From positions 62,001-126,000 of the forward strand of contig DASRFG010000037.1 in assembly GCA_035651655.1 (NCBI GenBank): a stretch of DNA of 64,000 nt. The letters run 5' to 3'. Below, piece by piece: positions 1 through 64,000 of the stretch. The notes beneath the pieces were generated by a model. It did not search any database and was not told the DNA's origin. It worked only from the letters and a program-made list of their open reading frames with translations. This DNA comes from Terriglobales bacterium (GTDB taxonomy: Bacteria; Acidobacteriota; Terriglobia; Terriglobales; Acidobacteriaceae). A program made the translations under genes and the position numbers. Numbering within the stretch: position 1 is the stretch's first letter; every line of letters starts with the position of its first letter.

Positions 1-136
1 GAAACGATCCCTGCCGCCAATTACCCGACCTCCAACGCCTTTCAGAGTATGCGAAGGGCGAAAGATTACGTTGTGACGGACATCACCATGGCTGGTGACA
101 TGTCCCGCCGCTCAATCCGGGCTCAGAAAATTGAGC

Positions 137-1354
137 TTACTTTACGATTCGCGCCACGTGGATGGTGTCAGAAGCCACGCTTCGGGCCGCACAGCAGTCG
201 CCCGGAGGAATGGGTGTTCCGTGCGGGCAAGCGCGAGGGTGTCCAAGGAAAGTACAGATTCTGTCGGTGGCTTCCGGCGAGAGAATGTGCTCGAACTTGC
301 AGGCCTGCTCTTCAATTTCCGCCTGGTTGTCCATTCCCAGGCTCTCGGTGAATAGCAGCTCCGCCAGGCGATGTCGCCGTATGACGTCCTGAGCGCGCTG
401 CCTGCCACGCGGTGTAAAGGCGATCACCATGGCGCCGTCGCCCGCCGTCTGCGACACGTGACCCAGCGCATCATGGCAGGGATTGATCACCGCTTTGTGG
501 CCGTGCACAATCGGCGGATGCGGCGAAGTTACCACCAGTCCCAGTTCAACCATCTTTTCCAGCGCGATCGTCACCGGAACCCCGCCATGAACTTCGAGCA
601 ACCCCAGTTCCGCCTGCTCGCCGTGCTCTTCAATCACCCAGATCTCTTCCAGCACTTCATCGAACTGCTCTTCATCGGACATGGCGAGAGACTCGGTTGC
701 AATACGCCCATGATGCAATTCAACCCTGCGGTCGGCGAGACTCGCCACCATCGAGTCATGGGTGACCATGATGATGGTGCGGCCCTGCTTGTGCAGCTCA
801 CGCAGCAAGCGTAGGACGATTTCTTCATTCTGCGCGTCCAGGTTCCCAGTTGGCTCATCCGCAAGGATGATCTTGGGATCATTGATCAAGGCGCGCGCGA
901 TGCATACCCGCTGCTGCTCGCCACCCGAAAGTTGCGCGGGAAGGTGCCGCGACCTGTCCTTCAGCCCCACCCGCTCTAGCGCCGCCAGCGCTTCCTGCTC
1001 GTCAGTCATGCTATGGAAGTATTGCGCCAGCATGATGTTTTCGACGGCCGTCAGGTAGGGAATCAGATGATATTGCTGGAAGATGAAACCAATCTTTTCC
1101 GCGCGGACGCGGTTCAATTCTGCTCCGCTCATCGCGGCCACGTTTTGCCCATCCAGCCAGATCTCTCCCGAGGTGGGACGATCAAGACAGCCGATCAGGT
1201 TGACCAGCGTGGATTTCCCAGACCCCGAAGGCCCCATGATCGCCAGCCATTCGCCCGGTGGCACCAGCAGGGTTACGTCGTCCAAAGCGCGGATCTCGCC
1301 GCTGGCATCGGCGGTCGCCGGATAGACCCTGCTCACTTTTTGCAGACGAATCAT
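137..1354 (-). CDS. ABC transporter ATPase fused to a DtxR-like metal-sensing regulator
   Basis: This 405-residue protein has two parts. Residues 1-220 form a LolD/MacB-type ABC ATPase, with Walker A GPSGSGKST (41-49), signature LSGGEQQ (142-148), Walker B IILADEP (162-168) and switch His199. Residues 228-386 resemble a whole DtxR/MntR repressor: a winged-helix region (about 230-275), then a dimerisation/metal domain with H328, E332, C352, E355, H356 and a CPHG motif at 376-379. C352 sits where DtxR has its metal-binding Cys102. It is the last gene of an operon with two ABC permeases and an FTR1 iron permease, so it probably energises the permeases. The fused domain may sense Fe(II), act on DNA, or both; that part is inference. 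Confidence 0.88.
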   Translation of the reverse strand: MIRLQKVSRVYPATADASGEIRALDDVTLLVPPGEWLAIMGPSGSGKSTLVNLIGCLDRPTSGEIWLDGQNVAAMSGAELNRVRAEKIGFIFQQYHLIPYLTAVENIMLAQYFHSMTDEQEALAALERVGLKDRSRHLPAQLSGGEQQRVCIARALINDPKIILADEPTGNLDAQNEEIVLRLLRELHKQGRTIIMVTHDSMVASLADRRVELHHGRIATESLAMSDEEQFDEVLEEIWVIEEHGEQAELGLLEVHGGVPVTIALEKMVELGLVVTSPHPPIVHGHKAVINPCHDALGHVSQTAGDGAMVIAFTPRGRQRAQDVIRRHRLAELLFTESLGMDNQAEIEEQACKFEHILSPEATDRICTFLGHPRACPHGTPIPPGDCCAARSVASDTIHVARIVK

Positions 1355-1371
1355 TACTTAAGCTGCCCCAA

Positions 1372-2505
1372 TTACTCTCCTCTCAGGATAGCGGCAGGCT
1401 GTACCCGTCGCAATAGCACCAGCGGCAATTGGGCGGAGAGAAGCGCCACAGCGATGCTTCCTGCGAACACAACAGGAAGGACGGCGAACCGGGGCATAAT
1501 GTCGGCATGAAAGTTGGCGCGGCCGATCCATTCAGCAACCCCGACTCCAATCACAAATCCCAGCAGCGCTCCCACTGCCCCCAATGACACTGCTTCGGTT
1601 GCGAAGAAGCCACCTACCAGCCGTTCGGAAGCTCCGAGCGCCTTCATGACGGCGAAATCGCGCCGACGATCCAGCACCCACGCGGTCAGCGTGGCCACTA
1701 GACAGAGGGCCGCGGTAATGATGATCAGAATCGCCGATGCCAGCAGCGCCGACCGAGTCTTCCCCAGCACCCGGCCTTCCGCCTCTACAATCTGCCGTAC
1801 CGGACGTACCTCCACCTCGGGCGCCGCCTGGGCGATTCTGGCAATCGTGGCGTTTACTTCGGCTGCGCTCCCGTTTGCGGCTACCTCAACGACCGAGGGC
1901 TCAACTCCTGTCCAAGCCACAAAATCAGGCAGCGCCACATATATACGGCTGTCTTCCGCGGCGCCGGTTTGCAAAGTTCCCACCGGATTCAGCCGGGTGC
2001 TCCGGCCCTGGAACTTCAATTCAAAAGCATGGTCCTGTGCGCTGACGACCGCTGCTGCGCGATTTCCCACCAGGGCATCGCCACTCAATTTTGGCCAGGC
2101 TGTAACCGACCACCAACTGTCCAGCTGCTGCACGGAACTCATGTCTGTTCCCGCCACCACGATTGGCGATCCGTTGCTGGTGCTCGCCACCACGTATGCG
2201 AACGGTACTGCAATGCCACGCCCATCGAGCGCCTTTTGAACCCTGCTCAACGTGCTCGGCGGCAGGGCTTGTCCTTGCTTTGCCACCACCACGATGTTCG
2301 CACCGTATCTGCGAAATTCTATTCCCAGCTTCGCCTGCACATCCTGGTACACGGTGAGCATGGCCGTTGCTGCCGCGGCCGCTACCACTACTGCCAGGAG
2401 TGCCGAAAGCGCTCTCCCGCGCCGCACCAATGCCCCACGGAGTAACATGCGCACAAACATCTTGGAGCGCGGTTGCAATCCCGTGCGTACGCGCGATCCG
2501 GTCAT
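1372..2505 (-). CDS. ABC transporter permease, FtsX/MacB type (second of pair)
   Basis: A 377-residue permease with the FtsX/MacB layout: one N-terminal membrane helix (about residues 30-52), a large periplasmic MacB-PCD-like domain (about 55-250), then three C-terminal membrane helices and a short tail ending in LRGE. Its ATG overlaps the stop of the upstream permease (ATGA), so the two are translationally coupled and probably heterodimerise. Only 17 bases separate it from the ATPase-DtxR gene. The FTR1 gene at the operon head suggests an iron-related role, as in the FTR1/P19-type iron systems of Campylobacter. Substrate and transport direction cannot be read from the sequence. Confidence 0.85.
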   Translation of the reverse strand: MTGSRVRTGLQPRSKMFVRMLLRGALVRRGRALSALLAVVVAAAAATAMLTVYQDVQAKLGIEFRRYGANIVVVAKQGQALPPSTLSRVQKALDGRGIAVPFAYVVASTSNGSPIVVAGTDMSSVQQLDSWWSVTAWPKLSGDALVGNRAAAVVSAQDHAFELKFQGRSTRLNPVGTLQTGAAEDSRIYVALPDFVAWTGVEPSVVEVAANGSAAEVNATIARIAQAAPEVEVRPVRQIVEAEGRVLGKTRSALLASAILIIITAALCLVATLTAWVLDRRRDFAVMKALGASERLVGGFFATEAVSLGAVGALLGFVIGVGVAEWIGRANFHADIMPRFAVLPVVFAGSIAVALLSAQLPLVLLRRVQPAAILRGE

Positions 2506-3767
2506 GCGTCGCCTCGCAGCACGATTGCCGGATCAACCCGCACCGCGCGGCGAACTGCGATTGCGCTTCCGCCGAATGTCACCAGCGCGGCAATGGCCAG
2601 AATGACAGGCAAGAGAACCGGTTGGACTGAGATTTGCGATCCAAAGATGCTGCGGCCAATTTCACGCGCCAGAATGCCGCCAGAGAAGAAGCCCACGCCC
2701 CCTCCCAGCAGCGCCAGCAAGGCCGCTTCAGCAAAGAACAGGGCCGCCACGGACCGGTGCGCCGCGCCCAAAGCCTTCATCAACCCAACTTCGCTGCGGC
2801 GTTCAAACAGCGCGGTAGCCATGGCCGCGGAAACTGCCAGCCCCGACGCCAGCAACGCCGCCAAGGTAACCAGCAGCATCAGTCCCTTGATGCGAGCCAA
2901 TACCGTACCTTCGGTTTGCGCTACCTGGCGGATTTGCTCCACGTGCGAATGGGGGATCGCTTCGCCGAGTTGATAGGCGATTGAACGCGCGTATGGGGAG
3001 CAATACCAGCGATCGAAAGTGGGACCGGCGAGGGTTCTTGGATCGCGGCGGGCAAATGCGTCTTCTGGCTTGGTCAATGCACTGACATAGACCCGCCGCA
3101 CTGCTCCAGGGTGACCGATGATCTCCTGCGCCATGGCGAGTGGCGCCACAATCTGTTCATCCTCTGCGCCTCCGCTTGAAAGCACGCCAGCAACACGGGT
3201 GTTGCTTCCATTTATATCGACCGTCCCACCCGCGCTGACTGCGACCCGCTCCGCCAGGCGCTCGCCGAGGAGCACGTCGTGAGAATTGTCATCCGGCCAG
3301 GCGCCATTGACTCTCCACCAGGAATTGGTCTTGGTCACCCCCGAGGTGAAGGTATCTTGCCCATACTTGAGTTGCTTGTTGAAATAAGTTCCCAGCAGCT
3401 CGACATCCTGCTCATGACCCGTGGCTTTGAGTTTTACGCGCACCGGCAGCAGGGGCGCAAAACCCAGAATATTATTTCGCCAGAACGTTCCTTTGATTTT
3501 GGGGAGGTCTGCTTCGCTGAGAAAAGCTCCATCGCTGGGCGGCTTGAGGTTGACCCCGCCGATTTCCACATCCAGGGTGTCCGCCTGCGGAGTAATGACC
3601 AGGTTGGCGCCATAGCCGCGCAGCTCGCGGTTGATTTTGTCTCCGATGTCAGTGGCCACTGCAATGATGGCCGTCGCCACCGAGACCCCCAGCGCAATGG
3701 CGACTCCGGCGAGCAATTTGCGGCGCTGCTGCCGCCGAAAGGATTCGAAAAGGAGCCGACCGAACAC
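2502..3767 (-). CDS. ABC transporter permease, FtsX/MacB type (first of pair)
   Basis: A 421-residue paralogue of the neighbouring permease. It has an N-terminal helix after a basic RRQQRRK stretch, a periplasmic domain of about 240 residues and three C-terminal helices, ending in the family-typical IVLRGDA. Proteins of this fold do not normally form a channel; they transmit ATPase movement to a periplasmic partner. It starts one base after the FTR1 stop codon, so the operon is tightly coupled. A plausible role, by analogy with FTR1-associated ABC modules, is to drive delivery or reduction of iron for the FTR1 permease. This remains inference. Confidence 0.85.
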   Translation of the reverse strand: MFGRLLFESFRRQQRRKLLAGVAIALGVSVATAIIAVATDIGDKINRELRGYGANLVITPQADTLDVEIGGVNLKPPSDGAFLSEADLPKIKGTFWRNNILGFAPLLPVRVKLKATGHEQDVELLGTYFNKQLKYGQDTFTSGVTKTNSWWRVNGAWPDDNSHDVLLGERLAERVAVSAGGTVDINGSNTRVAGVLSSGGAEDEQIVAPLAMAQEIIGHPGAVRRVYVSALTKPEDAFARRDPRTLAGPTFDRWYCSPYARSIAYQLGEAIPHSHVEQIRQVAQTEGTVLARIKGLMLLVTLAALLASGLAVSAAMATALFERRSEVGLMKALGAAHRSVAALFFAEAALLALLGGGVGFFSGGILAREIGRSIFGSQISVQPVLLPVILAIAALVTFGGSAIAVRRAVRVDPAIVLRGDA

Positions 3768-3768
3768 G

Positions 3769-5016
3769 TTATTTCAGGAAATGGCGAGCGCCGGCTGCCA
3801 CCTCTGACTCCTGGATCACCACCCTGTCGGCAGTCACCGTGGCCTTGAGCGGGATGGGATTGCAGCCTCCTGGCTGGCCGACAGTCTGCGGATTAACCGG
3901 CGCCGCGCAGTTCTTGCAGACTATCCCGTGCGGACCTTTGGTGAAGCCCACGCCGCCGCAAATCTCGCAGGCGTCCAACACGGTCGCGACATTGCCGTCA
4001 GGTTTGCGATACAGCCAGAAACGTACAGGCACACCATTCTCTGTCGCCACGTAGCGGTGCAGATCGCCGTCGGCAAGTTGCGCGAGCGGAATGCGCGCTT
4101 CACCATTCGCGAAAGTAACCTCGGTGGCAGGCGAGAGGGAAGTGGTGCTCTTGGCGTAAATGAATTCCGCTGTCACCAGCATGATGAAAAGAAAAGAACT
4201 GGTGTACACGGAAACCATCCATAGCCGTTCGCGCCGCGCGCTCCACATGGCCTTGCGCCGCTCGGCTCCTGAAACAGCAGCCGGCACCGGCGCGCGCCGC
4301 TGCACTTCGAAGAGCACCATCAGCGCCGCCAGAGCCAGAATGGTTACGAAGAAGAAAACATCGTTGCGCACGATCGGCCCGATCAGCGCCATTTCACGCT
4401 TGCTCGAGGGCAGCACGCCATTCTCCGAAAGCTCGTGTAGTCCGGAGATCACCAGTTGCAGCGCTACAAAGAACAGGATCACGCTGGTGACGCGGAAAAA
4501 CTTGCCCAGGTTGATGCGAACTGAACCCTTCACGAACATCACGTAGAAGACCACGGCCATCGCCACACCCAGCAGGGTTCCGATGACGCTCATCAGCTCG
4601 GTTGAATTCAGCGTGACCGCGGAAAGAATAAGGACCGTTTCAACCCCCTCGCGCAAAACCATCAGGAAGACAAACAGGAACAATCCTACTTGCGAGCCCC
4701 GGTCTGCGAGCAGACCAACTTTTCCTTCGATCTTGCCTTTTAGGCTGCGGGCGGTCTTCATCATGAAGATCACCATGGTTACCACGAAGAACGCAGCCAC
4801 CAGCATGACCCAACCTTCAAAAATGTCCTGGTTGAGGTTAAAGCGGGAGACAATCACCGCTGCGCCGATGCTGCCCACAACGGCTGAAGCTAAAGCGGCG
4901 TAGACCACCCGGCGCAACTCCGGCCGGTTGATTTTGGCGAGGTAGGCGACTGTGATGCCAACAATAAGCGCCGCCTCCACTCCCTCACGCAGCGTAATTA
5001 TGAAGGCGTCTATCAC
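3769..5016 (-). CDS. FTR1-family iron permease fused to a DUF2318 cysteine domain
   Basis: A 415-residue inner-membrane protein. Residues 1-280 are FTR1-like with about seven helices and both iron-binding REGxE motifs, REGVE at 10-14 and 122-126. Residues 290-410 match the DUF2318 pattern: C350-x2-C353, C367-x2-C370, then a conserved NPQT...GGCNPIPL block containing C385. In other bacteria DUF2318 is usually a separate protein beside FTR1; here it is fused. The start is GTG, with GGAG nine bases upstream; no in-frame ATG is nearby. It heads the operon and lies just behind the Fur-like site, so iron-repressed expression is likely. Confidence 0.9.
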   Translation of the reverse strand: MIDAFIITLREGVEAALIVGITVAYLAKINRPELRRVVYAALASAVVGSIGAAVIVSRFNLNQDIFEGWVMLVAAFFVVTMVIFMMKTARSLKGKIEGKVGLLADRGSQVGLFLFVFLMVLREGVETVLILSAVTLNSTELMSVIGTLLGVAMAVVFYVMFVKGSVRINLGKFFRVTSVILFFVALQLVISGLHELSENGVLPSSKREMALIGPIVRNDVFFFVTILALAALMVLFEVQRRAPVPAAVSGAERRKAMWSARRERLWMVSVYTSSFLFIMLVTAEFIYAKSTTSLSPATEVTFANGEARIPLAQLADGDLHRYVATENGVPVRFWLYRKPDGNVATVLDACEICGGVGFTKGPHGIVCKNCAAPVNPQTVGQPGGCNPIPLKATVTADRVVIQESEVAAGARHFLK

Positions 5017-5046
5017 AACATTGGCTCCAAGCCCTTACCGGCGATT

Positions 5047-5069
5047 TTGAAAATGAATTTCATTTTCAA
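5047..5069. promoter_or_regulatory. Fur-box-like operator of the iron operon
   Basis: A perfect 23-bp palindrome: arms TTGAAAATGAA and TTCATTTTCAA around one central T. The inner 19 bases agree with the classical 19-bp Fur consensus at 14 positions. It lies directly downstream of the -10 box and 30 bp before the FTR1 start, where a bound repressor would block initiation. The fused DtxR-like domain at the operon end is a second candidate ligand, although the site looks more like Fur than DtxR. Confidence 0.78.
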
Positions 5070-5077
5070 CTAGATAC

Positions 5078-5107
5078 AGGATACCCTTGGGCGGAGCGGA
5101 ACGTCAA
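5078..5107 (-). promoter_or_regulatory. Promoter of the iron-uptake operon
   Basis: On the minus strand a TTGACG -35 element (5102-5107) is followed after 18 bp by a TATCCT -10 element (5078-5083). Transcription would start inside or at the edge of the Fur-like palindrome, which explains how that site could control the four-gene operon. Confidence 0.65.
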
Positions 5108-5219
5108 CGCGCTTACAGCGAAGTGCGCCCACGCGCGGTCGCTGTTTACCCGAAATCCGCATTCATCCTGCGCAAAAAAGCCTCGAACATCCAGTCGCAC
5201 CCCATCCGCTTCTAAGCTG

Positions 5220-6209
5220 TTGCGGGTTGGAGTGCGGCCTTTGGTCAAAATCAGAATCGCACGCTCGGCGGAGGAGATGGATTCCTTCCGTCCTCTCTGG
5301 GAGCGTCTTGAGAAATCCAACTCCTGCACTTTATTCCAAAGCTTCGCCTGGAACCGGCTGGTCGCAAGCAGGTTTCCCGCTCGCGAAGACCCCTACGTAG
5401 TGTGCGCGGAAAGCGATTCCGGCGCCGCCATCATTCCGGCCGCCATTGCCGACTACGGGCTCACGCTGCTCGGCGAAGCCCTTTTTGATTATCGTGACGT
5501 GCTCCATTTAGGTGATCCCGAAGTGCTGCGGCGTGCTTGGCAGGAGTTAGCCCGATTGCGCCTGCCCCTGTTCTTCACCGCGCTTCGTGGCGCGACCAGG
5601 CGCAGCCCCTGGGACGATCTCCGGCCCCAGCCATTCGTCAATGCGCCTTGCGTGCTGCTCAGCGATGTGGGAAATGCAGAGCAGTTCGCGGCCAATCACA
5701 ACCGTCTGGGCCGGTGTCGCCGTCGGCTGGAGCGGCAAGGTGTCCATTTCTCTCGTCAGAACGCACCCTCGCCAGAGAGCTTGCGGCACGTTTATCAGCT
5801 AAAAGCTGACCAGCTTCCTGGCAGCCTCTTCCGCGATCCGGCGCGCCTCAGCTTCATCACTGCGGCGGCGAATCTGGACCCGACGAGTTGCGATCTTTAC
5901 ACTCTACGTCGCGATGAGTGCCTTGTGGCCGCTCTGGTTACCTTCCGCGATGGACCGACCCGCCGTTTCTACACCATCTACTACGATCACCAGTGGGCCC
6001 ACTTCTCGCCCGGTGTAGTGCTGTTATTCGAGGCTACTCGTCAGTCGCTGGCCGAGGGCCTGGACTGTGATTACATGACGGGCGAACAACCCCACAAAGC
6101 TCGCCTAGCCACCTCAACCGTGCCTCTCTTCCGAGTCGAGGCCACCTGCGAAAGCCTCGCCATGTTTAGCGGCCTTGAAGAGCAGCCGGTCCCCGAGCTG
6201 GCAGCCTGA
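5220..6209 (+). CDS. GNAT/FemAB-like acetyltransferase (CelD/BioF2-like)
   Basis: About 329 residues resembling the acetyltransferase family often called CelD or BioF2-like, a GNAT-fold group seen in exopolysaccharide and cell-envelope clusters. Typical elements are the N-terminal pattern around FRPLWERLEKSNSCTLFQS, a central basic stretch (NHNRLGRCRRRLERQG) and a C-terminal FYTIYYD...GVVLLFEATR segment ending in DYMTGEQPHKARL. There are no membrane helices. The reading frame opens with TTG at 5220, but GTG at 5232 or TTG at 5241 are possible starts. It is divergent from the iron operon and stands alone, so its substrate is unknown. Confidence 0.7.
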   Translation: MRVGVRPLVKIRIARSAEEMDSFRPLWERLEKSNSCTLFQSFAWNRLVASRFPAREDPYVVCAESDSGAAIIPAAIADYGLTLLGEALFDYRDVLHLGDPEVLRRAWQELARLRLPLFFTALRGATRRSPWDDLRPQPFVNAPCVLLSDVGNAEQFAANHNRLGRCRRRLERQGVHFSRQNAPSPESLRHVYQLKADQLPGSLFRDPARLSFITAAANLDPTSCDLYTLRRDECLVAALVTFRDGPTRRFYTIYYDHQWAHFSPGVVLLFEATRQSLAEGLDCDYMTGEQPHKARLATSTVPLFRVEATCESLAMFSGLEEQPVPELAA

Positions 6210-6222
6210 GGGCGGATTCTTC

Positions 6223-6909
6223 TCAAAGACGCTTCAGAAACTCCTTGGCTTGCTCCAGGTGAGGGAACATCTTCTCTTCGGCCTGAAATTCCGCGGAATG
6301 CACACAGCGCCGGCTTCCGCGCAATTTGACGGGATGCTTCAAGTGCAGCATCTCGTGATACAGAATGTACTCCACCGCATGTCGCGGGACCCGGGCATGG
6401 TCGAAGACGCGACTGATCACAATGGTGTTGTGCGCCGGATCGTAGTGCCCCAGGCTGTTGCGCGCGTGATCGCGGCTCCAGGTGAGTTGCGGACGTGCCA
6501 TCAGTCCGTAGAAGTAACGCCGGTTCAGCTCTTCGAAGATCTCATCCAGGTCATAAACATGCCCGCGGGCGGAGTGAATCTGCTTGCGCCCGCGCAGCTG
6601 CCGCAGCAAATTCGCCTTCTTGCTGATTTCGTGACTTGAAATGTATTTCCGGTAACGGGTGGCGTGTGCCCGCTCAATCGGCTTGCGATACATCTTCGCC
6701 AGGAGAATATGCGCAATCGCCCGTACAACCGCCTCCGGAGCGCCTTCCAACAGGTCAGAAAGTCGCACCAGCAGCCTGTCCCTGCGCAGCCGGATGGTGT
6801 TATTGATGTTGGCGAACGCGAAGAACTCCACCACGATTTCCGGCATCGGCGCCCGCGGACGCAGATCACGGTAGCTTTCCTGGAAAATTAAGAGGAGCTT
6901 ATCGGACAA
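6223..6909 (-). CDS. SprT-like zinc metalloprotease
   Basis: A 228-residue soluble protein whose C-terminal half is SprT-like: the zinc motif HEMLH in YILYHEMLHLKH, followed about 20 residues later by a third likely ligand in CVHSAEFQ. The N-terminal half is helical and basic. SprT-like proteins are zinc proteases, some of which act in repair of DNA-protein crosslinks; here the gene lies downstream of uvrA on the same strand with three secreted-protein genes in between. The apparent start is TTG at 6909; the first ATG is 21 codons later. The precise role is unknown. Confidence 0.75.
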   Translation of the reverse strand: MSDKLLLIFQESYRDLRPRAPMPEIVVEFFAFANINNTIRLRRDRLLVRLSDLLEGAPEAVVRAIAHILLAKMYRKPIERAHATRYRKYISSHEISKKANLLRQLRGRKQIHSARGHVYDLDEIFEELNRRYFYGLMARPQLTWSRDHARNSLGHYDPAHNTIVISRVFDHARVPRHAVEYILYHEMLHLKHPVKLRGSRRCVHSAEFQAEEKMFPHLEQAKEFLKRL

Positions 6910-6987
6910 CTGTCTGAGTTCCTATTTGTGATACGTGAGGCTCCCGACTATTCTACTCGGACTAGAACTGGCCACTGCCCACTGAAG

Positions 6988-7515
6988 TTACTTCTTCTTC
7001 TTTGGCGCTGCATTCTGTTCTTCTAAGAGTTTGCGATGCTCCACGGAGCCATCGTTCACGCTATCAATTGCACTGGTTAACACGAATTCATCTTCCTTCC
7101 CCTCGTCCGGGGTAGAACTCTCCTTGAGTTTGTGGAGACGGGCGCGGAATTCAGCATCGCCTTGGATCACGTCCTTCAGTGGTTTTCTGAGGTCGGCGCT
7201 CTGTTCGCGATACATATCCAGGTTGTCGCCCAGTTCGTCGTAAATGACCACAAAATCCTGCAGCAGATCGTGCACCTGGGTTGTCTTATCGCCAGCGCTT
7301 GTCTTGGTGTCGGCACGTGCCCGATCTATGGCGTCCAAGCGGGCGCGGGCAAACTTCAAGATCAGCTTGAGGCGCTTCTCAGGCTCTTGAGTGGCCTCGC
7401 GCATCTCGTCCACTTCCGCGGGATTCAGCGGGTCCCGTTGTTGCGCCCACGCCGGAACTATCGCCAACAACATCACCAGAATAGGCCCGCGCAATCGTTC
7501 AAGTGACACTTTCAT
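6988..7515 (-). CDS. Secreted hypothetical protein
   Basis: A 175-residue protein with a signal peptide (hydrophobic LRGPILVMLLAIVPAWA ending before QQRDP) and a helical, charged remainder ending in a poly-lysine tail (PKKKK). I recognise no family. It shares helical character with the next gene upstream, 33 bases away, and both follow a TPR gene, so the three may form one periplasmic unit transcribed behind uvrA. No catalytic motif is visible. Confidence 0.65.
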   Translation of the reverse strand: MKVSLERLRGPILVMLLAIVPAWAQQRDPLNPAEVDEMREATQEPEKRLKLILKFARARLDAIDRARADTKTSAGDKTTQVHDLLQDFVVIYDELGDNLDMYREQSADLRKPLKDVIQGDAEFRARLHKLKESSTPDEGKEDEFVLTSAIDSVNDGSVEHRKLLEEQNAAPKKKK

Positions 7516-7548
7516 GATTTAATCCTTGCAAAGTCAGTCCTTGCAAAC

Positions 7549-7989
7549 TCAGTTCTTGGAGAACATGCTCATCAACAGTTCGGTCCTGATGTGTTCCAAA
7601 CGTTCCACGGCCTGCTGCATCTGGGGCCGGTCTTCGATGTCCAAGGTAGGAGTGATGTCCCGCAGCCGTTTGGACAACTTCCGCACTTCAATTTCCGTGT
7701 CCTTCATGTGTTTGCGGGATTTCAGGGAAGCGTCGCCTGCCTGCTGCGCGTAAGAGACTACCTCTTCCACGAGCGTCTTGCCCTCAGAAAATTTGCCGGC
7801 AGAAAATGCCTTGTCCGCTGCCTCAAGTTGCCGCTTGGCTATGGTCAGGCAAATCTTGGGCTGGTCCGCTACGGTGGCCGACTTCAATTTCGCCTTGAGG
7901 TCATCCAAGCTCTCGTCGCGCGCCCAGGCCGTCGTCACCGAGGCAAGCACCAGCGCTACTGCAACGAGCCCTTGGGCCGGCACTTTCAT
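7549..7989 (-). CDS. Secreted helical hypothetical protein
   Basis: A 146-residue protein with a signal peptide cleaved near TAWA-RDES and an all-helical body rich in Lys, Glu and Ala. Its ATG overlaps the stop of the upstream TPR gene (ATGA), which indicates translational coupling and a shared role. No known domain is recognisable. The helical body could bind the TPR protein, but that is only suggested by the gene order. Confidence 0.65.
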   Translation of the reverse strand: MKVPAQGLVAVALVLASVTTAWARDESLDDLKAKLKSATVADQPKICLTIAKRQLEAADKAFSAGKFSEGKTLVEEVVSYAQQAGDASLKSRKHMKDTEIEVRKLSKRLRDITPTLDIEDRPQMQQAVERLEHIRTELLMSMFSKN

Positions 7990-9338
7990 TTCGCTGCCGA
8001 CTTTCTCTTGGGGGCTGATTGTCCTTTAGGATCAATGGCGATCAGCCGGTGCCTTGCCTGCCATTCCTGCTCCGGGTTCTTGCCATCCGAAAGCGCCAGA
8101 AACTGACGATAGTTTTCCGCGGCTGGTTTGAACATTTTCAAATGGTCCAGCGTGGTGGCGCGAAGAAAATAGGTTCCGGGATTCTCCGGAAGAAAACGGG
8201 CGCGTGCATCCAGGGCCTTCAGCGCCAGCTCGTAATTCTTGTTTTCCGCCGCCGTGACTGCAAGGTCCCCGTAAGCAGCAGAGAAGTCCGGCTTGAGTTT
8301 CAATGTCGCTAGCAATTCAGGCTCAGCATCGACGTATTTATATTGGCGAATCAAAGCCGATGCCAAACCAAAATGCAGAGCCGGATCATCACCGTGTCTT
8401 TGCAGGAGAGAACGGTACAGCGCCTCGGCTTTCTCATACTTGGCCGCATTTTCGTAAGCAGACGCGAGCTCGCGCGCCGCATCAGCGTCGTCGGGCGTTA
8501 TGGCAATGCCTTGCTCGAGTTCCGAAATTGATTCCTCGTGCTTGCCTTGTGCCTCAAGCACATGGCCCAACTGGATGTGAGCTTGTCCGTCTTTTCGCTG
8601 CGTCACCAAATAGCGGCGCAGAGCTTCTTCCGCCTCCGGCAGGCGTCTTGACTTTATGTAAACGTTTACTAATCCCGCTAAAGGCTCTGCGGCATTGGGG
8701 GATAATAAGGCCGCCTGCTTGTATTCTCGCTCTGCGCCTCCGAAGTCGTTCTGCCGTTCTAACACCGCGCCCGCAGAAAGATGTGGCTCCGGATCTTTGG
8801 GCTGAGCCTTAGCCGCTTCGAGATACGCCTCTACGGCTTCGCGGGGCTTGGTGGATTCAATCACCTTGCCCAGCGAGAGCCAGGCCCGCTCCATTTCACG
8901 TTCCGGCTGCGCGGAGGGCTTCAACTGAGTGGCGTTACGCAAATACTGCTCGGCCTCTGGATTGTTGGCCTTGATCAGCGACAGGCCCAGGTTCAAATTC
9001 GACTCAAATACATCCGGCTTTGCGCCTACCGATTTGCGATAGGCCGCGATCGCCTCCTGGTTCCGGTTGGTAGCGGTGTAGACATATCCCAAGTCAAACC
9101 AGGCACGATAGTTGCCGGCGTCACGCTCCACTACTTGCTTCAGCAGCGGCTCGGCTCCGGAATAGTCGTTCTTATCCAGGGCAGCTTCCGCCTGTACCAA
9201 TTCCGGAGGATTGGCCGCGCTCTCCGCCGCTACTCGATGCCTTCGCACCGTCCTGCCGGTGTTCTGCGCTATAGCTCCCGCTTCCGCGAGCAGCATCCCC
9301 GCCGCCAGATACAGCACGAACTGTTTACCTGCGCCCAT
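7986..9338 (-). CDS. Secreted tetratricopeptide-repeat protein
   Basis: A 450-residue protein with a signal peptide (about residues 1-25, ending AGAIA-QNTG) followed by roughly ten TPR-type helix pairs. Recognisable repeats include NYRAWFDLGYVYTATNRNQE and DPALHFGLASALIRQYKYVD. TPRs are protein-binding scaffolds; periplasmic ones often organise envelope complexes. The start codon lies 14 bases inside the end of uvrA, and its stop overlaps the next gene. It probably belongs to the same transcript but need not be related to DNA repair. Confidence 0.85.
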   Translation of the reverse strand: MGAGKQFVLYLAAGMLLAEAGAIAQNTGRTVRRHRVAAESAANPPELVQAEAALDKNDYSGAEPLLKQVVERDAGNYRAWFDLGYVYTATNRNQEAIAAYRKSVGAKPDVFESNLNLGLSLIKANNPEAEQYLRNATQLKPSAQPEREMERAWLSLGKVIESTKPREAVEAYLEAAKAQPKDPEPHLSAGAVLERQNDFGGAEREYKQAALLSPNAAEPLAGLVNVYIKSRRLPEAEEALRRYLVTQRKDGQAHIQLGHVLEAQGKHEESISELEQGIAITPDDADAARELASAYENAAKYEKAEALYRSLLQRHGDDPALHFGLASALIRQYKYVDAEPELLATLKLKPDFSAAYGDLAVTAAENKNYELALKALDARARFLPENPGTYFLRATTLDHLKMFKPAAENYRQFLALSDGKNPEQEWQARHRLIAIDPKGQSAPKRKSAAK

Positions 9339-12249
9339 TTCCGCCAGAGACGCTACTCCCGTTTAGAACGCGCGCCAGCCACTTTCCGGTGTATGACTTG
9401 GAGTTCTTGACGATGGTCTCCGGTGTTCCCACGGCGACCAGTTCGCCGCCTCGGTCCCCGCCCTCCGGCCCCAGGTCAATCACCCAGTCGGCTGTTTTAA
9501 TCACATCCAGGTTATGTTCGATGACCAGCACCGAACCGCCGGCATCAATCAGGCGACGGAACGCAGCTAAAAGCTTGCTTACGTCATCGAAGTGCAAGCC
9601 TGTCGTCGGTTCGTCAAAAATGTAGAGCACGCGGTGCCGCTTGCGGCTGCTTTCAGGCATCGAGCGCAGCAGCGTGCGCGGCTGCAGGTGCGCCGCCAGC
9701 TTCATGCGCTGGGCCTCGCCTCCGGAGAGCGTAGTCGCCGATTGTCCGAGCCGCAGATATCCCAGCCCGACCTCTTCCAGCACGCGCAACTTTTCCGTGA
9801 TCTTCGGCACGGTGGCGAAAAATTGCAGCGCTTCTTTGACCGTGAGGTTCAGCACCTCATGAATATTCTTGCCGCGATATCGGATATCCAGTACCTGCGG
9901 TTTGTAGCGCGTGCCCTTGCATTCTTCGCAGACCAGTTCTACGTCGGCCAGGAACTGCATCTCTACCGTGACCGTACCATCGCCTTCGCAGGTATCGCAT
10001 CGCCCGCCGGGGATATTGAACGAAAAATGGCCCGCGCTGAAGCCTCGTTTTTTCGATTCCGGCAGAGAAGCGAACAAGTCGCGAATAGCGTCGAAGGCCT
10101 TGATGTACGTTACCGGATTCGACCGCGGCGTGCGGCCGATCGGCGACTGATCCACCAGCACCACGTCGTCAATGAACTCGGCCCCTTCTACCCTTTCCAC
10201 ACTGCCGACCTCAGGACCGCTGCCATTGCCGGTCTTCTTTGCGGCCGCCAGCGCCCGGTACAGCACATCGTGCACCAGGGTTGACTTGCCGGAGCCTGAG
10301 ACTCCGGTCACGGCCACAACCATCCCCAGCGGGATGGTGACGTCGAGGTTCTTCAAATTGTGGGCCCGCGCCCCCCGAATTTTGATCTGCTGCGGCCCCG
10401 GTTTGCGGCGCACATTCGGCAACTGGATTCGCAGCTCGCCGCCCAAATAGCGCCCGGTAAGCGAATGCGACATGCGCCTGATCTGATCATAGGTTCCGCT
10501 GGCCACGACTTTGCCGCCGTGCTCGCCTGCTCCTGGCCCCAGATCCAGAATGGTGTCGGAGGCGCGCATGATCTCGGGATCGTGCTCCACCACCAAAATT
10601 GTGTTTCCCAGGTCCCGAAGACTCTGCAGTATATGAATCAGCCGGTGCGTATCACGGCTGTGTAGCCCAATTGAAGGCTCGTCGAGCACGTACAGTGTTC
10701 CCACCAGACGCGAGCCGAGCGAGGTCGCCAGCTGAATTCGCTGCGCCTCGCCTCCCGAGAGCGTGGACGACAGCCGGTCGAGGGTTAAATACTCGAGCCC
10801 GACATCGTTCAGGAAGCGCAATCGCTCCCTTAGCTCTTCCAGTATTTTGTCGGCAATCTCGCTTTCCTGTCGGCTCAGCTCCAACCCAGAGAAAAATCGG
10901 GTCGCTGCTTCCACGGTCATACTGCAAACTTCGCAGATGTTTTTCCCTGCAATCCGCACCTGGCGCGCCTCTGGCCGCAGCCGTGCCCCGCCGCAGGTCG
11001 CGCAGGTTGAATATCCGCGATACCGGCTCAAGAACACCCGTACGTGCAGCTTGTATTTCTTGCGTTCCAGGTGAGCAAAGAAGCCGCGAATGCCACCATA
11101 GCGTCCCTCGCCTTCGATCACTACCTGCTGCAGATCGGGGTCTAGGTGCTCCCAGGGGATATCCAGCGGAATGTCCCGCTGTTTGGCAAAGCGTTTTAGC
11201 TCGGTGAAGAGAGGCCGGTACTTCGGCTTGGTCCAGGGCTCAATCGCACCCTCGGCCAGGGTACGGCTCTTGTCAGGAATGACCAGGTCCAGATCGAAAT
11301 CAATGGTGTTCCCGAAACCCTGGCAGCGGGGACATGCGCCGTAGGGGTTGTTGAACGAGAACAGCCGTGGCTCCGGCTCTTCGTAGCGCAGATTGCAACG
11401 CTTGCACTCAAACCGTTGCGCAAAGCGAAAGCGCTCAGACGGCTTATCATCGCGCGGCGCTGTTTCAAAGATGACTTCACCGGATTCCCGATAGCAGCTT
11501 TCAACCGCGTCCACAATTCGCGATCGTGCATCCGCCGAGACTGTCAGCCGGTCCGCCAAAATAAAGACTGGTTTGTTGAAATTAATCTCCAACAGCGACT
11601 CCGGCGTGGAGAACTCAAACACTTGCCCATCCTGATACAAGCGATTGAATCCACGCTTGCGCAGTTCAAATAACCGGGCCTTGAGCACATCGGCCTCAGC
11701 GGCGCTTTGCTCACGGGTGGCTTTGCGCCGGTGACGTTTTTCTGAAGTCTTTTCAGAGGAGGGAACTGGCGCCCGCGACTCCAATGGAAACAGCACATTC
11801 AGCCGTGTGCCTTCATCCAACCGCAGGATGGCCTCGGCGACCTCGTCAACGGTATCTTTCTTTACTTCGGCGCCGCATTGCAGACAATACGTCCGGCCGA
11901 CGCGCGCAAACAGCAGCCGCAGGTAGTCGTAAATCTCCGTCGCCGTCGCGACCGTGGAACGGGGATTGCGCGTCGTGTTTTTCTGGCGGATAGCGACCGC
12001 CGGTGCGATGCCATCAATTACGTCGGCGTCAGGTTTCTCAATGCGCTCCAGGAACTGCCGCGCGTACGCCGAGAGCGACTCCACATAGCGCCGCTGGCCT
12101 TCGGCGTAAACGGTGTCAAAGGCGAGCGAGGATTTCCCTGAGCCGGAGACTCCGGTCACCACCGTTAGGGTGTTGTGCGGAATTTCAAAATCAATGTTCT
12201 TGAGGTTATGGACCCGGGCCCCACGAACAACAATGCTGTCGGTTGACAT
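9325..12249 (-). CDS. uvrA: Excinuclease ABC subunit A
   Basis: A 974-residue UvrA, close to the usual length, the damage-recognition ATPase of nucleotide excision repair, which loads UvrB on distorted DNA. It has two ABC ATPase halves: the first Walker A is GVSGSGKSS near residue 35 and the second GVSGSGKST near 660, each with an LSGGEAQR signature. Zinc-finger cysteines are visible, including CKRC...CPRCQ and CDTCEGDG. The ATG follows the promoter at 12326-12354. The end overlaps a TPR gene. The cytoplasmic role and identity are secure. Confidence 0.97.
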
Positions 12250-12325
12250 GCCTGAAGCAGCAGCGCTTGCGTGGAGGCGGAGTGCACCTCATCTAGTGCG
12301 ATCAGGAGGGCTGCTGAATCTTTCT

Positions 12326-12354
12326 ATTATAAATCGGCCGGGAGGTGGGCTCAA
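12326..12354 (-). promoter_or_regulatory. uvrA: uvrA promoter
   Basis: On the minus strand TTGAGC (12349-12354) and a perfect TATAAT (12326-12331) are separated by 17 bp. The predicted leader to uvrA is about 70 bases. I see no obvious LexA-type inverted repeat next to it. Confidence 0.65.
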
Positions 12355-12380
12355 AGAACCTGCTTTTAGCCGCTGAGGAT

Positions 12381-14471
12381 CTAATAGTTCTCCCTCTTAG
12401 TGTGAGCTTTCGCTTGCTCACCTCTGTAAGCCTTCCACGATTGGTCAATCACATACGCATGGATCGCATCCGCGTCTTCCACCGTCATTTTCGCGCTGGG
12501 AAATGCGAACTTGGGAGGATTCGCAAAACCCGGCATTCCCTGGTCCCAGTGGCTGCCGCCTAGCACAATGGGATACCAATCGCGGTGAACATCGGCGGGC
12601 GCATAGCGCAGGTCCGGCACCGCTCCGTTGAGCGTCCAGGCGCCGCTTCCGTCGGTTCCCGGCGAGTGACATCCATCACAAACGAATTTTCCATAAAGCA
12701 TCTCGCCTTTGCGGATCACTTCTTTGCTCGCGGTTTGCGGCGGCGGTTTCGGCACCGGCGGAACGATATCAGCCGGGGTTGGGAAGGGCATGGTCGCGCC
12801 TAACTTAAAAGCCAGCAATCGCACCGGCCCACGCTTCGATTGCGGGGTCGCCATGGTGCTGGCCGGAGCGAACAGTCTCGATCCTGACCCCCATCCCACC
12901 GGAACCACCACGTACTGTTCACCCTTGACGGTAAAAGTCACGGGAATCGACTCGATCGCCGACCCCGTCTTGACCGACCAAACTTTTCTCCCGCTGTCGG
13001 CCGCATAAGCAGCGAATTCGCCGGTGCCTTGCCCTTGAAACACCAGATTGCCCGCCGTCGAGATCACCCCGCCGTTAGTCGCGATTTGTTCTTCTGCCGA
13101 CCAGCGTGCAGACTGCCGCACCGGGTCCCAGGCCATGAGCCTGCCAACCAGGCCCTTCATGCTCTCACCCGATTCCACTGTTTTGGCTGTCGCTCCTCGA
13201 TCGGTAGTCGGGACGTACACCAGCCCCGTCAGCGAGTTGTAGCTCATCGGCCACCAGTTGTGGACAGTCCATTGTTTTCCGCCGCCGGCCGATCGCGGGA
13301 TTTCGACCGGACGCCCGGTCTTTAAATCAACCGACTTGGCCCAGGTCGTGTTCACCAGCGGCTTCGCCGAAATCAGCTTTCCGGTTTTCGCATCCAGTAC
13401 GTAGAAGAAGCCGTTCTTCGGAACCGTCATGGCCACGTGCCGCTTCTCGCCGTTTATGACCAAATCGGCCAGCATGATGTGGTTGTTCTCTGTCTGCATG
13501 CCCGGAGCGCTGGTCTGAAAATGCCAGGCGTATTCACCCGTGTCCGCATTTACGGCAATGATGCAGCCCGCGAACAGCTTGTCCCCGCTCACCTTGATGC
13601 GTGACAGCTCGCCGTAATCCACTCCTGCGCCGGCCGTTCCGAAAATCACCAGATTGGTCTCGGCATCGTAAGTGATTGCATTCCAAACGTCACCGCCGCC
13701 GATCTTCCACCATTCGTCACCCGACCACGTCTTGGCGGCCATTTCGAGGGCTTTGTTCTCAAATCCTTTTGCAGGATCTCCGGGCACCGTCCAGAAGCGC
13801 CATGCTTCTTTTCCCGTCTCGGCGTCGTAGGCAGCCAGAGAGCCGCGCACGCCGTCATCTGAACCGTTGTAGCCCATCAAGACTTTGCCTTTGGCGATAT
13901 GAGGCGCCCCCGTGATCCCGGTCTGTGTCGGATCGCAAACCGTCGCCTCCCACAATTGCTTTGCCGAAGCCGCATCTATGGCAATCAACCGGCAATCGCC
14001 CGTGCCGACAAAAACTTTGCCGTCCCACACCGCCACTCCGGCATTGACTCGCGCCGAGTAGGAACCGTTAATCGCTAAGTTCAATCGAATCTTGGGATCG
14101 AATCGCCACAGTAATTTTCCGGTCGCCGCATCCACCGCATCCACTCGGGAGAGTGGTTCGCTCATATAAATCACGCCATCTACGACGATCGGCTCTGCGA
14201 CTACGCCCATTCCGCTGTCAATGTCCAGGACCCAGGCCAAACCCAATTTGCCAATATTTTTATCGGTGATCTCTTTCAGGGGACTGAAATGCTGCTCGTC
14301 GAAAGTGCGCCCGTTGATTAGCCAGTTGTTCCCCTCGGTGGTATCCGAAATCACTCTGGCCTCGTTCACATCGCCGGCTTTGGTGGCTGTGTCCGGCGAC
14401 CAGCCCAAGAGGGCCGTCATTCCGATTGCAAGACACACAATTGTCAAGCTAACAATGTGCCATCTCTTCAT
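12381..14471 (-). CDS. PQQ-dependent alcohol-type dehydrogenase with C-terminal cytochrome c
   Basis: A 696-residue periplasmic quinohemoprotein. An N-terminal signal/anchor (IVSLTIVCLAIGMTALLGW) is followed by an eight-bladed PQQ propeller of the methanol/ethanol dehydrogenase family, with repeated W-motifs such as GKLLWRFDPK, GKEAWRFWTVPG and GEYAWHFQT. A C-terminal cytochrome c domain carries haem motif CDGCH near residue 600 and a likely axial Met in QGMPGF. The vicinal Cys-Cys pair of methanol dehydrogenases is not evident; only ATVCDP is seen there. Electrons would pass to its own haem and then plausibly to the cytochrome oxidase encoded downstream. The substrate is undetermined. Confidence 0.88.
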   Translation of the reverse strand: MKRWHIVSLTIVCLAIGMTALLGWSPDTATKAGDVNEARVISDTTEGNNWLINGRTFDEQHFSPLKEITDKNIGKLGLAWVLDIDSGMGVVAEPIVVDGVIYMSEPLSRVDAVDAATGKLLWRFDPKIRLNLAINGSYSARVNAGVAVWDGKVFVGTGDCRLIAIDAASAKQLWEATVCDPTQTGITGAPHIAKGKVLMGYNGSDDGVRGSLAAYDAETGKEAWRFWTVPGDPAKGFENKALEMAAKTWSGDEWWKIGGGDVWNAITYDAETNLVIFGTAGAGVDYGELSRIKVSGDKLFAGCIIAVNADTGEYAWHFQTSAPGMQTENNHIMLADLVINGEKRHVAMTVPKNGFFYVLDAKTGKLISAKPLVNTTWAKSVDLKTGRPVEIPRSAGGGKQWTVHNWWPMSYNSLTGLVYVPTTDRGATAKTVESGESMKGLVGRLMAWDPVRQSARWSAEEQIATNGGVISTAGNLVFQGQGTGEFAAYAADSGRKVWSVKTGSAIESIPVTFTVKGEQYVVVPVGWGSGSRLFAPASTMATPQSKRGPVRLLAFKLGATMPFPTPADIVPPVPKPPPQTASKEVIRKGEMLYGKFVCDGCHSPGTDGSGAWTLNGAVPDLRYAPADVHRDWYPIVLGGSHWDQGMPGFANPPKFAFPSAKMTVEDADAIHAYVIDQSWKAYRGEQAKAHTKRENY

Positions 14472-14591
14472 GCTGGGTTACCTTTCCCAAGATGCCGAAT
14501 TGTATGACATTGCGATGCGAAAGTAACTTAGTGTGTGAATCGCAGCAGCAGCTGATTGTCAGGCAAGAACTAAGAAGGAAATTGGTAGAAA

Positions 14592-14822
14592 TTATTCGCC
14601 GGCGCGATCGCGCTTGCGCGCATACATAAATCCAGCGCCAACCAGAATGCTCATCATGCCCACGGGCGGGACCAGCAGCACGCCTACTCCTCTAGTAAGC
14701 GCGCGCTGACTCTTGGGGCTGGCGCCCAACGCCGACTGGTAACACATGGCGCAGCCCTGGCCAAACGCAGGCAACGTCCACAGCGCCCCAGCCAATACCA
14801 ACCATAGTATGCGCAATCTCAC
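14592..14822 (-). CDS. Small membrane protein with CxMC-like motif, end of oxidase operon
   Basis: A 76-residue protein with an N-terminal signal-like helix (LVLAGALWTLPAFG), a CAMCYQS motif directly after it, and one more helix (VLLVPPVGMMSILVGAGFMYA) ending in a basic tail. It begins four bases after the stop of subunit IV and is probably co-transcribed with the oxidase genes. The two periplasm-facing cysteines with Met between could bind a metal or be redox active, perhaps in oxidase assembly; that is inference. No named family is recognised. Confidence 0.65.
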   Translation of the reverse strand: MRLRILWLVLAGALWTLPAFGQGCAMCYQSALGASPKSQRALTRGVGVLLVPPVGMMSILVGAGFMYARKRDRAGE

Positions 14823-14826
14823 AGGA

Positions 14827-15150
14827 CTATCTTACTCCCAGATTCACAATCCGGTAGGCATCCGCAAAAAAGATGAACATCAACGTCAGGCACGCCACCA
14901 AGGCCACCATCATGATCCACTTCATCCGGGCGATCTCAAATTTCAGGTGCATGAAGTAGCCGATAATGAGCGCCGACTTCACCAGCGACAGCGCCATCAG
15001 CACTTCCAGCATGTGCAGCGGGGTGAACACCTGCTCGTAAGCAAGCACGACTTCGACGGCGGTCAAAACCAGCAGCACGCCCCAAACCACAAAGTACGGC
15101 ATCTTGCTTTCGTCGTGCGCTGCTGCGATCGGTCTGGCGGCTACATGCAT
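14827..15150 (-). CDS. Cytochrome c oxidase subunit IV (CyoD/COX4-pro type)
   Basis: A 107-residue protein with three membrane helices (PYFVVWGVLLVLTAVEVVLAY, MLEVLMALSLVKSALIIGYFMH and IMMVALVACLTLMFIFFADAY). The central LxxLxxxKxxxIxxYFMHLKFE pattern is characteristic of prokaryotic subunit IV. It supports assembly or stability of haem-copper oxidases and has no redox centre. It lies 15 bases downstream of a subunit III gene. Confidence 0.85.
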   Translation of the reverse strand: MHVAARPIAAAHDESKMPYFVVWGVLLVLTAVEVVLAYEQVFTPLHMLEVLMALSLVKSALIIGYFMHLKFEIARMKWIMMVALVACLTLMFIFFADAYRIVNLGVR

Positions 15151-15165
15151 GATCTTCGGCTCCGT

Positions 15166-15924
15166 TTAAACAATCTTGGTGGACATCAGATACACCAGCG
15201 GAAAAATAAACATCCACACCAAATCTACAAAGTGCCAATATAATCCGGCGATCTCCACGTCGTGATCGTCATAGTCCTTCGGGTGCAGAAAGAGCACCAG
15301 CGCGCAGACCACAAAGGCCAGCAGTATCACGTGAACACCATAATGAAACACGCTGCCCGCCGGCGTCAGGAAGAAACCTAGCGCCCAAAGCACCAGCAGT
15401 ATGGGCAAGAATTTCTTTCGTAAAGCGACTACGCCGAGGTAAATCACGCCAATGGTCACGTGCAGCATGTGCATTCCGGTCAGGGTGAAAAAAGTTCCCC
15501 CAAACTGTGGCACATTCGCTGCCCAGGGATTGTTAAAAGGAGTAAGACCCTCGTGAATCAGGTTGTTCCACTCCCGAGCGTGCAGCACCACGAACACGGC
15601 GCCGAAGAACATCGTCGCCAGGATCCACCTTGCCGTGCCTTTGCGGTCGCCCCGCTTTGCTGCCAGCACACCCAGCACCATGGTCAGCGAACTGGAGAGC
15701 AGGCACGCCGTCATGATGGTCGCGTTGGCGATGCTCTCCTTGCCGAATGGCGTCGGCCAGTTCGGAGTCGAGATGCGGCCATATGAATAGGCAAACAACA
15801 ACGCGCCAAAGGTCAGGGAATCTGACAGCAAAAACAACCACATCCCGATTTTCTTTGAGTAGGTGCCAAACAGCGAAGGCTCGTAAACCCCACTTACTCC
15901 GTGTTGGACTACCGCATCGGCCAT
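15166..15924 (-). CDS. Haem-copper oxidase subunit III, paralogue 2
   Basis: A 252-residue integral membrane protein of the subunit III family. The N-terminal signature KIGMWLFLLSDSLTFGALLF is the conserved helix of this family, followed by more helices, FFTLTGMHMLHVTIGVIYLG and the C-terminal HFVDLVWMFIFPLVYL. It follows another subunit III gene after a 45-bp gap. Two full-length subunit III homologues in one operon is unusual; this copy is closer to the CyoC/CtaE pattern with the SD(S/A)xxF motif, so they may occupy different places in the complex. Confidence 0.88.
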   Translation of the reverse strand: MADAVVQHGVSGVYEPSLFGTYSKKIGMWLFLLSDSLTFGALLFAYSYGRISTPNWPTPFGKESIANATIMTACLLSSSLTMVLGVLAAKRGDRKGTARWILATMFFGAVFVVLHAREWNNLIHEGLTPFNNPWAANVPQFGGTFFTLTGMHMLHVTIGVIYLGVVALRKKFLPILLVLWALGFFLTPAGSVFHYGVHVILLAFVVCALVLFLHPKDYDDHDVEIAGLYWHFVDLVWMFIFPLVYLMSTKIV

Positions 15925-15969
15925 CTTGTCAGTCTCCTGATAACCACAAATGTGCAGCCCGCCATCCGC

Positions 15970-16713
15970 CTAGCGCGCAATTTGAATCAAGGCGAAGATG
16001 TAAATCCACAGCAGCGCCATAAAGTGCCAATACCGCGCGGTGGTGTCAATCACCACTCGGCGCGCTTCAATGGGTTTGTGCAGCCAGCCAGTGGCTTCCG
16101 AATAAAGCAACGCCAGCACCCCGCCCGCCAGGTGCATAGCATGCATCCCCGTCAACAGGTAAACGAACGAGCTACTCGGGCCGGTGGAAAGGAAGAAGCC
16201 GCGCGCCGCCAGTTCCCGCCATGCCAGTATTTGTCCCACCAGAAAGCCAATCCCTAGCACAAGCGTAATGGTCAGCCACGGTGCTGGCCTTCCATCGGCG
16301 GCAATTCCGGGCAGGGAAGTCACCGGCGCAAGCGCAGCTTGTGTAGCCGCCTGTCGTCGAGCTTTCTCCATGGTGAAGCTGCTCACCAACAGGATCACCG
16401 TATTGATCGCGAGGATGAGGGTGGGCAGGCTTACGGGAAACCAGTCATTCACGTAGCCGTTTGCATTCGGATCCCAGGAAGCCATTCCGGAGCGGACGAT
16501 GTAGGCGCTGGTGAAGGCAACGAACAACATAATAATGGGCGCAATGCCCACTGCCAGTCCCAGTCGGTATCGACGGAGCCGCTCACCGTAATCGGGAAAG
16601 TTCTCGGCACTTCGCCCATGGCCATCGCCACCCGGATAGTGGGGTGTGCCCTCGCCGCCGCCGCCGCGGACCTTCGGCTGCTTGATCGTGAGTGTCGGAG
16701 TCAAGGTCGCCAT
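15970..16713 (-). CDS. ctaE: Haem-copper oxidase subunit III, paralogue 1
   Basis: A 247-residue subunit III-like protein. A Gly-rich, His-containing N-terminal tail (about residues 15-35) precedes helices including IAPIIMLFVAFTSAYIVRSG. FVYLLTGMHAMHLAGGVLALL and the C-terminal RYWHFMALLWIYIFALI are diagnostic of subunit III. It starts two bases after the subunit I stop. It lacks the LSDSLTF motif of the second copy, so the two are diverged paralogues rather than a recent duplication. Confidence 0.87.
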   Translation of the reverse strand: MATLTPTLTIKQPKVRGGGGEGTPHYPGGDGHGRSAENFPDYGERLRRYRLGLAVGIAPIIMLFVAFTSAYIVRSGMASWDPNANGYVNDWFPVSLPTLILAINTVILLVSSFTMEKARRQAATQAALAPVTSLPGIAADGRPAPWLTITLVLGIGFLVGQILAWRELAARGFFLSTGPSSSFVYLLTGMHAMHLAGGVLALLYSEATGWLHKPIEARRVVIDTTARYWHFMALLWIYIFALIQIAR

Positions 16714-16715
16714 AT

Positions 16716-18476
16716 CTAGTGATGCGCGGGTATCGGTGTGGGATCGGTTTGCATGATGTAATCCTTAGCCGCGCCCGGAACACTGTATTCGTAGGGCCCG
16801 TGGTACACCACCGGGGTCTTTCCCCCAAAGTTGTCGTGCGGCGGAGGTGTGGCGGTTGTCCACTCCAGGGTGGTGGCTTCCCAAGGGTTGTCCGTGGCCT
16901 TCTCTCCCTTAAACATGCTGTAGAACAGATTGAAGATGAAGATCAGCTGCGCGGCAATGGTGATCACTGCTGCAAAAGTAATGAACTTGTGAACGGGAAT
17001 GAGTGGCGCCAGAAACTTCAGTTCGGTAAATTGCGAGTAGCGCCGCGGATTTCCTGCCATCCCCAGGTAGTGCATCGGCATGAAGATCGCATACGTGCCG
17101 ATGAACGTGAATACAAAATGGATGATGCCCATCGTGTTGTTCATCATCCTGCCGAACATCTTGGGGAACCAATAATACGTTCCGGCAAAAATTCCAAAGA
17201 TCGCGGCCACTCCCATGATCAGGTGAAAGTGGCCGACCACGAAGTAGGTATCATGTAGCGGGATGTCAACCGCGGGCTGCGCCAGGAAAGGGCCGCTCAA
17301 TCCACCGGAGACGAACAGCGAAACAAAACCGATGGCGAACAGCATTGGCGTGGTGAACCGTATTTTGCCCTGCCACAGAGTGCCCAGCCAATTAAAGGTC
17401 TTGATCGCTGAGGGCACTCCGATTGCCATGGTCATAACGGAAAACGCGAAGGCCGAGTACGGGCTCATGCCGCTCATGAACATGTGGTGTCCCCACACCA
17501 TGAAGCCGAGCAGCCCGATGCCCAGGATTGCGTACACCATCGCACGATAACCAAAAATCGGCTTGCGCGAAAAAGTAGAAAGCAGCTGCGACGCCACACC
17601 CATGCCCGGCAGGATGGCGATGTAAACCTCGGGGTGGCCGAAGAACCAGAACAGGTGCTGCCACAACAGCGGTGACCCTCCGTTGTGCTTGACCAGATTG
17701 CCGCTTACGACTAAACCGCCAGGAACAAAAAAGCTGGTACCCAGATTGCGGTCCATCAGCATCAGGATGCCAGCCGCCAGCAACACTCCGAATGCTAACA
17801 ATCCCAGAATTGCCGTCACGAACCATGCCCAGCAAGTGAGCGGCATCCGCATCAGCGTCATGCCCTTGGCCCGCAAGTCCAGAACCGTGGTGATGAAGTT
17901 GAGCGCGCCCATCAGTGACGCGCCGCAGAACAACGCGATGCTCACCAGCCATAGGTCCTCGCCCAAGCCTAGTCCCGGCCCGGCGCTAGGAAGCGCGCTC
18001 AAAGTGGCATAGTTCGTCCAGCCGGCAATCGGCGCGCCTCCCGACACGAAGAACGCTGCAATCAGCGCCACAAAGGCAAGAAATGTTGTCCAGAACGACA
18101 GCATGTTCAGGGTCGGGAAGGCCATATCCGGCGCACCGATCTGAATAGGCAGAAAGTAATTGCCGAATCCGCTCTGCGGCGCTGTCGTTAACACGAAGAA
18201 AACCATGATGGTGCCGTGCATGGTCAACAGCATCAGATAGGTTTCCGGTTTGATTTCACCAATTAGAGGAAAGCTGATGCCGGGAGCTATCAGGTGAATG
18301 CGCATCAGCAGAGAAAGGAACATTCCCACAACAACCGCCACCAGCGCCAGAAAGTAATACTGGATGCCGATAACTTTGTGGTCCAGGCTGAAAACGTATT
18401 TGCGTATAAATCCGGTCGGCGCCGCATGCGCGTGCGCTACTGTTCCGTGTGTCGTGCTTGAGCCGTGCGTATCCAT
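16716..18476 (-). CDS. ctaD: Cytochrome c oxidase subunit I (aa3 type, A family)
   Basis: The catalytic subunit of a proton-pumping terminal oxidase that reduces O2 at a haem a3-CuB site. The start at 18476 (586 residues) is chosen because its ATG shares one base with the subunit II stop (TAATG); the frame is open to 18509 but lacks homology there. Twelve helices are evident. The GHPEVYI motif carries the D-channel Glu and a CuB His, WGHHMF gives the two other CuB histidines, and HDTYFVVGHFHLIMG gives the haem ligands. The Glu places it in the A1-like group. Confidence 0.96.
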   Translation of the reverse strand: MDTHGSSTTHGTVAHAHAAPTGFIRKYVFSLDHKVIGIQYYFLALVAVVVGMFLSLLMRIHLIAPGISFPLIGEIKPETYLMLLTMHGTIMVFFVLTTAPQSGFGNYFLPIQIGAPDMAFPTLNMLSFWTTFLAFVALIAAFFVSGGAPIAGWTNYATLSALPSAGPGLGLGEDLWLVSIALFCGASLMGALNFITTVLDLRAKGMTLMRMPLTCWAWFVTAILGLLAFGVLLAAGILMLMDRNLGTSFFVPGGLVVSGNLVKHNGGSPLLWQHLFWFFGHPEVYIAILPGMGVASQLLSTFSRKPIFGYRAMVYAILGIGLLGFMVWGHHMFMSGMSPYSAFAFSVMTMAIGVPSAIKTFNWLGTLWQGKIRFTTPMLFAIGFVSLFVSGGLSGPFLAQPAVDIPLHDTYFVVGHFHLIMGVAAIFGIFAGTYYWFPKMFGRMMNNTMGIIHFVFTFIGTYAIFMPMHYLGMAGNPRRYSQFTELKFLAPLIPVHKFITFAAVITIAAQLIFIFNLFYSMFKGEKATDNPWEATTLEWTTATPPPHDNFGGKTPVVYHGPYEYSVPGAAKDYIMQTDPTPIPAHH

Positions 18477-19279
18477 TATTGCTTCTCCGCCAACTGAGCA
18501 TCGAACCACTTAGTGAACTCTTCCTGGCTTACCACTTTCATCACGCCGTGCATCTTGTAGTGCCCCAGGCCGCACAACTCCGCACACGCGATTTCGTAAT
18601 CGCCCGTCTCTTGGGGTTGGATGTGCATGTGGATCATCAGGCCGGGAACCGCGTCCTGCTTGAATCTCATCTGCGGAATGAAGAAGCTGTGGATCACGTC
18701 CTGAGCGCGCAGTGTGAGGTCAATTTCCTTGTTAACCGGCACGTAAAAAGTTCCGGTCACGAGATCGTCTTTGGAAGCTGGGTCCGAGTCATCGATGCCT
18801 AACGCGGCTGCACCCCCAGCAGAAGCGTCCACCAGCTCCGGACGGGTCTTCCCAAACTTGCCATCCGGTCCAGGGTAGCGGAAGTACCAGGCAAACTGCA
18901 GTCCGGTTACCTCCACCTGTAAAGCGCCAGGTTCAGCGGGATGGAAACGTTCCGCCGCCCAGATGGGACTGCCGACCAGGTTCAATCCAATGAACAGGAT
19001 TGCCGTCAGTGCCGTCCATACCAGCTCCATAGTTGTATTGCCGTGCGAGTAGCTGACCTTGCTTGCCGCGCCGCGGTCACGATAACGCCACACGAATAGT
19101 CCCAGCGCGAGCTGGGCCGCCAAAAACACGATTGCCATGGCGATGAACGTGAGGTGCCACTGATGATCAATATAAGGAGCGCTTGCGGATATTGGGTGCG
19201 GCCACCAATCGCGTGCAACGAAGAAGTAGGAACTCGCAAAAGTGATCAGCCAGATAATGCAGAGGAGCGCGAGGCCCAT
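18476..19279 (-). CDS. ctaC: Cytochrome c oxidase subunit II
   Basis: A 267-residue protein with two N-terminal membrane helices and a periplasmic cupredoxin domain holding the dinuclear CuA centre. The ligands are visible: the His in DVIHSFFIP and the C-x3-C-x3-H-x2-M set in CAELCGLGHYKMHG. It accepts electrons from a soluble cytochrome c; no covalently attached haem c motif is present. It is the first gene of the II-I-III-III-IV operon and overlaps subunit I by one base. The frame begins at MGLALLCI and the first helix is short, so the start could differ slightly. Confidence 0.95.
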   Translation of the reverse strand: MGLALLCIIWLITFASSYFFVARDWWPHPISASAPYIDHQWHLTFIAMAIVFLAAQLALGLFVWRYRDRGAASKVSYSHGNTTMELVWTALTAILFIGLNLVGSPIWAAERFHPAEPGALQVEVTGLQFAWYFRYPGPDGKFGKTRPELVDASAGGAAALGIDDSDPASKDDLVTGTFYVPVNKEIDLTLRAQDVIHSFFIPQMRFKQDAVPGLMIHMHIQPQETGDYEIACAELCGLGHYKMHGVMKVVSQEEFTKWFDAQLAEKQ

Positions 19280-19581
19280 CCCCTAGCCTCCATGACCGCA
19301 GATTTTTGCTGCTGGACTGCAATTTACCGCCCTCAATTTTAAAAAGGTTTGGGTCGGCTGAGAAGCATACCACAAGCTTTAGTGGCAAACGCAAGATGAG
19401 ATTATGGCCGGACGATGTTGGTTAAATTGTGCTTCAGCCGTCCCTCCCGGACTCTCGTTCTGAGGTGCAAAGTTTCCCCCACTTCAGTGGCGGGTCAACA
19501 GCCCTCCCCGCGGCCGGCATCCAACTCTCTTTGTACCCGGTCAGTTCAGGTTGAGAGTGATTTTCGATCCAGGAGGAATTA
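19280..19581. other. Gene-free divergent region between oxidase operon and M48 gene
   Basis: These 302 bases separate the oxidase operon (leftward) and the M48 lipoprotein gene (rightward), so promoters for both should lie here. Only the ribosome binding site AGGAGG six bases before the ATG at 19582 is clear. No RNA gene, repeat or credible small reading frame was seen. Confidence 0.6.
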
Positions 19582-20997
19582 ATGGGGCGTAATCGGCGAT
19601 TTTCGATCACCTTGCTTGCAATCTTCCTCGCCGGCTTGGTCGCGTGTGCCACGCACAACATCGTGCAGGCACCGACGGGTCGTTTTCAACTGCAACCTGG
19701 GTTCAACCAGTTCTCACCACAGCAGGACATCCAGCTAGGACAGCAAGCCGCCGCTGAAGTGAACCGCACCATGCCCATCCTGCCGGAGTCCAGCCCGGTG
19801 ACCCAGTACGTTCAGCGAATTGGAAAAGAACTGGCGGCGCATGCTCCGGGGGACATCAAATGGCCGTTCAGCTTTCATGTAGTGAATCAGAAAGAAATCA
19901 ACGCCTTTGCACTGCCCGGCGGCCCCATTTACATCAACCTCGGTACCATCCAGGCGGCAGATGATGAGGCGGAACTCGCCGGCGTAATCGCGCATGAAAC
20001 ATCGCACGTGGTACTTCGACACTCGACGCAGCAGGCCAGCAAAGCAGCAATTGCGCAATTGCCGCTGGCAGTGTTGGGCGGAGTGCTGCCGCAAGGAGCA
20101 GCAGGACAATTGGCTCGGCTGGGTATTTCCTTTGGCGCGCAATCCGTATTTCTGAAATATTCACGCGATGCCGAGCGCGAGGCCGACCTGCTGGGATCTC
20201 AAATCATGTACGACACCGGGTACGACCCGTACTCTATGGCCGAATTCTTCACCAAGCTGGAAAAGCAGGGCGGACCGGGCGCGCCTCAGTTCCTGAGCGA
20301 CCACCCCAGTCCCGGCAATCGCGTGGAGGTAGTCAAAGAGGCGATCAGCAAATATCCCAAGAAAAATTATCGCAAGAACAGCGCCGAGTTCGAGCGAATC
20401 AAGTCGGTAGTGGCCAGCATGAAGCCGCTGACCGCGCAGCAGGTTGCGCAGTACCAGCAGCAGCACCAGCAACAGTCACAGGCCGCAATCAGCAACGTCA
20501 ACCCCGCCGACATAATGCCCAGCAGCAGCTTCCAGACGCTCGATCACAGCGCGTTCCAGATTTCGTACCCTTCGAATTGGAAAGCCTTCGGCGATCAGAA
20601 CACGAGCGTGACGATCGCGCCGGAAGCAGGTGTGAGCCAGAATGCAATTGCCTATGGTGTGGTGATCAGCGGCTTCAAGCCGCAGCAGGGCACACAGTCC
20701 ATCGAACAGGCCACGCAGGAGCTGGTGCAGTTCCTGTTGCAGTCGAACCCGCAAATGAAAGTTGCCAGCCAGATGCAGACGATCAATGTTAACGGTGTGC
20801 AAGGCGACAACGTGACCTTGCTCGGGCCTTCGCCAATCCAGAGCGACAGTGGGACGCTAGCAGAGCGGGATCAGGTGGTAACTGTGCCGCGTCCGGACGG
20901 GAGCGTGCTGTTCCTGATTTTTATCGCGCCGCAACGCGACTTCGACAAGCTCACCCCCGCGTTCCAGCAGATGCTGCAGAGTCTGAGGGTGAAGTGA
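19582..20997 (+). CDS. M48-family zinc metalloprotease lipoprotein
   Basis: A 471-residue lipoprotein: signal sequence with lipobox LVAC (Cys22), then an M48 peptidase domain with zinc motif HETSH (138-142) and the third ligand in DAEREADLLG (about 196-205). It resembles periplasmic M48 proteases such as BepA/LoiP that watch over outer-membrane protein assembly. The C-terminal 170 residues, after a Gln-rich linker (QQHQQQSQ), form a separate domain with no clear catalytic motif, perhaps PsbP/DcrB-like. A strong AGGAGG precedes the ATG. Confidence 0.9.
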   Translation: MGRNRRFSITLLAIFLAGLVACATHNIVQAPTGRFQLQPGFNQFSPQQDIQLGQQAAAEVNRTMPILPESSPVTQYVQRIGKELAAHAPGDIKWPFSFHVVNQKEINAFALPGGPIYINLGTIQAADDEAELAGVIAHETSHVVLRHSTQQASKAAIAQLPLAVLGGVLPQGAAGQLARLGISFGAQSVFLKYSRDAEREADLLGSQIMYDTGYDPYSMAEFFTKLEKQGGPGAPQFLSDHPSPGNRVEVVKEAISKYPKKNYRKNSAEFERIKSVVASMKPLTAQQVAQYQQQHQQQSQAAISNVNPADIMPSSSFQTLDHSAFQISYPSNWKAFGDQNTSVTIAPEAGVSQNAIAYGVVISGFKPQQGTQSIEQATQELVQFLLQSNPQMKVASQMQTINVNGVQGDNVTLLGPSPIQSDSGTLAERDQVVTVPRPDGSVLFLIFIAPQRDFDKLTPAFQQMLQSLRVK

Positions 20998-21023
20998 GAA
21001 TGCTTCACCACGGGCGAAACATT

Positions 21024-21210
21024 TTAACCACAGAGGACACAGAGAACACAGAGAGATAAAACAAAGAAACTACTCACCACAAGGACACGAAGTTTCACGA
21101 AGGATTAACTGCGTTTGTGTTTTTTCGAAACAACCTCTGTGTACTCTGTGGCCTCTGTGGTTAAAGCTTTTTGATCTTGCTTGGTGAACCTTCGTCTGCT
21201 TTGTGGTGAG
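21024..21210. repeat. Inverted pair of dispersed CTCTGTGG-type repeats
   Basis: Two nested inverted-repeat arms surround a short centre. Outer arm ACCACAGAGGACACAGAG (21028-21045) faces CTCTGTG...CCTCTGTGGT (21135-21161), and CACCACAAGGACACGAAG (21075-21092) faces CTTCGTCTGCTTTGTGGTG (21191-21209). Related single arms recur at 27755, 30990, 34590 and 34710, always between genes. It looks like a miniature, non-coding dispersed element. Confidence 0.75.
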
Positions 21211-21230
21211 CAGATATCCACGTCTATAAT
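21201..21230 (+). promoter_or_regulatory. Promoter of aminotransferase gene, probably leaderless
   Basis: TTGTGG (21201-21206) and TATAAT (21225-21230) are 18 bp apart. The ATG at 21242 is only 11 bases after the -10 box, so transcription should begin at or next to the start codon. No ribosome binding site is present, in agreement with a leaderless mRNA. The -35 box lies within the repeat arm. Confidence 0.6.
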
Positions 21231-21241
21231 CAGATCATTGA

Positions 21242-22438
21242 ATGGCGATCAACACCAAAACAATTCCTCAGTTGCGCCTGGCTAAGCGCATGTCTCGGCT
21301 GGGCACCGAGACGGCTTTTGAAGTTCTTGTAAAGGCCCGCGCGCTGGAGAAGCAAGGCAAGAACATCGTCCACCTTGAGATCGGCGAGCCCGATTTCGAT
21401 ACTCCACCCAACATAGTTGAATCCGCTGTTGATGCCTTGCACAAAGGTTGGACGCATTACGGGCCTTCTGCTGGCCTACCAGAACTGCGTCAGGCGATTG
21501 CGGAAGATGTAAGCCGCAGCCGTCGCGTGCCGGTTACGGCCGAGGAAGTAGTCGTCGTCCCCGGCGGCAAGCCGATTATTTTCTTTTTGATTCTGGCGTT
21601 AGTTGAAGAGGGAGACGAAGTAATTTATCCCAATCCCGGCTTCCCGATTTACGAGTCCATGATCCATTTTATGGGCGCGAAAGCGGTGCCTATTCGCCTG
21701 CAGGAGGAACTCGATTTTCGCCTGGACGTGAACGAACTGGCTGACCTGATCACCGACCGAACCAAACTCATCATTCTTAATTCACCGCAAAATCCCACGG
21801 GCGGGGTGCTCAGCGAGCGCGACGTGCGCGACATTGCCGCTGCCATTGGCGATCGCGACATCATGGTGCTTTCGGACGAAATTTACAGCCGCCTGATCTT
21901 TGACGGCTCGCATCATTCGATAATTTCGCAGGACGGATTCAAAGAACGCACCGTGCTGCTCGACGGCTTCTCCAAAACTTATGCCATGACCGGCTGGCGA
22001 ATGGGATATGGGGTGATGCGCGCCGACCTGGCCGCGCACATGGCGCGCCTGATGACGAACTCCAACTCCTGCACTGCGAGCTTCACCCAAGTCGCAGGGG
22101 TTGAGGCGGTGCGCGGCGATCAGTCATCCGTCGAGCACATGCGGCAGGAATTTCAGCATCGGCGCGACGTATTTGTGCAGGGTATCAACCGCATCCCCGG
22201 ATTTTCCTGCCGGTTGCCTAAAGGTGCGTTCTACGCTTTCCCTAACATCAAGCGGACAGGCTGGGCTTCGAAGAAGCTGGCTGACGCGTTGCTCGAACAG
22301 GCTGGCGTGGCTTGCCTCTCCGGCACTGCCTTCGGCGATTTTGGCGAGGGCTATTTGCGCTTCAGCGTAGCCAACTCAATTGAGAATATCCAGAGCGCCC
22401 TGCAGCGGATCGAGCAGTGGAGCAAGAAAAATCTATAA
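21242..22438 (+). CDS. Class I/II PLP-dependent aminotransferase
   Basis: A 398-residue fold-type I aminotransferase of the aspartate aminotransferase family. Visible elements are the substrate-side HLEIGEPDFDTP motif, NSPQNPTGGVLS (the family's NPxNPTG), the Asp/Tyr pair in LSDEIYSRLIFDG, and the PLP-binding Lys in DGFSKTYAMTGWRMGY. The C-terminal arginine motif YLRFSVANS binds the substrate carboxylate. Exact amino-acid specificity cannot be read. It may be co-transcribed with the selenoprotein gene 79 bases downstream, but no functional link is known. Confidence 0.93.
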   Translation: MAINTKTIPQLRLAKRMSRLGTETAFEVLVKARALEKQGKNIVHLEIGEPDFDTPPNIVESAVDALHKGWTHYGPSAGLPELRQAIAEDVSRSRRVPVTAEEVVVVPGGKPIIFFLILALVEEGDEVIYPNPGFPIYESMIHFMGAKAVPIRLQEELDFRLDVNELADLITDRTKLIILNSPQNPTGGVLSERDVRDIAAAIGDRDIMVLSDEIYSRLIFDGSHHSIISQDGFKERTVLLDGFSKTYAMTGWRMGYGVMRADLAAHMARLMTNSNSCTASFTQVAGVEAVRGDQSSVEHMRQEFQHRRDVFVQGINRIPGFSCRLPKGAFYAFPNIKRTGWASKKLADALLEQAGVACLSGTAFGDFGEGYLRFSVANSIENIQSALQRIEQWSKKNL

Positions 22439-22517
22439 CTGCTGTGCCTTGCCAGCAGCACTGGAACTCTCCAACTGTGCGAGAATAATGGGATTCACTT
22501 TGCTCCGTGAGGTGCAT

Positions 22518-23084
22518 ATGGCAATCGCATGGCTAAGAGATGTGGATGCTGCTCTAGCGCAGGCCCGTCGCGACGGCAAACCCTTGCTCATTGATTTCAA
22601 CGCTGCTCCGATGTGAGGGGCATGCGCTCGGCTGGATGCCGAGGTCTATCCTGATCCCCGGGTGGAGAGCTTTATTCGGGAGAACTTCATTCCCGTCAAA
22701 ATTCACATCAAGGAACAGCCGCAAGTCTTCCAGCGGTTTGGCGCGCAATGGACGCCGACCATGGTAATTCTTGATTCCGACGGCACAGAGCGATACCGCT
22801 TTGAGGGGTACTTGCCGCCCGATGATTTCCTGGCGCAGCTCAAGTTGGGACTGGCGCACGCAGCATTTGCCCGCGAGCAGTGGCAGGAAGCGGAACGCCG
22901 TTACCGGGAAATTCTCGAACAGCTGCCCAACACCGATGCCGCCGCGGAGGCGCTCTACTGGGCGGGCGTTGCCCGATACAAAGCAACCGGTGACGCCTCG
23001 GCGCTGAAAGAAACCGCTCAGCAATTCCAGAAGAAATACAGCGGAAGCACCTGGGCGAAACGGGCTTCAGTCTGGGCGGCCTGA
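22518..23084 (+). CDS. Thioredoxin-like selenoprotein with UxxC motif (in-frame UGA = Sec33)
   Basis: This 188-residue gene reads through an in-frame TGA at 22614-22616, codon 33. Before it, the protein begins as a thioredoxin-like domain ending LLIDFNAAPM; directly after it comes GACARLD, so the TGA stands where homologues have the first Cys of CxxC, giving U33-G-A-C36. The same frame then stays open to 23084 with good coding sense: a WTPT cis-Pro segment and a C-terminal TPR-like helix pair (from about residue 112). A SECIS-like hairpin follows at the expected distance. ATG at 22518 has GAGG five bases upstream. It is probably a thiol or peroxide reductase. No selA, selB, selC or selD lies in the window. 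Confidence 0.87.
22627..22643 (+). promoter_or_regulatory. Bacterial SECIS element
   Basis: A 17-nt hairpin, CUCGGC-UGGAU-GCCGAG, with a perfect 6-bp stem and a 5-nt loop containing GG. It begins 10 nt after the UGA, and the loop begins 16 nt after it. This matches bacterial SECIS geometry: E. coli fdhF has a 17-nt upper hairpin 11 nt after its UGA, and the loop needs an early G. It would recruit SelB with Sec-tRNA. Confidence 0.82.
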
Positions 23085-23096
23085 TCCCGCGCTCAC

Positions 23097-23125
23097 AAAA
23101 AAAAGGGCCCGGCCAAAGCCGGGCC
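23097..23125 (-). terminator. Rho-independent terminator of the beta-barrel gene
   Basis: On the minus strand GGCCCGGC, a 4-nt loop and GCCGGGCC form a strong 8-bp stem (23106-23125), followed by eight Ts (23097-23104). It ends the leftward barrel gene and lies 12 bases beyond the selenoprotein stop, so it separates the convergent genes. Confidence 0.85.
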
Positions 23126-23158
23126 TGAAGATCGAGTTAGCTAATCGGACGAGCTTGT

Positions 23159-23815
23159 TTAGCGCTTCGAAGCTCCGCCCCAATCACCGAACCGTACCAC
23201 CACACCAGCGGAGACGCGGAAGTTGTTCTGCGTCGCGCTTGCGGTGCTCAAGGTGATTCCAGCAATCGTCGGCAGACCATGGCGGGTCATCAAGTAGTCC
23301 GCACCAGTCGTGATCCCGAAGTGCTTGCTGAAACCGTACTCAAGTCCGCCACCAATTGCGGTTGCGAAAGCACTGTTACTTCCGCTCACGCTTACCGAGC
23401 TTCCGGCAACTGAGGTCGTGCCCGACAAAGACATGCGATCCAGCCCGAAGAGCGCGTGAACGAATGGGTTCGCGCGTCCGGCGCCGAAGCTCATGCGCGG
23501 TCCGAACACAAACGTGTAGTGCTTCTCGGAAGCCGAAACACTGGCCAACAGGCCACCGCTGGTGACGCTAATGCTGTCGGTGTGCGAGAGTCCCGCCACG
23601 TTGCCTTCAATCCCGAACCAGTTGTTCAGGAATGCGGTCGCGCCGGTATTCCAGCCGTTTGCGTTTAGCCGGCCAGTGCTGCCCAAGCCGACGTTCTGGT
23701 CCATGCTTCCGTAGGTGTAACCACCTGTGAACTCTGATTTCGGAACCAGGCTCTGGCCCCAGGCTGTGGAAACCAGGACCGCCATCACTACAACGAGTCC
23801 TTTCAACTTCGACAT
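23159..23815 (-). CDS. Outer-membrane beta-barrel protein (opacity/OmpA-like barrel)
   Basis: A 218-residue protein with a signal peptide (VVVMAVLVSTAWG-QSLV) and alternating hydrophobic strands typical of a small eight-stranded outer-membrane barrel: FTGGYTYGSMD, FGIEGNVAG, HYTFVFGPRM, NPFVHALFGLD, FATAIGGGLEYGF and FRVSAGVVVRFGDW. It is a porin-like surface protein without an OmpA peptidoglycan domain. The function is unknown. It is monocistronic with its own terminator. Confidence 0.85.
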   Translation of the reverse strand: MSKLKGLVVVMAVLVSTAWGQSLVPKSEFTGGYTYGSMDQNVGLGSTGRLNANGWNTGATAFLNNWFGIEGNVAGLSHTDSISVTSGGLLASVSASEKHYTFVFGPRMSFGAGRANPFVHALFGLDRMSLSGTTSVAGSSVSVSGSNSAFATAIGGGLEYGFSKHFGITTGADYLMTRHGLPTIAGITLSTASATQNNFRVSAGVVVRFGDWGGASKR

Positions 23816-23954
23816 TGTTGTTCTCCCCCGCGAAAAGTTTAAGTTTTTTGCAATGGAACTCGTGTAGTTTCGCGTTTTGGCGCGGACTTCGCCAGATTAC
23901 CGACGTCACGCCAGCGTTAATAATGAACAAACTAGGAGCCTACTCGGTGGCACT

Positions 23955-23970
23955 AAAGTACTTGTACTTT
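23955..23970. promoter_or_regulatory. Palindrome in a divergent promoter region
   Basis: AAAGTAC-TT-GTACTTT is a perfect 7-bp inverted repeat about 140 bp upstream of the beta-barrel start and 145 bp upstream of the dehydrogenase start. It could be an operator for either gene. The regulator is unknown. Confidence 0.35.
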
Positions 23971-24115
23971 CGCGTTGGATTCTCGCCGCGGAGCATGATC
24001 CGCCCTGCTACGCGATGTACCCCCCGCCATTCATTATTGTGTTCTCCAGTACAATGAAAACTTTTCCAGGTTTTTCTGGAAACGTGCTCCTGAAAGCGTG
24101 CTCCTGAAGAGGCTC

Positions 24116-25231
24116 ATGCCAATCAAAAATGGTTTTCGCGTATTCGCTACCTGTGATATTGGGGAATCACTCGATCTGCTTCGCAATCGTGGGTACGAAG
24201 TTGAGGTCTATCCCGAGACTGAGCCGCCACCTAAGCAAGTGATCATCAAGAAAGTCCAGCAGGGAATTGATGGCCTTATCACCACCTTGCGCGATCCCAT
24301 TGATGCCGAAGTCTTCGCAGCGGGAGAAGGCCATCTGAAGGTCGTCGCCCAGATCGCCGTCGGATTCGACAACATCAACCGGGCGGATGCCAACCGTTAC
24401 AAAATCCCGTTTACCCACACCGCTGATGTGCTCACCGAAGCGACCGCCGAGTTTGCCTTTTTCATGGTTGGCGCCTTAGCTCGCAAGATGTGGAGCAGCG
24501 AGAAACTGGTGCGCGAGAAGAAATGGGGGGCCTGGCACCCCTATCTTCCGTTTCTCGGAGACGAGGTCACCGGCAAGACGATAGCCATTATCGGCACTGG
24601 CCGTATTGGGTTGGCGATGATCAAGAAGTGTGCCGGCTTCGACATGAACATTCTGTGCTACGACCCGGCATACCAGAACCACGATTATGTGCGGGCCATC
24701 CAGGAGACCATGGATCTTCGCCACCAGAGCAAGATTTCACCCGAGAAGAACTGGATCAAGTATGCGAGCTTTGACGAAGCAATCCGCGCGGCAGACTACG
24801 TTAGCGTCCATGTGCCGCTCTTGCGTGAAGGCGAAAGCGAGACGCCTACCTATCATCTATTTAACGAGACCAATTTTCGCAAGATGAAGCCCACCGCGTA
24901 CCTGGTAAACACTTCTCGCGGTCCCGTGGTAGATGAAAAGGCGCTCTACCGCGCGCTCAAGGAGAATTGGATTGCAGGCGCGGCCCTCGATGTTTTTGAA
25001 AAAGAGCCGCTGCCCGACGACTCGCTTTTGCGCGATCCTGCCATCGCCGACCGCCTCCGCCTTTTTCATCATTTCGCCAGCGGCGCCAACATCACCCGTC
25101 TCTCAACTGACCCCCAGAAGGGCATGGCTGGCCGCACGGTGCAGGGCCTGATAGATGTTCTAGAAGGGAACTACGGCGGCGACGTTACCAAGATGCCCTA
25201 CGTGGTAAACAAAGAGGCGTTCAAAAAGTAA
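24116..25231 (+). CDS. D-isomer-specific 2-hydroxyacid dehydrogenase (SerA/GyaR-like)
   Basis: A 371-residue NAD-dependent dehydrogenase. The Rossmann motif is IIGTGRIG, and the catalytic residues can be placed: Arg in VNTSRGPVVDE, Glu in DVFEKEP and His in LFHHFASGAN. The first part carries the VAQIAVGFDNIN pattern of the family. The start at 24116 (MPIKNGF) has AGAGG just upstream; an ATG at 24098 gives six further residues. There is an insertion around residues 190-210 (DLRHQSKISPEKNW). Candidate substrates include phosphoglycerate, glyoxylate or hydroxypyruvate; the sequence alone does not decide. Confidence 0.88.
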   Translation: MPIKNGFRVFATCDIGESLDLLRNRGYEVEVYPETEPPPKQVIIKKVQQGIDGLITTLRDPIDAEVFAAGEGHLKVVAQIAVGFDNINRADANRYKIPFTHTADVLTEATAEFAFFMVGALARKMWSSEKLVREKKWGAWHPYLPFLGDEVTGKTIAIIGTGRIGLAMIKKCAGFDMNILCYDPAYQNHDYVRAIQETMDLRHQSKISPEKNWIKYASFDEAIRAADYVSVHVPLLREGESETPTYHLFNETNFRKMKPTAYLVNTSRGPVVDEKALYRALKENWIAGAALDVFEKEPLPDDSLLRDPAIADRLRLFHHFASGANITRLSTDPQKGMAGRTVQGLIDVLEGNYGGDVTKMPYVVNKEAFKK

Positions 25232-25292
25232 CGGGCCTCTGAACCATCAACTCTGGCTCAGAGACCCGCCCATTGCCTTCATTCCGCGGCGT

Positions 25293-25835
25293 CTACACCC
25301 CTCCGCGGTTCTTCACTTCCAACTCATTGATCACCTGCTGGACGTTAGGCACGCTGCTGGCGATCTGTTGTGCGGCAGCCTTATCGTCAGGGCTATCCAC
25401 CGATCCACTGAGCGTGAGCACCCCGTTCTTCGACTTGAACTTAATCTTCTGGTCGTTCAGGTGGTTCGCAACCAGAGCCGCGTGGTAGTTCTTCTCGATT
25501 GCCGTATCAACGTCCTTGGAAATCGTTTTCGCCTGGGATTCCACCCCCACCGGCTCTACGGCGATCTCGTTCGCGATCACCCGCCCCGGTGCTGCCGCCT
25601 TGGCAACCTCGGCCGCCCGTACTTTGGCATCCTCAGAGTGTACTTTGCCGCCCAAGGTGATCAGGTTCTTGTCTTTGTCCTCATCAACTTTGACGTCCTT
25701 CAGATCAGCTTGCTCCAACGCCTTGGTGACGTTGTCCTTCATGTCTACGTTATTCGCCTGCTGGTTCTTGCTGCACGCCACACCAAACATCAGCAGCAGA
25801 ACCGCAAGGGTTACCGTCAAACGTGATAAGCGCAT
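25293..25835 (-). CDS. BON-domain lipoprotein
   Basis: A 180-residue lipoprotein (lipobox GVAC, Cys21) with two BON domains. These are about residues 35-100, with LITLGGKVHSEDAKVRAAEVA, and 110-178, with GVLTLSGSVDSPDDKAAAQQIA. BON proteins such as OsmY sit in the periplasm, bind phospholipid or other proteins, and are often induced by osmotic or envelope stress. The start at 25835 is chosen because GGAGG lies just upstream and a signal peptide follows directly. A second BON protein is encoded at 40953. Confidence 0.9.
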   Translation of the reverse strand: MRLSRLTVTLAVLLLMFGVACSKNQQANNVDMKDNVTKALEQADLKDVKVDEDKDKNLITLGGKVHSEDAKVRAAEVAKAAAPGRVIANEIAVEPVGVESQAKTISKDVDTAIEKNYHAALVANHLNDQKIKFKSKNGVLTLSGSVDSPDDKAAAQQIASSVPNVQQVINELEVKNRGGV

Positions 25836-25992
25836 GGTTGTCCTCCGAAATAAGCTTCCTGGAAACAGAGAATCTGATGCTGGTACATCACCGGAGGAGG
25901 GCTGAAACAATCAACGGAGGAGAGCTGCTGCCACGTGACCTTAACACCGCCACTTAGCACGCGGAGACGACGCCGGAAGATGCTCGCTGCAA

Positions 25993-26691
25993 CTAACGTG
26001 CGCCCACAGCAGCAGCAACCATGGATTGGAAGATTTTTAGCCCTTGCGTTCCGCCCAGCTCAGCTTCGCTGGCGCGCTCGGGATGCGGCATCATGCCCAA
26101 CACATTTCGTCGTTCGCTGCAAATGCCGGCAATGTTATCGAAGGAGCCGTTGGGATTGGCTTCGGCAGTGATCTCCCCGGCGGGAGTCGAGTAGCGGAAC
26201 ACTATGCGCTGCTCGCGTTGCAATTTTTCGAGTGTCTGCTGATCGCAGAAATAATTGCCTTCCATGTGGCCGATAGGGATCTGCAGCACTTCTCCCTGCT
26301 GGCACGCATTGCTGAAGGGAGTGTCTGTGGTTTCCACTCGCACATGGACGGGCTTGCACACGTATTTCAGGCCCACGTTCCTCATCAGCGCGCCCGGCAG
26401 CAGCCCGGACTCGCAAAGAATTTGAAAACCGTTGCAGATGCCGATCACCAGCCCGCCGCTTTCCGCAAATCGGCGCACCGATTCCATTACCGGCGAGAAG
26501 CGCGCGATCGCGCCGGTACGCAGGTAATCGCCATAAGCGAAGCCGCCGGGCACCACGATAGCGTCGCAATTTTCCAAGTCATGGGACTCGTGCCACAGAA
26601 AGGTAACCGGTTGCTTCGCCACCTGGGATAGCACCCAGTAAGCATCGTGATCGCAATTCGAACCGGGAAAAACCAGCACGCCAAATTTCAT
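25993..26691 (-). CDS. purQ: Phosphoribosylformylglycinamidine synthase, glutaminase subunit
   Basis: A 232-residue class I glutamine amidotransferase that supplies ammonia to PurL in the fourth step of purine synthesis. It has the N-terminal FPGSNCDHD motif typical of PurQ, the nucleophile Cys in GICNGFQIL, and the His/Glu pair in MMPHPERA near the C-terminus. The start [10 protein letters not shown] at 26691 is chosen over an ATG 14 codons earlier. Unlike in many bacteria, purS and purL are not adjacent. Confidence 0.95.
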
Positions 26692-26718
26692 GGTGATTTG
26701 CCTCGAGTTTAGCACGGG

Positions 26719-26746
26719 TTGAAACCTGCGCATTCAGAGATATAAT
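26719..26746 (+). promoter_or_regulatory. Promoter upstream of the 26787 membrane protein gene
   Basis: TTGAAA (26719-26724) and TATAAT (26741-26746) with a 16-bp spacer on the plus strand; the ATG follows 40 bases later. Confidence 0.6.
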
Positions 26747-26786
26747 GGGCCGCCCTACGATCACGTGTCGCACTTAAGGTCGCGTA

Positions 26787-27200
26787 ATGCTGTACCTTCC
26801 GATCTCCCGAAGTTGGGTCACCTCCCGAACAGCTGAACGCCTGTATTTGGCTTCTGCGTTGTTAGCCCTGATGTTTTCTGGCCTTTTGATGGGAGTTTCA
26901 ACTGCCCTCAACGCCAGCGGCCAGACCAACTTCTCGAATGCGCCTCTCTTGGCGGCGGCGCTCAAGGTGGTGTTCTTTCCGACCATTCTCGGAGGGGCGG
27001 TGATTTGGGTAGCTATGTGGTATTTCTGGTTCGGGGTTGACCGTTCTCATTGGGCAAAAAGGGCAGTGTGGTTCGCCGCACTATTCTTTCTACCTCCATC
27101 GAGTTCTGCTCTGTACTACTTCCTCGTCTATCGCCGGTTGGTTTTGTCTGAGCGGGATCGAGAAGCACAACTCCGCAGCGCAGCGGCCTCTGCCAATTAG
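26787..27200 (+). CDS. Hypothetical membrane protein
   Basis: A 137-residue protein with three or four hydrophobic helices (YLASALLALMFSGLLMGVST, LKVVFFPTILGGAVIWVAMWYF, WFAALFFLPPSSSALYYFLV) and a charged cytoplasmic tail rich in Arg and Glu. I recognise no family. A good promoter and an AAGG before the ATG support translation. The next gene follows after 43 bases. Confidence 0.65.
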   Translation: MLYLPISRSWVTSRTAERLYLASALLALMFSGLLMGVSTALNASGQTNFSNAPLLAAALKVVFFPTILGGAVIWVAMWYFWFGVDRSHWAKRAVWFAALFFLPPSSSALYYFLVYRRLVLSERDREAQLRSAAASAN

Positions 27201-27243
27201 TGGAAACCTATAAAATTGGAAGAACTCAGCGGCTGCTGACTCA

Positions 27244-27705
27244 ATGGATCTCCGCGACCACCTGCGCATCACCGGCACCGCCCTGCAGCGCTGGTTTATC
27301 GCTCAGAGCTACGATGCCCTGATCGTGGGCCTGCTGTGGTATATCGGTCTTCTAGTCATTCGCGTGCCGTTGGCTCCTTTCTGGGCGCTGCTCGGGGGCG
27401 CGCTGCAATTTGTCCCCAACATCGGACCGGTCTTGGGACTCATAGGCCCGGCATTCACGGCCATGATTTCGGGAGGATGGGAGCGCTCGCTTTATGTGTT
27501 GATCCTTTACGCTGTTATCGTCGTAGCTGACGGCCTGCTGCTCCAGCCCTTGCTTATGAAGCGCATGAACCGCGTGCCCATCTGGGCTTCGCTCTTTACT
27601 CCCATTGTTCTCGGAATCCTGATTCCGTTTTGGGGAGTGCTGCTGTCCGCGCCGCTGCTCGCCGTGCTCTACGCCTATAAAGCGCATAACGCGCGCAGCA
27701 GCTAA
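27244..27705 (+). CDS. AI-2E/PerM-family transporter, C-terminal half only
   Basis: A 153-residue protein matching the second half of the AI-2E (UPF0118/PerM) permease family. It carries the family's central motif, here LLGGALQFVPNIGPVLGLIG, and the last three helices, including PIVLGILIPFWGVLLSAPLLAVLY. Complete members have about 330-380 residues. No N-terminal half is found in any frame upstream, where a different gene ends 43 bases earlier. It is either a gene remnant or a deliberately short form. Function should not be assumed. Confidence 0.7.
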   Translation: MDLRDHLRITGTALQRWFIAQSYDALIVGLLWYIGLLVIRVPLAPFWALLGGALQFVPNIGPVLGLIGPAFTAMISGGWERSLYVLILYAVIVVADGLLLQPLLMKRMNRVPIWASLFTPIVLGILIPFWGVLLSAPLLAVLYAYKAHNARSS

Positions 27706-27754
27706 TTGTCATTCCGAGCACCTGTTACGACCGCCGAAGCCGAATCCCTCGTGC

Positions 27755-27790
27755 TAACCTCTGTATCCTCTGTGCCCTCTGTGGTAAAAG
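27755..27790 (+). repeat. Dispersed CTCTGTGG-type repeat, single arm
   Basis: TAACCTCTGTATCCTCTGTG followed by CCCTCTGTGGTAAAAG: triple CTCTGTG spacing like the arm at 21135. It lies between the AI-2E fragment and yebC, about 155 bp upstream of yebC. A possible yebC -10 box (TATAAT, 27856-27861) lies beyond it. Confidence 0.7.
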
Positions 27791-27945
27791 TCTCGTTGTA
27801 CTTAGCGAGGCATCGCTCTCGCCCAAACTGAGCCAAACTCCCAAAAACAGCATGCTATAATTCCTGTTTGCCTGCATAGATTCTGGGCATCTGTCGCCCG
27901 CTCGCGAATCCTTCGCACTTATAAGTTCATTAACGAGGTTCGACC

Positions 27946-28695
27946 ATGTCTGGCCATTCCAAATGGGCCACAATCAAGCATAAAAAGGGCGCCCTGGACG
28001 CCAAGCGGGGCAAGATTTTCACCCGTCTCATCAGGGAAATAACCATGGCAGCCAAGGCCGCCGGTGGAGATGCCGACCACAATCCGCGTCTGCGTACCGC
28101 CATTGCTGCCGCCAAAGCCGAGAACATGCCGGCGGATAACATCAAACGTGCCGTGCAGCGCGGCACCGGCGAGCTGCCGGGAGCCACTTACGAGGAGTTC
28201 AATCTGGAGGGCTACGGTCCGGGCGGAGTAGCTGTCCTGGTGGAGCTCTCGAGCGACAACCGGAATCGCACCGTCAGTGAAATCCGCCACATGTTCACCA
28301 AACACAACGGTAATCTGGGCGAAGCGGGTTCGGTGTCCTGGATGTTCCATAAGAAGGGTGACATCAACATCCCCAAGTCCTTAGCTAAAGAAGACGACTT
28401 GATGAACATCGTGCTCGAGGCGGGCGCCGAGGACCTGAAGGAAGATGGCGAAAACTGGGAGATCCTGACCGACCCTCACAGTTACGAGCCCGTGCTCGAA
28501 GCGGTGAAGAAGGCAGGCATCAACCCCACTCATGCCGAAGTCGCCATGGTCCCCCAAAATTACATCAAGCTTGAGGGCCAGAACGCCACCCAGATGATTC
28601 GCCTGGTCGAGGCGTTGGAAGAACACGATGACGTCCAGCACGTCTATTCCAATTTCGACGTGGATCAGAAGCTGCTGGAAGAGGTCGCCACCTAA
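27946..28695 (+). CDS. yebC: YebC/PmpR-family DNA-binding regulator or translation factor
   Basis: A 249-residue YebC protein of usual length. It opens with the signature GHSKWATIKHKKGALDAKRG and continues with the three-domain YebC pattern, including GTGELPGATYEEFNLEGYGP and the C-terminal EHDDVQHVYSNFD. Family members bind DNA as regulators, and some have been shown to relieve ribosome stalling at proline stretches. In many bacteria it neighbours ruvC/ruvA; here it does not. Confidence 0.95.
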   Translation: MSGHSKWATIKHKKGALDAKRGKIFTRLIREITMAAKAAGGDADHNPRLRTAIAAAKAENMPADNIKRAVQRGTGELPGATYEEFNLEGYGPGGVAVLVELSSDNRNRTVSEIRHMFTKHNGNLGEAGSVSWMFHKKGDINIPKSLAKEDDLMNIVLEAGAEDLKEDGENWEILTDPHSYEPVLEAVKKAGINPTHAEVAMVPQNYIKLEGQNATQMIRLVEALEEHDDVQHVYSNFDVDQKLLEEVAT

Positions 28696-28723
28696 AGCTT
28701 TACTTCATGTGTACCTCCCCCCC

Positions 28724-28743
28724 GAGCTGCCCTTCGGCAGCTC
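28724..28743 (+). terminator. Possible terminator hairpin after yebC
   Basis: GAGCTGCC-CTTC-GGCAGCTC is a perfect 8-bp stem with a 4-nt loop, 28 bases after the yebC stop. No U-tract follows directly; a T-run appears only about 20 bases later. It may be a weak or Rho-assisted terminator or an mRNA end-stabilising hairpin. Confidence 0.45.
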
Positions 28744-28850
28744 TGATTATCTTGCCCTACTTTTTTGCTTCTTAACTAGCGCCGCAAGCATCTGATTTAC
28801 TTCGGCTCCCGCTGATCGTTTGCGGCGCCGAAACCCCGAACGGTGCGGGT

Positions 28851-29432
28851 ATGAAAGTCTCGGCGGCTGTTTCTTTTTTCGCCTTGTTTTTGCTTGGCGC
28901 TCAAGTGCTGCATGCGCAGGACCTTCCGGCTCCAGGTTCTCGGGAAATTTCTTTTTGGGTCAGCGGCGGCCGCGGCACCACCGGCAGCACCGCCAATTCC
29001 GGCGTCTTCTCTATCGGCGTTCGTTATGGCTGGATCCTGACCGCTCCACATGGACCCGGGCCATTGCGCGGCAGCTTTGAATACGCCGTAGACGTTTCTC
29101 CCTTATATTTTGTTGCCCAGCGCAAGAACTCAATTGGGGCAAACATTAACCCTGTTATCTTCAAGTGGAACTTTAATTCTCATGGGAGGATTGCTCCTTA
29201 TGTCGAAATCAGCGGTGGAAGCCTCTACACCAACCATGAAGTCCCCTTCGGCACTTCGAATGTGAACTTTTCGCCGGGGGCGGCGGTCGGTCTGCAGTAC
29301 CTCGGTCGCAAATGGAATCCCGTATTCGCGCTGCGCTACGTTCACATCTCCAATGCCGGACTCTCCGAGCCTAATCCCGGCATTAACACGGTGCAATTTC
29401 TGATCGGGCTCAATCACTTCCGCCGTCACTAA
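28851..29432 (+). CDS. Lipid A 3-O-deacylase, PagL family
   Basis: A 193-residue outer-membrane enzyme that removes the 3-position acyl chain of lipid A. It has a signal peptide (FFALFLLGAQVLHA-QDL), beta-barrel strands, and the PagL active-site region near the C-terminus, YVHISNAGL..NPGINTVQFLIG, with the catalytic His and Ser two residues apart and Asn/Gly positions conserved. The final aromatic-poor HFRRH end is slightly unusual for an outer-membrane protein. It is monocistronic. Confidence 0.85.
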   Translation: MKVSAAVSFFALFLLGAQVLHAQDLPAPGSREISFWVSGGRGTTGSTANSGVFSIGVRYGWILTAPHGPGPLRGSFEYAVDVSPLYFVAQRKNSIGANINPVIFKWNFNSHGRIAPYVEISGGSLYTNHEVPFGTSNVNFSPGAAVGLQYLGRKWNPVFALRYVHISNAGLSEPNPGINTVQFLIGLNHFRRH

Positions 29433-29477
29433 CGCCTCCAGGTTGCAGCCACTGGCCTCGCCCTTTATCCTTCCTTC

Positions 29478-30962
29478 ATGCCCACGCTGGTTGAATGTGT
29501 GCCCAATTTTTCGGAGGGGCGCGACAAAGCCAAAGTTGACGCCATCATCGAAGCGATGAAGGTGGAAGGCGTTTACCTGCTCGACCGCGAGATGGACGCA
29601 GACCATAACCGCTGCGTCATCACGTTGGTCGGCGATCGCGGGCCCATCCAGGAAGCCGCCATCCGCGGCGTAGGCAAAGCGGCCGAGCTAATTGATCTCA
29701 ATCAGCACCAGGGCGCGCATCCACGCATGGGTGCCGCCGACGTGATTCCCTTCATTCCCATCGAGGGTGTCACCTTGGAGGATTGCGTGGCCATGGCGCG
29801 CCAGGTGGGGGAAGAGATTTGGAAGCGCTTCAAGATTCCCGTTTACCTGTACGAAGCTGCGGCCACTACGCCCGAGCGCCAGAACCTGGAGAATATCCGT
29901 CGCGGGCAGTTCGAAGGCATACGCCAGGAGATTGCCACCAATCCGGCGCGCCGCCCTGATTTCGGCGAGGCGCGCGTTCATCCGACCGCTGGCGCCACGG
30001 TTGTGGGCGCGCGCAAATTTCTTATCGCCTATAACGTCTATCTCAACACCAGTGATGTCGAGATCGCAAAGAAAGTCGCCAAGGCGGTGCGCTTCTCCTC
30101 CGGCGGCCTGCGATATGTGAAGGGAATGGGGGTGCCGGTGCGTGGTCTAGCCCAGGTTTCTATGAACCTCACCGACTTCGAACAAACCCCGATCGCGCGG
30201 GTTTTCGAGTACGTCAAGCGCGAGGCCGCACGTTATGGCGTGCAGCCGCTGAGCAGTGAGATCGTTGGCTTGATTCCGAAGAAAGCCTTGGAAAATGCAG
30301 CCGAGTGGTTTCTGCAGGTAGAGAATTTCGATTCGTCGCTGATTCTGGAGAATCGGCTCATCTCGGTCATGAACGGCAAGATGGCGGTCGGCGGGTTGCG
30401 CGCCGGAGTAGAGCCCTTCGTCGAGCAGTTGGCCGCGCCTACCGCCACTCCCGGAGGCGGCAGCGCATCGGCTGCCAGCGGCGCGATGGCCGCAGCGCTG
30501 GGGCACATGGTCGCCTCTATGTCACGCGGCAAGAAAAACTATCTTCAATATGAACGCGAACTCAGCGACGCCATTGCCCGCCTTTCCACTCTGCGCGAGG
30601 AGTTGAAGACCTCGATTGACGCCGATGCCGACTCATACAACGCCGTGGTGAAAGCTTATAAACAGGCCAAAGAGTCCGCCAATGGCGATGGCGCCATCAC
30701 TCAGGCTCTAAAGGGCGCTACCAGCATTCCGTTGGGAGTGGCCGAACGCGCGCGTGAGGTAGCCCGCATTGTCGAGAGTCTGCGCCCCATCACTAACCCG
30801 AAAATGTCCTCCGACTTAACGGTCGCGCTTGCCCTCGCTAACGCTGCGGTTGAAGGCGCGCTCGCCAATGTTGAAATCAATCTGGAAGATCTTGCCGACA
30901 AGACATTCGTCCATGAGGTCCGCCAGAAAGTGTCCGCCGTCCGCGCCGCAGGCTCCATCTAA
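29478..30962 (+). CDS. ftcD: Bifunctional formiminotransferase-cyclodeaminase
   Basis: A 494-residue protein that links histidine breakdown to folate. Residues 1-300 are glutamate formiminotransferase, opening VECVPNFSEGRD and carrying DADHNRCVITLVG-like and HPRMGAADVIPFIP motifs. Residues 315-494 are the cyclodeaminase, with PTATPGGGSASAASGAM and the ELKTSIDADADSYNAV region. The fusion matches animal FTCD and some bacteria. No other hut gene is adjacent. Confidence 0.95.
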   Translation: MPTLVECVPNFSEGRDKAKVDAIIEAMKVEGVYLLDREMDADHNRCVITLVGDRGPIQEAAIRGVGKAAELIDLNQHQGAHPRMGAADVIPFIPIEGVTLEDCVAMARQVGEEIWKRFKIPVYLYEAAATTPERQNLENIRRGQFEGIRQEIATNPARRPDFGEARVHPTAGATVVGARKFLIAYNVYLNTSDVEIAKKVAKAVRFSSGGLRYVKGMGVPVRGLAQVSMNLTDFEQTPIARVFEYVKREAARYGVQPLSSEIVGLIPKKALENAAEWFLQVENFDSSLILENRLISVMNGKMAVGGLRAGVEPFVEQLAAPTATPGGGSASAASGAMAAALGHMVASMSRGKKNYLQYERELSDAIARLSTLREELKTSIDADADSYNAVVKAYKQAKESANGDGAITQALKGATSIPLGVAERAREVARIVESLRPITNPKMSSDLTVALALANAAVEGALANVEINLEDLADKTFVHEVRQKVSAVRAAGSI

Positions 30963-30989
30963 TCGAACTCTCAGGCCTTTTTTTCTTTT

Positions 30990-31030
30990 TTCTCTGTGCC
31001 CTCTGTGTCCTCTGTGGTTAGAGCTTTTTC
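30990..31030 (+). repeat. Dispersed CTCTGTGG-type repeat, single arm
   Basis: CTCTGTGCCCTCTGTGTCCT followed by CTGTGGTTAGAGC, the same triple-CTCTGTG pattern as at 21135 and 27755. It lies between the ftcD stop and the M28 peptidase gene. Confidence 0.7.
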
Positions 31031-31101
31031 CTGCAATTGACACGTCCATACCTTCCGGATACGCTCCCCTGCGCGCACAATTTTCCAATCAGGAGCAGGT
31101 T

Positions 31102-32793
31102 ATGTTGCCTCGTTTTATCCCTATTGTTTCCCTGATTTCCTTATCGCTCGCCTCCGCCGCCGCACAGCAGCTGTCGCGCGCCGACCAGCGCACCGCCGAC
31201 GCCGCCATGAATAGCATCCGACCGGACGCAATCCGCGCTCACATGCGTTTTCTCTCGGACAGCTTGCTCGAGGGTCGAGGTACCGGCACCCGCGGCCACC
31301 AGATCGCGGCGCAATACGTTGCCACTGAATTGGAAGCGATAGGCGTGAAGCCTGCTGGCGTGAACGGTACCTGGTTCCAATCCGTACCGCTGCGCAAAAT
31401 CACTCTGGCAACCGAGCAAACCTCTTACGAATTTGTGCGCGACGGCAAGGCGCAAGCTCTGCGCGAGGGCGAAGAATTCGCCACCTCCGGCGATGCTGTT
31501 TACACCGACACCAACGTGGATGCTGCCGTAGTTTTCGTTGGCTTTGGCGTGACCGCTCCTGACCAGCACTATGACGACTACGCCGGGGTTGATGTTCACG
31601 GAAAACTGGTGGCCATACTCTACGGCGCACCCGCGCGTTTTCCTTCTACCGAGCGCGCCTACTACTCCGATGGCGTCGTCAAGTCCCGCAATGCGGTCGC
31701 GCACGGCGCAATTGGCGTTCTCGCCATGATGACGCCGGAAGACCAGAAACGCTATGCGTGGAAGTGGATCGTCCCTCAGATCCGCCAAGGCGACATGCGC
31801 TGGCTGGATGTGAAAGGCGTGCCCGCCGACTCATTTCCCGAACTGCACGCCGGCGGTCTTCTCAGCCAGAGCGGCACCGACATGCTGTTCGCAGGCGCGC
31901 CTAAAACGTTTGCACAAGCATGTGCCGATGCCAACGCCAGCAAGTCCCAGGCTTTTCCGCTGGCGGTTACAGCGAAGATTCATACCGTGAGTCGTCACGA
32001 GCGCATCACCGCCCCTAATGTTATTGGCGTGCTCCGCGGCTCCGATCCCAAGTTGCGCGACCAGTACGTTGTTTATACCGCCCACACCGACCACCTCGGA
32101 ATTTGTGATCCGGTAGAAGGTGATAATGTCTGCCACGGGGCGCTCGACAATGCCTCGGGAACCGCCGCCCTGCTCGAAATCGCGCATGCATTCACCACGC
32201 TTCCTCAGCCGCCCCGTCGCTCCATACTTTTTGTGTTTGTGACCGGCGAAGAAATGGGTCTGCTCGGCTCGGACTATTACGCGCACTTTCCCACCGTCCC
32301 CGCCGAGCAACTCGCCGCCAACGTAAACATTGATGGCGCTCCCGGCCTTCTGTTTCCTCTCAAAGACGTCGTGGCGCTGGGCGCCGAGCACTCCACTCTG
32401 GGTGGGGACGTCGAGGTTGCCGCCAGGCGAATGAACCTGGAAATCAGTCCCGACCCCATGCCGGAAGAGGTCTACTTTATCCGCAGCGACCAGTATTCAT
32501 TCGTCCGCCAGGGTGTGCCCGCGGTAAACATCACCGAAGGTCTGAAGGCGGCCGATCCCAAGCTCGACGGGGCCGCCATCATGAAAAAGTGGAACACGAC
32601 CATCTATCACACGCCCAAAGACAACATGGACCAGCCACTCAACTTCGATTCCGCCGCCAAGTCCACGCGGCTGAATTTTCTGGTTGGATATGAGGTCGCC
32701 CAGCAAGCGCAAAGACCTGCCTGGAATGTGGGCGACTTCTTCGGAGCCAAGTTTGCGAAATCCCGCTCCTCTGCGGCTGGCGGCGGCCAGTGA
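31102..32793 (+). CDS. Secreted M28-family zinc aminopeptidase
   Basis: A 563-residue exported peptidase. The start at 31102 is chosen because AGGAGCAGG lies just upstream and a signal peptide (IPIVSLISLSLASAAA-QQLS) follows, although the frame is open much further upstream. A PA-like domain occupies about residues 130-270. The M28 core has metal ligands in YTAHTDHLG, the bridging Asp in ALDNASG, Glu-Glu in TGEEMGLLG, Asp in VNIDGAPG and a late His in TIYHTPKDN. It probably processes peptides in the periplasm or outside the cell. Confidence 0.92.
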   Translation: MLPRFIPIVSLISLSLASAAAQQLSRADQRTADAAMNSIRPDAIRAHMRFLSDSLLEGRGTGTRGHQIAAQYVATELEAIGVKPAGVNGTWFQSVPLRKITLATEQTSYEFVRDGKAQALREGEEFATSGDAVYTDTNVDAAVVFVGFGVTAPDQHYDDYAGVDVHGKLVAILYGAPARFPSTERAYYSDGVVKSRNAVAHGAIGVLAMMTPEDQKRYAWKWIVPQIRQGDMRWLDVKGVPADSFPELHAGGLLSQSGTDMLFAGAPKTFAQACADANASKSQAFPLAVTAKIHTVSRHERITAPNVIGVLRGSDPKLRDQYVVYTAHTDHLGICDPVEGDNVCHGALDNASGTAALLEIAHAFTTLPQPPRRSILFVFVTGEEMGLLGSDYYAHFPTVPAEQLAANVNIDGAPGLLFPLKDVVALGAEHSTLGGDVEVAARRMNLEISPDPMPEEVYFIRSDQYSFVRQGVPAVNITEGLKAADPKLDGAAIMKKWNTTIYHTPKDNMDQPLNFDSAAKSTRLNFLVGYEVAQQAQRPAWNVGDFFGAKFAKSRSSAAGGGQ

Positions 32794-32856
32794 ATGGACT
32801 GAGCAACCGACATTCTGCGGTCCATAAGCGACCGCGCACCGTCGCCTGACTGCGCT

Positions 32857-33828
32857 ATGCCCGACCTGCTCTACCTTTCCCATCACGACATAGAGGCAAT
32901 TGGCCTCGCCATGCCCGAGATCGTCGAGCTGGTGACATTGGCGCTCATCGACAAAGCGCATGGTCGAGTGGAGATGCCGCCCAAGCCGAGCGTTCATCCC
33001 CGGCCCGGTGCTCTTCTGCAAGCCATGCCAGCCTGGGTGCAGGGCGCGAAAGCTTGCGGGATCAAATGGGTTTACGCCTATCCGAGCAATAAGTCGTTGC
33101 GATTACCGACGGTCGGCGGATTGATTGTTCTGAACGATCCCGAGACCGGCTTGCCACAGGCAATACTCGACGCCAGCTGGATAACCGCTGCTCGCACCGG
33201 AGCAGCCACTGCGGCCGCCGCTCGTGTCCTTGCAAATCCCGAATCACAGACCCTCGGGATGTTAGGCGCAGGTCAGCAGGCGCGCGCCCATCTTGCCGCC
33301 TTGAAGCACGTTTTGCCCAATCTTCGTCGCGTGAAGGTGTACGCGCCCCATCGCGAAAGCCGCGAACGCTACCGCAAAGAGATGGAGAAGACCCACGGCG
33401 TTGCTGTCGAAGCCGTCGCTTCACCCGAGCTGGCTGTTCGTGACGCCGATGTGGTGGTCACCGCCGCGCCTTGGCCGAGCGCCGGAGGCCCGGCGCCCAT
33501 TCGCGCGGAATGGCTCGCACCCGGCATTTTCGCCTGTCCCATAGACCACGACGCCAGCTTCTCCGCCGCTTCTGCTGCTGCTTTCGACCGCGCTTTTGCT
33601 GACGATGTTGCCACGTTTAATTACTATCGCGATCAAGGCAGCTTCCAGGCATGGCCAGACGCCTCTGAGCTGGCGCTCGCCATCGCGCGACTCTCTCCTG
33701 CTCGCACCCGCAGGCAGGACCGGGTTCTGCTGGTGAATCTTGGTCTGGGAATTTACGACGTCGTTGTCGCGGGGCGCCTGCTCGAGCGCGCAAGGGAACA
33801 GGGAATCGGGCGGAGTTTACCTGCTTAA
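32857..33828 (+). CDS. Ornithine cyclodeaminase/mu-crystallin family protein
   Basis: A 323-residue NAD(P)-dependent protein of the OCD/mu-crystallin family. The nucleotide-binding motif is LGMLGAGQQARAHL; the family's substrate region KWVYAYPSNK and the segment DASWITAARTGAATAAAAR are well kept. Members include ornithine cyclodeaminase, alanine dehydrogenase and ketimine reductases, so the reaction cannot be assigned. It follows the peptidase by 63 bases and could share its transcript. Confidence 0.9.
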   Translation: MPDLLYLSHHDIEAIGLAMPEIVELVTLALIDKAHGRVEMPPKPSVHPRPGALLQAMPAWVQGAKACGIKWVYAYPSNKSLRLPTVGGLIVLNDPETGLPQAILDASWITAARTGAATAAAARVLANPESQTLGMLGAGQQARAHLAALKHVLPNLRRVKVYAPHRESRERYRKEMEKTHGVAVEAVASPELAVRDADVVVTAAPWPSAGGPAPIRAEWLAPGIFACPIDHDASFSAASAAAFDRAFADDVATFNYYRDQGSFQAWPDASELALAIARLSPARTRRQDRVLLVNLGLGIYDVVVAGRLLERAREQGIGRSLPA

Positions 33829-33873
33829 CCAGGGCTGGCTTCCGGTATTTAAAACCGAACCTCCCGCCGCAGG

Positions 33874-34107
33874 TTAGCTCTTTTCGCCCATGTTTTGTAG
33901 CGTCGTGTCAGGTGGTTCCGGCCTCGTCCCGGACGCCGGCGGCTGCGTCTCATTCTGCAGGTAGCGTCGTATATTGGCGATGTCCAGATCAATGGCCCGC
34001 ATCTCTTCGTACATGTCGCGGACCTTTGCATTCAATTGATTACGTTTTTCCACTAGTTCTCGGATTTTGTCAGTTCGCGGATCGCCCGCGGTATCTTTTT
34101 GCCCCAT
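33874..34107 (-). CDS. Small coiled-coil hypothetical protein
   Basis: A 77-residue soluble protein. Residues 12-52 form a charged heptad-like helix (KIRELVEKRNQLNAKVRDMY), followed by a Pro-rich tail. GGGGTG upstream of the ATG supports translation. I do not recognise a family. It lies 124 bases downstream of csp on the same strand, beyond the csp terminator. Confidence 0.55.
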   Translation of the reverse strand: MGQKDTAGDPRTDKIRELVEKRNQLNAKVRDMYEEMRAIDLDIANIRRYLQNETQPPASGTRPEPPDTTLQNMGEKS

Positions 34108-34177
34108 GGTTCACCCCACTCAGAGAAGCCGCATTCGGAGAAGAAGATGCGCCCGGCAAGGCGCTGGATGGCCCAAG

Positions 34178-34204
34178 AAAAAAGGCGGCCGGGTTGCGGC
34201 CGCC
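34178..34204 (-). terminator. Rho-independent terminator of csp
   Basis: On the minus strand GGCGGCCG, a 5-nt loop and CGGCCGCC form an 8-bp GC stem (34184-34204), followed by six Ts (34178-34183), 28 bases after the csp stop codon. Confidence 0.85.
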
Positions 34205-34231
34205 TTCTCCTAACTCTTTCGAATTACGGAA

Positions 34232-34432
34232 CTATACAGGTTGTACTTTGTCTGCCTGCCAGCCCTTGGGTCCCTTGATCACCTCAAATTGCACCGTCTG
34301 GCCCTCTTGCAGGCTGCGGAAGCCGCCCGCCTGGATGGCCGAGAAGTGCACAAATACGTCTTCACCGCTTTGACGGCTGATGAAGCCATAACCTTTGGCG
34401 TCGTTGAACCACTTTACTGTTCCTTGTTCCAT
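34232..34432 (-). CDS. csp: Cold-shock-domain protein
   Basis: A 66-residue CspA-family OB-fold RNA chaperone. The RNA-binding motifs RNP1 (KGYGFI) and RNP2 (VFVHF) are intact, and the length is standard. It melts mRNA structure, often at low temperature or during growth transitions. The monocistronic gene has its own terminator, and a long 5' region of about 300 bases before cysH could hold a regulated leader. Confidence 0.97.
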
Positions 34433-34589
34433 AGTGTTGATTGTGTTTCCTTTCGAATTTTACGCTGGAAGGGAATCTGCTGCAGGCAGGTACAAGCTGA
34501 TAAGCGAGAGCTGCAAGAACGGAATCGAATCTAACGCACCTCTATTGTACATGAATACAGCTCTTGAGGCGAACGCCTGAACCTACCAC

Positions 34590-34752
34590 TGTGTGCTCTA
34601 TGGTTAGAAACCAGCCTTACGTCGTGATCCTTGGTGCTTTGTGGTAAAGATTCTAGCTTTGCCAACATTGAACTCAGAGTTTCGCCAAACGACCTCAAAA
34701 AAATTCCCCCTGTGGCCTCTGTGGTTAAACCCTTCTTGTCCTTTTGTGGCAA
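34590..34752 (+). repeat. Two degenerate CTCTGTGG-type repeat arms
   Basis: Between csp and cysH, ACTGTGTGCTCTATGGTTAG (34590 on) with GTGCTTTGTGGTAAAG (34634-34649), and CTGTGGCCTCTGTGGTTAAA (34710-34729) with TCCTTTTGTGGCAATGAA nearby. These are the B-arm and A-arm variants of the compound element at 21024-21210 in the same order, so they look like decayed copies. The rest of the 325-base gap between csp and cysH has no other feature. Confidence 0.6.
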
Positions 34753-34757
34753 TGAAC

Positions 34758-35444
34758 TCACGACGTAACGTGCAATCCGCACTCAGTCCTGGCGAAACCT
34801 GCCCAGCGTCCGTCGCGGAGATCCTCACCCGGTCGGACAGCTCGGGTGCAATGAGTGCAGCCAATGCTGGGAAAATTCTGCTCGTGCAGCGGGTTGTAAG
34901 GGACGTCATGAAGGCGAATGTACTCCCACACTTTTTCCGTGCTCCAATCGGCCAGCGGATTGATCTTCACCAGCCCGAACTTATCGTCCCAACTTATCTT
35001 CGCTGCGCTCGCCCTCGCCACCGTTTGGTCGCGGCGAATCGCGGTAATCCATGCCCGCAATGTGGCCAACTTTGACTTCAGAGGCAGGACCTTTCTTAGA
35101 TCGCAGCACTGGTCGGGGTTTCGCTTCCATAGTGCTGGCCCATGTTTCGCGGCCTGTTGTTCCGCCGTAAGTTCCGAATACACGCGCTCAACCTTGATCA
35201 AATACCGCTCCTCGATCCTGTCCACCAATTGATATGTCTCGGGAAACAGAAACTCAGTGTCCAGCGTGAACACGCGAAAATCCGGTCGCGCCCGAGACGC
35301 CATGTCAATCAGGGCCACTCCTTCGGCGCCAAATCCGGATGCCATTGCCACGCTGTTGCCAAATGTTTCGAATGCCCAGCGCAGTACCTGATCGGGTGTC
35401 CACTTCTCCGCCAAGGCTTCGATCTTTGCCAGTTCTTCTTTCAT
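34758..35444 (-). CDS. cysH: Adenylyl/phosphoadenylyl-sulfate reductase
   Basis: A 228-residue assimilatory reductase that makes sulfite from APS (or PAPS). The two Cys pairs that hold a 4Fe-4S cluster are present (QCCDLRK and CTHC), which favours APS as substrate, and the catalytic Cys lies in ECGLH near the C-terminus. The nucleotide-binding SGFGAEG is near residue 37. It is the last gene of the sulfite-reduction operon, nine bases downstream of the methyltransferase gene, and falls under the cysteine attenuator. Confidence 0.95.
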   Translation of the reverse strand: MKEELAKIEALAEKWTPDQVLRWAFETFGNSVAMASGFGAEGVALIDMASRARPDFRVFTLDTEFLFPETYQLVDRIEERYLIKVERVYSELTAEQQAAKHGPALWKRNPDQCCDLRKVLPLKSKLATLRAWITAIRRDQTVARASAAKISWDDKFGLVKINPLADWSTEKVWEYIRLHDVPYNPLHEQNFPSIGCTHCTRAVRPGEDLRDGRWAGFARTECGLHVTS

Positions 35445-35453
35445 GATTCGACC

Positions 35454-36269
35454 TTAATCTCCAGCCAGCGATGCTGCATTTTCGAGAGCAGCCACTCTTT
35501 GACCAATCAGCAACTCCGACAAACTCTCGCCGACTCTTCGCTGCTGCTTTGCTAGCCGCACCACCTCACCTACAATCAAAACCGTCGGCGCCGACGCCGA
35601 CATCGAAGCCATCGGCAGCTCACGCACGCTGGTCAAGAGCGTCCTCTCCTCCGAGGTTGTGGCCCCGGATACAAGTGCGCAAGGCGTCTCCGCCTTCACC
35701 CCGGCGGCCATTAACTTTTCGGCTAAATCGTGGTAATCAGAGCCTGGCATGTAGATCACGAGCGTCGCGCCGGATGCGGTTAGGGCCCGCCACTGCTTGG
35801 CATCGTGCGTGTCAGCGCTGTGCCCTGTGATGAAGACCAAGGCCGAAGAAATATTGCGGTGGGTGAGCGGAATCTGCGCGCCCGCCCCGGCGCCCAATGC
35901 AGCGGTTACTCCGGGGACAATTTCAACCTCAACGCCAGCTTTGCGCAGAGCTTCGATTTCCTCGCCACCACGGCCGAAGATAAGTGGATCGCCGCCTTTG
36001 AGCCGCACCACTTGCAATCCCGCGGCAGCGTAGGTCACCAGCAGGGAATTGATCCCCTCCTGCGTAATGGTTTGCCTGCCGCAGCGTTTGCCCACACTGC
36101 GCACCAGTGCCGACGCTGAGGCCAAACTTAATATCTCTCGCCCGACCAACTCATCGTGCAGCACAACATCTGCCGCTCTTAGAATCCTCAGCGCCTTAAA
36201 AGTGAGTAGCTCGGGATCGCCCGGCCCAGCCCCCACCAGATAAACCTTGCCTTTCGTATTCGCGCTCAT
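35454..36269 (-). CDS. cobA: Uroporphyrinogen-III C-methyltransferase
   Basis: A 271-residue SUMT that transfers two methyl groups from S-adenosylmethionine to uroporphyrinogen III, giving precorrin-2. Typical motifs are VYLVGAGPGDPELLTFKALR at the N-terminus, VRLKGGDPLIFGRGGEE and VPGVTAALGAGA. Here it feeds siroheme synthesis for the sulfite reductase encoded upstream. It overlaps the preceding dehydrogenase gene by four bases (ATGA). Confidence 0.95.
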   Translation of the reverse strand: MSANTKGKVYLVGAGPGDPELLTFKALRILRAADVVLHDELVGREILSLASASALVRSVGKRCGRQTITQEGINSLLVTYAAAGLQVVRLKGGDPLIFGRGGEEIEALRKAGVEVEIVPGVTAALGAGAGAQIPLTHRNISSALVFITGHSADTHDAKQWRALTASGATLVIYMPGSDYHDLAEKLMAAGVKAETPCALVSGATTSEERTLLTSVRELPMASMSASAPTVLIVGEVVRLAKQQRRVGESLSELLIGQRVAALENAASLAGD

Positions 36270-36883
36270 CGACGCACCTTTCTCTTGCCAGGCTGTGCCC
36301 CGGATCCGATGCTGCGTTTAAAAGATTCCCGGCTGGCAAGCAGGTGCAAGCGCCGGCGTCTCTGTTCAGGATCCAGATCGGCCGCCAGCAATTTCCGTCT
36401 CGTCTCGCCCAATTCGCTCACCCAGCCCGCGTACTCCTCCCCGTATTGCTCTTCAAGCTCCGCTCTCAGCCTCTGAGCCAGGGCCGGACTTTCCCCTCCG
36501 GTCGAGATCGCAATCTGCAGCCGTCCGCGGCGGACCACTGCCGGATAATAGAAATCACAGTGCTCAGGGTCGTCCACGTTGTTGCACAAAACTTCGCGAC
36601 GGCGCGCCTCTGCATAAATGCGGTGGTTCACTTCATCTGAATCGGTCGCGGCAATCACCAGAAATTGCCCTTCTAGATCGCCTGGCCGGAAGGCCCGCAG
36701 CTCGCAGACAATCGAACCTTCTCGCGCCCACTGGCTCACTCGCTCGTTCACGTCCAACGCGATCACGCGCACCGTAGCGCCCGCCTGCAGCAAGCTTTGG
36801 ATTTTTGGTTCGGCAACCTTGCCCCCGCCCACCACCAGGCACCACCGCCCCGTCAGCTTCATAAACATTGGGAAAAGCTCCAT
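36266..36883 (-). CDS. Precorrin-2 dehydrogenase (siroheme synthase N-terminal type)
   Basis: A 205-residue NAD-dependent enzyme of the CysG-N/Met8 family that oxidises precorrin-2 to sirohydrochlorin and may also insert iron. The Rossmann motif is LVVGGGKVAEPKI, followed by the family's LCNNVDDPEHCDFYYPAVV and AISTGGESPALAQRLR. The start at 36883 has AAGGAG four bases upstream; the frame is open further into the reductase gene but without homology. Together with cobA it replaces a fused CysG. Confidence 0.93.
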   Translation of the reverse strand: MELFPMFMKLTGRWCLVVGGGKVAEPKIQSLLQAGATVRVIALDVNERVSQWAREGSIVCELRAFRPGDLEGQFLVIAATDSDEVNHRIYAEARRREVLCNNVDDPEHCDFYYPAVVRRGRLQIAISTGGESPALAQRLRAELEEQYGEEYAGWVSELGETRRKLLAADLDPEQRRRRLHLLASRESFKRSIGSGAQPGKRKVRR

Positions 36884-36914
36884 AGACTCCTTCCACACCC
36901 GAAGACCGTCAGCC

Positions 36915-38618
36915 TTAACCTTCCGCTCCGTGCGGCACCCGTCCCGGAGACTGGTCGCGCGCAGCCGCCTCGACCACGTCGCCCGCCAGAAATTCCCGCA
37001 GATCCTCTTCGTTGTGCCGCGCGAAAAATCGCCGCAGGTTCTCCCCCGGGAACTTGTAGTCGAGATATCGCCGCAGTAAGCGCTCGATCGCGTCCGGCAC
37101 TTCGGCAGCAACACACCGATATCCAACTGGACGCGCCACCGCCGCGTTTTCTCCAACCGCGCCGCCCAGGCAGAAGTAGTACGCATCCACCAGCTGGTCA
37201 CCATGCTTGATTTTTTTGCCCTCAATACCGATGTCCGCGATCCAGTGCTGTCCGCAACTGTTCGGGCATCCGGTCACGTGCAGCTTCAAATGCTGCTCGA
37301 AACCGGGAAGCCTCTCTTCCAGTTCCTGCACCAGCCATCGCGAAAAACTCTTCGTCTCCGTCAAAGCGAGTTTGCAGAATTCACTGCCGGTGCACGCAAT
37401 GGCTCCCCGCCAGAATGGCGACGCACTCACCGGCAGTCCTATTGCTTCCAGCTCTTTCGCCAGCTGCGCCGCGTTCTGCTGCGGGACATTCACCACCACC
37501 AGGTTCTGCATATTGGTGGTCCGCAGATCACCGTCGGCGTACTGGTCTGCCAAGTCGGCAGCCGCGCGCATTTGCTCAGCCGTGATCCGTCCCCGCAACA
37601 CTGCCGCGCCGACGTATGCCAGTCCCGAATGTTTCTGCGGATGAATGCCGACGTGGTCGCGATAAACATCCTGCGGCGCTTGCTCAGGAACAGCCGCGCT
37701 CAGCCGGAACCCGATTCGCCGCTCCAGTTCCTCCTGGAAACTTTCAGCCGTCCATCCGTGGCGTAGAAAAAGAAATTTCAGCCGCGCCCGACTGCGGTTT
37801 TCCCGAAGCACTTCGCTTTCGCGGAACAATTCGGCGATGCCCTTCACCACCGGCAACACTTGCTTCCACCCGACCAGCGCATTCAGGCGCACTCCCAGAT
37901 GCGGATCGGTCGAGAGCCCGCCGCCTACTCGCACTGAAAAACCCACATCGCTGGTGCCGTTCTGCCGCCGGCTCACCGCGGCGATGCCCACGTCGTTAAT
38001 CTCCGGATAGCTGCACCAAACCCGACAACCGCTGATCGAAATCTTTAATTTGCGGGGAAGATTGTAGAAATCGGCATTGCCCGCCAGGAAATCGTTCACT
38101 TGCATCGCCAAGGGTGAAGCATCGCAAATCTCGTCGGCATCTACACCGGCGAGCGGGCATCCGGTGACGTTGCGCGTCACATCACCGCAGGCAGAGAGCG
38201 TCGTAAGCCCCGATCGCACCAGCGCATCCAGCATTTCCGGCAGCGCCTCGATGGTGACCCAATGCAATTGAATGTTTTGCCGTACCGTGAGATCAGCAAC
38301 TCCGCGGGCATAGCGCTGCGTTATATCGGCAATCGTCCGTAGTTGATCGGAGAGCAGCAGCCCGTTAGGAATCCGGATGCGCACCATGAAGTAGGGAACC
38401 GCTCGCCCCTCGCGCCCCTGTCCGCTAAGGACGCCCATTCCATCGCCCTGGGTATAGATCCCCCACCAACGGAAATAAGTCGTCAGCCATTCCGGCGGGA
38501 TCGCGTCATATCCTTCGCGCGCGAAGCGTCGAATATCGTCCAGGCACTCCCACGGGTTCTTTTCCCGCTTCAGCCGCTCGGCGCGTTGTGCCTTCGTCTC
38601 TTTTGCTGCGTCGTTCAT
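36915..38618 (-). CDS. Siroheme sulfite reductase, ferredoxin-dependent NirA/SirA type
   Basis: A 567-residue sirohaem/4Fe-4S reductase with two ferredoxin-like repeats. The cluster cysteines lie in TGSEFCKLALTE and HVTGCPNSCGQ near residue 420-470, and the substrate-binding region carries VRQNIQLHW and DVTRNVTGCP. The family covers nitrite and sulfite reductases; cysH and the siroheme genes in the same operon, and the cysteine leader ahead of it, indicate sulfite. The start is taken as MNDAAKE at 38618. The gene begins 30 bases after the attenuator U-tract. Confidence 0.9.
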   Translation of the reverse strand: MNDAAKETKAQRAERLKREKNPWECLDDIRRFAREGYDAIPPEWLTTYFRWWGIYTQGDGMGVLSGQGREGRAVPYFMVRIRIPNGLLLSDQLRTIADITQRYARGVADLTVRQNIQLHWVTIEALPEMLDALVRSGLTTLSACGDVTRNVTGCPLAGVDADEICDASPLAMQVNDFLAGNADFYNLPRKLKISISGCRVWCSYPEINDVGIAAVSRRQNGTSDVGFSVRVGGGLSTDPHLGVRLNALVGWKQVLPVVKGIAELFRESEVLRENRSRARLKFLFLRHGWTAESFQEELERRIGFRLSAAVPEQAPQDVYRDHVGIHPQKHSGLAYVGAAVLRGRITAEQMRAAADLADQYADGDLRTTNMQNLVVVNVPQQNAAQLAKELEAIGLPVSASPFWRGAIACTGSEFCKLALTETKSFSRWLVQELEERLPGFEQHLKLHVTGCPNSCGQHWIADIGIEGKKIKHGDQLVDAYYFCLGGAVGENAAVARPVGYRCVAAEVPDAIERLLRRYLDYKFPGENLRRFFARHNEEDLREFLAGDVVEAAARDQSPGRVPHGAEG

Positions 38619-38647
38619 TCGATAGCTTCCCAACCGCAAACTCGTGC

Positions 38648-38687
38648 AAAAACAAAAAACCCACCGCCAGTCTCTGCTGGCGATGGG
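38648..38687 (-). terminator. Attenuator terminator ahead of the sulfite reductase operon
   Basis: On the minus strand CCCATCGCCAG, loop CAGAGA and CTGGCGGTGGG make an 11-bp stem with one U-G pair (38660-38687), followed by T6, G, T5 (38648-38659). It lies between the leader peptide and the first structural gene, so transcription must pass it to express the operon. Its 5' arm can instead pair with the upstream antiterminator strand. Confidence 0.88.
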
Positions 38688-38790
38688 GTATAAGTGCGGA
38701 ATTCAGAAAATCTTTAGATCAGAGCCGCCTCCCATTGCCAGAGAGCACACCCGTACAACAGCTCATACAACACTGACAACGGGTCTGGCA
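38672..38790 (-). promoter_or_regulatory. trp-type alternative stems of the cysteine attenuator
   Basis: Three segments can pair in exclusive ways. Segment 1 TGCCAGA (38784-38790, leader codons 5-7) pairs with TCTGGCA (38736-38742). Segment 2 CTCTCTGGCAATGGG (38731-38745, codons 20-24) pairs with segment 3 CCCATCGCCAGCAGAG (38672-38687), with one mismatch and one bulge, forming the antiterminator. Segment 3 with segment 4 (38660-38670) forms the terminator. A ribosome stalled at the Cys codons frees segment 2 and permits readthrough; one reaching the stop codon covers segment 2 and causes termination. Confidence 0.82.
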
Positions 38791-38802
38791 GGCAGCTAAC
38801 AT
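38719..38802 (-). CDS. Cysteine-rich leader peptide of the sulfite-reduction operon
   Basis: A 27-codon reading frame with six Cys codons, at positions 5, 9, 11, 12, 15 and 16 (core CQTRCQCCMSCC), ending in TGA at 38719-38721. The frame is bounded upstream by TAG, so ATG at 38802 is its only start. That ATG lies nine bases after the -10 box and has no ribosome binding site, so the mRNA is probably leaderless. Position, codon content and the following terminator identify it as the sensor of Cys-tRNA supply. The frame is too short for most gene callers, and nothing suggests the peptide itself has a function. Confidence 0.87.
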   Translation of the reverse strand: MLAACQTRCQCCMSCCTGVLSGNGRRL

Positions 38803-38811
38803 GAAGTTGAA

Positions 38812-38840
38812 ATTCTATGTTCGCGAACGGTAACCGTCAA
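38812..38840 (-). promoter_or_regulatory. Promoter of the cysteine-attenuated operon
   Basis: On the minus strand TTGACG (38835-38840) and TAGAAT (38812-38817) are separated by the ideal 17 bp. The predicted start point falls at or within a few bases of the leader ATG at 38802. The remaining 190 bases up to the esterase gene show only GC-rich short palindromes around 38955-39005. Confidence 0.72.
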
Positions 38841-39032
38841 CAAACCTCGTACGCATCATCTGATTAGTCTGGATTGACCGGCGCATCAATTTATTTTCAG
38901 TCCAATAACATCTGTTACATCTCGGCAATACTGACCGATGCAACTCTACTCTGCGGGGTCCCCACTCTTCAGGGTGCTCGGCTCAAGCTTTGCCCGGGCG
39001 GGGACTTTGCACTAACTGGATCGTTACAACCC

Positions 39033-40835
39033 CTAATACTTCCAGCTCTTCACATCTGCTTCCTTCGGCGCGGTCTTCTCCATGTGCTCTACCATCTCCG
39101 GCAAAACCCGCTGCGTGGTAGTCAGATTATTCACCTTCTGGTTGGGATCGGAGCCTCCGGTGTAGCAATGTGGACGGCGCATGCCGAAGTCGAATGTCCC
39201 GTGATAATAGGGATCGTTTGTGTTCTCTAAAAAGTCATGCAATAGGTGAGTAGCCCGATCCAAATAATAAGTGTCTGCCTCGCCCACGTAAAAATGCATT
39301 TTGCCAGCCAACTTCGGGCCTAACGTCTTCCAGTCGCGCTGCAGAATATGGCTGAGGTCGTAGTGATCTCTCCAGTACGCCGCAACTTCATGGTCAATTT
39401 TGCCCGTGCGCTGGTCATAAATCTCCTTAGGATAACCGTCGTCGCCAGCCGGACTGAACACCGCCTGCCATATGTCAAACTGGTCGCCGGAGCGGCTTTT
39501 CGTACCCAGCACCAGTTCGTAGCGATTGTTCTGTTCCATCGTGGAGAGCACCAGCCCGTCGGGTTTGCGGGCTCCCGGACGTTCCACGCGTCCGTACGGC
39601 CCCTCAACGAAATAAGCATTCTCGTCATCGTACAGATTAGTAGTGACGTACGCGCGAAAGTCCACCACGTCGGGACAGAACACCCAAGCGCCGTTGTAAA
39701 AATCCGGGTAGAAAACCTGCGAGCTCAACGCCTCCCATCCTCCGGTAGAGCCGCCGAATACCGCCCTTGCCCACCCTTGGCCTATGGCACGAAACTTCTG
39801 CTCGATGTATGGAATCAGCTCCTGCGTGATCGCGTCGCCATACGGTCCCAGGTTGGCCGAGTTCACCGCGTACGAGTCATCGAAGTACGGATTCGCATGT
39901 TGGATTTGCAGGATGATTACTCGCGGCAATCTTCCCGCCGTCCAATCCTGAAAGAACTTGTAACCATACTTCGCGGCCAACTGCGCCTCTGGATCTTTGA
40001 TCCCCGCCGGCGGTGGTTGCGTGCGAAACGGCGCGAACTCAGAGATGTCGCGATGAAAATGGGTCTGCTGCACTACCAGCGGATATCGCGCATTGGGATG
40101 CTCCTCCCACCCTTCCGGCAACAGCACGATAGCGCCTAGATACATCGGCCGCCCCCAGAATTGCGAGAGCAGCTTGCTCTGAATGCGCAGATGCTTCACC
40201 CATTTATTGTCAACGATCGGTTCCTCGGGCAGTTTGACCCACCCATCCAAAATTGCATACACGTCCTGCGCTTCCTCTTCAACCGGTGGGATTTTTTCGC
40301 TCAGCGTGATGCGCACCATCTGGGCGGAATTGGGATCGAGATGCACCTTCAGCGGCCTGCTATATAAGTTGCCCGGCTTCACTTGCCAATGCTGGCCTTC
40401 GCCTTTGTCCGGCGGCAGCTTTACCGTGTGCCCGTTCGCAAGGTGAAACGTCTCGTAAATGTTGATTAGGCCCTGTACCCAGTAATCGCCTGCCGGTACT
40501 TTGTTGAGGCTCTCTGCTGGATATCCGAGCGTAGACGAGTCCACCACCGCGGCAGTTCCGGGGGCAAGACCTTCTACATCCACCCCAAACATCTGCTGCG
40601 ACTCCACCGGATTCTCGCCGCTGATCTGAAATCGCGGCTGCGCCCGGTCATTATTGGAGATCAGCAACAAGATACGGCCATCGAGGGGCGTCGCATTCGC
40701 TTGCCTGGGGAAAGAGATTTCAAATCGCAGCCCAGTTCCGGCCGCGGCAGTTTGAGCCGTAGCAAGCACGTTCCCGCCGAGCACAACCAGGACCGTCACC
40801 AACAGCAGCCTTGCGGGGATAACCCGGAGTCTCAT
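39033..40835 (-). CDS. Secreted alpha/beta-hydrolase, putative esterase
   Basis: A 600-residue exported protein with a signal peptide (LLLVTVLVVLGGNVLATA). The N-terminal 230 residues are beta-rich and unassigned. The C-terminal part is a putative-esterase alpha/beta-hydrolase: nucleophile Ser in FGGSTGGWEAL, and candidate Asp and His in EADTYYLD and RRPHCYTGG. The long insertion with PYFDDSYAVNSANLGPYGD is typical of large esterase-like proteins of unknown substrate. It is monocistronic and convergent with nothing nearby. Confidence 0.78.
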   Translation of the reverse strand: MRLRVIPARLLLVTVLVVLGGNVLATAQTAAAGTGLRFEISFPRQANATPLDGRILLLISNNDRAQPRFQISGENPVESQQMFGVDVEGLAPGTAAVVDSSTLGYPAESLNKVPAGDYWVQGLINIYETFHLANGHTVKLPPDKGEGQHWQVKPGNLYSRPLKVHLDPNSAQMVRITLSEKIPPVEEEAQDVYAILDGWVKLPEEPIVDNKWVKHLRIQSKLLSQFWGRPMYLGAIVLLPEGWEEHPNARYPLVVQQTHFHRDISEFAPFRTQPPPAGIKDPEAQLAAKYGYKFFQDWTAGRLPRVIILQIQHANPYFDDSYAVNSANLGPYGDAITQELIPYIEQKFRAIGQGWARAVFGGSTGGWEALSSQVFYPDFYNGAWVFCPDVVDFRAYVTTNLYDDENAYFVEGPYGRVERPGARKPDGLVLSTMEQNNRYELVLGTKSRSGDQFDIWQAVFSPAGDDGYPKEIYDQRTGKIDHEVAAYWRDHYDLSHILQRDWKTLGPKLAGKMHFYVGEADTYYLDRATHLLHDFLENTNDPYYHGTFDFGMRRPHCYTGGSDPNQKVNNLTTTQRVLPEMVEHMEKTAPKEADVKSWKY

Positions 40836-40952
40836 GGATCACCTGTCGGAAAATGGTGTCCATGTGTAATTGCCAGTCGAAGAAATGTCAAGGCAGCAGG
40901 GGAGATGGCAGCCGGCATCGACCACCGTGTCTGGTGTTATCATCCAGCTCAG

Positions 40953-41483
40953 ATGAGAAACAAGCCTTTACTCTCTTTGGTCGCCATTCTCGCCGCATTT
41001 CTTCCCGCCGCCGCGCAACGCGCCCCATCGGCAAAGGCCGTGCAGCGCATCCAAAAGCAGGTGCGGCATGAAATCCTGATGCTGCCCTATTTCGACGTGT
41101 TCGACAATATCGCCTACAAGGTTGATGGCTACAACGTAACCCTATTGGGCGCCGTGACCCGCCCGACTCTGAAGTCGGATGCAGAACACGCTGTCAAGAA
41201 GATTGAAGGTGTCGAGCAGGTCATCAACAAAATCGAGGTGCTTCCCCCATCTCCCGCGGACGATAGCTTGCGGCGTACCCTTTATCGCGCTATCTATGGC
41301 TACCCGTCCCTGCAACGTTACGCCCTGCCCCCGGTTAAACCAATTCGCATCATCGTTAAGAATGGCAACGTAGATCTGCAAGGCGTAGTGGACAGTAAGG
41401 CCGACAAGAACCTGGTTTACATCCGCGCCCGCGGTGTTCCCGGCATCTTCTCCGTGACTAACAATCTGGTAGTTGCGAAATAA
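40953..41483 (+). CDS. Periplasmic protein with two BON domains
   Basis: A 176-residue protein with a signal peptide (LLSLVAILAAFLPAAA-QRAP) and two BON domains: residues 35-100 (YKVDGYNVTLLGAVTRPTLK) and 105-175 (VKNGNVDLQGVVDSKADKNL). It resembles OsmY-type envelope proteins but, unlike the BON lipoprotein at 25293, has no lipobox. The start at 40953 is chosen for the signal peptide. The frame is open upstream without sense. Confidence 0.88.
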   Translation: MRNKPLLSLVAILAAFLPAAAQRAPSAKAVQRIQKQVRHEILMLPYFDVFDNIAYKVDGYNVTLLGAVTRPTLKSDAEHAVKKIEGVEQVINKIEVLPPSPADDSLRRTLYRAIYGYPSLQRYALPPVKPIRIIVKNGNVDLQGVVDSKADKNLVYIRARGVPGIFSVTNNLVVAK

Positions 41484-41728
41484 TACGGGAACTGTTTACA
41501 CGTCGTCTTATTACTAATTTGTTACTGGAGCCGCACCCAACCTAAAGGTGCATGTTGTCGGGCATAAACAACAGGGCTGAAGTCCGCGTCCCTTCGCGGT
41601 TCTGAAGCACCCACCTGCGGGCAACAAGCACGTGACCACTTAGTCCGGGCATCTCCGCTCCCAAGCAGCAGCATCTCTCCTCTCGGCGTACGTCTCTCTT
41701 GACGCGCCGCCATACCTGAGGTCGAACC

Positions 41729-43834
41729 TTGAAGATCCTTCGAACATTGTGCAGTCTGAGCATAATAATCGCTATTTCCAGCTGTTCCGGGGTTAAGGAC
41801 GCGTCGTCCGCGGTGTCGGTCAGCATCTCACCGCAAAGCGTTACGGTTGCGCCCTCGCAGGTGCAGCAATTCACAGCCAGCGTATCGGGCAGTGCCAATA
41901 CAGCGGTCACATGGCGGGTAGATGACGTACCTGATGGCGATGACCGGACCGGGACCATCTCCCGTGACGGTCGCTACTCAGCTCCGCAGGAGGAGGGATC
42001 GCACAATGTAATTGCCGTCAGCGTGGCGGACCCAACCAAGCAGGCCACCGCCAAAGTGGTGGTGAGCACGACTGCCATCGCCGTCTCCGTTGCACCCGCA
42101 AATGTATCGCTGACCCCGGGGCAAACGCAGCAATTCACGGCCTCAGTAACCGGCAGCGACAACCACTCTGTCACCTGGGGGGTTGATGGCGTGGCCGGCG
42201 GAAACGCCACCACCGGCATCATCACCAAAGACGGCTTTTATACCGCGCCGGCAGCGCCGGGAAACCATACCGTCGCCGCAAAAAGCGCGGCCGACTCCAC
42301 CAAGATAGGAAAAGCAACCGTAACCGTCGCAGCCTCGGCCGTAGCTGCTGGCGTCCTTACGGAACGCTACGATAACGCCCGCACTGGCCTGAATCCGAAT
42401 GAAACCATTCTCACGCCGGCCAATGTTAACTCCGCATCTTTCGGCAAAATCCACTCCTATGGCGTGGACAGCTCCATGTATGCACAGCCCCTGTATGTTC
42501 AGAACCTCAACATCCCGGGAAAGGGAGTTCACAATGTCATATTCGTCGCCACCGAACACGACACCGTGTACGCCTTCGACGCCGATGGGCTGGTAGATGG
42601 GCCACTTTGGAAGCGCAGCTTCATTGACCCGGCAAACGGAATAACCCCTGTCCCTACCGGAGATGTGGGCAGCACTATTTTTCCTGAGATTGGCATTACC
42701 AGTACCCCGGTCATAGATCCCGCCACCGGAACTCTGTATGTGGTTCCGCTCACCAAAGAGAACGGGGACTACGTGCAGCGACTGCACGCGCTCGACATCA
42801 CCACCGGCTCCGAGAAGTTCGGCGGCCCGGTGACCCTCGAAGGAGAGATAGGGAACCTCACCTTCGACCCAAAAATCGAACTGCAGCGTGCCTCGTTATT
42901 GCTGCTGAATGGCGTCGTTTACATCGCATTCGCTTCGCATGGCGACCATGGCCCTTATCACGGCTGGATCATGGGTTATGACGCTGCAACCTTGAAGCAG
43001 GTGGTGAACTGGACCGTCTCTCCTACCGGAAATGACGGCTCGATCTGGCAGTCAGGCTGCGGTTTATCGGCAGATGCGGCGGGAAACATCTACGCCGTAA
43101 CAAGCAATGGGCAATTTGATGTGGACACACACGGCTCCAATTATGGCGATTCCATCCTGAAGCTCACTCGCAATGGCAACAACTCCACTCCGAACGGGAC
43201 GGGATTGGCGGTCACTGACTTCTTCACTCCCTTTAATGAGCAGCATCTGGCAGAGAATGATATTGACCTTGGATCCGCAGGATTGCTCCTCATCCCGGGT
43301 ACCTCATTAGGCACAACTGCCGGTAAAGAGGGCAGTATCTACGTGGTTGATACCAACAACATGGGCCACTTCCGGGCAGGGGACAACGGGCAAATAGTTC
43401 AGTTCCTGCCCAACGCTCTGGGTCATGGCCCCGACGACAACAACTTCAGTACCGCAGCTTACTTTAACGGCTTCGTTTATTACATCGGCGAGAACGATAA
43501 TGTGAAGCAATTTCAACTCGTAGGTGGCAAACTGACGAATTCTCCCGTGGCCGTGAGTCCAAACACGTTCGATCATCAAGGCGGATACCCGGTGGTTTCA
43601 GCCAACGGGACCAGCAACGGCATTTTGTGGGCGGTGGAACGGATTCCTGGACAGAATGGCATTTTGCACGCCTACGATGCCACCAACGTTGCCAGGGAAC
43701 TCTACAACACCGATCAGGCTGGCAGTCGCGACCACTTTGGCAACGCCGTGAAGTTTGCCGTACCCACGGTGATTAATGGCAAGGTCTATGTCGAGGGCCT
43801 CAGCCAACTGGCCATTTACGGGTTGCTCCACTAA
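41729..43834 (+). CDS. Lipoprotein with two Ig-like repeats and a PQQ-type beta-propeller
   Basis: A 701-residue lipoprotein (lipobox ISSC, Cys19). Two tandem bacterial Ig-like repeats follow, each opening with a VSISPQSVTVAPSQVQQFTA or VSVAPANVSLTPGQTQQFTA type strand and containing VTWRVDD or VTWGVDG. After residue 205 comes a propeller-like domain beginning LTERYDNARTGLNPNE with blades such as NVIFVATEHDTVYAFDADG. The domain order suggests an exposed binding protein. The start codon is TTG with GAGGT upstream. No PQQ ligands are evident, so it need not be an enzyme. Confidence 0.85.
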   Translation: MKILRTLCSLSIIIAISSCSGVKDASSAVSVSISPQSVTVAPSQVQQFTASVSGSANTAVTWRVDDVPDGDDRTGTISRDGRYSAPQEEGSHNVIAVSVADPTKQATAKVVVSTTAIAVSVAPANVSLTPGQTQQFTASVTGSDNHSVTWGVDGVAGGNATTGIITKDGFYTAPAAPGNHTVAAKSAADSTKIGKATVTVAASAVAAGVLTERYDNARTGLNPNETILTPANVNSASFGKIHSYGVDSSMYAQPLYVQNLNIPGKGVHNVIFVATEHDTVYAFDADGLVDGPLWKRSFIDPANGITPVPTGDVGSTIFPEIGITSTPVIDPATGTLYVVPLTKENGDYVQRLHALDITTGSEKFGGPVTLEGEIGNLTFDPKIELQRASLLLLNGVVYIAFASHGDHGPYHGWIMGYDAATLKQVVNWTVSPTGNDGSIWQSGCGLSADAAGNIYAVTSNGQFDVDTHGSNYGDSILKLTRNGNNSTPNGTGLAVTDFFTPFNEQHLAENDIDLGSAGLLLIPGTSLGTTAGKEGSIYVVDTNNMGHFRAGDNGQIVQFLPNALGHGPDDNNFSTAAYFNGFVYYIGENDNVKQFQLVGGKLTNSPVAVSPNTFDHQGGYPVVSANGTSNGILWAVERIPGQNGILHAYDATNVARELYNTDQAGSRDHFGNAVKFAVPTVINGKVYVEGLSQLAIYGLLH

Positions 43835-43942
43835 ATGCGCCCGTCGAGAAAAGCCCTGTACTGATCAGGTGCATCTCCGGCCATCCCGGCGGGTAGCTGC
43901 ACGCGTCTTAACTGTCGAGTTACGAAGTCCAGGAGACTAATC

Positions 43943-44092
43943 ATGCTTTGGACCATCTTTGTAATCTTGTTGATTATGTGGCTGCTCGGATTCGGGTTTC
44001 ACGTTGCTGGAAGCCTGATTCACTTACTGCTTGTGGTCGCTCTGGTTGTGTTAGTGATCAACCTGCTCAGCGGCCGAGGCGCCACAGTATAA
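43943..44092 (+). CDS. Small membrane protein, lmo0937-like
   Basis: A 49-residue protein made of two hydrophobic helices (MLWTIFVILLIMWLLGFGFH and SLIHLLLVVALVVLVINLLS) and a short GRGATV tail. This matches the widespread lmo0937-family small membrane proteins, which are of unknown function and often stress-linked. AGGAGA lies six bases before the ATG. It is short enough to be missed by standard gene calling. Confidence 0.85.
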   Translation: MLWTIFVILLIMWLLGFGFHVAGSLIHLLLVVALVVLVINLLSGRGATV

Positions 44093-44123
44093 GTACGTCA
44101 GTCAGTCAAAAACGGCCTTTCTG

Positions 44124-44657
44124 TTACACAGCCGACAAACCAGGTACGCTGTTTCTTTTGGCGCGCTCGGACAAGCTTGCTGGTCTCTCCTTGCGTAAGA
44201 TCGCATCGAGGGACCACCTTCCCGGGCCGTTGATTAACAGAAAAGCGGTGGTCAGCAGTTGAGCGTACTCGGACCGCACCTCATGCAAGACTGCCCACAT
44301 TCCCACCTGCGGTGGCACCGGTGGCAGCGGCAGCGGATACCGTCCCAGATACAGCGAGATTTTGGTGGAGAGAATCGCCACGATCATCTCGGCGATAAAC
44401 GGGATAGCGATCAGACGTGTCATCAAGCCGGTGAGCAACAGCAATCCTCCAAAGATCTCGAGGCAAGCCACAAAATTGGCTGTGAACTGCGGAAACGGCA
44501 TCCCCAGTTTTGTGAACCGCCCCACCCCCTGGTTGGCGTAAACAAACTTCAATATCCCTTCCCAGAAAAACACTCCTCCCGCCATCACCCTCAGATATAA
44601 CGTCGATCTCGGACCAGAAACGGGTGGGTTGAGCAGCCAGTTCAGTACTTTCTTCAT
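44124..44657 (-). CDS. DoxX-family membrane protein
   Basis: A 177-residue inner-membrane protein with four helices and the DoxX pattern: LYLRVMAGGVFFWEGILKFV at the N-terminus and NFVACLEIFGGLLLLTGLMT in the middle. DoxX-like proteins associate with quinol oxidation or redox stress systems, but most members have no known activity. The insertion PLPLPPVPPQVGMW before the last helix is unusual. It is convergent with the small lmo0937-like gene. Confidence 0.85.
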   Translation of the reverse strand: MKKVLNWLLNPPVSGPRSTLYLRVMAGGVFFWEGILKFVYANQGVGRFTKLGMPFPQFTANFVACLEIFGGLLLLTGLMTRLIAIPFIAEMIVAILSTKISLYLGRYPLPLPPVPPQVGMWAVLHEVRSEYAQLLTTAFLLINGPGRWSLDAILRKERPASLSERAKRNSVPGLSAV

Positions 44658-44881
44658 ATTGTCCCTCTCCTTGAGCGGCTTTCGCGCCCGCGTAATGTAG
44701 CTAACGAGGAAAGGGAATCTTTATTCCCGCAGAAGAGTGACTAACCGCAAGAGATTTGGAAGGCGTTTTTTGCCCGCGCCCCGCCAAGCGAGTTGCCCCG
44801 AGCCAAAGTAGTGCACGATTTGCCATTTCAGGGCAGCGAGTACGCGAATTGTTTAGAAATCCTACAGATCGCAATCTGGCT

Positions 44882-44935
44882 AAAAAAGGGCAGCAGCCCT
44901 GAGATGGAAAGATACATTTCCCAGACGCTGCTGCC
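44882..44935 (-). terminator. Terminator of the Gln-rich protein gene
   Basis: On the minus strand GGCAGCAGC (44927-44935) pairs with GCTGCTGCC (44889-44897), with an inner GGAAA/TTTCC stem in the loop, followed by six Ts (44882-44887). It lies 20 bases beyond the stop codon of the gene at 44955-45140. The rest of the 297-base gap to the DoxX gene is featureless. Confidence 0.75.
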
Positions 44936-44954
44936 GCTTTCTTCTTTATAAAAG

Positions 44955-45140
44955 CTACGCTACGTCTTCGCGCTTCTTGTCTTCACCTTCTTGCTGGCTA
45001 CCCTGTCCTGGCTTGCGGGGCTGTTCCTGGTCCCTCCGTTGTTGCTGGCCGAATTGACCCTGTTGTCCCTTGCCGGGTTGACCTTCTTGGCCTTGCTGAC
45101 CTTGCTGAGAACCACCTTCATTCCGTTCACGATCACCCAT
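44955..45140 (-). CDS. Small Gln/Gly/Glu-rich disordered protein
   Basis: A 61-residue, highly charged, low-complexity protein dominated by G-Q-Q and Q-E-G units, with repeated GQQGQ motifs (GSQQGQQGQEGQPGKGQQGQ), ending KKREDVA. GGAG lies nine bases before the ATG and a strong terminator follows, so it is probably expressed. It recalls small hydrophilic stress proteins such as those with GGxGK-type repeats, but I cannot assign it to that family. Confidence 0.6.
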   Translation of the reverse strand: MGDRERNEGGSQQGQQGQEGQPGKGQQGQFGQQQRRDQEQPRKPGQGSQQEGEDKKREDVA

Positions 45141-45777
45141 TTTTATATTCTCCGTTTTTCTGGGGCTGCCTTAAAGTGTGGTGCGGAACTTGCAACTTGA
45201 GTTGCCCTTAATTCGAGAGCTGCGGGCGCATTATCACGAGCGTTAAGGTGTCCCGATGGGCAAGGCAACCGTATATTCACACCCGCTGTGGGTAGCAAAC
45301 TGGTAGCACGGCTGGTGGCGACGGGCTGGAAAGTGGCGCGCCCTGAGAGATTCGAACTCCCGACCTTCTGGTTCGTAGCCGTTGCCGCACGAGAACTCAA
45401 CAACATGCACTGAGAGTCACAGATTGCTACCGAGCGTGCTGAATGCCGCACCGGACAATGGTTTCCGAGCAGCGTTGCTTATTCAGTAGCAGTAAGGTTC
45501 GGTGGTGGGCACAAAAGTAGGCACAGTCGCGGTGCAGGGATTGTCCGCGTGCGGGAGCAGGAATTGTCTTAGGGGTATCGATTGGGGCCCCCGGGAACGA
45601 GTGCATCGTCTGGGCGCGTCTTTTAAAAACCCGGAGTGCTGCAGGTGACATCTGTTCTCGGCATTTTGGAACAATGTATTAGCTAGCCGCAGCAGAAGCT
45701 CGATCGCACACTTCCCAGCCAATTCTCGGGAGCCGGCTTCTGGCGTGGTCTATAATTGCCTCGCTTGACGCCGAATT
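45141..45777. other. Gene-free stretch holding a partial tRNA-Arg copy
   Basis: These 637 bases hold no credible gene. The notable feature is the 47-bp copy of the tRNA-Arg 3' part at 45334-45380. A minus-strand frame ending near 45483 encodes a VPTFVPT motif, and a related VPSFVPT frame lies at 46520 beside the intact tRNA; these may be relics of an integrase tail. A TATAAT (45751-45756) lies 22 bases before the next gene. Confidence 0.55.
45334..45380 (-). repeat. 47-bp direct repeat of the tRNA-Arg 3' part (att-like site)
   Basis: Identical, base for base, to 46608-46654: it covers the encoded CCA, acceptor 3' strand, T arm, variable loop and anticodon stem-loop up to GGCTACG, then diverges. 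Direct repeats of a tRNA 3' end are the classic footprint of tyrosine-recombinase integration, so this is probably the distal attachment site. Confidence 0.8.
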
Positions 45778-46449
45778 ATGGAAATGCCGACGGAGTTCGC
45801 GCGCAACATCTTCGAATATCTAAACAAATACGGCGCCATCGCCAGCGCCATTTTGACTCTTGCCGGAGCTATCTTCGCCTCCAGGAGCACGATGGCATGG
45901 CTGGAAAAGAGCCTTACCTTTCGGCGCGAAAGTGAAGTGTTCGCCACAAGTTCGCGATATAGCGTCAGAGACAACGCATATGCGGGCAGCACGGTCTCGC
46001 CTTCACAAGTTGCCAGGCAACGCGCAATAACACGCTTGGACGAAGCAAAGCAGGCGATGACGAGCGGCCGGAGTTCCGAACGGATTGCCAGAATCTCTTC
46101 CAATCTTCTGACCGTAGGGCAATACATTATCGGCGGCGTGCTCGCCAGTTCGTTCGTTCAAGAGTCTCTCTCGCCTAAAGCTGTGGGATTGCTAGGAGTC
46201 CTTGTCCTGATTGCATCTCTAGTAAAGCAACAATTTCACCCGGAGCTGAACGCAGAAAAGGCAGGAAGAAAGATCTCGCAACTGAAAGCGCTAATTCGAA
46301 TTTCGGAAGATCAACTCACGATCCTCGACGCCAAAATTGCTTCAGGCCAAGATCATTCAGATGCGATGATTGCCTTACTCACGCAGATAACGCAGAGGCT
46401 GAACGAGATCGAAAATCCCGAAACAAACGAATCAATGCCTCACCTTTAG
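45778..46449 (+). CDS. Island-borne two-helix membrane protein, unknown function
   Basis: A 223-residue protein with one N-terminal helix (AIASAILTLAGAIFA), a soluble middle section rich in Arg and Ser, a helical hairpin (GQYIIGGVLASSFV and AVGLLGVLVLIASLV), then a C-terminal coiled coil (about residues 160-215). I recognise no family with confidence. The helical-hairpin-plus-coiled-coil form recalls 2TM effector proteins of the SLATT type found in phage-defence systems, but no conserved motif confirms it. It is the only intact gene in the tRNA-Arg island, which suggests it is accessory cargo. Confidence 0.6.
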   Translation: MEMPTEFARNIFEYLNKYGAIASAILTLAGAIFASRSTMAWLEKSLTFRRESEVFATSSRYSVRDNAYAGSTVSPSQVARQRAITRLDEAKQAMTSGRSSERIARISSNLLTVGQYIIGGVLASSFVQESLSPKAVGLLGVLVLIASLVKQQFHPELNAEKAGRKISQLKALIRISEDQLTILDAKIASGQDHSDAMIALLTQITQRLNEIENPETNESMPHL

Positions 46450-46607
46450 CAAAATAATACTCATCAGTGGGCACGTATATCTGTTGCAGGCGCTCGAAAC
46501 CCTTAATGAGAGGATGAGTGGGCACAAAACTGGGCACAACTACGCAAATCTTGGACAAGAGCAAGTGTCGGAGAAGCTGCTAACCGCTTGAAGGAACGGA
46601 AGTAAAA

Positions 46608-46684
46608 TGGCGCGCCCTGAGAGATTCGAACTCCCGACCTTCTGGTTCGTAGCCAGACGCTCTATCCAACTGAGCTAAGGGCGC
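46608..46684 (-). tRNA. tRNA-Arg (anticodon ACG), CCA encoded
   Basis: A complete 77-nt cloverleaf: acceptor GCGCCCT/AGGGCGC, discriminator G and encoded CCA; D arm with TTAGCTCAGTTGGATAGAGC; anticodon stem TCTGG/CCAGA with loop CTACGAA, giving anticodon ACG (read as ICG); T arm GGGAGTTCGAATCTC. The 3' part is duplicated at 45334-45380 as an att-like copy. Confidence 0.95.
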
Positions 46685-46823
46685 GGCCTTTCATTTATCT
46701 TAGCATGTCACCTTACTTCGGTTACCTTCACGCGCCATTCCGTAACCCCTAATATCCTTCTGCCACTCCAAAACAAATCAGGTCCGTGGCGCGGGTTAAA
46801 CGGCCCGGCTCACGGACCTGGAG

Positions 46824-47564
46824 ATGGCACTCTCATCCGGCATGCATCTTCAATGTTTATTAGTAACCCGGGACCACAGCCTGCTCGAACAGGTGAAGCC
46901 GGCGCTGGAATCGTTTGGCATCGAGCCTGAATTTCGCTCGGACGCCTCCAGCGCTTTGAGCGCCTGTGAGCGCCGCCACCTGGATGGGTTCATGGTTGAT
47001 TGCGATGATCTTCCCGGCGGGCCTGAAGCCATGGTTCGAATCCGCAACAGCCGCTCCAATCGCCTCTCCACCATATTTGCCGTTGTGAATGGCGTCACCG
47101 CTGTGAGTTCAGCGCTTGAAATGGGCGCCAGTTTCGTTCTCGCCAAACCGGTTCCTAACCATCAGCTTCACGCCTACCTGAAGATTGCTCGCGTGCTCAT
47201 GGAGCGCGAACATCGCCGTTATTTTCGGTACCCGGTTGATTTGCCGGTGCAAGTTGAAGCCGAACGCGTCACCGTTGATGGCCGGGCCGTGAATATCAGT
47301 GAGGGCGGGCTTGCCATGCGCATCAGCGGCAATACCTACCTGCAAGGTACGGTGCGCCTGAATTTCGCCTTGCCGAGCATTGAGCCGCAACCCGTCGAGG
47401 CTAAGGGCGATGTGGTCTGGACCCACGCCGATGGCGTTTCTGGTGTCCGCTTTCTTCATATGCCCGACCCCTCTCGCAAACAATTCGAGAAATGGATGGC
47501 CGTCCTGCATGCCCAGCGCGAATTGCACGCACCCGAAGAGAATGCGGCCGGCCTGGGTCTTTAG
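46824..47564 (+). CDS. Degenerate receiver domain joined to a PilZ domain
   Basis: A 246-residue protein. Residues 8-125 have the receiver fold: LLVTRDHSLLEQVKPALESFG at the N-terminus, an acceptor-like Asp in GFMVDCDDLPGG, and Lys in VLAKPVPNHQL. The N-terminal acidic pair of active receivers is missing. Residues 130-235 are a PilZ domain with RRYFRYPVDLPVQV and NISEGGLAMRI, that is RxxxR and (D/N)xSxxG, the cyclic-di-GMP motifs. It probably responds to c-di-GMP rather than phosphorylation. Confidence 0.85.
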   Translation: MALSSGMHLQCLLVTRDHSLLEQVKPALESFGIEPEFRSDASSALSACERRHLDGFMVDCDDLPGGPEAMVRIRNSRSNRLSTIFAVVNGVTAVSSALEMGASFVLAKPVPNHQLHAYLKIARVLMEREHRRYFRYPVDLPVQVEAERVTVDGRAVNISEGGLAMRISGNTYLQGTVRLNFALPSIEPQPVEAKGDVVWTHADGVSGVRFLHMPDPSRKQFEKWMAVLHAQRELHAPEENAAGLGL

Positions 47565-47696
47565 CTGGACGGGTCGCCGCGCCATCTTCCGCCACATCAC
47601 CTAAGTAATATTTACTGGTACTCCTCCGCCCAGTACTCTCACTTTTGCAGTTGCTGTGTTGTCAGTAATTCATGACGCCGTATTGTGGAGGAAGCA

Positions 47697-47801
47697 ATGA
47701 GTTCAACATCCATCATGGAGATTCTCTTCGGTTGCCTGATTTCCGTCACCACCGCGTTGACCTTCATGGAAGTTCGGCGTATGCGCAAAAACTCCAAGTA
47801 G
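47697..47801 (+). CDS. 34-residue single-helix membrane peptide
   Basis: A small reading frame with an ideal GGAGG six bases before the ATG. It encodes one hydrophobic helix (IMEILFGCLISVTTALTFME) and a basic cytoplasmic tail, RRMRKNSK. I recognise no family, but the ribosome binding site, helix and topology argue that it is translated. It lies between the PilZ gene and an oppositely oriented amine oxidase. Confidence 0.6.
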   Translation: MSSTSIMEILFGCLISVTTALTFMEVRRMRKNSK

Positions 47802-47817
47802 AAACACACCGGAACAG

Positions 47818-49164
47818 TCAAACCCTTCTTACCGCCAACACCTCGGCGGCGGCTCGTCTTCCCGTGGCAATAGCGCCATGCACCATGGCATAGTGACCTT
47901 CGTAGTGGGTCGCCTCACCCGCAAAAAATAACGTGTCCTCAACCTGCGCCGCCAACTGGCGTTGCGCGCTTTCCGCTCCTCCCACCAGCACATAGCTGTA
48001 GGCCCCTTGCGAGAACCTGTCCGCTTGCCAATCGTGGAAGTACGAAGCCTGCTGCAAATCGCGTACCAGCTTTGTCTCCACCCCTAGAGTCTGTGCCAGG
48101 GCCGTCACCGAGATTTCTTCCACCTGTTCTGATGTGCTGCCGATAAGCTTGCGGGCACTGCCTCCTGCCGTCCAGCCGGTCAGCACCGGCGCTCCCGGAC
48201 GAGGGCTCCACCAGGTAGGAAAAGGTTCACTCTTAGAAAAAAGAAAGCTCATTCGCGAAAGTCCTCCAGACACACCTTTGAACGAAGGATCAGCCCAGAA
48301 TGGTTCGCGAAATCGCAGCGTAATGTGGAACGCGGTCCCCATCTCCAGGCACGCCAGCGCCGACTGCTTCATCTCTAGAGAGGGTGAAAATCGTACCGGC
48401 CCAGCCGCTCCTGCCTGGAGAATGCTTAAGGGCAGGGTGATAATCGCTCGCCGCGCTTGAAAGCGCCGAACTTCCTCTACGTTCCCGGAAGTCGCTTCCA
48501 CCACGACCTGGCCTCGGCTCCAGCCCACCTCCCGCACTACATGATTTAAATGAATCGCGCACCGATTGGAATCAATGCGGGCACGCAACGCTTCCACCAG
48601 GCGAACATAGCCACCCTCGATGCGGAACGCCCGATCGCCATCAATCTGCTGTTCCGCAATCTCGCCTTCTACCAGCGATCTAACACTAATGCGTGACGCG
48701 TCGGCGGCGTTGAAACCCTCTACATAGCGCGTCGCCCACTCTTTTCCGTCGTTGGAAACCTCCGGGCAGCAGTCCCTTAAAAAATCCGCAAACGACAAGT
48801 CCGGCTTTCCACCGCGGACATGTTCTTCCATGCGTTTAAAAAGTTTCTCGTACTCGGAGAACACTTTCTCTCCTTGGATCAGCTTTCCCCCGCGGGAGTA
48901 CCACATCTCACCCATACCCTCTCGAACCTTCAGGGCGCCGGCTCTTACGAAATCGAATATTTCTGGCGGGCGACCGTGAACAAATTCTGCGCCCAACTCG
49001 ATCGCGAATTCAGCGGTGCTGTCTGGATGGGTCCATATACGCCCTCCCATGCGATCGCGGGCCTCAATCATGGCCACATTGACGCCCGCTTCAGTGAGCG
49101 TTCCCGCAGCCGCCAGCCCCGCGGCCCCTGCTCCGATAATCAGAACATCAACTGAGTCAGTCAT
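47818..49164 (-). CDS. Flavin-containing amine oxidase
   Basis: A 448-residue FAD enzyme of the amine oxidase family. The N-terminal dinucleotide motif is DVLIIGAGAAGLAAAGTL, followed by EARDRMGGRIWT, the family's second signature. Near the C-terminus LFFAGEATHYEGHYAMVHGAI closes the FAD site. Substrates range from polyamines to aromatic amines and protoporphyrinogen, and cannot be deduced here. No secretion signal is present. Confidence 0.92.
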   Translation of the reverse strand: MTDSVDVLIIGAGAAGLAAAGTLTEAGVNVAMIEARDRMGGRIWTHPDSTAEFAIELGAEFVHGRPPEIFDFVRAGALKVREGMGEMWYSRGGKLIQGEKVFSEYEKLFKRMEEHVRGGKPDLSFADFLRDCCPEVSNDGKEWATRYVEGFNAADASRISVRSLVEGEIAEQQIDGDRAFRIEGGYVRLVEALRARIDSNRCAIHLNHVVREVGWSRGQVVVEATSGNVEEVRRFQARRAIITLPLSILQAGAAGPVRFSPSLEMKQSALACLEMGTAFHITLRFREPFWADPSFKGVSGGLSRMSFLFSKSEPFPTWWSPRPGAPVLTGWTAGGSARKLIGSTSEQVEEISVTALAQTLGVETKLVRDLQQASYFHDWQADRFSQGAYSYVLVGGAESAQRQLAAQVEDTLFFAGEATHYEGHYAMVHGAIATGRRAAAEVLAVRRV

Positions 49165-49296
49165 TTGCTAAGCATGTGCGAGCGTAACGATGGTGAAAGG
49201 CAGAATGAGACGGCTCTTTCTGTTCGATGGCATCAAGTTCAGTCCCGGTACGGAAGTAATTTCGCCTTCCTGACGTAGCCTCTATAAGATGATTTC

Positions 49297-49497
49297 ATGT
49301 TACGGATCAGTACGGAAGAGCGCTTCGCTGTTCTCATTGCCACCGGCGGCATCGTCTGGTCGGTCAGGACCGCAACCCAGGACCCTTCCAGCCTTACACA
49401 GTTCAGCCTTCTGAACCCTGGGCCGTTAGAAATTTGTGCGATTGGTATTCTGATATGGCTGCACGCCAAGTGGCGCAGCCTAACCAAGGTTGGCTGA
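49297..49497 (+). CDS. Small membrane-associated hypothetical protein
   Basis: A 66-residue reading frame with one probable helix near the C-terminus (GPLEICAIGILIWLHAKW) and a mixed N-terminal half. There is no clear ribosome binding site. I recognise no family. It is convergent with the histidine kinase, whose stop lies two bases away. Treat it as a possible gene only. Confidence 0.4.
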   Translation: MLRISTEERFAVLIATGGIVWSVRTATQDPSSLTQFSLLNPGPLEICAIGILIWLHAKWRSLTKVG

Positions 49498-49498
49498 G

Positions 49499-52090
49499 CT
49501 AAGTGCGCGTTTCCACCCCGACGGCCGCTGCCATGCTCGATCCAGCTTTCAGCTGCCGCTCGATTGACTCGAAAAGCTCATTAGCGTGGATCGGTTTGGA
49601 AAGATAGCCATCCATACCCGCTTCCAGGCAGCGTTCCTGGTCGCCCTTCAGCGCATGCGCCGTCATGGCGATGATGGGAATATGTGTGCCGGTGGTTTTC
49701 TCTCTCTCGCGAATTCTGGCAGTCGCTTCCAGTCCGTCCATCTCCGGCATTTGTACATCCATCAGCACTAGATCGAACCGGTGTTGTTCCAGCGCAGCCA
49801 ATGCTTTTACACCGTTCTCGGCCAGTGTCACCAAGTGCCCATTTCGCTCCAGCAAACGGACCGCCAGCTTTTGGTTAACCAGGTTGTCCTCAGCCAGCAA
49901 AATGCGTAGCTGGTGGCGGTGGTCGCGCAGGGAATGCCGGGTCACTAGAGAGGCTTGACCTCCGGCGCTCTTTCCTCTCCCCAGGGCAATTTGAATGGCT
50001 TCCAGCAACTCCGACCGCGCGACAGGTTTGGTCAGGTAAGCGGCAATCCCCAGTTCCCGGCAGCGCGCCGCATCACCCCTTTGTCCCACGGTGGTCAGCA
50101 TCATAATCGCGGCGCCCGCCAGGGCCGGATCCACCTTGATGCGTTCGGCGACAGAAAAACCATCAATATCGGGCATGCGCGCGTCCAGGATCACTAGCGG
50201 GAACGGGTGCGCAGCCGTCTTGGCAAGTTCCAGGATACCCAATGCTGCTCCGCCTCCATCCGCCGGAGTCGGCTGCATGTGCCACTTTTTAAGCGTCATT
50301 TCTAAAATTTGGCGGTTGCTGGCATTGTCATCCACTACCAGGACCGCCAACCCTTTCAGGTCAATCTCAGCCGCGGAATCCAGGCTGCTCGCGTCCTTCT
50401 GGAGGCCCAGGCGGCAGGTAAAGTGAAACGAGCTTCCCGCGCCGATGTGGCTTTCCACCCAAATGCGTCCACCCATGGCCTTCACCAATCGTGAACAGAT
50501 GGTCAGGCCCAATCCCGTTCCCCCGTACCTGCGGGTGGTTGAGCTATCCGCTTGGGTGAAAGCCTCAAAGATGGCTTGCTGTCTTTCCATTGGAATACCT
50601 ATGCCGGTATCCGAGATCACACAATGTAAGCGGATGTGCTGTTCCGTGTGCGAGTCCTCCTCAACGCGGAGTGTCACCTCTCCGCGCTCCGTAAATTTAA
50701 TGGCGTTCCCCACCAGGTTCACCACAATTTGTCGAAGGCGGCCGGGATCACCGATCAGTGCGCAAGGCGTCTCCTGCCCGATATCGCAGATCAGCTCCAA
50801 CCCTTTTTCATGAGCGCGGACGGCAAGGGTCTTCAGTCCGTCCTCCAGCGCGTTGCGCAGATTGAACTCGATGGCTTCAATCTCCATCCTGCCGGCTTCA
50901 ATCTTCGAAAAGTCCAGCAGGTCGTTGATGATGGTCAGCAAAGAGTCTGCGGAAGTTTTCACCATTCCCAGGAATTCACGTTGGTCGGCGTTGAGTTCGG
51001 TCTCAAGCAGCATTTCCGTCATTCCCAGGACTCCGTTCATTGGAGTGCGGATCTCGTGGCTCATGTTCGCCAGAAACTCACTCTTGGCTTGGTTGGCCGC
51101 TTCGGCCGCCAGGGAGGCGCTTCGCAGCTCAATTTGAATTCGCTCCTGGCGGTACTGGATCACCAATGTCCGGCAACTAAAGCACAGGAAGCAAGCCAGG
51201 CCAATCATTGCGGCTGAGATTATCTGCTCCCCAATAATGCACCCCGCCATTACCAGGACCAGCAGCGGATACAGTAGCGGAAAAAAATGTCGCACAATTC
51301 CGTGTCGAGTAGTCGTACTGCGTATCACCACTTCCGAACCGGCCGTGCTCCAGGTGGCGGCGATCGCCATCAGCATCACATCTCCAATGCTCCAGACGAT
51401 ATCGAACCAATTGCCATCTCTCAGATTTCTTCCCGGGTAGCTGTAATAAGCGCCCCCGACGCCAGCCACCACAAAGAATGTTCCCATCCGTCCAAAGAAA
51501 GCTTGTACCACTGAAGAACTGGTCAACGCACCACGCAACAAGAATGCGCTCGCCAATACTCCGTTATAGACAAGTCCCCGTTCCCATAACCGATACGCCA
51601 CTTCCAGAGGAGGATGCGCTCCCGGCGGACTGTAAGAAAAATAGAGATAAACGACAACCCAGAAGAGCATCGCCTGAATGAAGTCGAAGATGCGCAGCCA
51701 GTCAAATCGCCCCTCTGCGAAATCCACGTCAAGGAAGAGCGCCATGGCCAACGGTGCGTACCAGAAAACAAACAGCACGTCGCTGACTGACTGAACGAAG
51801 TGAGAAGGAGGGAAGACCGTACCGACCGCCAGCAGTGCTTCTGAAAAGGCAAGCAGCCCAAACGCCACCGTCCCCAGGTTCCAAAAATATCGCCCCGGGC
51901 TGCCAACCGAGCGACGAGAGGCCTGGTGCGCAACCCAAGCGCACAGCATCAGCAGCAAAAACTGAATCAGGTCGGAGAGCAGCGGACCCGGTGAGTTCGT
52001 TCCCAGGAGAATCAGGACAGCAGAGTGGGCGGTGAGCAAGAAACCGACGACGGCGATCCCCCGCCAGCTTCCCATTCTTCTCAGGTTCAT
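49499..52090 (-). CDS. Membrane hybrid histidine kinase with two receiver domains
   Basis: An 863-residue sensor kinase. About nine hydrophobic helices fill residues 10-310 and form an integral sensor of unknown ligand. The HisKA phosphoacceptor is H345 in [15 protein letters not shown], followed by an HATPase domain with [22 protein letters not shown] and GTGLGL. Two receivers follow, about 600-715 (acceptor Asp in [13 protein letters not shown]) and 735-850 (Asp in [13 protein letters not shown]). No Hpt domain is fused, so the phosphate must leave to a separate partner. No response regulator gene is adjacent. Confidence 0.95.
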
Positions 52091-52488
52091 GCGCGTTCCG
52101 CCGAGCGCTGGCTTGCGCCGAGACCTAAATGATCAACAGCGACGGAGTCCAGCTACAGCCATCCGAATGTGGATCAGTTCAGCCTAAAGCTTCACTGGCA
52201 CCTCGCCGTAGGTGACGAAAGGCTCCGTCAGCGATGGGGAAGGGAAGGTGGTTGCAAGAATCGAATCAGGATCGGGTGATGGACCATTCCATGCGGCAGG
52301 CGCACGAAGCTTCCTGCAATGCCAGTTCGGGTCTGGTCATTCAGAGTGTCTCTCCTGGTCGCGATGCACGAACAGGCCAGTCAAAAATCAGGATCGCCGC
52401 CAATAGCGTGCCGCTTAGGAGTTTCACTGCTCGTCTCAGTAACGGGTCTCCCCGGAGTTCTCCAAGAGCTCAGCTTCCTATTTCGGGG
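52091..52488. other. Gene-free stretch before the S9 peptidase terminus
   Basis: The 398 bases between the kinase start and the stop of the S9 peptidase gene contain the kinase promoter region but no convincing gene, RNA, repeat or terminator. Short open frames on the plus strand have neither good starts nor protein-like composition. Confidence 0.55.
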
Positions 52489-54651
52489 TTATTTTGATAC
52501 CGCAGCCGTCGCCGGCGCGGGATCGTACTTCTCCAGCCATTTCAACTCTTCCCGCACCTTTATCTTTCCGTGCCACGGATTTTTCGAGAGCGAATGGCCC
52601 TCTCCCGGAAAGATCAATAGCGTGCTCGGTATGCCCAGCGAGTGAAGCGCGTGCTCCAGCAGGTAGTCCTCGGCCACGGCCACTCGAATATCATCGCCTC
52701 CCCCAACCACATGCGTCGGCGTTTTCACCTTGTTCATCTGGAACAGCGCCGCTTCATCGTTGTACATCGCCTGCGCCTCCCACGGACGTCCGCCAAGATA
52801 GAACGCGTCATCGAATGTCAGATCATCATTGCCCCAGTTGGCCGCATGCTCTACTGCGCCCGCGCCCGTGACTGCGGCTTTGAAGCGGGTGGTTTGCGTG
52901 ATCAGCCAGTTCGTCATATAGCCGCCATAGCTGTAGCCGCCGATAGTCAGGTGATCGGGGTCGGCAATGCCCTCGCGCACCAGCGCATCCACTCCCTCAA
53001 GAATGTCCTTGCCGGGACGCGAAACTAGATGCGGCACGATTTCGCCCATGAACTTGTCACCGTACCCGCTGGAACCGCGATAGTTGGGCTCGAAGACAAG
53101 CCATCCATTGGTCGCGGCCAGCGCCGCCCATTGATACCAATCCGCCTCGAAGTGGTCCCCGTCGGCGTCCGCTGGACCACCATGGATCAGCGTAAGCATT
53201 CGCAAATGCTTGGCGCCAAACTGTCCCGGCGGATAGATCAGCATGCCTTCCACGGTGCTGCCGTCATCGGCGGTCCAACGATAAGGTTTTCCCTGCGGAA
53301 GCTCACGCTCGGCGAAAAGCTTATTGAATGACGTGATCGGACGCGCCTTCTCCAACTGATCAGCGCTCTCCGCCAGATAGACTTCGGTCGGCCGCTGCAA
53401 CGACGAATACACCACCGCAACTCGCGGCGAGTGCAGGGCGGTCGCGAAGTTTTCGTAAGTGCCCGGCCATCCCTGCTTCTTGTCAAAGCCGCTGTTGGCC
53501 CCAGCCTGAGAGTAAAGTTGCACTTGTGTTCCGAGCCGCGCCGGCGCGATCAGTCCGCCGCTTGGCAGAACTTCATACCGGCTTACCGGCCCGCCAAATT
53601 TGCCAGCCCAGCGGGTCACTTGCGCGCTGTTGATGTCCAGTTGGTACACCCGGTCTTGCAGGTCGCGATAGGTACTGTCAACCGATCCCAATCCCACGCG
53701 GAAGAAGACCGTCCGGCTGTCAGGCGACCACCTGAGATCGCCCTCGAGCGCCTGATTGTGAATCAGCTGGCGCGGAGAGTATTTAGGCCCGCCTTGGGCT
53801 AGTTCCACTTCATAGATCTCATACGCTTCTACGCCTTCGACCCGGTCCGATATCGAACCCGTGTTGAACACCAGCCTGCGCCCATCCGGCGACGCCACGA
53901 TCTCCTGCACCTTATATTGGCTATTCGCCACGATGCGCATTCCCGGCGTGCCCGCCTCCTCTTCTTTTTCCTTTTCCTTCGGAGTAATCGGCTGCATTCC
54001 CTCGGCAGCGTGTCGGGCCAGTGCACTCTCTAAATCGAGCGCCGCAATTACATCCCCCCGTTCCGCCTCGCGATACTGATTGACGTCGTTCCATTCTTTT
54101 TTGTAGGCATCCTTCTGGGCTTTAGTCCAGGGAGTCCGAGTGGCGAAATACAGCACGCGAGAATCAGGCGACCAGGCGAAGGCGTGAATGTCTTCATCTC
54201 CCGAAGTGATGGGGAAAGCTTCTCCGCCCGCCGGAGAGATCAGGTAAACCTGGGCCTTGCCTTTCTTGGCATCTCCGCCCTCCGCGTCGTCGGATTTCTT
54301 GTCGCCGGCCAGTTTGCGGTCCGAAATAAACGCGACCCAACGCCCGTCAGGCGACCACTGCGGATCGGTATCGTGGCCGCTCTGCGTCAACTGCGTCAGC
54401 GATCCGCCTCCCTTACTATCGTCTCTATATAGCCACAGATCTTTGCGGTAGATCTCCTGCTCCCAGTCGGCGCGCTGGGTGCCGATGACTACTTCGCGAC
54501 CGTCAGGCGAGAGCTTCACCGAACTAATTGATACTCCGTTGAAAAACTCGTCGAGCGTGAGCTTGGGTTTGTCGGCAGCATTTAACGAAACAACTGCCAC
54601 CTGCATTGCGAATAGAAGAGCAAAACTAACCACCAACCGCTTAATCAGCAT
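52489..54651 (-). CDS. S9-family prolyl oligopeptidase-type peptidase
   Basis: A 720-residue exported serine peptidase with a signal peptide (LVVSFALLFAMQVAVVSLNA). Residues 30-430 form a TolB/DPP4-like propeller with repeats such as DPQWSPDGRWVAFISDRK and DLRWSPDSRTVFFRVG. The C-terminal alpha/beta-hydrolase has nucleophile Ser in GGYSYGGYM, with the Asp expected near VVGGGDDIRV and the His in FPGEGHSLSKN. It resembles dipeptidyl/acylaminoacyl peptidases. It probably digests short peptides in the periplasm. Confidence 0.94.
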   Translation of the reverse strand: MLIKRLVVSFALLFAMQVAVVSLNAADKPKLTLDEFFNGVSISSVKLSPDGREVVIGTQRADWEQEIYRKDLWLYRDDSKGGGSLTQLTQSGHDTDPQWSPDGRWVAFISDRKLAGDKKSDDAEGGDAKKGKAQVYLISPAGGEAFPITSGDEDIHAFAWSPDSRVLYFATRTPWTKAQKDAYKKEWNDVNQYREAERGDVIAALDLESALARHAAEGMQPITPKEKEKEEEAGTPGMRIVANSQYKVQEIVASPDGRRLVFNTGSISDRVEGVEAYEIYEVELAQGGPKYSPRQLIHNQALEGDLRWSPDSRTVFFRVGLGSVDSTYRDLQDRVYQLDINSAQVTRWAGKFGGPVSRYEVLPSGGLIAPARLGTQVQLYSQAGANSGFDKKQGWPGTYENFATALHSPRVAVVYSSLQRPTEVYLAESADQLEKARPITSFNKLFAERELPQGKPYRWTADDGSTVEGMLIYPPGQFGAKHLRMLTLIHGGPADADGDHFEADWYQWAALAATNGWLVFEPNYRGSSGYGDKFMGEIVPHLVSRPGKDILEGVDALVREGIADPDHLTIGGYSYGGYMTNWLITQTTRFKAAVTGAGAVEHAANWGNDDLTFDDAFYLGGRPWEAQAMYNDEAALFQMNKVKTPTHVVGGGDDIRVAVAEDYLLEHALHSLGIPSTLLIFPGEGHSLSKNPWHGKIKVREELKWLEKYDPAPATAAVSK

Positions 54652-54754
54652 CAGTTTTCTCCACGGAGAAGAACTAGCTATATACCTTGGAAATTGGACA
54701 AACGCAATCAGCTCGTGCCTTGGTCTGGCTCGCTTCCTTATCTCACGGCCCGGC

Positions 54755-55879
54755 TCAACCCAGCCCTCTCAACAACCGCTCAATGTCGTCCGAACCATTG
54801 AATAAATGAGGTGACGCCCTCAAGTTTCCTTCACGCACCGCAATGTCAATTCCGTCTTCGTAAAGAGCTCGGCAAATCTCGCGATTGCGACCCTTCTCCC
54901 GATGGCTGAACACGACGAGCGCAGACCGGCTTCCTCGCTCGGCTGGGCTCAGCAAATCGAAATCCCTCCCTAGACCTTTGACGAGCATCTCCACCAAGTC
55001 GTCATTGTGCTTCGCGATCGCGTTCATCCCCTTGTCGCAGAGATACTCAACCGCCGCCGTCCACGGCATGAAGTTGAAAAAGTTGGCGGTGCCGAAAACA
55101 TCAAAAGCGGCAGCACCAAGATCGTTTGCAATTCGGTAGTCTCGCATGCTCACGCCCGTACTCCACATCATTGGCAGCCAGTAGGTCTGGATCGGCTCCA
55201 GTTCCGCGCGCAACCGAGGATGAATCCAGGCAAACCCCGTTCCGTACGGCCCGCACAGCCATTTACAGCCGGTGCTCGCGATTGCGCTGATGCCACTCTG
55301 ATTGAGGTCGAGGGCGCGCGCACCCACCCCCTGTGAGCCGTTAATCACGCACCAAATGCCATTATCTCGACAGACCTCGGCAATGCTTTCCAGGTCTATT
55401 ACTTCGCCGGTAAAGGAATTTACCCAGCTGCCGCAGAAGACTCGCGTCCTGCCGGTAAGTGCCGGTTTCAGCTGGTCAGCGTCGAAACCGCTGCCTTTCG
55501 GCTCCACAAACCTGACCGAAACGCCTTTGTCGCGTTGACCCAACCATGGAAAAACCGAGGCAGGAAAATCTCCCGCCAGCAACAGCACCTCATCTGCGGG
55601 TTTCCAGCGCATGCCATAGGCCAGCAAATTGATCCCGTAAGAGGCGCTATTCCCCAGAATAATATCGTCGGCACTGGCGTTGAAAAGTCTTGCCAGGGCG
55701 GCCTTCAGGCTCCTGGGAACTTCCAAAAAATCATCATCGGTAATGCGCCACGGTTCGACTTTCATCCGCAGCGCTTCGTTCAAGGCGGCGACCGCGCTTT
55801 TAGGTATGGGCGCCTGATGTGCGGTATTCAGCCAGACACGGCCATTGAATGGCCCAAAGTCCTCGGACAGCGGTTTCAT
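54755..55879 (-). CDS. Class V PLP-dependent aminotransferase
   Basis: A 374-residue fold-type I PLP enzyme of the cysteine desulfurase/isopenicillin-N epimerase branch. The PLP Lys lies in STGCKWLCGPYGTGFAWI, and the cofactor-binding Asp/His region is WCVINGSQGVGA. The cysteine-desulfurase catalytic Cys loop is not evident, which favours an epimerase or kynureninase-like reaction, not cysteine desulfuration. Its ATG overlaps the stop of the TlpA gene, so they are translationally coupled, with no known functional link. Confidence 0.85.
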   Translation of the reverse strand: MKPLSEDFGPFNGRVWLNTAHQAPIPKSAVAALNEALRMKVEPWRITDDDFLEVPRSLKAALARLFNASADDIILGNSASYGINLLAYGMRWKPADEVLLLAGDFPASVFPWLGQRDKGVSVRFVEPKGSGFDADQLKPALTGRTRVFCGSWVNSFTGEVIDLESIAEVCRDNGIWCVINGSQGVGARALDLNQSGISAIASTGCKWLCGPYGTGFAWIHPRLRAELEPIQTYWLPMMWSTGVSMRDYRIANDLGAAAFDVFGTANFFNFMPWTAAVEYLCDKGMNAIAKHNDDLVEMLVKGLGRDFDLLSPAERGSRSALVVFSHREKGRNREICRALYEDGIDIAVREGNLRASPHLFNGSDDIERLLRGLG

Positions 55880-56376
55880 CCTTTGGTTGACAGCTTGTTG
55901 AGAAAATCCACCACCTCGGGTTCAGTCCAATCCACCGCGCCGATGAACTTGCGGCGCACAATGCCGTTACGGTCAATGATGTACGTCTCGGGGAACTTGA
56001 AAGTCCCGTACAGCCGATTGCTCTTCTGATCCACGTCTCGTACGGTGAGCAAGTCAATTTTATGCTCTTGTAAAAACTGGTGATAGGACTGGCCGCTCGC
56101 ATCCAGGCTCACCGCCAGCACCTCTACGCCACGGTCCTTCATCTTCGACTGCATGGCCACCAGCGACGGCATTTCTTCGACACATGGAGCGCACCACGTT
56201 GCCCAGAAATTCAGCACCACAACTTTGCCGTGCAGGTCGTGCAATGAGACCGCGCGCTCGCTGTCCTTTACCGTGAAATCAGGCGCTGGCGTCCCAATTC
56301 CCGGCGGCCGAGTTCCGCTATAACAGCCGCTCAATAGGCCAGCCACAAGCAATGCGAACCAGGAGAGATGCTTCAC
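55876..56376 (-). CDS. TlpA-like thiol-disulfide reductase lipoprotein
   Basis: A 166-residue periplasmic thioredoxin-like protein. The GTG at 56376 is chosen because a lipoprotein signal follows directly (lipobox LLSGC, Cys18); the frame is open further upstream but without sense. The active site is WATWCAPCVEEMPS, and GKVVVLNFWA and DRNGIVRRKFIG are TlpA/ResA features. It would keep periplasmic thiols reduced, for instance for cytochrome or CuA assembly. It is back to back with the glycosyltransferase gene, whose start is only 22 bases away. Confidence 0.9.
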   Translation of the reverse strand: MKHLSWFALLVAGLLSGCYSGTRPPGIGTPAPDFTVKDSERAVSLHDLHGKVVVLNFWATWCAPCVEEMPSLVAMQSKMKDRGVEVLAVSLDASGQSYHQFLQEHKIDLLTVRDVDQKSNRLYGTFKFPETYIIDRNGIVRRKFIGAVDWTEPEVVDFLNKLSTKG

Positions 56377-56381
56377 AAAGC

Positions 56382-56387
56382 TATAAT
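56382..56387 (+). promoter_or_regulatory. -10 box of the glycosyltransferase/pterin operon, probably leaderless
   Basis: A perfect TATAAT lies 11 bases before the ATG at 56399 in the 22-bp gap between divergent genes. No good -35 box is visible. On the other strand the overlapping TATTAT could serve the TlpA gene, giving a two-way -10 element. Confidence 0.5.
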
Positions 56388-56398
56388 AAACAATTCGT

Positions 56399-57517
56399 AT
56401 GCTTAGGTCTCCGACTGACTCAAAGCGACAGCCGGGAGAGCAGGGAAGCGATGCTCCCGAGGTTTCCGTAATTGTCCCCGCGCGTAATGAGGAAGACTGC
56501 CTGGGAGCCTGCCTGCAGTCCATCGTGACTCAGGATGCAGTTGATTTCGAGGTCATCGTGGTGGACGACGATTCCACCGACCGCACTCGCGAAATCGCCT
56601 CGTCGTTTGCGAATGTCCAGGTTGTGCACGCCGCTCCCCTGCGCCCTGGCCGCACCGGCAAGTCGAACGCCCTCGCCACCGGTGCGACTCATGCGCGTGG
56701 CACCGGGCTGCTTTTTACCGACGCTGATACCGTGCATTTGCCGGGATCACTCGGCCGCACTGTGCTCGAAGCTCAGGCACACCACGCTGCGCTCCTTTCT
56801 TATTCTCCCGCCCAGGAAGTGCACGGGTTTTGGGAAAAGGCCATTATGCCGGTGGTCTTTGCCGAACTCACGGCCACCTTCCGCACCGAAGACGTTAACG
56901 ATCCTGCCTCTCCCGTCGCTGCCGCCAATGGTCAGTATCTGTTTATCCGCCGCGATGTTTATGAGAGCATCGGTGGGTTCGCCTCACTTTCCCAAAGCCT
57001 GCTCGAAGACGTGGATCTGGCCCGCGCTGTAAAGCGTGCGGGTTATCCTGTGTATTTCCGCTTCGGCGGGGACGCCGTACGCACGCGCATGTACCGCAAC
57101 TTCGCTGATCTTCGCCAGGGCTGGACCAAAAATCTGGCGCTGCTCTTTCCATCGCCGGGACAACTTGCGATCAAGCGCGCCTTGGAATTTCTGGTCGTGC
57201 TTGTTGGGACGACCACCGCTCTCATTGCCGCTCTAAAAAACGCTCCCGGTCTGGCCGTATCAGCCGGAGCCCTCGCCGCCACCCTCTATGCCCTCTTTTT
57301 ACGCCGTATTCGTCGCGCCCATTTCGGCTGGGACGCCAACCTGCTGGCAATCTTCGGCTTGCCAGTTTTCGTGTTACTTTTGCGGCGCTCGCAACTCTCT
57401 CATAGGCGAGGGGCGATCGTATGGAAAGGTCGTACCTACGGAGGACGTGCATTCCCGGCGCAGAAACCGGGAGACATGCGCGCGGAAGCTGTTGGCGCGC
57501 ACCGGAGTGGCACCTAG
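56399..57517 (+). CDS. Family 2 glycosyltransferase, membrane type
   Basis: A 372-residue GT-A glycosyltransferase. The N-terminal motif is VSVIVPARNEED, the DxD-type site is TDADTVHLPG, and EDVDLARAVKRAGY matches the family's ED motif near the acceptor site. Three hydrophobic helices near the C-terminus (FLVVLVGTTTALIAAL and following) anchor it in the inner membrane. It resembles HpnB-like and ceramide glucosyltransferases. It lies 15 bases before the pterin genes, so it is probably co-transcribed with them. Confidence 0.87.
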   Translation: MLRSPTDSKRQPGEQGSDAPEVSVIVPARNEEDCLGACLQSIVTQDAVDFEVIVVDDDSTDRTREIASSFANVQVVHAAPLRPGRTGKSNALATGATHARGTGLLFTDADTVHLPGSLGRTVLEAQAHHAALLSYSPAQEVHGFWEKAIMPVVFAELTATFRTEDVNDPASPVAAANGQYLFIRRDVYESIGGFASLSQSLLEDVDLARAVKRAGYPVYFRFGGDAVRTRMYRNFADLRQGWTKNLALLFPSPGQLAIKRALEFLVVLVGTTTALIAALKNAPGLAVSAGALAATLYALFLRRIRRAHFGWDANLLAIFGLPVFVLLLRRSQLSHRRGAIVWKGRTYGGRAFPAQKPGDMRAEAVGAHRSGT

Positions 57518-57532
57518 GTTACGAGGAACTTC

Positions 57533-57943
57533 ATGGTTTACCTGACCCGCAAAGCCGAGTTTTCCGCCTCGCACTACTACCACAATCCGGACCTGAGCCC
57601 GGAGGAAAATCGCCGCCTTTTCGGAAAGTGCAACAATCCCAACGGTCACGGGCACAACTACACTCTCGAAGTTACCGTCAAAGGCGAGGTCAATCCCCGC
57701 TCCGGTTTCGTGGTGGACCTCAAGCAGCTCAAGGACATTCTCAACCGCGAAGTTCTCGATGCCATGGATCACCGCTTCTTGAACAAAGAGGTGCCAGAAT
57801 TCGCTCGGCAAATTCCCACTACCGAAAACATTGCCATTGCCGTCTGGCAGCGTCTGCAGCCGCGTCTTCAAGCTGCGCAACTGCATCGGGTGCGAGTTTA
57901 CGAGACACCCGACTTGTTCGTGGATTTTTATGGGGAGCCATGA
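57533..57943 (+). CDS. 6-pyruvoyl-tetrahydropterin synthase, eukaryote-like (first copy)
   Basis: A 136-residue T-fold enzyme. Zinc ligands are H14 (SASHYYHN), H39 and H41; the catalytic set is C33, D79-H80 (MDHRFLN) and E124 (VYETPD). The segment GKCNNPNGHGHNY is the animal PTPS signature, with Cys and HxH separated as C-x5-HGH; QueD has C-x3-HGH. That points to conversion of dihydroneopterin triphosphate to 6-pyruvoyl-tetrahydropterin, not the queuosine precursor. A second copy overlaps it by four bases. Confidence 0.87.
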   Translation: MVYLTRKAEFSASHYYHNPDLSPEENRRLFGKCNNPNGHGHNYTLEVTVKGEVNPRSGFVVDLKQLKDILNREVLDAMDHRFLNKEVPEFARQIPTTENIAIAVWQRLQPRLQAAQLHRVRVYETPDLFVDFYGEP

Positions 57944-58362
57944 AAGCTCATCTCACACGCCGCTATATGTTTTCTGCGTCGCACCGCCTGCACAGCGAGC
58001 AGATGTCGGAGGAGGAAAATCGCCGCACGTACGGCAAGTGCAATAATCCCTATGGTCACGGTCATAACTACGCGCTTGAAGTAACCGTCAGCGGCCAGGT
58101 AGATCCGAGCACGGGAATGGTCTGCAATCTTGTGGATCTCGATCATTTTGTCGAACGAGAGGTGCTGCAGCGCTTCGACCACGAGAATCTGAACCTTCGC
58201 CCGGAGTTCAAAACTGACGTTCCCACGACAGAAAACTTGTGTACTGAGATTTATAACGTTTTGCATCGCGGCTTCCGCGCCGCTCATCTGGAGAAGGTCA
58301 GATTAGAAGAGACCATGATGAATTCGTTCGAGTACGCCGGCCAGGCTGAGCTCCGCCATTAG
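57940..58362 (+). CDS. 6-pyruvoyl-tetrahydropterin synthase, eukaryote-like (second copy)
   Basis: A 140-residue tandem paralogue that keeps all key residues: zinc ligands H15, H40 and H42, catalytic C34, D80-H81 (FDHENLN) and E124. Its signature GKCNNPYGHGHNY is again PTPS-like. It has diverged well outside the active site, so it is not a recent copy. Overlap with the first copy (ATGA) suggests coupled expression, and T-fold subunits could form mixed hexamers. Function as a separate enzyme or a partner is unknown. Confidence 0.85.
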   Translation: MKAHLTRRYMFSASHRLHSEQMSEEENRRTYGKCNNPYGHGHNYALEVTVSGQVDPSTGMVCNLVDLDHFVEREVLQRFDHENLNLRPEFKTDVPTTENLCTEIYNVLHRGFRAAHLEKVRLEETMMNSFEYAGQAELRH

Positions 58363-58383
58363 CCGGCAGGGAGCAGGGAAGCA

Positions 58384-58980
58384 ATGAAGGAAACCGTAGC
58401 CACCACGCTAACCAGCGCCAGCTTTGAAGAGCTGGTGCGAGAAATGATTATTCGGTTGGGTGAAGATCCCAAACGGGAAGGGCTGGAGCGAACGCCCACA
58501 CGAGTGCATCATGCTTTAGAGCAGCTCACGCGCGGTTACCGGGAAGATCCCGAAAGCATCTTGCGCGGCGCTCTGTTTACCGTGAGCTACGATGAAATGG
58601 TAATTGTCAAGGATATTGAGATGTTCAGCCTGTGCGAGCACCACCTGCTGCCCTTCTTCGGCAAAGTGCATGTGGCCTACATTCCCAAAGGCAAAGTGAT
58701 CGGCCTCAGCAAACTCCCCCGCCTGGTGGATGTTTTTGCCCGCCGCCTGCAAGTGCAGGAGCGCCTTACGACCCAGATCGCAGAGACCATTCAGAACGCT
58801 ATCGAACCCCAAGGCGTGGGTGTAGTGATCGAGGCGCGCCACCTGTGCATGATGATGCGTGGCGTTGAAAAGCAACACTCTGCCGCGGTGACTTCATCCA
58901 TGCTCGGCGTCTTCCGCGACGGCCGTGAGACCCGCGAAGAGTTCCTCTCCCTCATTCGCCAACGCACCAACGGAGTCTAG
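58384..58980 (+). CDS. folE: GTP cyclohydrolase I
   Basis: A 198-residue type IA enzyme that opens GTP to dihydroneopterin triphosphate, the entry to folate, biopterin and queuosine pathways. Zinc ligands are in [12 protein letters not shown] and [10 protein letters not shown]. The family's SVEKQHS-like site is [16 protein letters not shown]. It supplies the substrate for the two PTPS-like proteins encoded just upstream. The ATG has GGGAG-like bases before it, and the next gene starts three bases after its stop. Confidence 0.96.
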
Positions 58981-58983
58981 AAC

Positions 58984-59709
58984 TTGCCAAAGCCCGATGG
59001 CGAACGCCTGGCCGGCAAGATTGCCCTGGTCACTGGCGCTACGCGTGGTATCGGTCTCGCCATAGCGCGAGTTCTCGCTGCCGAAGGCTGTCAGCTGGTG
59101 ATCACCGGACGCGACAACCAGACACTGCAAGCTGTCGCGCGTGATCTCTCGCCGGCCGAAGTTCTTGCCCAACCCTGCGACGTCCGCGATCCGTCTTCCG
59201 TTTCAGCTCTCTTCGCAGCCATCAAACAAGAGTTCGGCCATCTCGATTCTCTCATCAACAATGCCGGCGTTTCCCATGCAATTGCCAGTGTCGAAAAATT
59301 ACTGCTCGAGGCCTGGACCGATGTAATTGCCACCAACCTGACGGGCACATTCCTGGTCACGCGCGCGGCGCTGCCACTCCTGGGTAATGGCGGCGCGATC
59401 GTCAATAACCTTTCCATAGCAGCCATCCGCGTCTTTGCCGGCCAGGCCGCCTATTGCGCGTCCAAGCACGCCGCGCTGGCACTCACCAAAAGCCTTCGCG
59501 AAGAAGTTCGCCCGCTAGGTATTCGCGTAATCGCTTTATTGCCCGGGGCCACCGATACCGACATCTGGCAGCAGTTCTGGCCGGATGCTCCGCGTGCACG
59601 CATGCTTCGCCCTGAAACCGTTGCTGCCGCCGTTCTAGACGCCATCCTGCTGCCCCCCGACAGCACCGTGGAAGAGGTCGTCCTGATGCCCACCAGCGGC
59701 GCCCTTTAA
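58984..59709 (+). CDS. Short-chain dehydrogenase/reductase, candidate pterin reductase
   Basis: A 241-residue classical SDR. The nucleotide motif is TGATRGIG, followed by NNAGVSH; the catalytic residues are Ser in NNLSIAAIRV and Tyr-Lys in YCASK. The start is TTG, placed three bases after folE. In animal tetrahydrobiopterin synthesis the step after PTPS is catalysed by an SDR, sepiapterin reductase, so this gene is a natural candidate. SDRs are broad and the role rests on gene order alone. Confidence 0.85.
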   Translation: MPKPDGERLAGKIALVTGATRGIGLAIARVLAAEGCQLVITGRDNQTLQAVARDLSPAEVLAQPCDVRDPSSVSALFAAIKQEFGHLDSLINNAGVSHAIASVEKLLLEAWTDVIATNLTGTFLVTRAALPLLGNGGAIVNNLSIAAIRVFAGQAAYCASKHAALALTKSLREEVRPLGIRVIALLPGATDTDIWQQFWPDAPRARMLRPETVAAAVLDAILLPPDSTVEEVVLMPTSGAL

Positions 59710-59821
59710 AAACGTTGGTACAATTTGGCAGGAAGCGCTAGTGCATCCTGAGCTCAGTTCCCCAACTTCTCGCGCACTATACGCTTTTGAAAACAGAAGC
59801 TGCGGAAAACGACCGGACTAA

Positions 59822-60052
59822 TTAGACCAGGACTTTCCTCGGTGGCACGCAAACCGAATCAAACCAGCGGCTTATAAACACCTCGGCATGGGCTTCTCCA
59901 CAGCAGTGCCTTGCCGAATCAGAATTTGCGATCTCGGATTTCCATTTATATACGGCGAGCTTTTCACCGTCGCACTCGATCACAAACCAGTGCAGCGGAT
60001 GATCACTTACGTTCCCGCAAATCTCGCATTTGTATTCTCTTTGGCTCGTCAT
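59822..60052 (-). CDS. Small zinc-ribbon-like hypothetical protein
   Basis: A 76-residue protein with CEICG near the N-terminus and a His/Cys-rich centre (HWFVIEC and ARHCCGEAHAEVFISRW). CxxC plus the later Cys and His suggest a structural zinc site. It is soluble. The family is not recognised. It faces a divergent small membrane protein gene across a region with clear palindromes. Confidence 0.6.
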   Translation of the reverse strand: MTSQREYKCEICGNVSDHPLHWFVIECDGEKLAVYKWKSEIANSDSARHCCGEAHAEVFISRWFDSVCVPPRKVLV

Positions 60053-60133
60053 GGTCCTCGGATCCCGGGGTCAATTCGGAGTAGGTTCGCAAATTATATA
60101 TTGCAGGACCGAACCCTCCCATTCATTACGGCT

Positions 60134-60237
60134 GACCATTCTGCCGATGTACCCATCTGGTCATTGCACCGAAGTCGGGTAACTGTTACCACACTATCGG
60201 TAACTGCCCCAATGTGCTTTCGACCAGCAGAATGGTC
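60134..60237. promoter_or_regulatory. Operator-like inverted and direct repeats between divergent small genes
   Basis: An 11-bp inverted repeat, GACCATTCTGC (60134-60144) and GCAGAATGGTC (60227-60237), encloses a perfect palindrome GGTAAC-T-GTTACC (60178-60190) and a half-site GGTAACTG (60199-60206) set 21 bp on, two helical turns. This looks like a multi-site operator for a dimeric regulator. The protein that binds is unknown. Confidence 0.5.
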
Positions 60238-60239
60238 GA

Positions 60240-60437
60240 ATGTTCATATTTTTTGGGTGGTTAATGGCGCGCGTTGTCTCAGGCCTCCAGGTGCCCTGGT
60301 GGTACGGCAGCTTTGCTGTTGCCGGGCTGCTGGTTTCCTGGGGTGTGTGGGGACTGTTCTCTCAGGCCTGGTATGCGCGGCGGCACGGGAAGAAGAACAC
60401 CTTCGGACGTCAACACGTTGAACTGCTTAGCGATTAA
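60240..60437 (+). CDS. Small hypothetical membrane protein
   Basis: A 65-residue protein with two hydrophobic helices (MFIFFGWLMARVVSGL and FAVAGLLVSWGVWGLFSQ) and a basic tail (YARRHGKKNTFGRQHVE). No ribosome binding site is clear. I recognise no family. It is 13 bases from the next small membrane protein, so the two could share a transcript. Confidence 0.5.
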   Translation: MFIFFGWLMARVVSGLQVPWWYGSFAVAGLLVSWGVWGLFSQAWYARRHGKKNTFGRQHVELLSD

Positions 60438-60450
60438 CGCGAATTCTTAA

Positions 60451-60690
60451 ATGAAAAGATTAGGTAAATTCGCCCGCCTGTTTGTCGCCTTTGCCGGATC
60501 AGTGTGGGGAATGCGGCTCTGCTCCCCGTGGTTGAAAAGCGGTGTACCAACCGTATTTGCCAGCGGCCTGCTGCTCCTCACCGTGCTTTCCGTGGCGTTA
60601 GCGATGGTAGTGAACGAAGAAGTTAAAAGAGACACTCTGGAGATGGAAGAAAACCCTGCTTCAAACCCCAACAACAACGTCCTCCAATAA
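60451..60690 (+). CDS. Small hypothetical membrane protein
   Basis: A 79-residue protein with a hydrophobic segment (VFASGLLLLTVLSVALAMVV) and an acidic C-terminal tail (EEVKRDTLEMEENP). The N-terminal part is basic, as expected for the cytoplasmic side. I recognise no family. It follows another small membrane protein gene closely. Confidence 0.5.
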   Translation: MKRLGKFARLFVAFAGSVWGMRLCSPWLKSGVPTVFASGLLLLTVLSVALAMVVNEEVKRDTLEMEENPASNPNNNVLQ

Positions 60691-61018
60691 ACCTAATTAG
60701 TTGTTAGGCAGTTGCTACGCGGAGGAACCCAAAGTAAAAGTTTCCGGGGAGCGGTAAATCCTACCAAAGTCGAACTCTGACTCACTTTGGAAGCGCTGAT
60801 ATACAAGGACTTACCGGAGTTGCCGAGTTGGCATGAGAGATGCAACAACCGGGCCAGACGAAGTGGCGCGCAACAGGGGCGCTCTCGAGAATAAACTTCG
60901 GCCAGAGGTTTTCTTGAGCGCCCCTTTTGCTTTTCCTGCGATTCCTGAACTCCTGCTTTGTCACCCCTGCGCACAATTGAACTTGGAAAGCTAGAGCAGC
61001 TCAACATTCCATTCGCAT
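60691..61018. other. Gene-free region with structured-RNA features
   Basis: These 328 bases show no protein-coding frame with sense, but contain several strong local inverted repeats, for example GTTGC...GCAAC around 60837-60865, and end in a terminator-like hairpin at 60876-60928. A TATACA sequence (60800-60805) could be a -10 box. A small RNA is possible; no known family was recognised. Confidence 0.35.
60876..60928 (+). terminator. Terminator-like hairpin with long loop
   Basis: GGGGCGCTC (60876-60884) and GAGCGCCCC (60916-60924) form a perfect 9-bp stem with a 31-nt loop, followed by TTTTGCTTTT. It could end a small RNA or the transcript of the two small membrane proteins upstream. Confidence 0.6.
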
Positions 61019-61252
61019 TCACGCCAGGACCAGCTTCTCTCCTAAATCTAATCCGCCGCGACGCAGCAAATTCGCCACATCGGTTTCTTTTAGGCGCGAA
61101 GCATCAAACTCCACCCGCACCGTGTGGTCCTTCTCACTGAAACTGATGCGTCGTATGCCGTAAACTTCGCGCACTTTGTCAATCGCGCGCAACTCCGCCT
61201 CGCCCGGCGTGGCTCCATAACGATAGACAACTTCCAATTGGGTCACTCCCAT
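61019..61252 (-). CDS. HMA-fold-like small protein lacking CxxC
   Basis: A 77-residue protein whose alternating pattern (LEVVYRYGATPGEAELRAI, IRRISFSEKDHTVRVEFD, ETDVANLLRRGGLDLG) resembles the ferredoxin-like heavy-metal-associated domain. The metal-binding CxxC of that domain is absent. It is divergent from the copper-type ATPase 64 bases away. It may be a regulator, a partner or a decoy metal-domain protein; the function is unknown. Confidence 0.6.
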   Translation of the reverse strand: MGVTQLEVVYRYGATPGEAELRAIDKVREVYGIRRISFSEKDHTVRVEFDASRLKETDVANLLRRGGLDLGEKLVLA

Positions 61253-61316
61253 TCCCTCCGCTGCGAATCGATTCCCGCGAACTCACGATCTAATATAGCC
61301 TGTTCATTGAAAAATC

Positions 61317-63803
61317 ATGGTTCCGGACATTAAGCGACAGGGCACGTTGCAGAAGGACCCCGTCTGTGGCATGGACGTAGATCCCGCCTCTGCCAAGCAC
61401 CAACTCGAGCACGCCGGAAGGACTTACTACTTCTGCTGCGCTAGTTGTGCGGAAAAATTCCGCAGTGATCCCCAGAGATACCTGGCCCGCGAGTACGCCC
61501 GGTTAGTACATCCGCAAAAGCCCGCTCCAAAATTGCTTTCCATCCAGCCAGCTTCCACTTCTTACACCTGCCCCATGCACCCGGAAATCCACCAGCCACG
61601 TCCCGGCGCATGCCCCAAATGCGGAATGGCATTGGAACCGGAATTTCCCTTTGCACAACCCGCGGCGCAGGTTGAATACACCTGCCCCATGCACCCCGAG
61701 GTCATCTCGCCCGTTCCCGGTACATGCCCCAAGTGCGGCATGGCGCTCGAACCGCGAACCGTAGCCGCTGCGACAGAAGAACAAAATCCCGAACTGCGCG
61801 ACATGAGGCGTCGCTTCTGCTTCAGTGTGGCCCTGACTATACCGACCGTATTTCTGGCCATGTCGGACATGGTTCCTGGCCAGCCGCTGCAGCATGCGCT
61901 CGGGGCACGCCTGATCACTTGGCTGGACTTGGCGTTGAGCACTCCCGTAGTGCTCTGGGGTGGATGGCCGTTCTTCCAGCGTGGCTGGGCCTCAATCAAG
62001 AACCGCAGCGCCAACATGTTCACCCTGATCGCCATGGGCATCGGGGTGGCCTATGTGTACAGCGTGATCGCCACCGTGGCACCCGCCATGCTTCCACCTT
62101 CCTTTCGCGGCGAAGGCGGTACTGCCCACGTTTATTTCGAAATCGCCGCGTCAATCACTGCTCTGGTCCTGTTAGGACAAGTGCTGGAGCTGCGCGCCCG
62201 CAGCCAGACCAGCAGCGCCATTCGCGCGCTGCTCGACCTCTCCCCGAAAATCGCGCGCCGCGTGCTGAGCGGCGGCCTGGAAGAGGACGTTCCTCTTGCC
62301 CAGGTGCAGCCGGGCGATCGCCTGCGCGTTCGCCCGGGAGAAAAAATCCCGGTAGATGGCGTGGTTCTTGAGGGCCAGAGTTCGATGGATGAATCCATGA
62401 TCACGGGCGAATCGCTCCCCATAGAGAAAGGCCCCGGCAGCCGTCTCATCGGTGGCAGCGTGAACGGCACCGGATCATTGATCATGCGCGCCGAGCGTGT
62501 CGGCTCGGAAACGCTGCTGGCGCAAATTGTGCGCATGGTCAGCGAGGCCCAGCGCAGCCGCGCTCCCATTCAGCGTCTTGCCGATCGCGTCTCGGCCTGG
62601 TTCGTGCCCCTAGTGATTGCCATTGCCATATTGACGTTTGTCGCCTGGGCCATTTTCGGCCCGCAGCCGCGACTCGCCTACGCCCTGGTGAACGCCGTGG
62701 CTGTGCTGATTATTGCTTGCCCGTGCGCGCTCGGCCTCGCCACCCCGATCGCCATAATGGTTGCCACCGGACGAGGTGCCCACGCCGGCATGCTCATCCG
62801 CCATGCCGAAGCGCTCGAACTCCTGCAAAAAGTGGACACGCTGGTGGTGGACAAAACCGGTACGCTCACCGAAGGCAAGCCGCGCGTTCTCTCTGTCATT
62901 GCGTCCGGAATCGAAGAAAATCAACTCTTGCGTCTGCTGGCCAGCTTGGAGCAGGGAAGCGAGCACCCACTCGCTGGCGCCATGCTCATGGCCGCACGAG
63001 AGCGGGATCTAAAGCTGTCCGAGGTGCGCGAGTTTCGCTCGCTCACCGGCCAGGGTATCGTTGGCAGAGTGGAGAGTAAAGCCGGGGGCAGGGAAGTGGC
63101 CGCCGGCAATGAGAAGCTCTTCCAGGAACTGAAGATCGACCTCGCGCCGTTGCAACAGCGCGCTCAGGAACTGCGCGAGCAAGGCCAAACGGTCGTCTTT
63201 GTCGCGGTTGATGGCAAGCCGTCCGGGCTGATCGGCATTGCTGATCCGATAAAACAGTCCACACCCCAGGCACTCAGCGACCTGCGCCGGCAGGGAATTC
63301 GCCTCATGATGCTCACCGGCGATAACCGTGCTACCGCGCGGGCCGTTGCGAAAGAGCTGGGCTTGGGTGAGGGAGAATTCGAGGCCGAAGTCCTGCCCCA
63401 TCGCAAGCTCGAGGTCGTTCGCGACCTGCAGGCCAAAGGGCGCGTGGTCGCAATGGCGGGAGATGGCATCAACGATGCGCCCGCGCTCGCCCAGGCTGAC
63501 GTCGGCATTGCCATGGGCACGGGCACGGACGTTGCCATTGAGAGCGGCGGCATCACCCTGGTGAAAGGCGACCTGCGCGGTATCGTTCGCGCACGGCGGC
63601 TAAGCCAGGCAACCATGCGCAATATCCGCCAGAATCTCTTTTTCGCCTTCGTCTATAACTCGCTTGGAGTCCCCCTCGCCGCCGGCGTGCTGTATCCCTT
63701 CTTTGGCTTGCTGCTCAGTCCCATCATCGCCGCCGCGGCCATGAGCTTCAGTTCCGTGTCCGTGATAACCAACTCTTTGCGCTTACGTAAGCTGCAACTC
63801 TAG
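61317..63803 (+). CDS. copA: Copper-type P1B ATPase with YHS and two His/Met/Cys metal domains
   Basis: An 828-residue metal pump. The N-terminus has a YHS-like domain ([20 protein letters not shown], residues about 15-60), then two repeats of a short metal-binding unit (TCPMHPEI...[10 protein letters not shown] and TCPMHPEV...[10 protein letters not shown], about 82-145) in place of classical CxxC HMA domains. The core has eight helices, the CPC motif in [13 protein letters not shown], phosphorylated DKTGT, TGES and a hinge with [13 protein letters not shown] and the HP motif SEHPLAG fit copper export. A small HMA-like gene diverges upstream. Confidence 0.94.
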
Positions 63804-63818
63804 TCGAAATAGTAGGTT

Positions 63819-63824
63819 TATAAT
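63819..63824 (+). promoter_or_regulatory. -10 box of the terminal glycosyltransferase gene, probably leaderless
   Basis: TATAAT ends 9 bases before the GTG at 63834; no ribosome binding site or convincing -35 box is present. The spacing matches other suspected leaderless starts in this window. Confidence 0.45.
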
Positions 63825-63833
63825 GACTGCATC

Positions 63834-64000
63834 GTGCCCAAATATTCCATCGTCGTCCCCCTGCACAATGAGCAGGAGAACGTTACCGAACTTTACGACC
63901 GTCTGAAGGCAACGATGGAAACCACGGGCGAGCCCTTCGAACTTGTGTTCGTGGACGACGGCAGCGTGGATGGAACGTTTTCATTGCTGCGAGAAATTCA
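63834..64000 (+). CDS. Family 2 glycosyltransferase, N-terminal part (runs off the window)
   Basis: The first 55 codons of a GT-A glycosyltransferase, cut by the window edge. YSIVVPLHNEQENV is the N-terminal family motif and LVFVDDGSVDGT is the nucleotide-sugar-binding DDGS motif. This resembles dolichol-/undecaprenyl-phosphate sugar transferases (DPM1/ArnC type). The start is GTG at 63834, only nine bases after a TATAAT box. Confidence 0.85.
   Translation, partial: MPKYSIVVPLHNEQENVTELYDRLKATMETTGEPFELVFVDDGSVDGTFSLLREI

What the first reader, a model, noticed from the sequence alone, without database searches (positions are those of the whole stretch)
38648..38840. Cysteine-codon leader peptide with trp-type attenuator controlling sulfite reduction
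Ahead of the operon for sulfite reductase, siroheme synthesis and cysH lies a 27-codon frame with six Cys codons in a 12-codon stretch, followed by a strong terminator 30 bases before the first gene. The leader can form three mutually exclusive stems in the classical attenuator order (1:2, 2:3, 3:4), and the ideal promoter sits directly before the leader ATG. Pathway, sensed amino acid and architecture agree. Cysteine leaders are known ahead of sulfur genes in mycobacteria; a transcription-attenuation version in this kind of bacterium is, as far as I know, not described.
Basis: partly seen in the sequence, partly recalled or inferred. Interest (0 to 1): 0.95.

Follow-up and report, generated by a model that had tools for sequence, protein, structure and literature searches.

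The report
Cysteine-codon attenuator before sulfite reductase
A short reading frame full of cysteine codons, followed by an RNA stop hairpin, most likely lets this soil bacterium and its relatives make the enzymes of sulfite reduction only when the cell runs short of cysteine.

Summary
On the minus strand, 38802-38719 encodes MLAACQTRCQCCMSCCTGVLSGNGRRL (six Cys in 12 codons), with a promoter 9 nt before its ATG and an 11-bp terminator before a NirA-like sulfite/nitrite reductase, siroheme genes and cysH. It is conserved: 94 of 120 distinct Acidobacteriota loci carry >=4 Cys in 12 codons ahead of this gene (4 of 120 reverse strands; 0 of 18 Rokubacteria/Methylomirabilota). Of 91 ATG-started leaders, 90 are followed by hairpin plus U-tract. 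Leader tail and terminator arm pair better with their own than with foreign partners in 12 of 13 clusters. A model of the RNA behind the Cys run also finds elements before aspartokinase (Thr-rich leaders, one in this genome), homoserine dehydrogenase, ilvC and other sulfur genes. Found separately, a Phe-rich leader precedes DAHP synthase in this genome. I conclude: ribosome-mediated transcription attenuation sensing Cys-tRNA on a leaderless or nearly leaderless mRNA, one of several amino-acid attenuators in these bacteria. Some controls are weak (1:2 stem, antiterminator shuffles, equilibrium folding) and there are no expression data. Mechanism and Cys sensing are known kinds; this form in Acidobacteriota did not appear in the paper listings seen.

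The parts
38812..38840 (-). sigma-70-type promoter TTGACG-17-TAGAAT; -10 ends 9 nt before the leader ATG, so the mRNA would be leaderless or have a 5' UTR of a few nt
   Evidence: same arrangement (-10 end 5-14 nt before an ATG of the leader) in 75 of 91 distinct leaders; shuffled control 8.4% (97-leader set, 6-14 nt)
38719..38802 (-). leader peptide frame MLAACQTRCQCCMSCCTGVLSGNGRRL, six Cys codons (one TGC, five TGT), stop TGA
   Evidence: Cys-rich frames at this place in 94 of 120 Acidobacteriota loci
38773..38783 (-). segment 1 core CCCGTTGTCAG, pairs with segment 2
   Evidence: 11 bp; z -5.2 in this sequence, not general in relatives
38725..38743 (-). segment 2 CTCTGGCAATGGGAGGCGG, inside the 3' end of the leader frame; antiterminator 5' half, imitates segment 4
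38671..38700 (-). segment 3: CCGC (antiterminator inner helix) and CCCATCGCCAGCAGAG, which holds the 5' arm of the terminator (38677-38687)
38660..38670 (-). segment 4 CTGGCGGTGGG, 3' arm of the terminator
38648..38659 (-). U-tract TTTTTTGTTTTT
36915..38618 (-). first gene: NirA-like ferredoxin sulfite/nitrite reductase (PF01077, PF03460); probably sulfite reductase
   Evidence: best NCBIfam models NirA-type, all ten listed below their cut-offs
36266..36898 (-). siroheme synthase N-terminal domain (precorrin-2 dehydrogenase) gene
35454..36269 (-). uroporphyrinogen-III C-methyltransferase (cobA/cysG C-terminal) gene
34758..35444 (-). cysH, phosphoadenylyl-/adenylyl-sulfate reductase gene

Best explanation
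It is a ribosome-mediated transcription attenuator that senses charged Cys-tRNA. RNA polymerase starts at or a few nt before the leader ATG; a ribosome starts on the (nearly) leaderless mRNA and follows the polymerase. With enough Cys-tRNA it passes the Cys run, reaches the stop codon at the end of segment 2 and covers segment 2, so segments 3:4 form the terminator and transcription ends at the U-tract. With too little Cys-tRNA it stalls in the Cys run, segment 2 stays free and pairs with segment 3 before segment 4 is made, and polymerase reads on into the sulfite reductase, siroheme and cysH genes. Without translation 1:2 and 3:4 form and transcription also ends. Shown by sequence: the parts, their conservation, co-evolution between clusters, pathway matching in sister elements. 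Inferred: translation of the leader, leaderless initiation, stalling, termination, response to cysteine.
For: Cys-rich leader: 94 of 120 Acidobacteriota loci against 4 of 120 reverse strands and 0 of 18 outside. Hairpin (dG <= -12) with U-tract between leader stop and gene: 90 of 91 leaders, 5 of 91 reverse strands, 12 of 910 shuffles. Antiterminator: 14 pairs kept in 91.8% of cells against 29-44% when slid; leader tails pair better with their own terminator arm than with arms from other clusters in 12 of 13 clusters, Wilcoxon p = 2.4e-4. Terminator pairs kept in 97.5% of cells. Snapshot before segment 4 is made, ribosome on the first Cys: segment 3 pairs upstream with mean probability >=0.5 in 42 of 46; ribosome at stop: terminator >=0.7 in 46 of 46. 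Model R1 of segments 2-4 finds a Thr/Met/Ile leader before aspartokinase in the same genome. Of 56 matches in 80 family genomes I read 34 loci: 14 precede aspartokinase (leader residues Thr 20.1%, Cys 1.8%), 3 homoserine dehydrogenase, 2 ilvC, and 14 form a Cys group, mostly sulfur genes. Independently, a promoter-ATG pattern finds a Phe-rich leader before DAHP synthase in the same genome. Leader Cys codons are TGT 368: TGC 202, in the downstream gene 87: 705.
Against: No expression, ribosome-profiling or 3'-end data. With segment 4 present, equilibrium folding gives the terminator in nearly every stalled state, so the model needs co-transcriptional kinetics. Dinucleotide shuffles of the leader tail let segment 3 pair upstream almost as well (mean 0.60 against 0.505; 33% of shuffles reach the observed value), and 21% of foreign tail-arm combinations pair as well as the own one. 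Inside the main clade covariation is little above shuffles, and RNAalifold predicts the terminator but not the antiterminator. The 1:2 stem is not general. 26 of 120 Acidobacteriota loci fall below 4 Cys; 18 of these have 3, a count that 23% of shuffles reach. In some clades the last Cys codon is so close to segment 2 that a stall there would favour termination.
Confidence: 0.88

Rival explanations
1. Translational attenuation or uORF coupling as in mycobacteria: the poly-Cys leader controls translation of the downstream genes, and the hairpin is incidental.
For: Leaderless Cys-rich uORFs before sulfur genes, nirA among them, are reported in mycobacteria (PMC4633059, passages; Canestrari 2020 known only through its citation in PMC13236596, passages).
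Against: Hairpin plus U-tract in 90 of 91 leaders with a competing antiterminator that co-evolves between clusters; the mycobacterial cys leaders are reported to lack conserved terminators (PMC1262725, passages).
Confidence: 0.06
2. The frame encodes a working Cys-rich (metal-binding or redox) micropeptide, and the terminator merely tunes expression.
For: Peptide with CC runs; in the main clade the tail SGAGRLLT is conserved as a peptide too.
Against: Number and order of Cys vary widely; the tail is also RNA that can pair with segment 3; sister elements on a similar RNA scaffold have Thr-rich leaders before aspartokinase; Cys codons are unusually TGT.
Confidence: 0.03
3. Constitutive leader terminator, or one controlled by another signal (protein, sRNA, Rho), with the Cys run a by-product.
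For: Equilibrium folding favours the terminator in nearly all states.
Against: Cys enrichment across many genomes and amino acid following pathway in the sister elements; no known regulatory RNA family matches.
Confidence: 0.03

Closest known systems
Enterobacterial trp/thr/phe/his-type attenuators (recalled; PMC1183508 seen only as start of abstract in a listing)
   Same: Leader frame rich in the pathway's own codons, intrinsic terminator, competing antiterminator
   Different: Senses Cys; leaderless or nearly leaderless start (predicted); the leader frame runs through segment 2 (trpL: stop between segments 1 and 2, recalled); 1:2 stem variable
uORFC-8-2 motif before cysS, Rhodobacterales (PMC8632094, passages)
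   Same: uORF with Cys codons plus intrinsic terminator; predicted stalling for lack of Cys-tRNA
   Different: Two tandem Cys codons before a tRNA-synthetase gene in Alphaproteobacteria; here 4-10 Cys in 12 codons before sulfite reduction and other sulfur genes in Acidobacteriota
Mycobacterial poly-Cys leaders (PMC1262725 and PMC4633059, passages; Canestrari 2020 not held)
   Same: Cys-rich frames, leaderless, before cys genes and nirA
   Different: Cys runs near the stop codon and no conserved terminators there; here a strong terminator, an antiterminator and, in the window, Cys codons upstream of segment 2
Predicted attenuators of Naville and Gautheret 2010 (PMC2965389, passages)
   Same: Implies predicted attenuators in Acidobacteria
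   Different: Says that almost none of them has an associated function; no Cys leader is named in the passages seen

Membership tests
ribosome-mediated transcription attenuator (trp type) | leader frame with a run of codons for the amino acid made by the operon | tested here: met
   six Cys in 12 codons; 94 of 120 Acidobacteriota loci with >=4
ribosome-mediated transcription attenuator (trp type) | intrinsic terminator between leader and first gene | tested here: met
   90 of 91 leaders, 5 of 91 reverse strands
ribosome-mediated transcription attenuator (trp type) | antiterminator exclusive with the terminator | tested here: met
   for; the shuffle control is weak and RNAalifold does not return it
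ribosome-mediated transcription attenuator (trp type) | 1:2 (anti-antiterminator) stem | tested here: inconclusive
   strong in the window, weak over the 46 sequences tested
ribosome-mediated transcription attenuator (trp type) | leader translated and coupled to polymerase | not testable with these tools
   promoter-ATG spacing and TGT bias are only indirect
ribosome-mediated transcription attenuator (trp type) | readthrough rises on starvation for the amino acid | not testable with these tools
   no expression data
mycobacterial leaderless poly-Cys uORF | leaderless start | tested here: inconclusive
   -10 end 5-14 nt before an ATG in 75 of 91; start sites not mapped
mycobacterial leaderless poly-Cys uORF | no conserved terminator; Cys run near the stop codon (PMC1262725, passages) | tested here: not met
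   (terminator present); in the window the last Cys is residue 16 of 27
uORFC-8-2 (Rhodobacterales cysS leader) | two tandem Cys codons before cysS | tested here: not met
   first gene is a NirA-like reductase; no Rfam match at E<=1 (whether Rfam holds this motif was not checked)
Rfam families, including known amino-acid leaders | covariance-model match | tested here: not met
   Searches (window, gathering; 38550-38900, E<=1; 18 sister loci, gathering): no match except one tRNA each

The most novel reading that the evidence does not exclude
Acidobacteriota around the class Terriglobia use one attenuator scaffold, driven by leaderless leader frames and re-coded from locus to locus (Cys, Thr/Met/Ile, Val/Ile), as a general amino-acid control system. 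The Cys version is a sulfur regulon beyond sulfite reduction, reaching cysK, an NMT1-type (sulfonate-like) transporter, rhodanese/family 2A encapsulin (a predicted sulfur compartment), a ThiS-like carrier and a 1-Cys peroxiredoxin.
Probability: 0.6. Interest if true: 0.78.

Novelty: new variant of a known kind. Interest (0 to 1): 0.66.

Why it matters
Acidobacteriota are abundant soil bacteria with few described regulators (general knowledge). This gives a testable, conserved cysteine switch for assimilatory sulfur metabolism, a scaffold on which sensor codons seem to have been exchanged during evolution, and a natural test of whether a ribosome on a (nearly) leaderless mRNA can couple to polymerase closely enough for attenuation. 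It also hints at the substrate of NirA-like genes, which sequence alone leaves open between nitrite and sulfite.

Tried and rejected
Rfam: no family matches the leader or 18 sister loci, tRNAs apart. Covariation inside the main clade: too little variation in segments 2-4 to be decisive; RNAalifold returned the terminator and a small 3-pair helix, not the antiterminator. Hence the between-cluster pairing test, where one of 13 clusters (L071, probably not a true leader) runs the other way, 74 of 96 sequences fall into one cluster and 11 of 13 clusters are single sequences. Shuffle test of the antiterminator: weak. Generality of the 1:2 stem: not supported. Pattern TGYTGYN6TGYTGY in the own genome: 42 hits (12 for the reversed pattern), one is the leader, the others not followed up. 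R1 in the own genome at E up to 10 gave five further weak matches (E 0.079 to 7.2); two are reverse strands of the two real ones, and the three that I looked at show no leader that I recognised. R1 over 199 genomes drawn from the phylum: 8 with a match at E <= 0.001, 6 of them in the window's family, so R1 is narrow and says little about other classes. Canestrari 2020 was asked for under two identifiers and is not held. Lopatovskaya et al. 2010 on attenuation in bacteria is cited in PMC4833913 and was not seen: it could contain Acidobacteria.

Of 150 family genomes 113 had a match; loci came for the 30 best matches, and I fetched upstream DNA of 40 more from the list, leaving others out. One search read minus-strand loci in the wrong orientation and is superseded. 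Two loci with too little upstream DNA (L028, L070) and four identical ones (L087, L095, L102, L103) were dropped before (144 left); six repeats of the same genomes (L084, L089, L090, L101, L107, L109) before (138 left), but not before (promoters). For alignment A1, 64 sequences passed a filter; five (L126, L134, L137, L143, L149) and six identical ones were dropped, then six that I judged hard to align (L038, L050, L051, L112, L113, L115), leaving 47. L022 (GTG start) had no ATG leader and is missing (46 sequences). Of 56 R1 matches I read 34 loci; most of the rest are the sulfite-reductase leaders, and two are reverse strands of listed ones.

Full report
What is there. On the minus strand, 38840-38812 is a promoter-like site (TTGACG-17-TAGAAT, 10 of 12 consensus positions), followed after 9 nt by ATG at 38802 and a 27-codon frame MLAACQTRCQCCMSCCTGVLSGNGRRL ending in TGA at 38719. 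Codons 5, 9, 11, 12, 15 and 16 are Cys. A hairpin of 11 pairs (38687-38660) with TTTTTTGTTTTT follows, and the likely ATG of the first gene is at 38618. By consensus scan alone neither promoters (6 found, 5.3 in shuffles) nor terminators (8 found, 12.5 in shuffles) are in excess in these 12 kb; these two are merely the best of their kind. The genes are a NirA-like sulfite/nitrite reductase, siroheme synthase N-terminal domain, uroporphyrinogen-III methyltransferase and cysH (Pfam; NCBIfam). All ten NCBIfam models listed for the first protein are below their cut-offs, NirA types on top, so 'sulfite' rests on cysH, the siroheme genes and the Cys leader.

Folding. The 167-nt leader folds better than 199 of 200 shuffles (z -2.88). 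In this sequence segment 1 (CCCGTTGTCAG) pairs with segment 2 over 11 pairs, segment 2 with segment 3, and segment 3 with segment 4; in isolation -35.5, -23.5 and -20.9 kcal/mol.

Conservation. One scan of named genomes (best 80 of 591 relatives kept) and one of 150 family genomes (113 with a match; further regions) gave 144 non-identical upstream regions. The phylum and the class Terriglobia are inferred from the titles of the named relatives. Short frames (up to 60 codons, three start codons) with at least 4 Cys in 12 codons occur in 100 of 144, in 5 of 144 reverse strands and in 43 of 1440 Markov shuffles. After removing six repeated genomes: 94 of 120 Acidobacteriota loci, 4 of 120 reverse strands, 0 of 18 Rokubacteria/Methylomirabilota. 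Typical leaders are MSASCLARCQCCTCCCMCVSTGARGLLT and MSDSQNLRAVCCCTCCCCACVCTGAGRLLT.

Terminator. For 91 distinct ATG-started leaders with at least 4 Cys in 12, a hairpin of -12 kcal/mol or better followed directly by a U-tract lies between leader stop and gene in 90 (L127 is the exception), against 5 of 91 on the reverse strand and 12 of 910 shuffles. A stricter first scan for perfect stems found one in 66 of 100 Cys-leader regions and in 3 of 25 regions with 2 Cys or fewer; a group of more distant relatives (for example L119-L150) has shorter or interrupted stems of another sequence (CCCGCG...CGCGGG).

Antiterminator. In the main clade the peptide tail SGAGRLLT is encoded by segment 2, which imitates the terminator's 3' arm. 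In 47 aligned sequences (A1) the terminator's 11 pairs are kept in 97.5% of cells and the antiterminator's 14 pairs in 91.8%; sliding the partner gives 27-61% and 29-44%. Covariation inside this clade is slight, and RNAalifold does not return the antiterminator. Between clusters (13 at 70% identity, 96 leaders, six of them repeats of genomes in the largest cluster) the leader tail pairs better with its own terminator arm than with foreign ones: cluster means favour own in 12 of 13, Wilcoxon p = 2.4e-4; on average 21% of foreign combinations pair as well as the own one. Against this, shuffled tails let segment 3 pair upstream nearly as often (0.60 against 0.505; 33% of shuffles reach the observed value; 37 of 46 sequences exceed their own shuffle mean). 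The 1:2 stem is extreme in the window (z -5.2) but weak over 46 sequences (mean z -1.24).

Ribosome positions. I masked the RNA up to 13 nt past the first base of the codon in the A site (46 sequences). With the ribosome on the first Cys codon and segment 4 not yet made, segment 3 pairs upstream with mean probability of at least 0.5 in 42 of 46. With it on the stop codon, the terminator forms (probability 0.7 or more) in 46 of 46; without translation also in 46 of 46. Once segment 4 is present, equilibrium favours the terminator in nearly all stalled states (L008 is the exception), so the switch has to work co-transcriptionally. In several clades the last Cys codon is so near segment 2 that a stall there would mask it.

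Start of translation. In 75 of 91 leaders a promoter-like site ends 5-14 nt before an ATG of the leader, in 63 with at least 9 of 12 matches. Shuffling the 60 nt upstream gives 8.4% and 0.7% (97-leader set, 6-14 nt, observed 80 and 68 of 97). Matches to AGGAGG before the leader ATG are poor (2-3 of 6 in 69 of 96; no control set was scored). Such transcripts would be leaderless or have a 5' UTR of a few nt. The same promoter-ATG pattern occurs 20 times in the own genome (12 for the reversed pattern) and precedes long frames too, one of them cysteine-synthase-like by eye (L253), so leaderless initiation may be ordinary here.

Codons. Leader Cys codons are TGT 368: TGC 202; in up to 1500 nt of the downstream gene 87: 705. 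TGT is the rarer codon in that gene, which would suit a starvation sensor, but avoidance of stable pairing could also explain it (inference).

Sister elements. Model R1 was built from segments 2-4, downstream of nearly all Cys codons. In the own genome it finds the leader (E 3.8e-13) and one more place (E 4.3e-6; the next is 0.079): before an aspartokinase gene, with promoter TTGACG/TATATT and leader MLSLFQNAGTTTLRTMAMRMRISALLEEGYLS. In 80 family genomes 36 have a match at E <= 0.01, 56 matches in all. I read 34 of these loci. Fourteen precede aspartokinase (7 confirmed by Pfam; the rest by the KFGGTS motif in the frame), 3 homoserine dehydrogenase and 2 ilvC (Pfam). Fourteen form a Cys group: NirA-like reductases (L174, L175, L199), siroheme genes (L178; L179 by eye), cysK (L203), two NMT1-type binding proteins (L200, L202), rhodanese (L180), a ThiS-like protein (L187), a sulfurtransferase-like frame (L197, by eye; Pfam found nothing in its first frame), a carbonic-anhydrase-like protein (L204), a 1-Cys peroxiredoxin (L207) and a gene that I could not name (L201). 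L177 is unassigned. The carbonic anhydrase, the peroxiredoxin and L201 were put into the Cys group on their leaders, not on a known sulfur role. Leader composition follows the pathway: Thr 20.1% and Cys 1.8% before aspartokinase; Cys 16.7% and Thr 6.4% in the Cys group. In that call the choice of frame did not look at composition; three Cys-group leaders (L187, L201, L209) came out in another frame than the Cys-rich one, L196 gave none, and the group has 16 members because L209 and L211 were added. Independently of R1, the promoter-ATG pattern finds in the own genome a leader MYAVRFSFGAQFFRFWREEAALANRARART with a terminator before DAHP synthase, followed by a frame that looks like prephenate dehydratase by eye. 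This match of sensor codons to pathway is to me the strongest evidence for attenuation.

What is known. Cys leaders without obvious terminators are predicted before cys operons of mycobacteria (PMC1262725, passages); leaderless Cys-rich uORFs, one before nirA, are reported there (PMC4633059, passages), and a 2026 paper cites Canestrari 2020 for translation attenuation (PMC13236596, passages). A Cys-codon attenuator with terminator is predicted before cysS of Rhodobacterales (PMC8632094, passages). Premature-terminator analysis says that almost no predicted attenuator of Acidobacteria has an associated function (PMC2965389, passages). My searches for Acidobacteria with leader peptides or attenuation and for Cys leaders with attenuation showed no description of this element in the listings; searches list only the top 20 of 32, 20 of 128 and 15 of 321 papers, the library holds open-licence papers only, and Lopatovskaya 2010 was not available.

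Verdict. A real, conserved Cys-codon attenuator, working like the trp type, in a leaderless or nearly leaderless form, and one of a set of attenuators with different sensor codons in these bacteria. The mechanism is a known kind; place, combination and shared scaffold are new as far as seen. Regulation itself is unproven.

Noticed in passing
own genome G000:C13:66744-66942 (+), L154/L247: Thr/Met/Ile-rich leader MLSLFQNAGTTTLRTMAMRMRISALLEEGYLS on a similar attenuator scaffold before an aspartokinase gene.
   Followed up: yes
own genome G000:C25:2859 (+), L255: Phe-rich leader MYAVRFSFGAQFFRFWREEAALANRARART and terminator before DAHP synthase (NCBIfam) and a frame that looks like prephenate dehydratase by eye.
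   Followed up: partly
L180 (G065) and L209 (G149): Cys-rich leaders of the same family before a rhodanese gene (Pfam) and a family 2A encapsulin shell gene (a piece from L180 matches NF041162 below its cut-off; L209 by likeness only), suggesting cysteine control of a sulfur compartment.
   Followed up: partly
L187, L199, L203, L204, L207 (family genomes): Cys-rich leaders before a ThiS-like protein, a second type of NIR/SIR protein, cysK, a carbonic-anhydrase-like protein and a 1-Cys peroxiredoxin.
   Followed up: partly
L212 (G333, another family of the phylum), about 1428-1524: Frame MTTTNYNSRTINAAWYWWSVNVGGCVVWREM, rich in Trp, with a terminator before DAHP synthase: a likely aromatic amino-acid attenuator in a more distant lineage.
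   Followed up: partly
L253 (G000:C23:440045-440087, -): A gene that looks like cysteine synthase by eye, whose ATG lies 6-11 nt after a -10-like site, i.e. possibly itself leaderless.
   Followed up: no
L211 (G285): Possible leader MFNTHQRTSTPCRCACTRIGVSSGMGRLGRII before a FadL-type outer-membrane transporter gene; link to sulfur unclear.
   Followed up: no
leaders before the sir orthologues: Cys codons in leaders are mostly TGT (368:202), whereas the downstream gene uses TGC (87:705); could mean selection for the slower codon or against stable pairing.
   Followed up: partly
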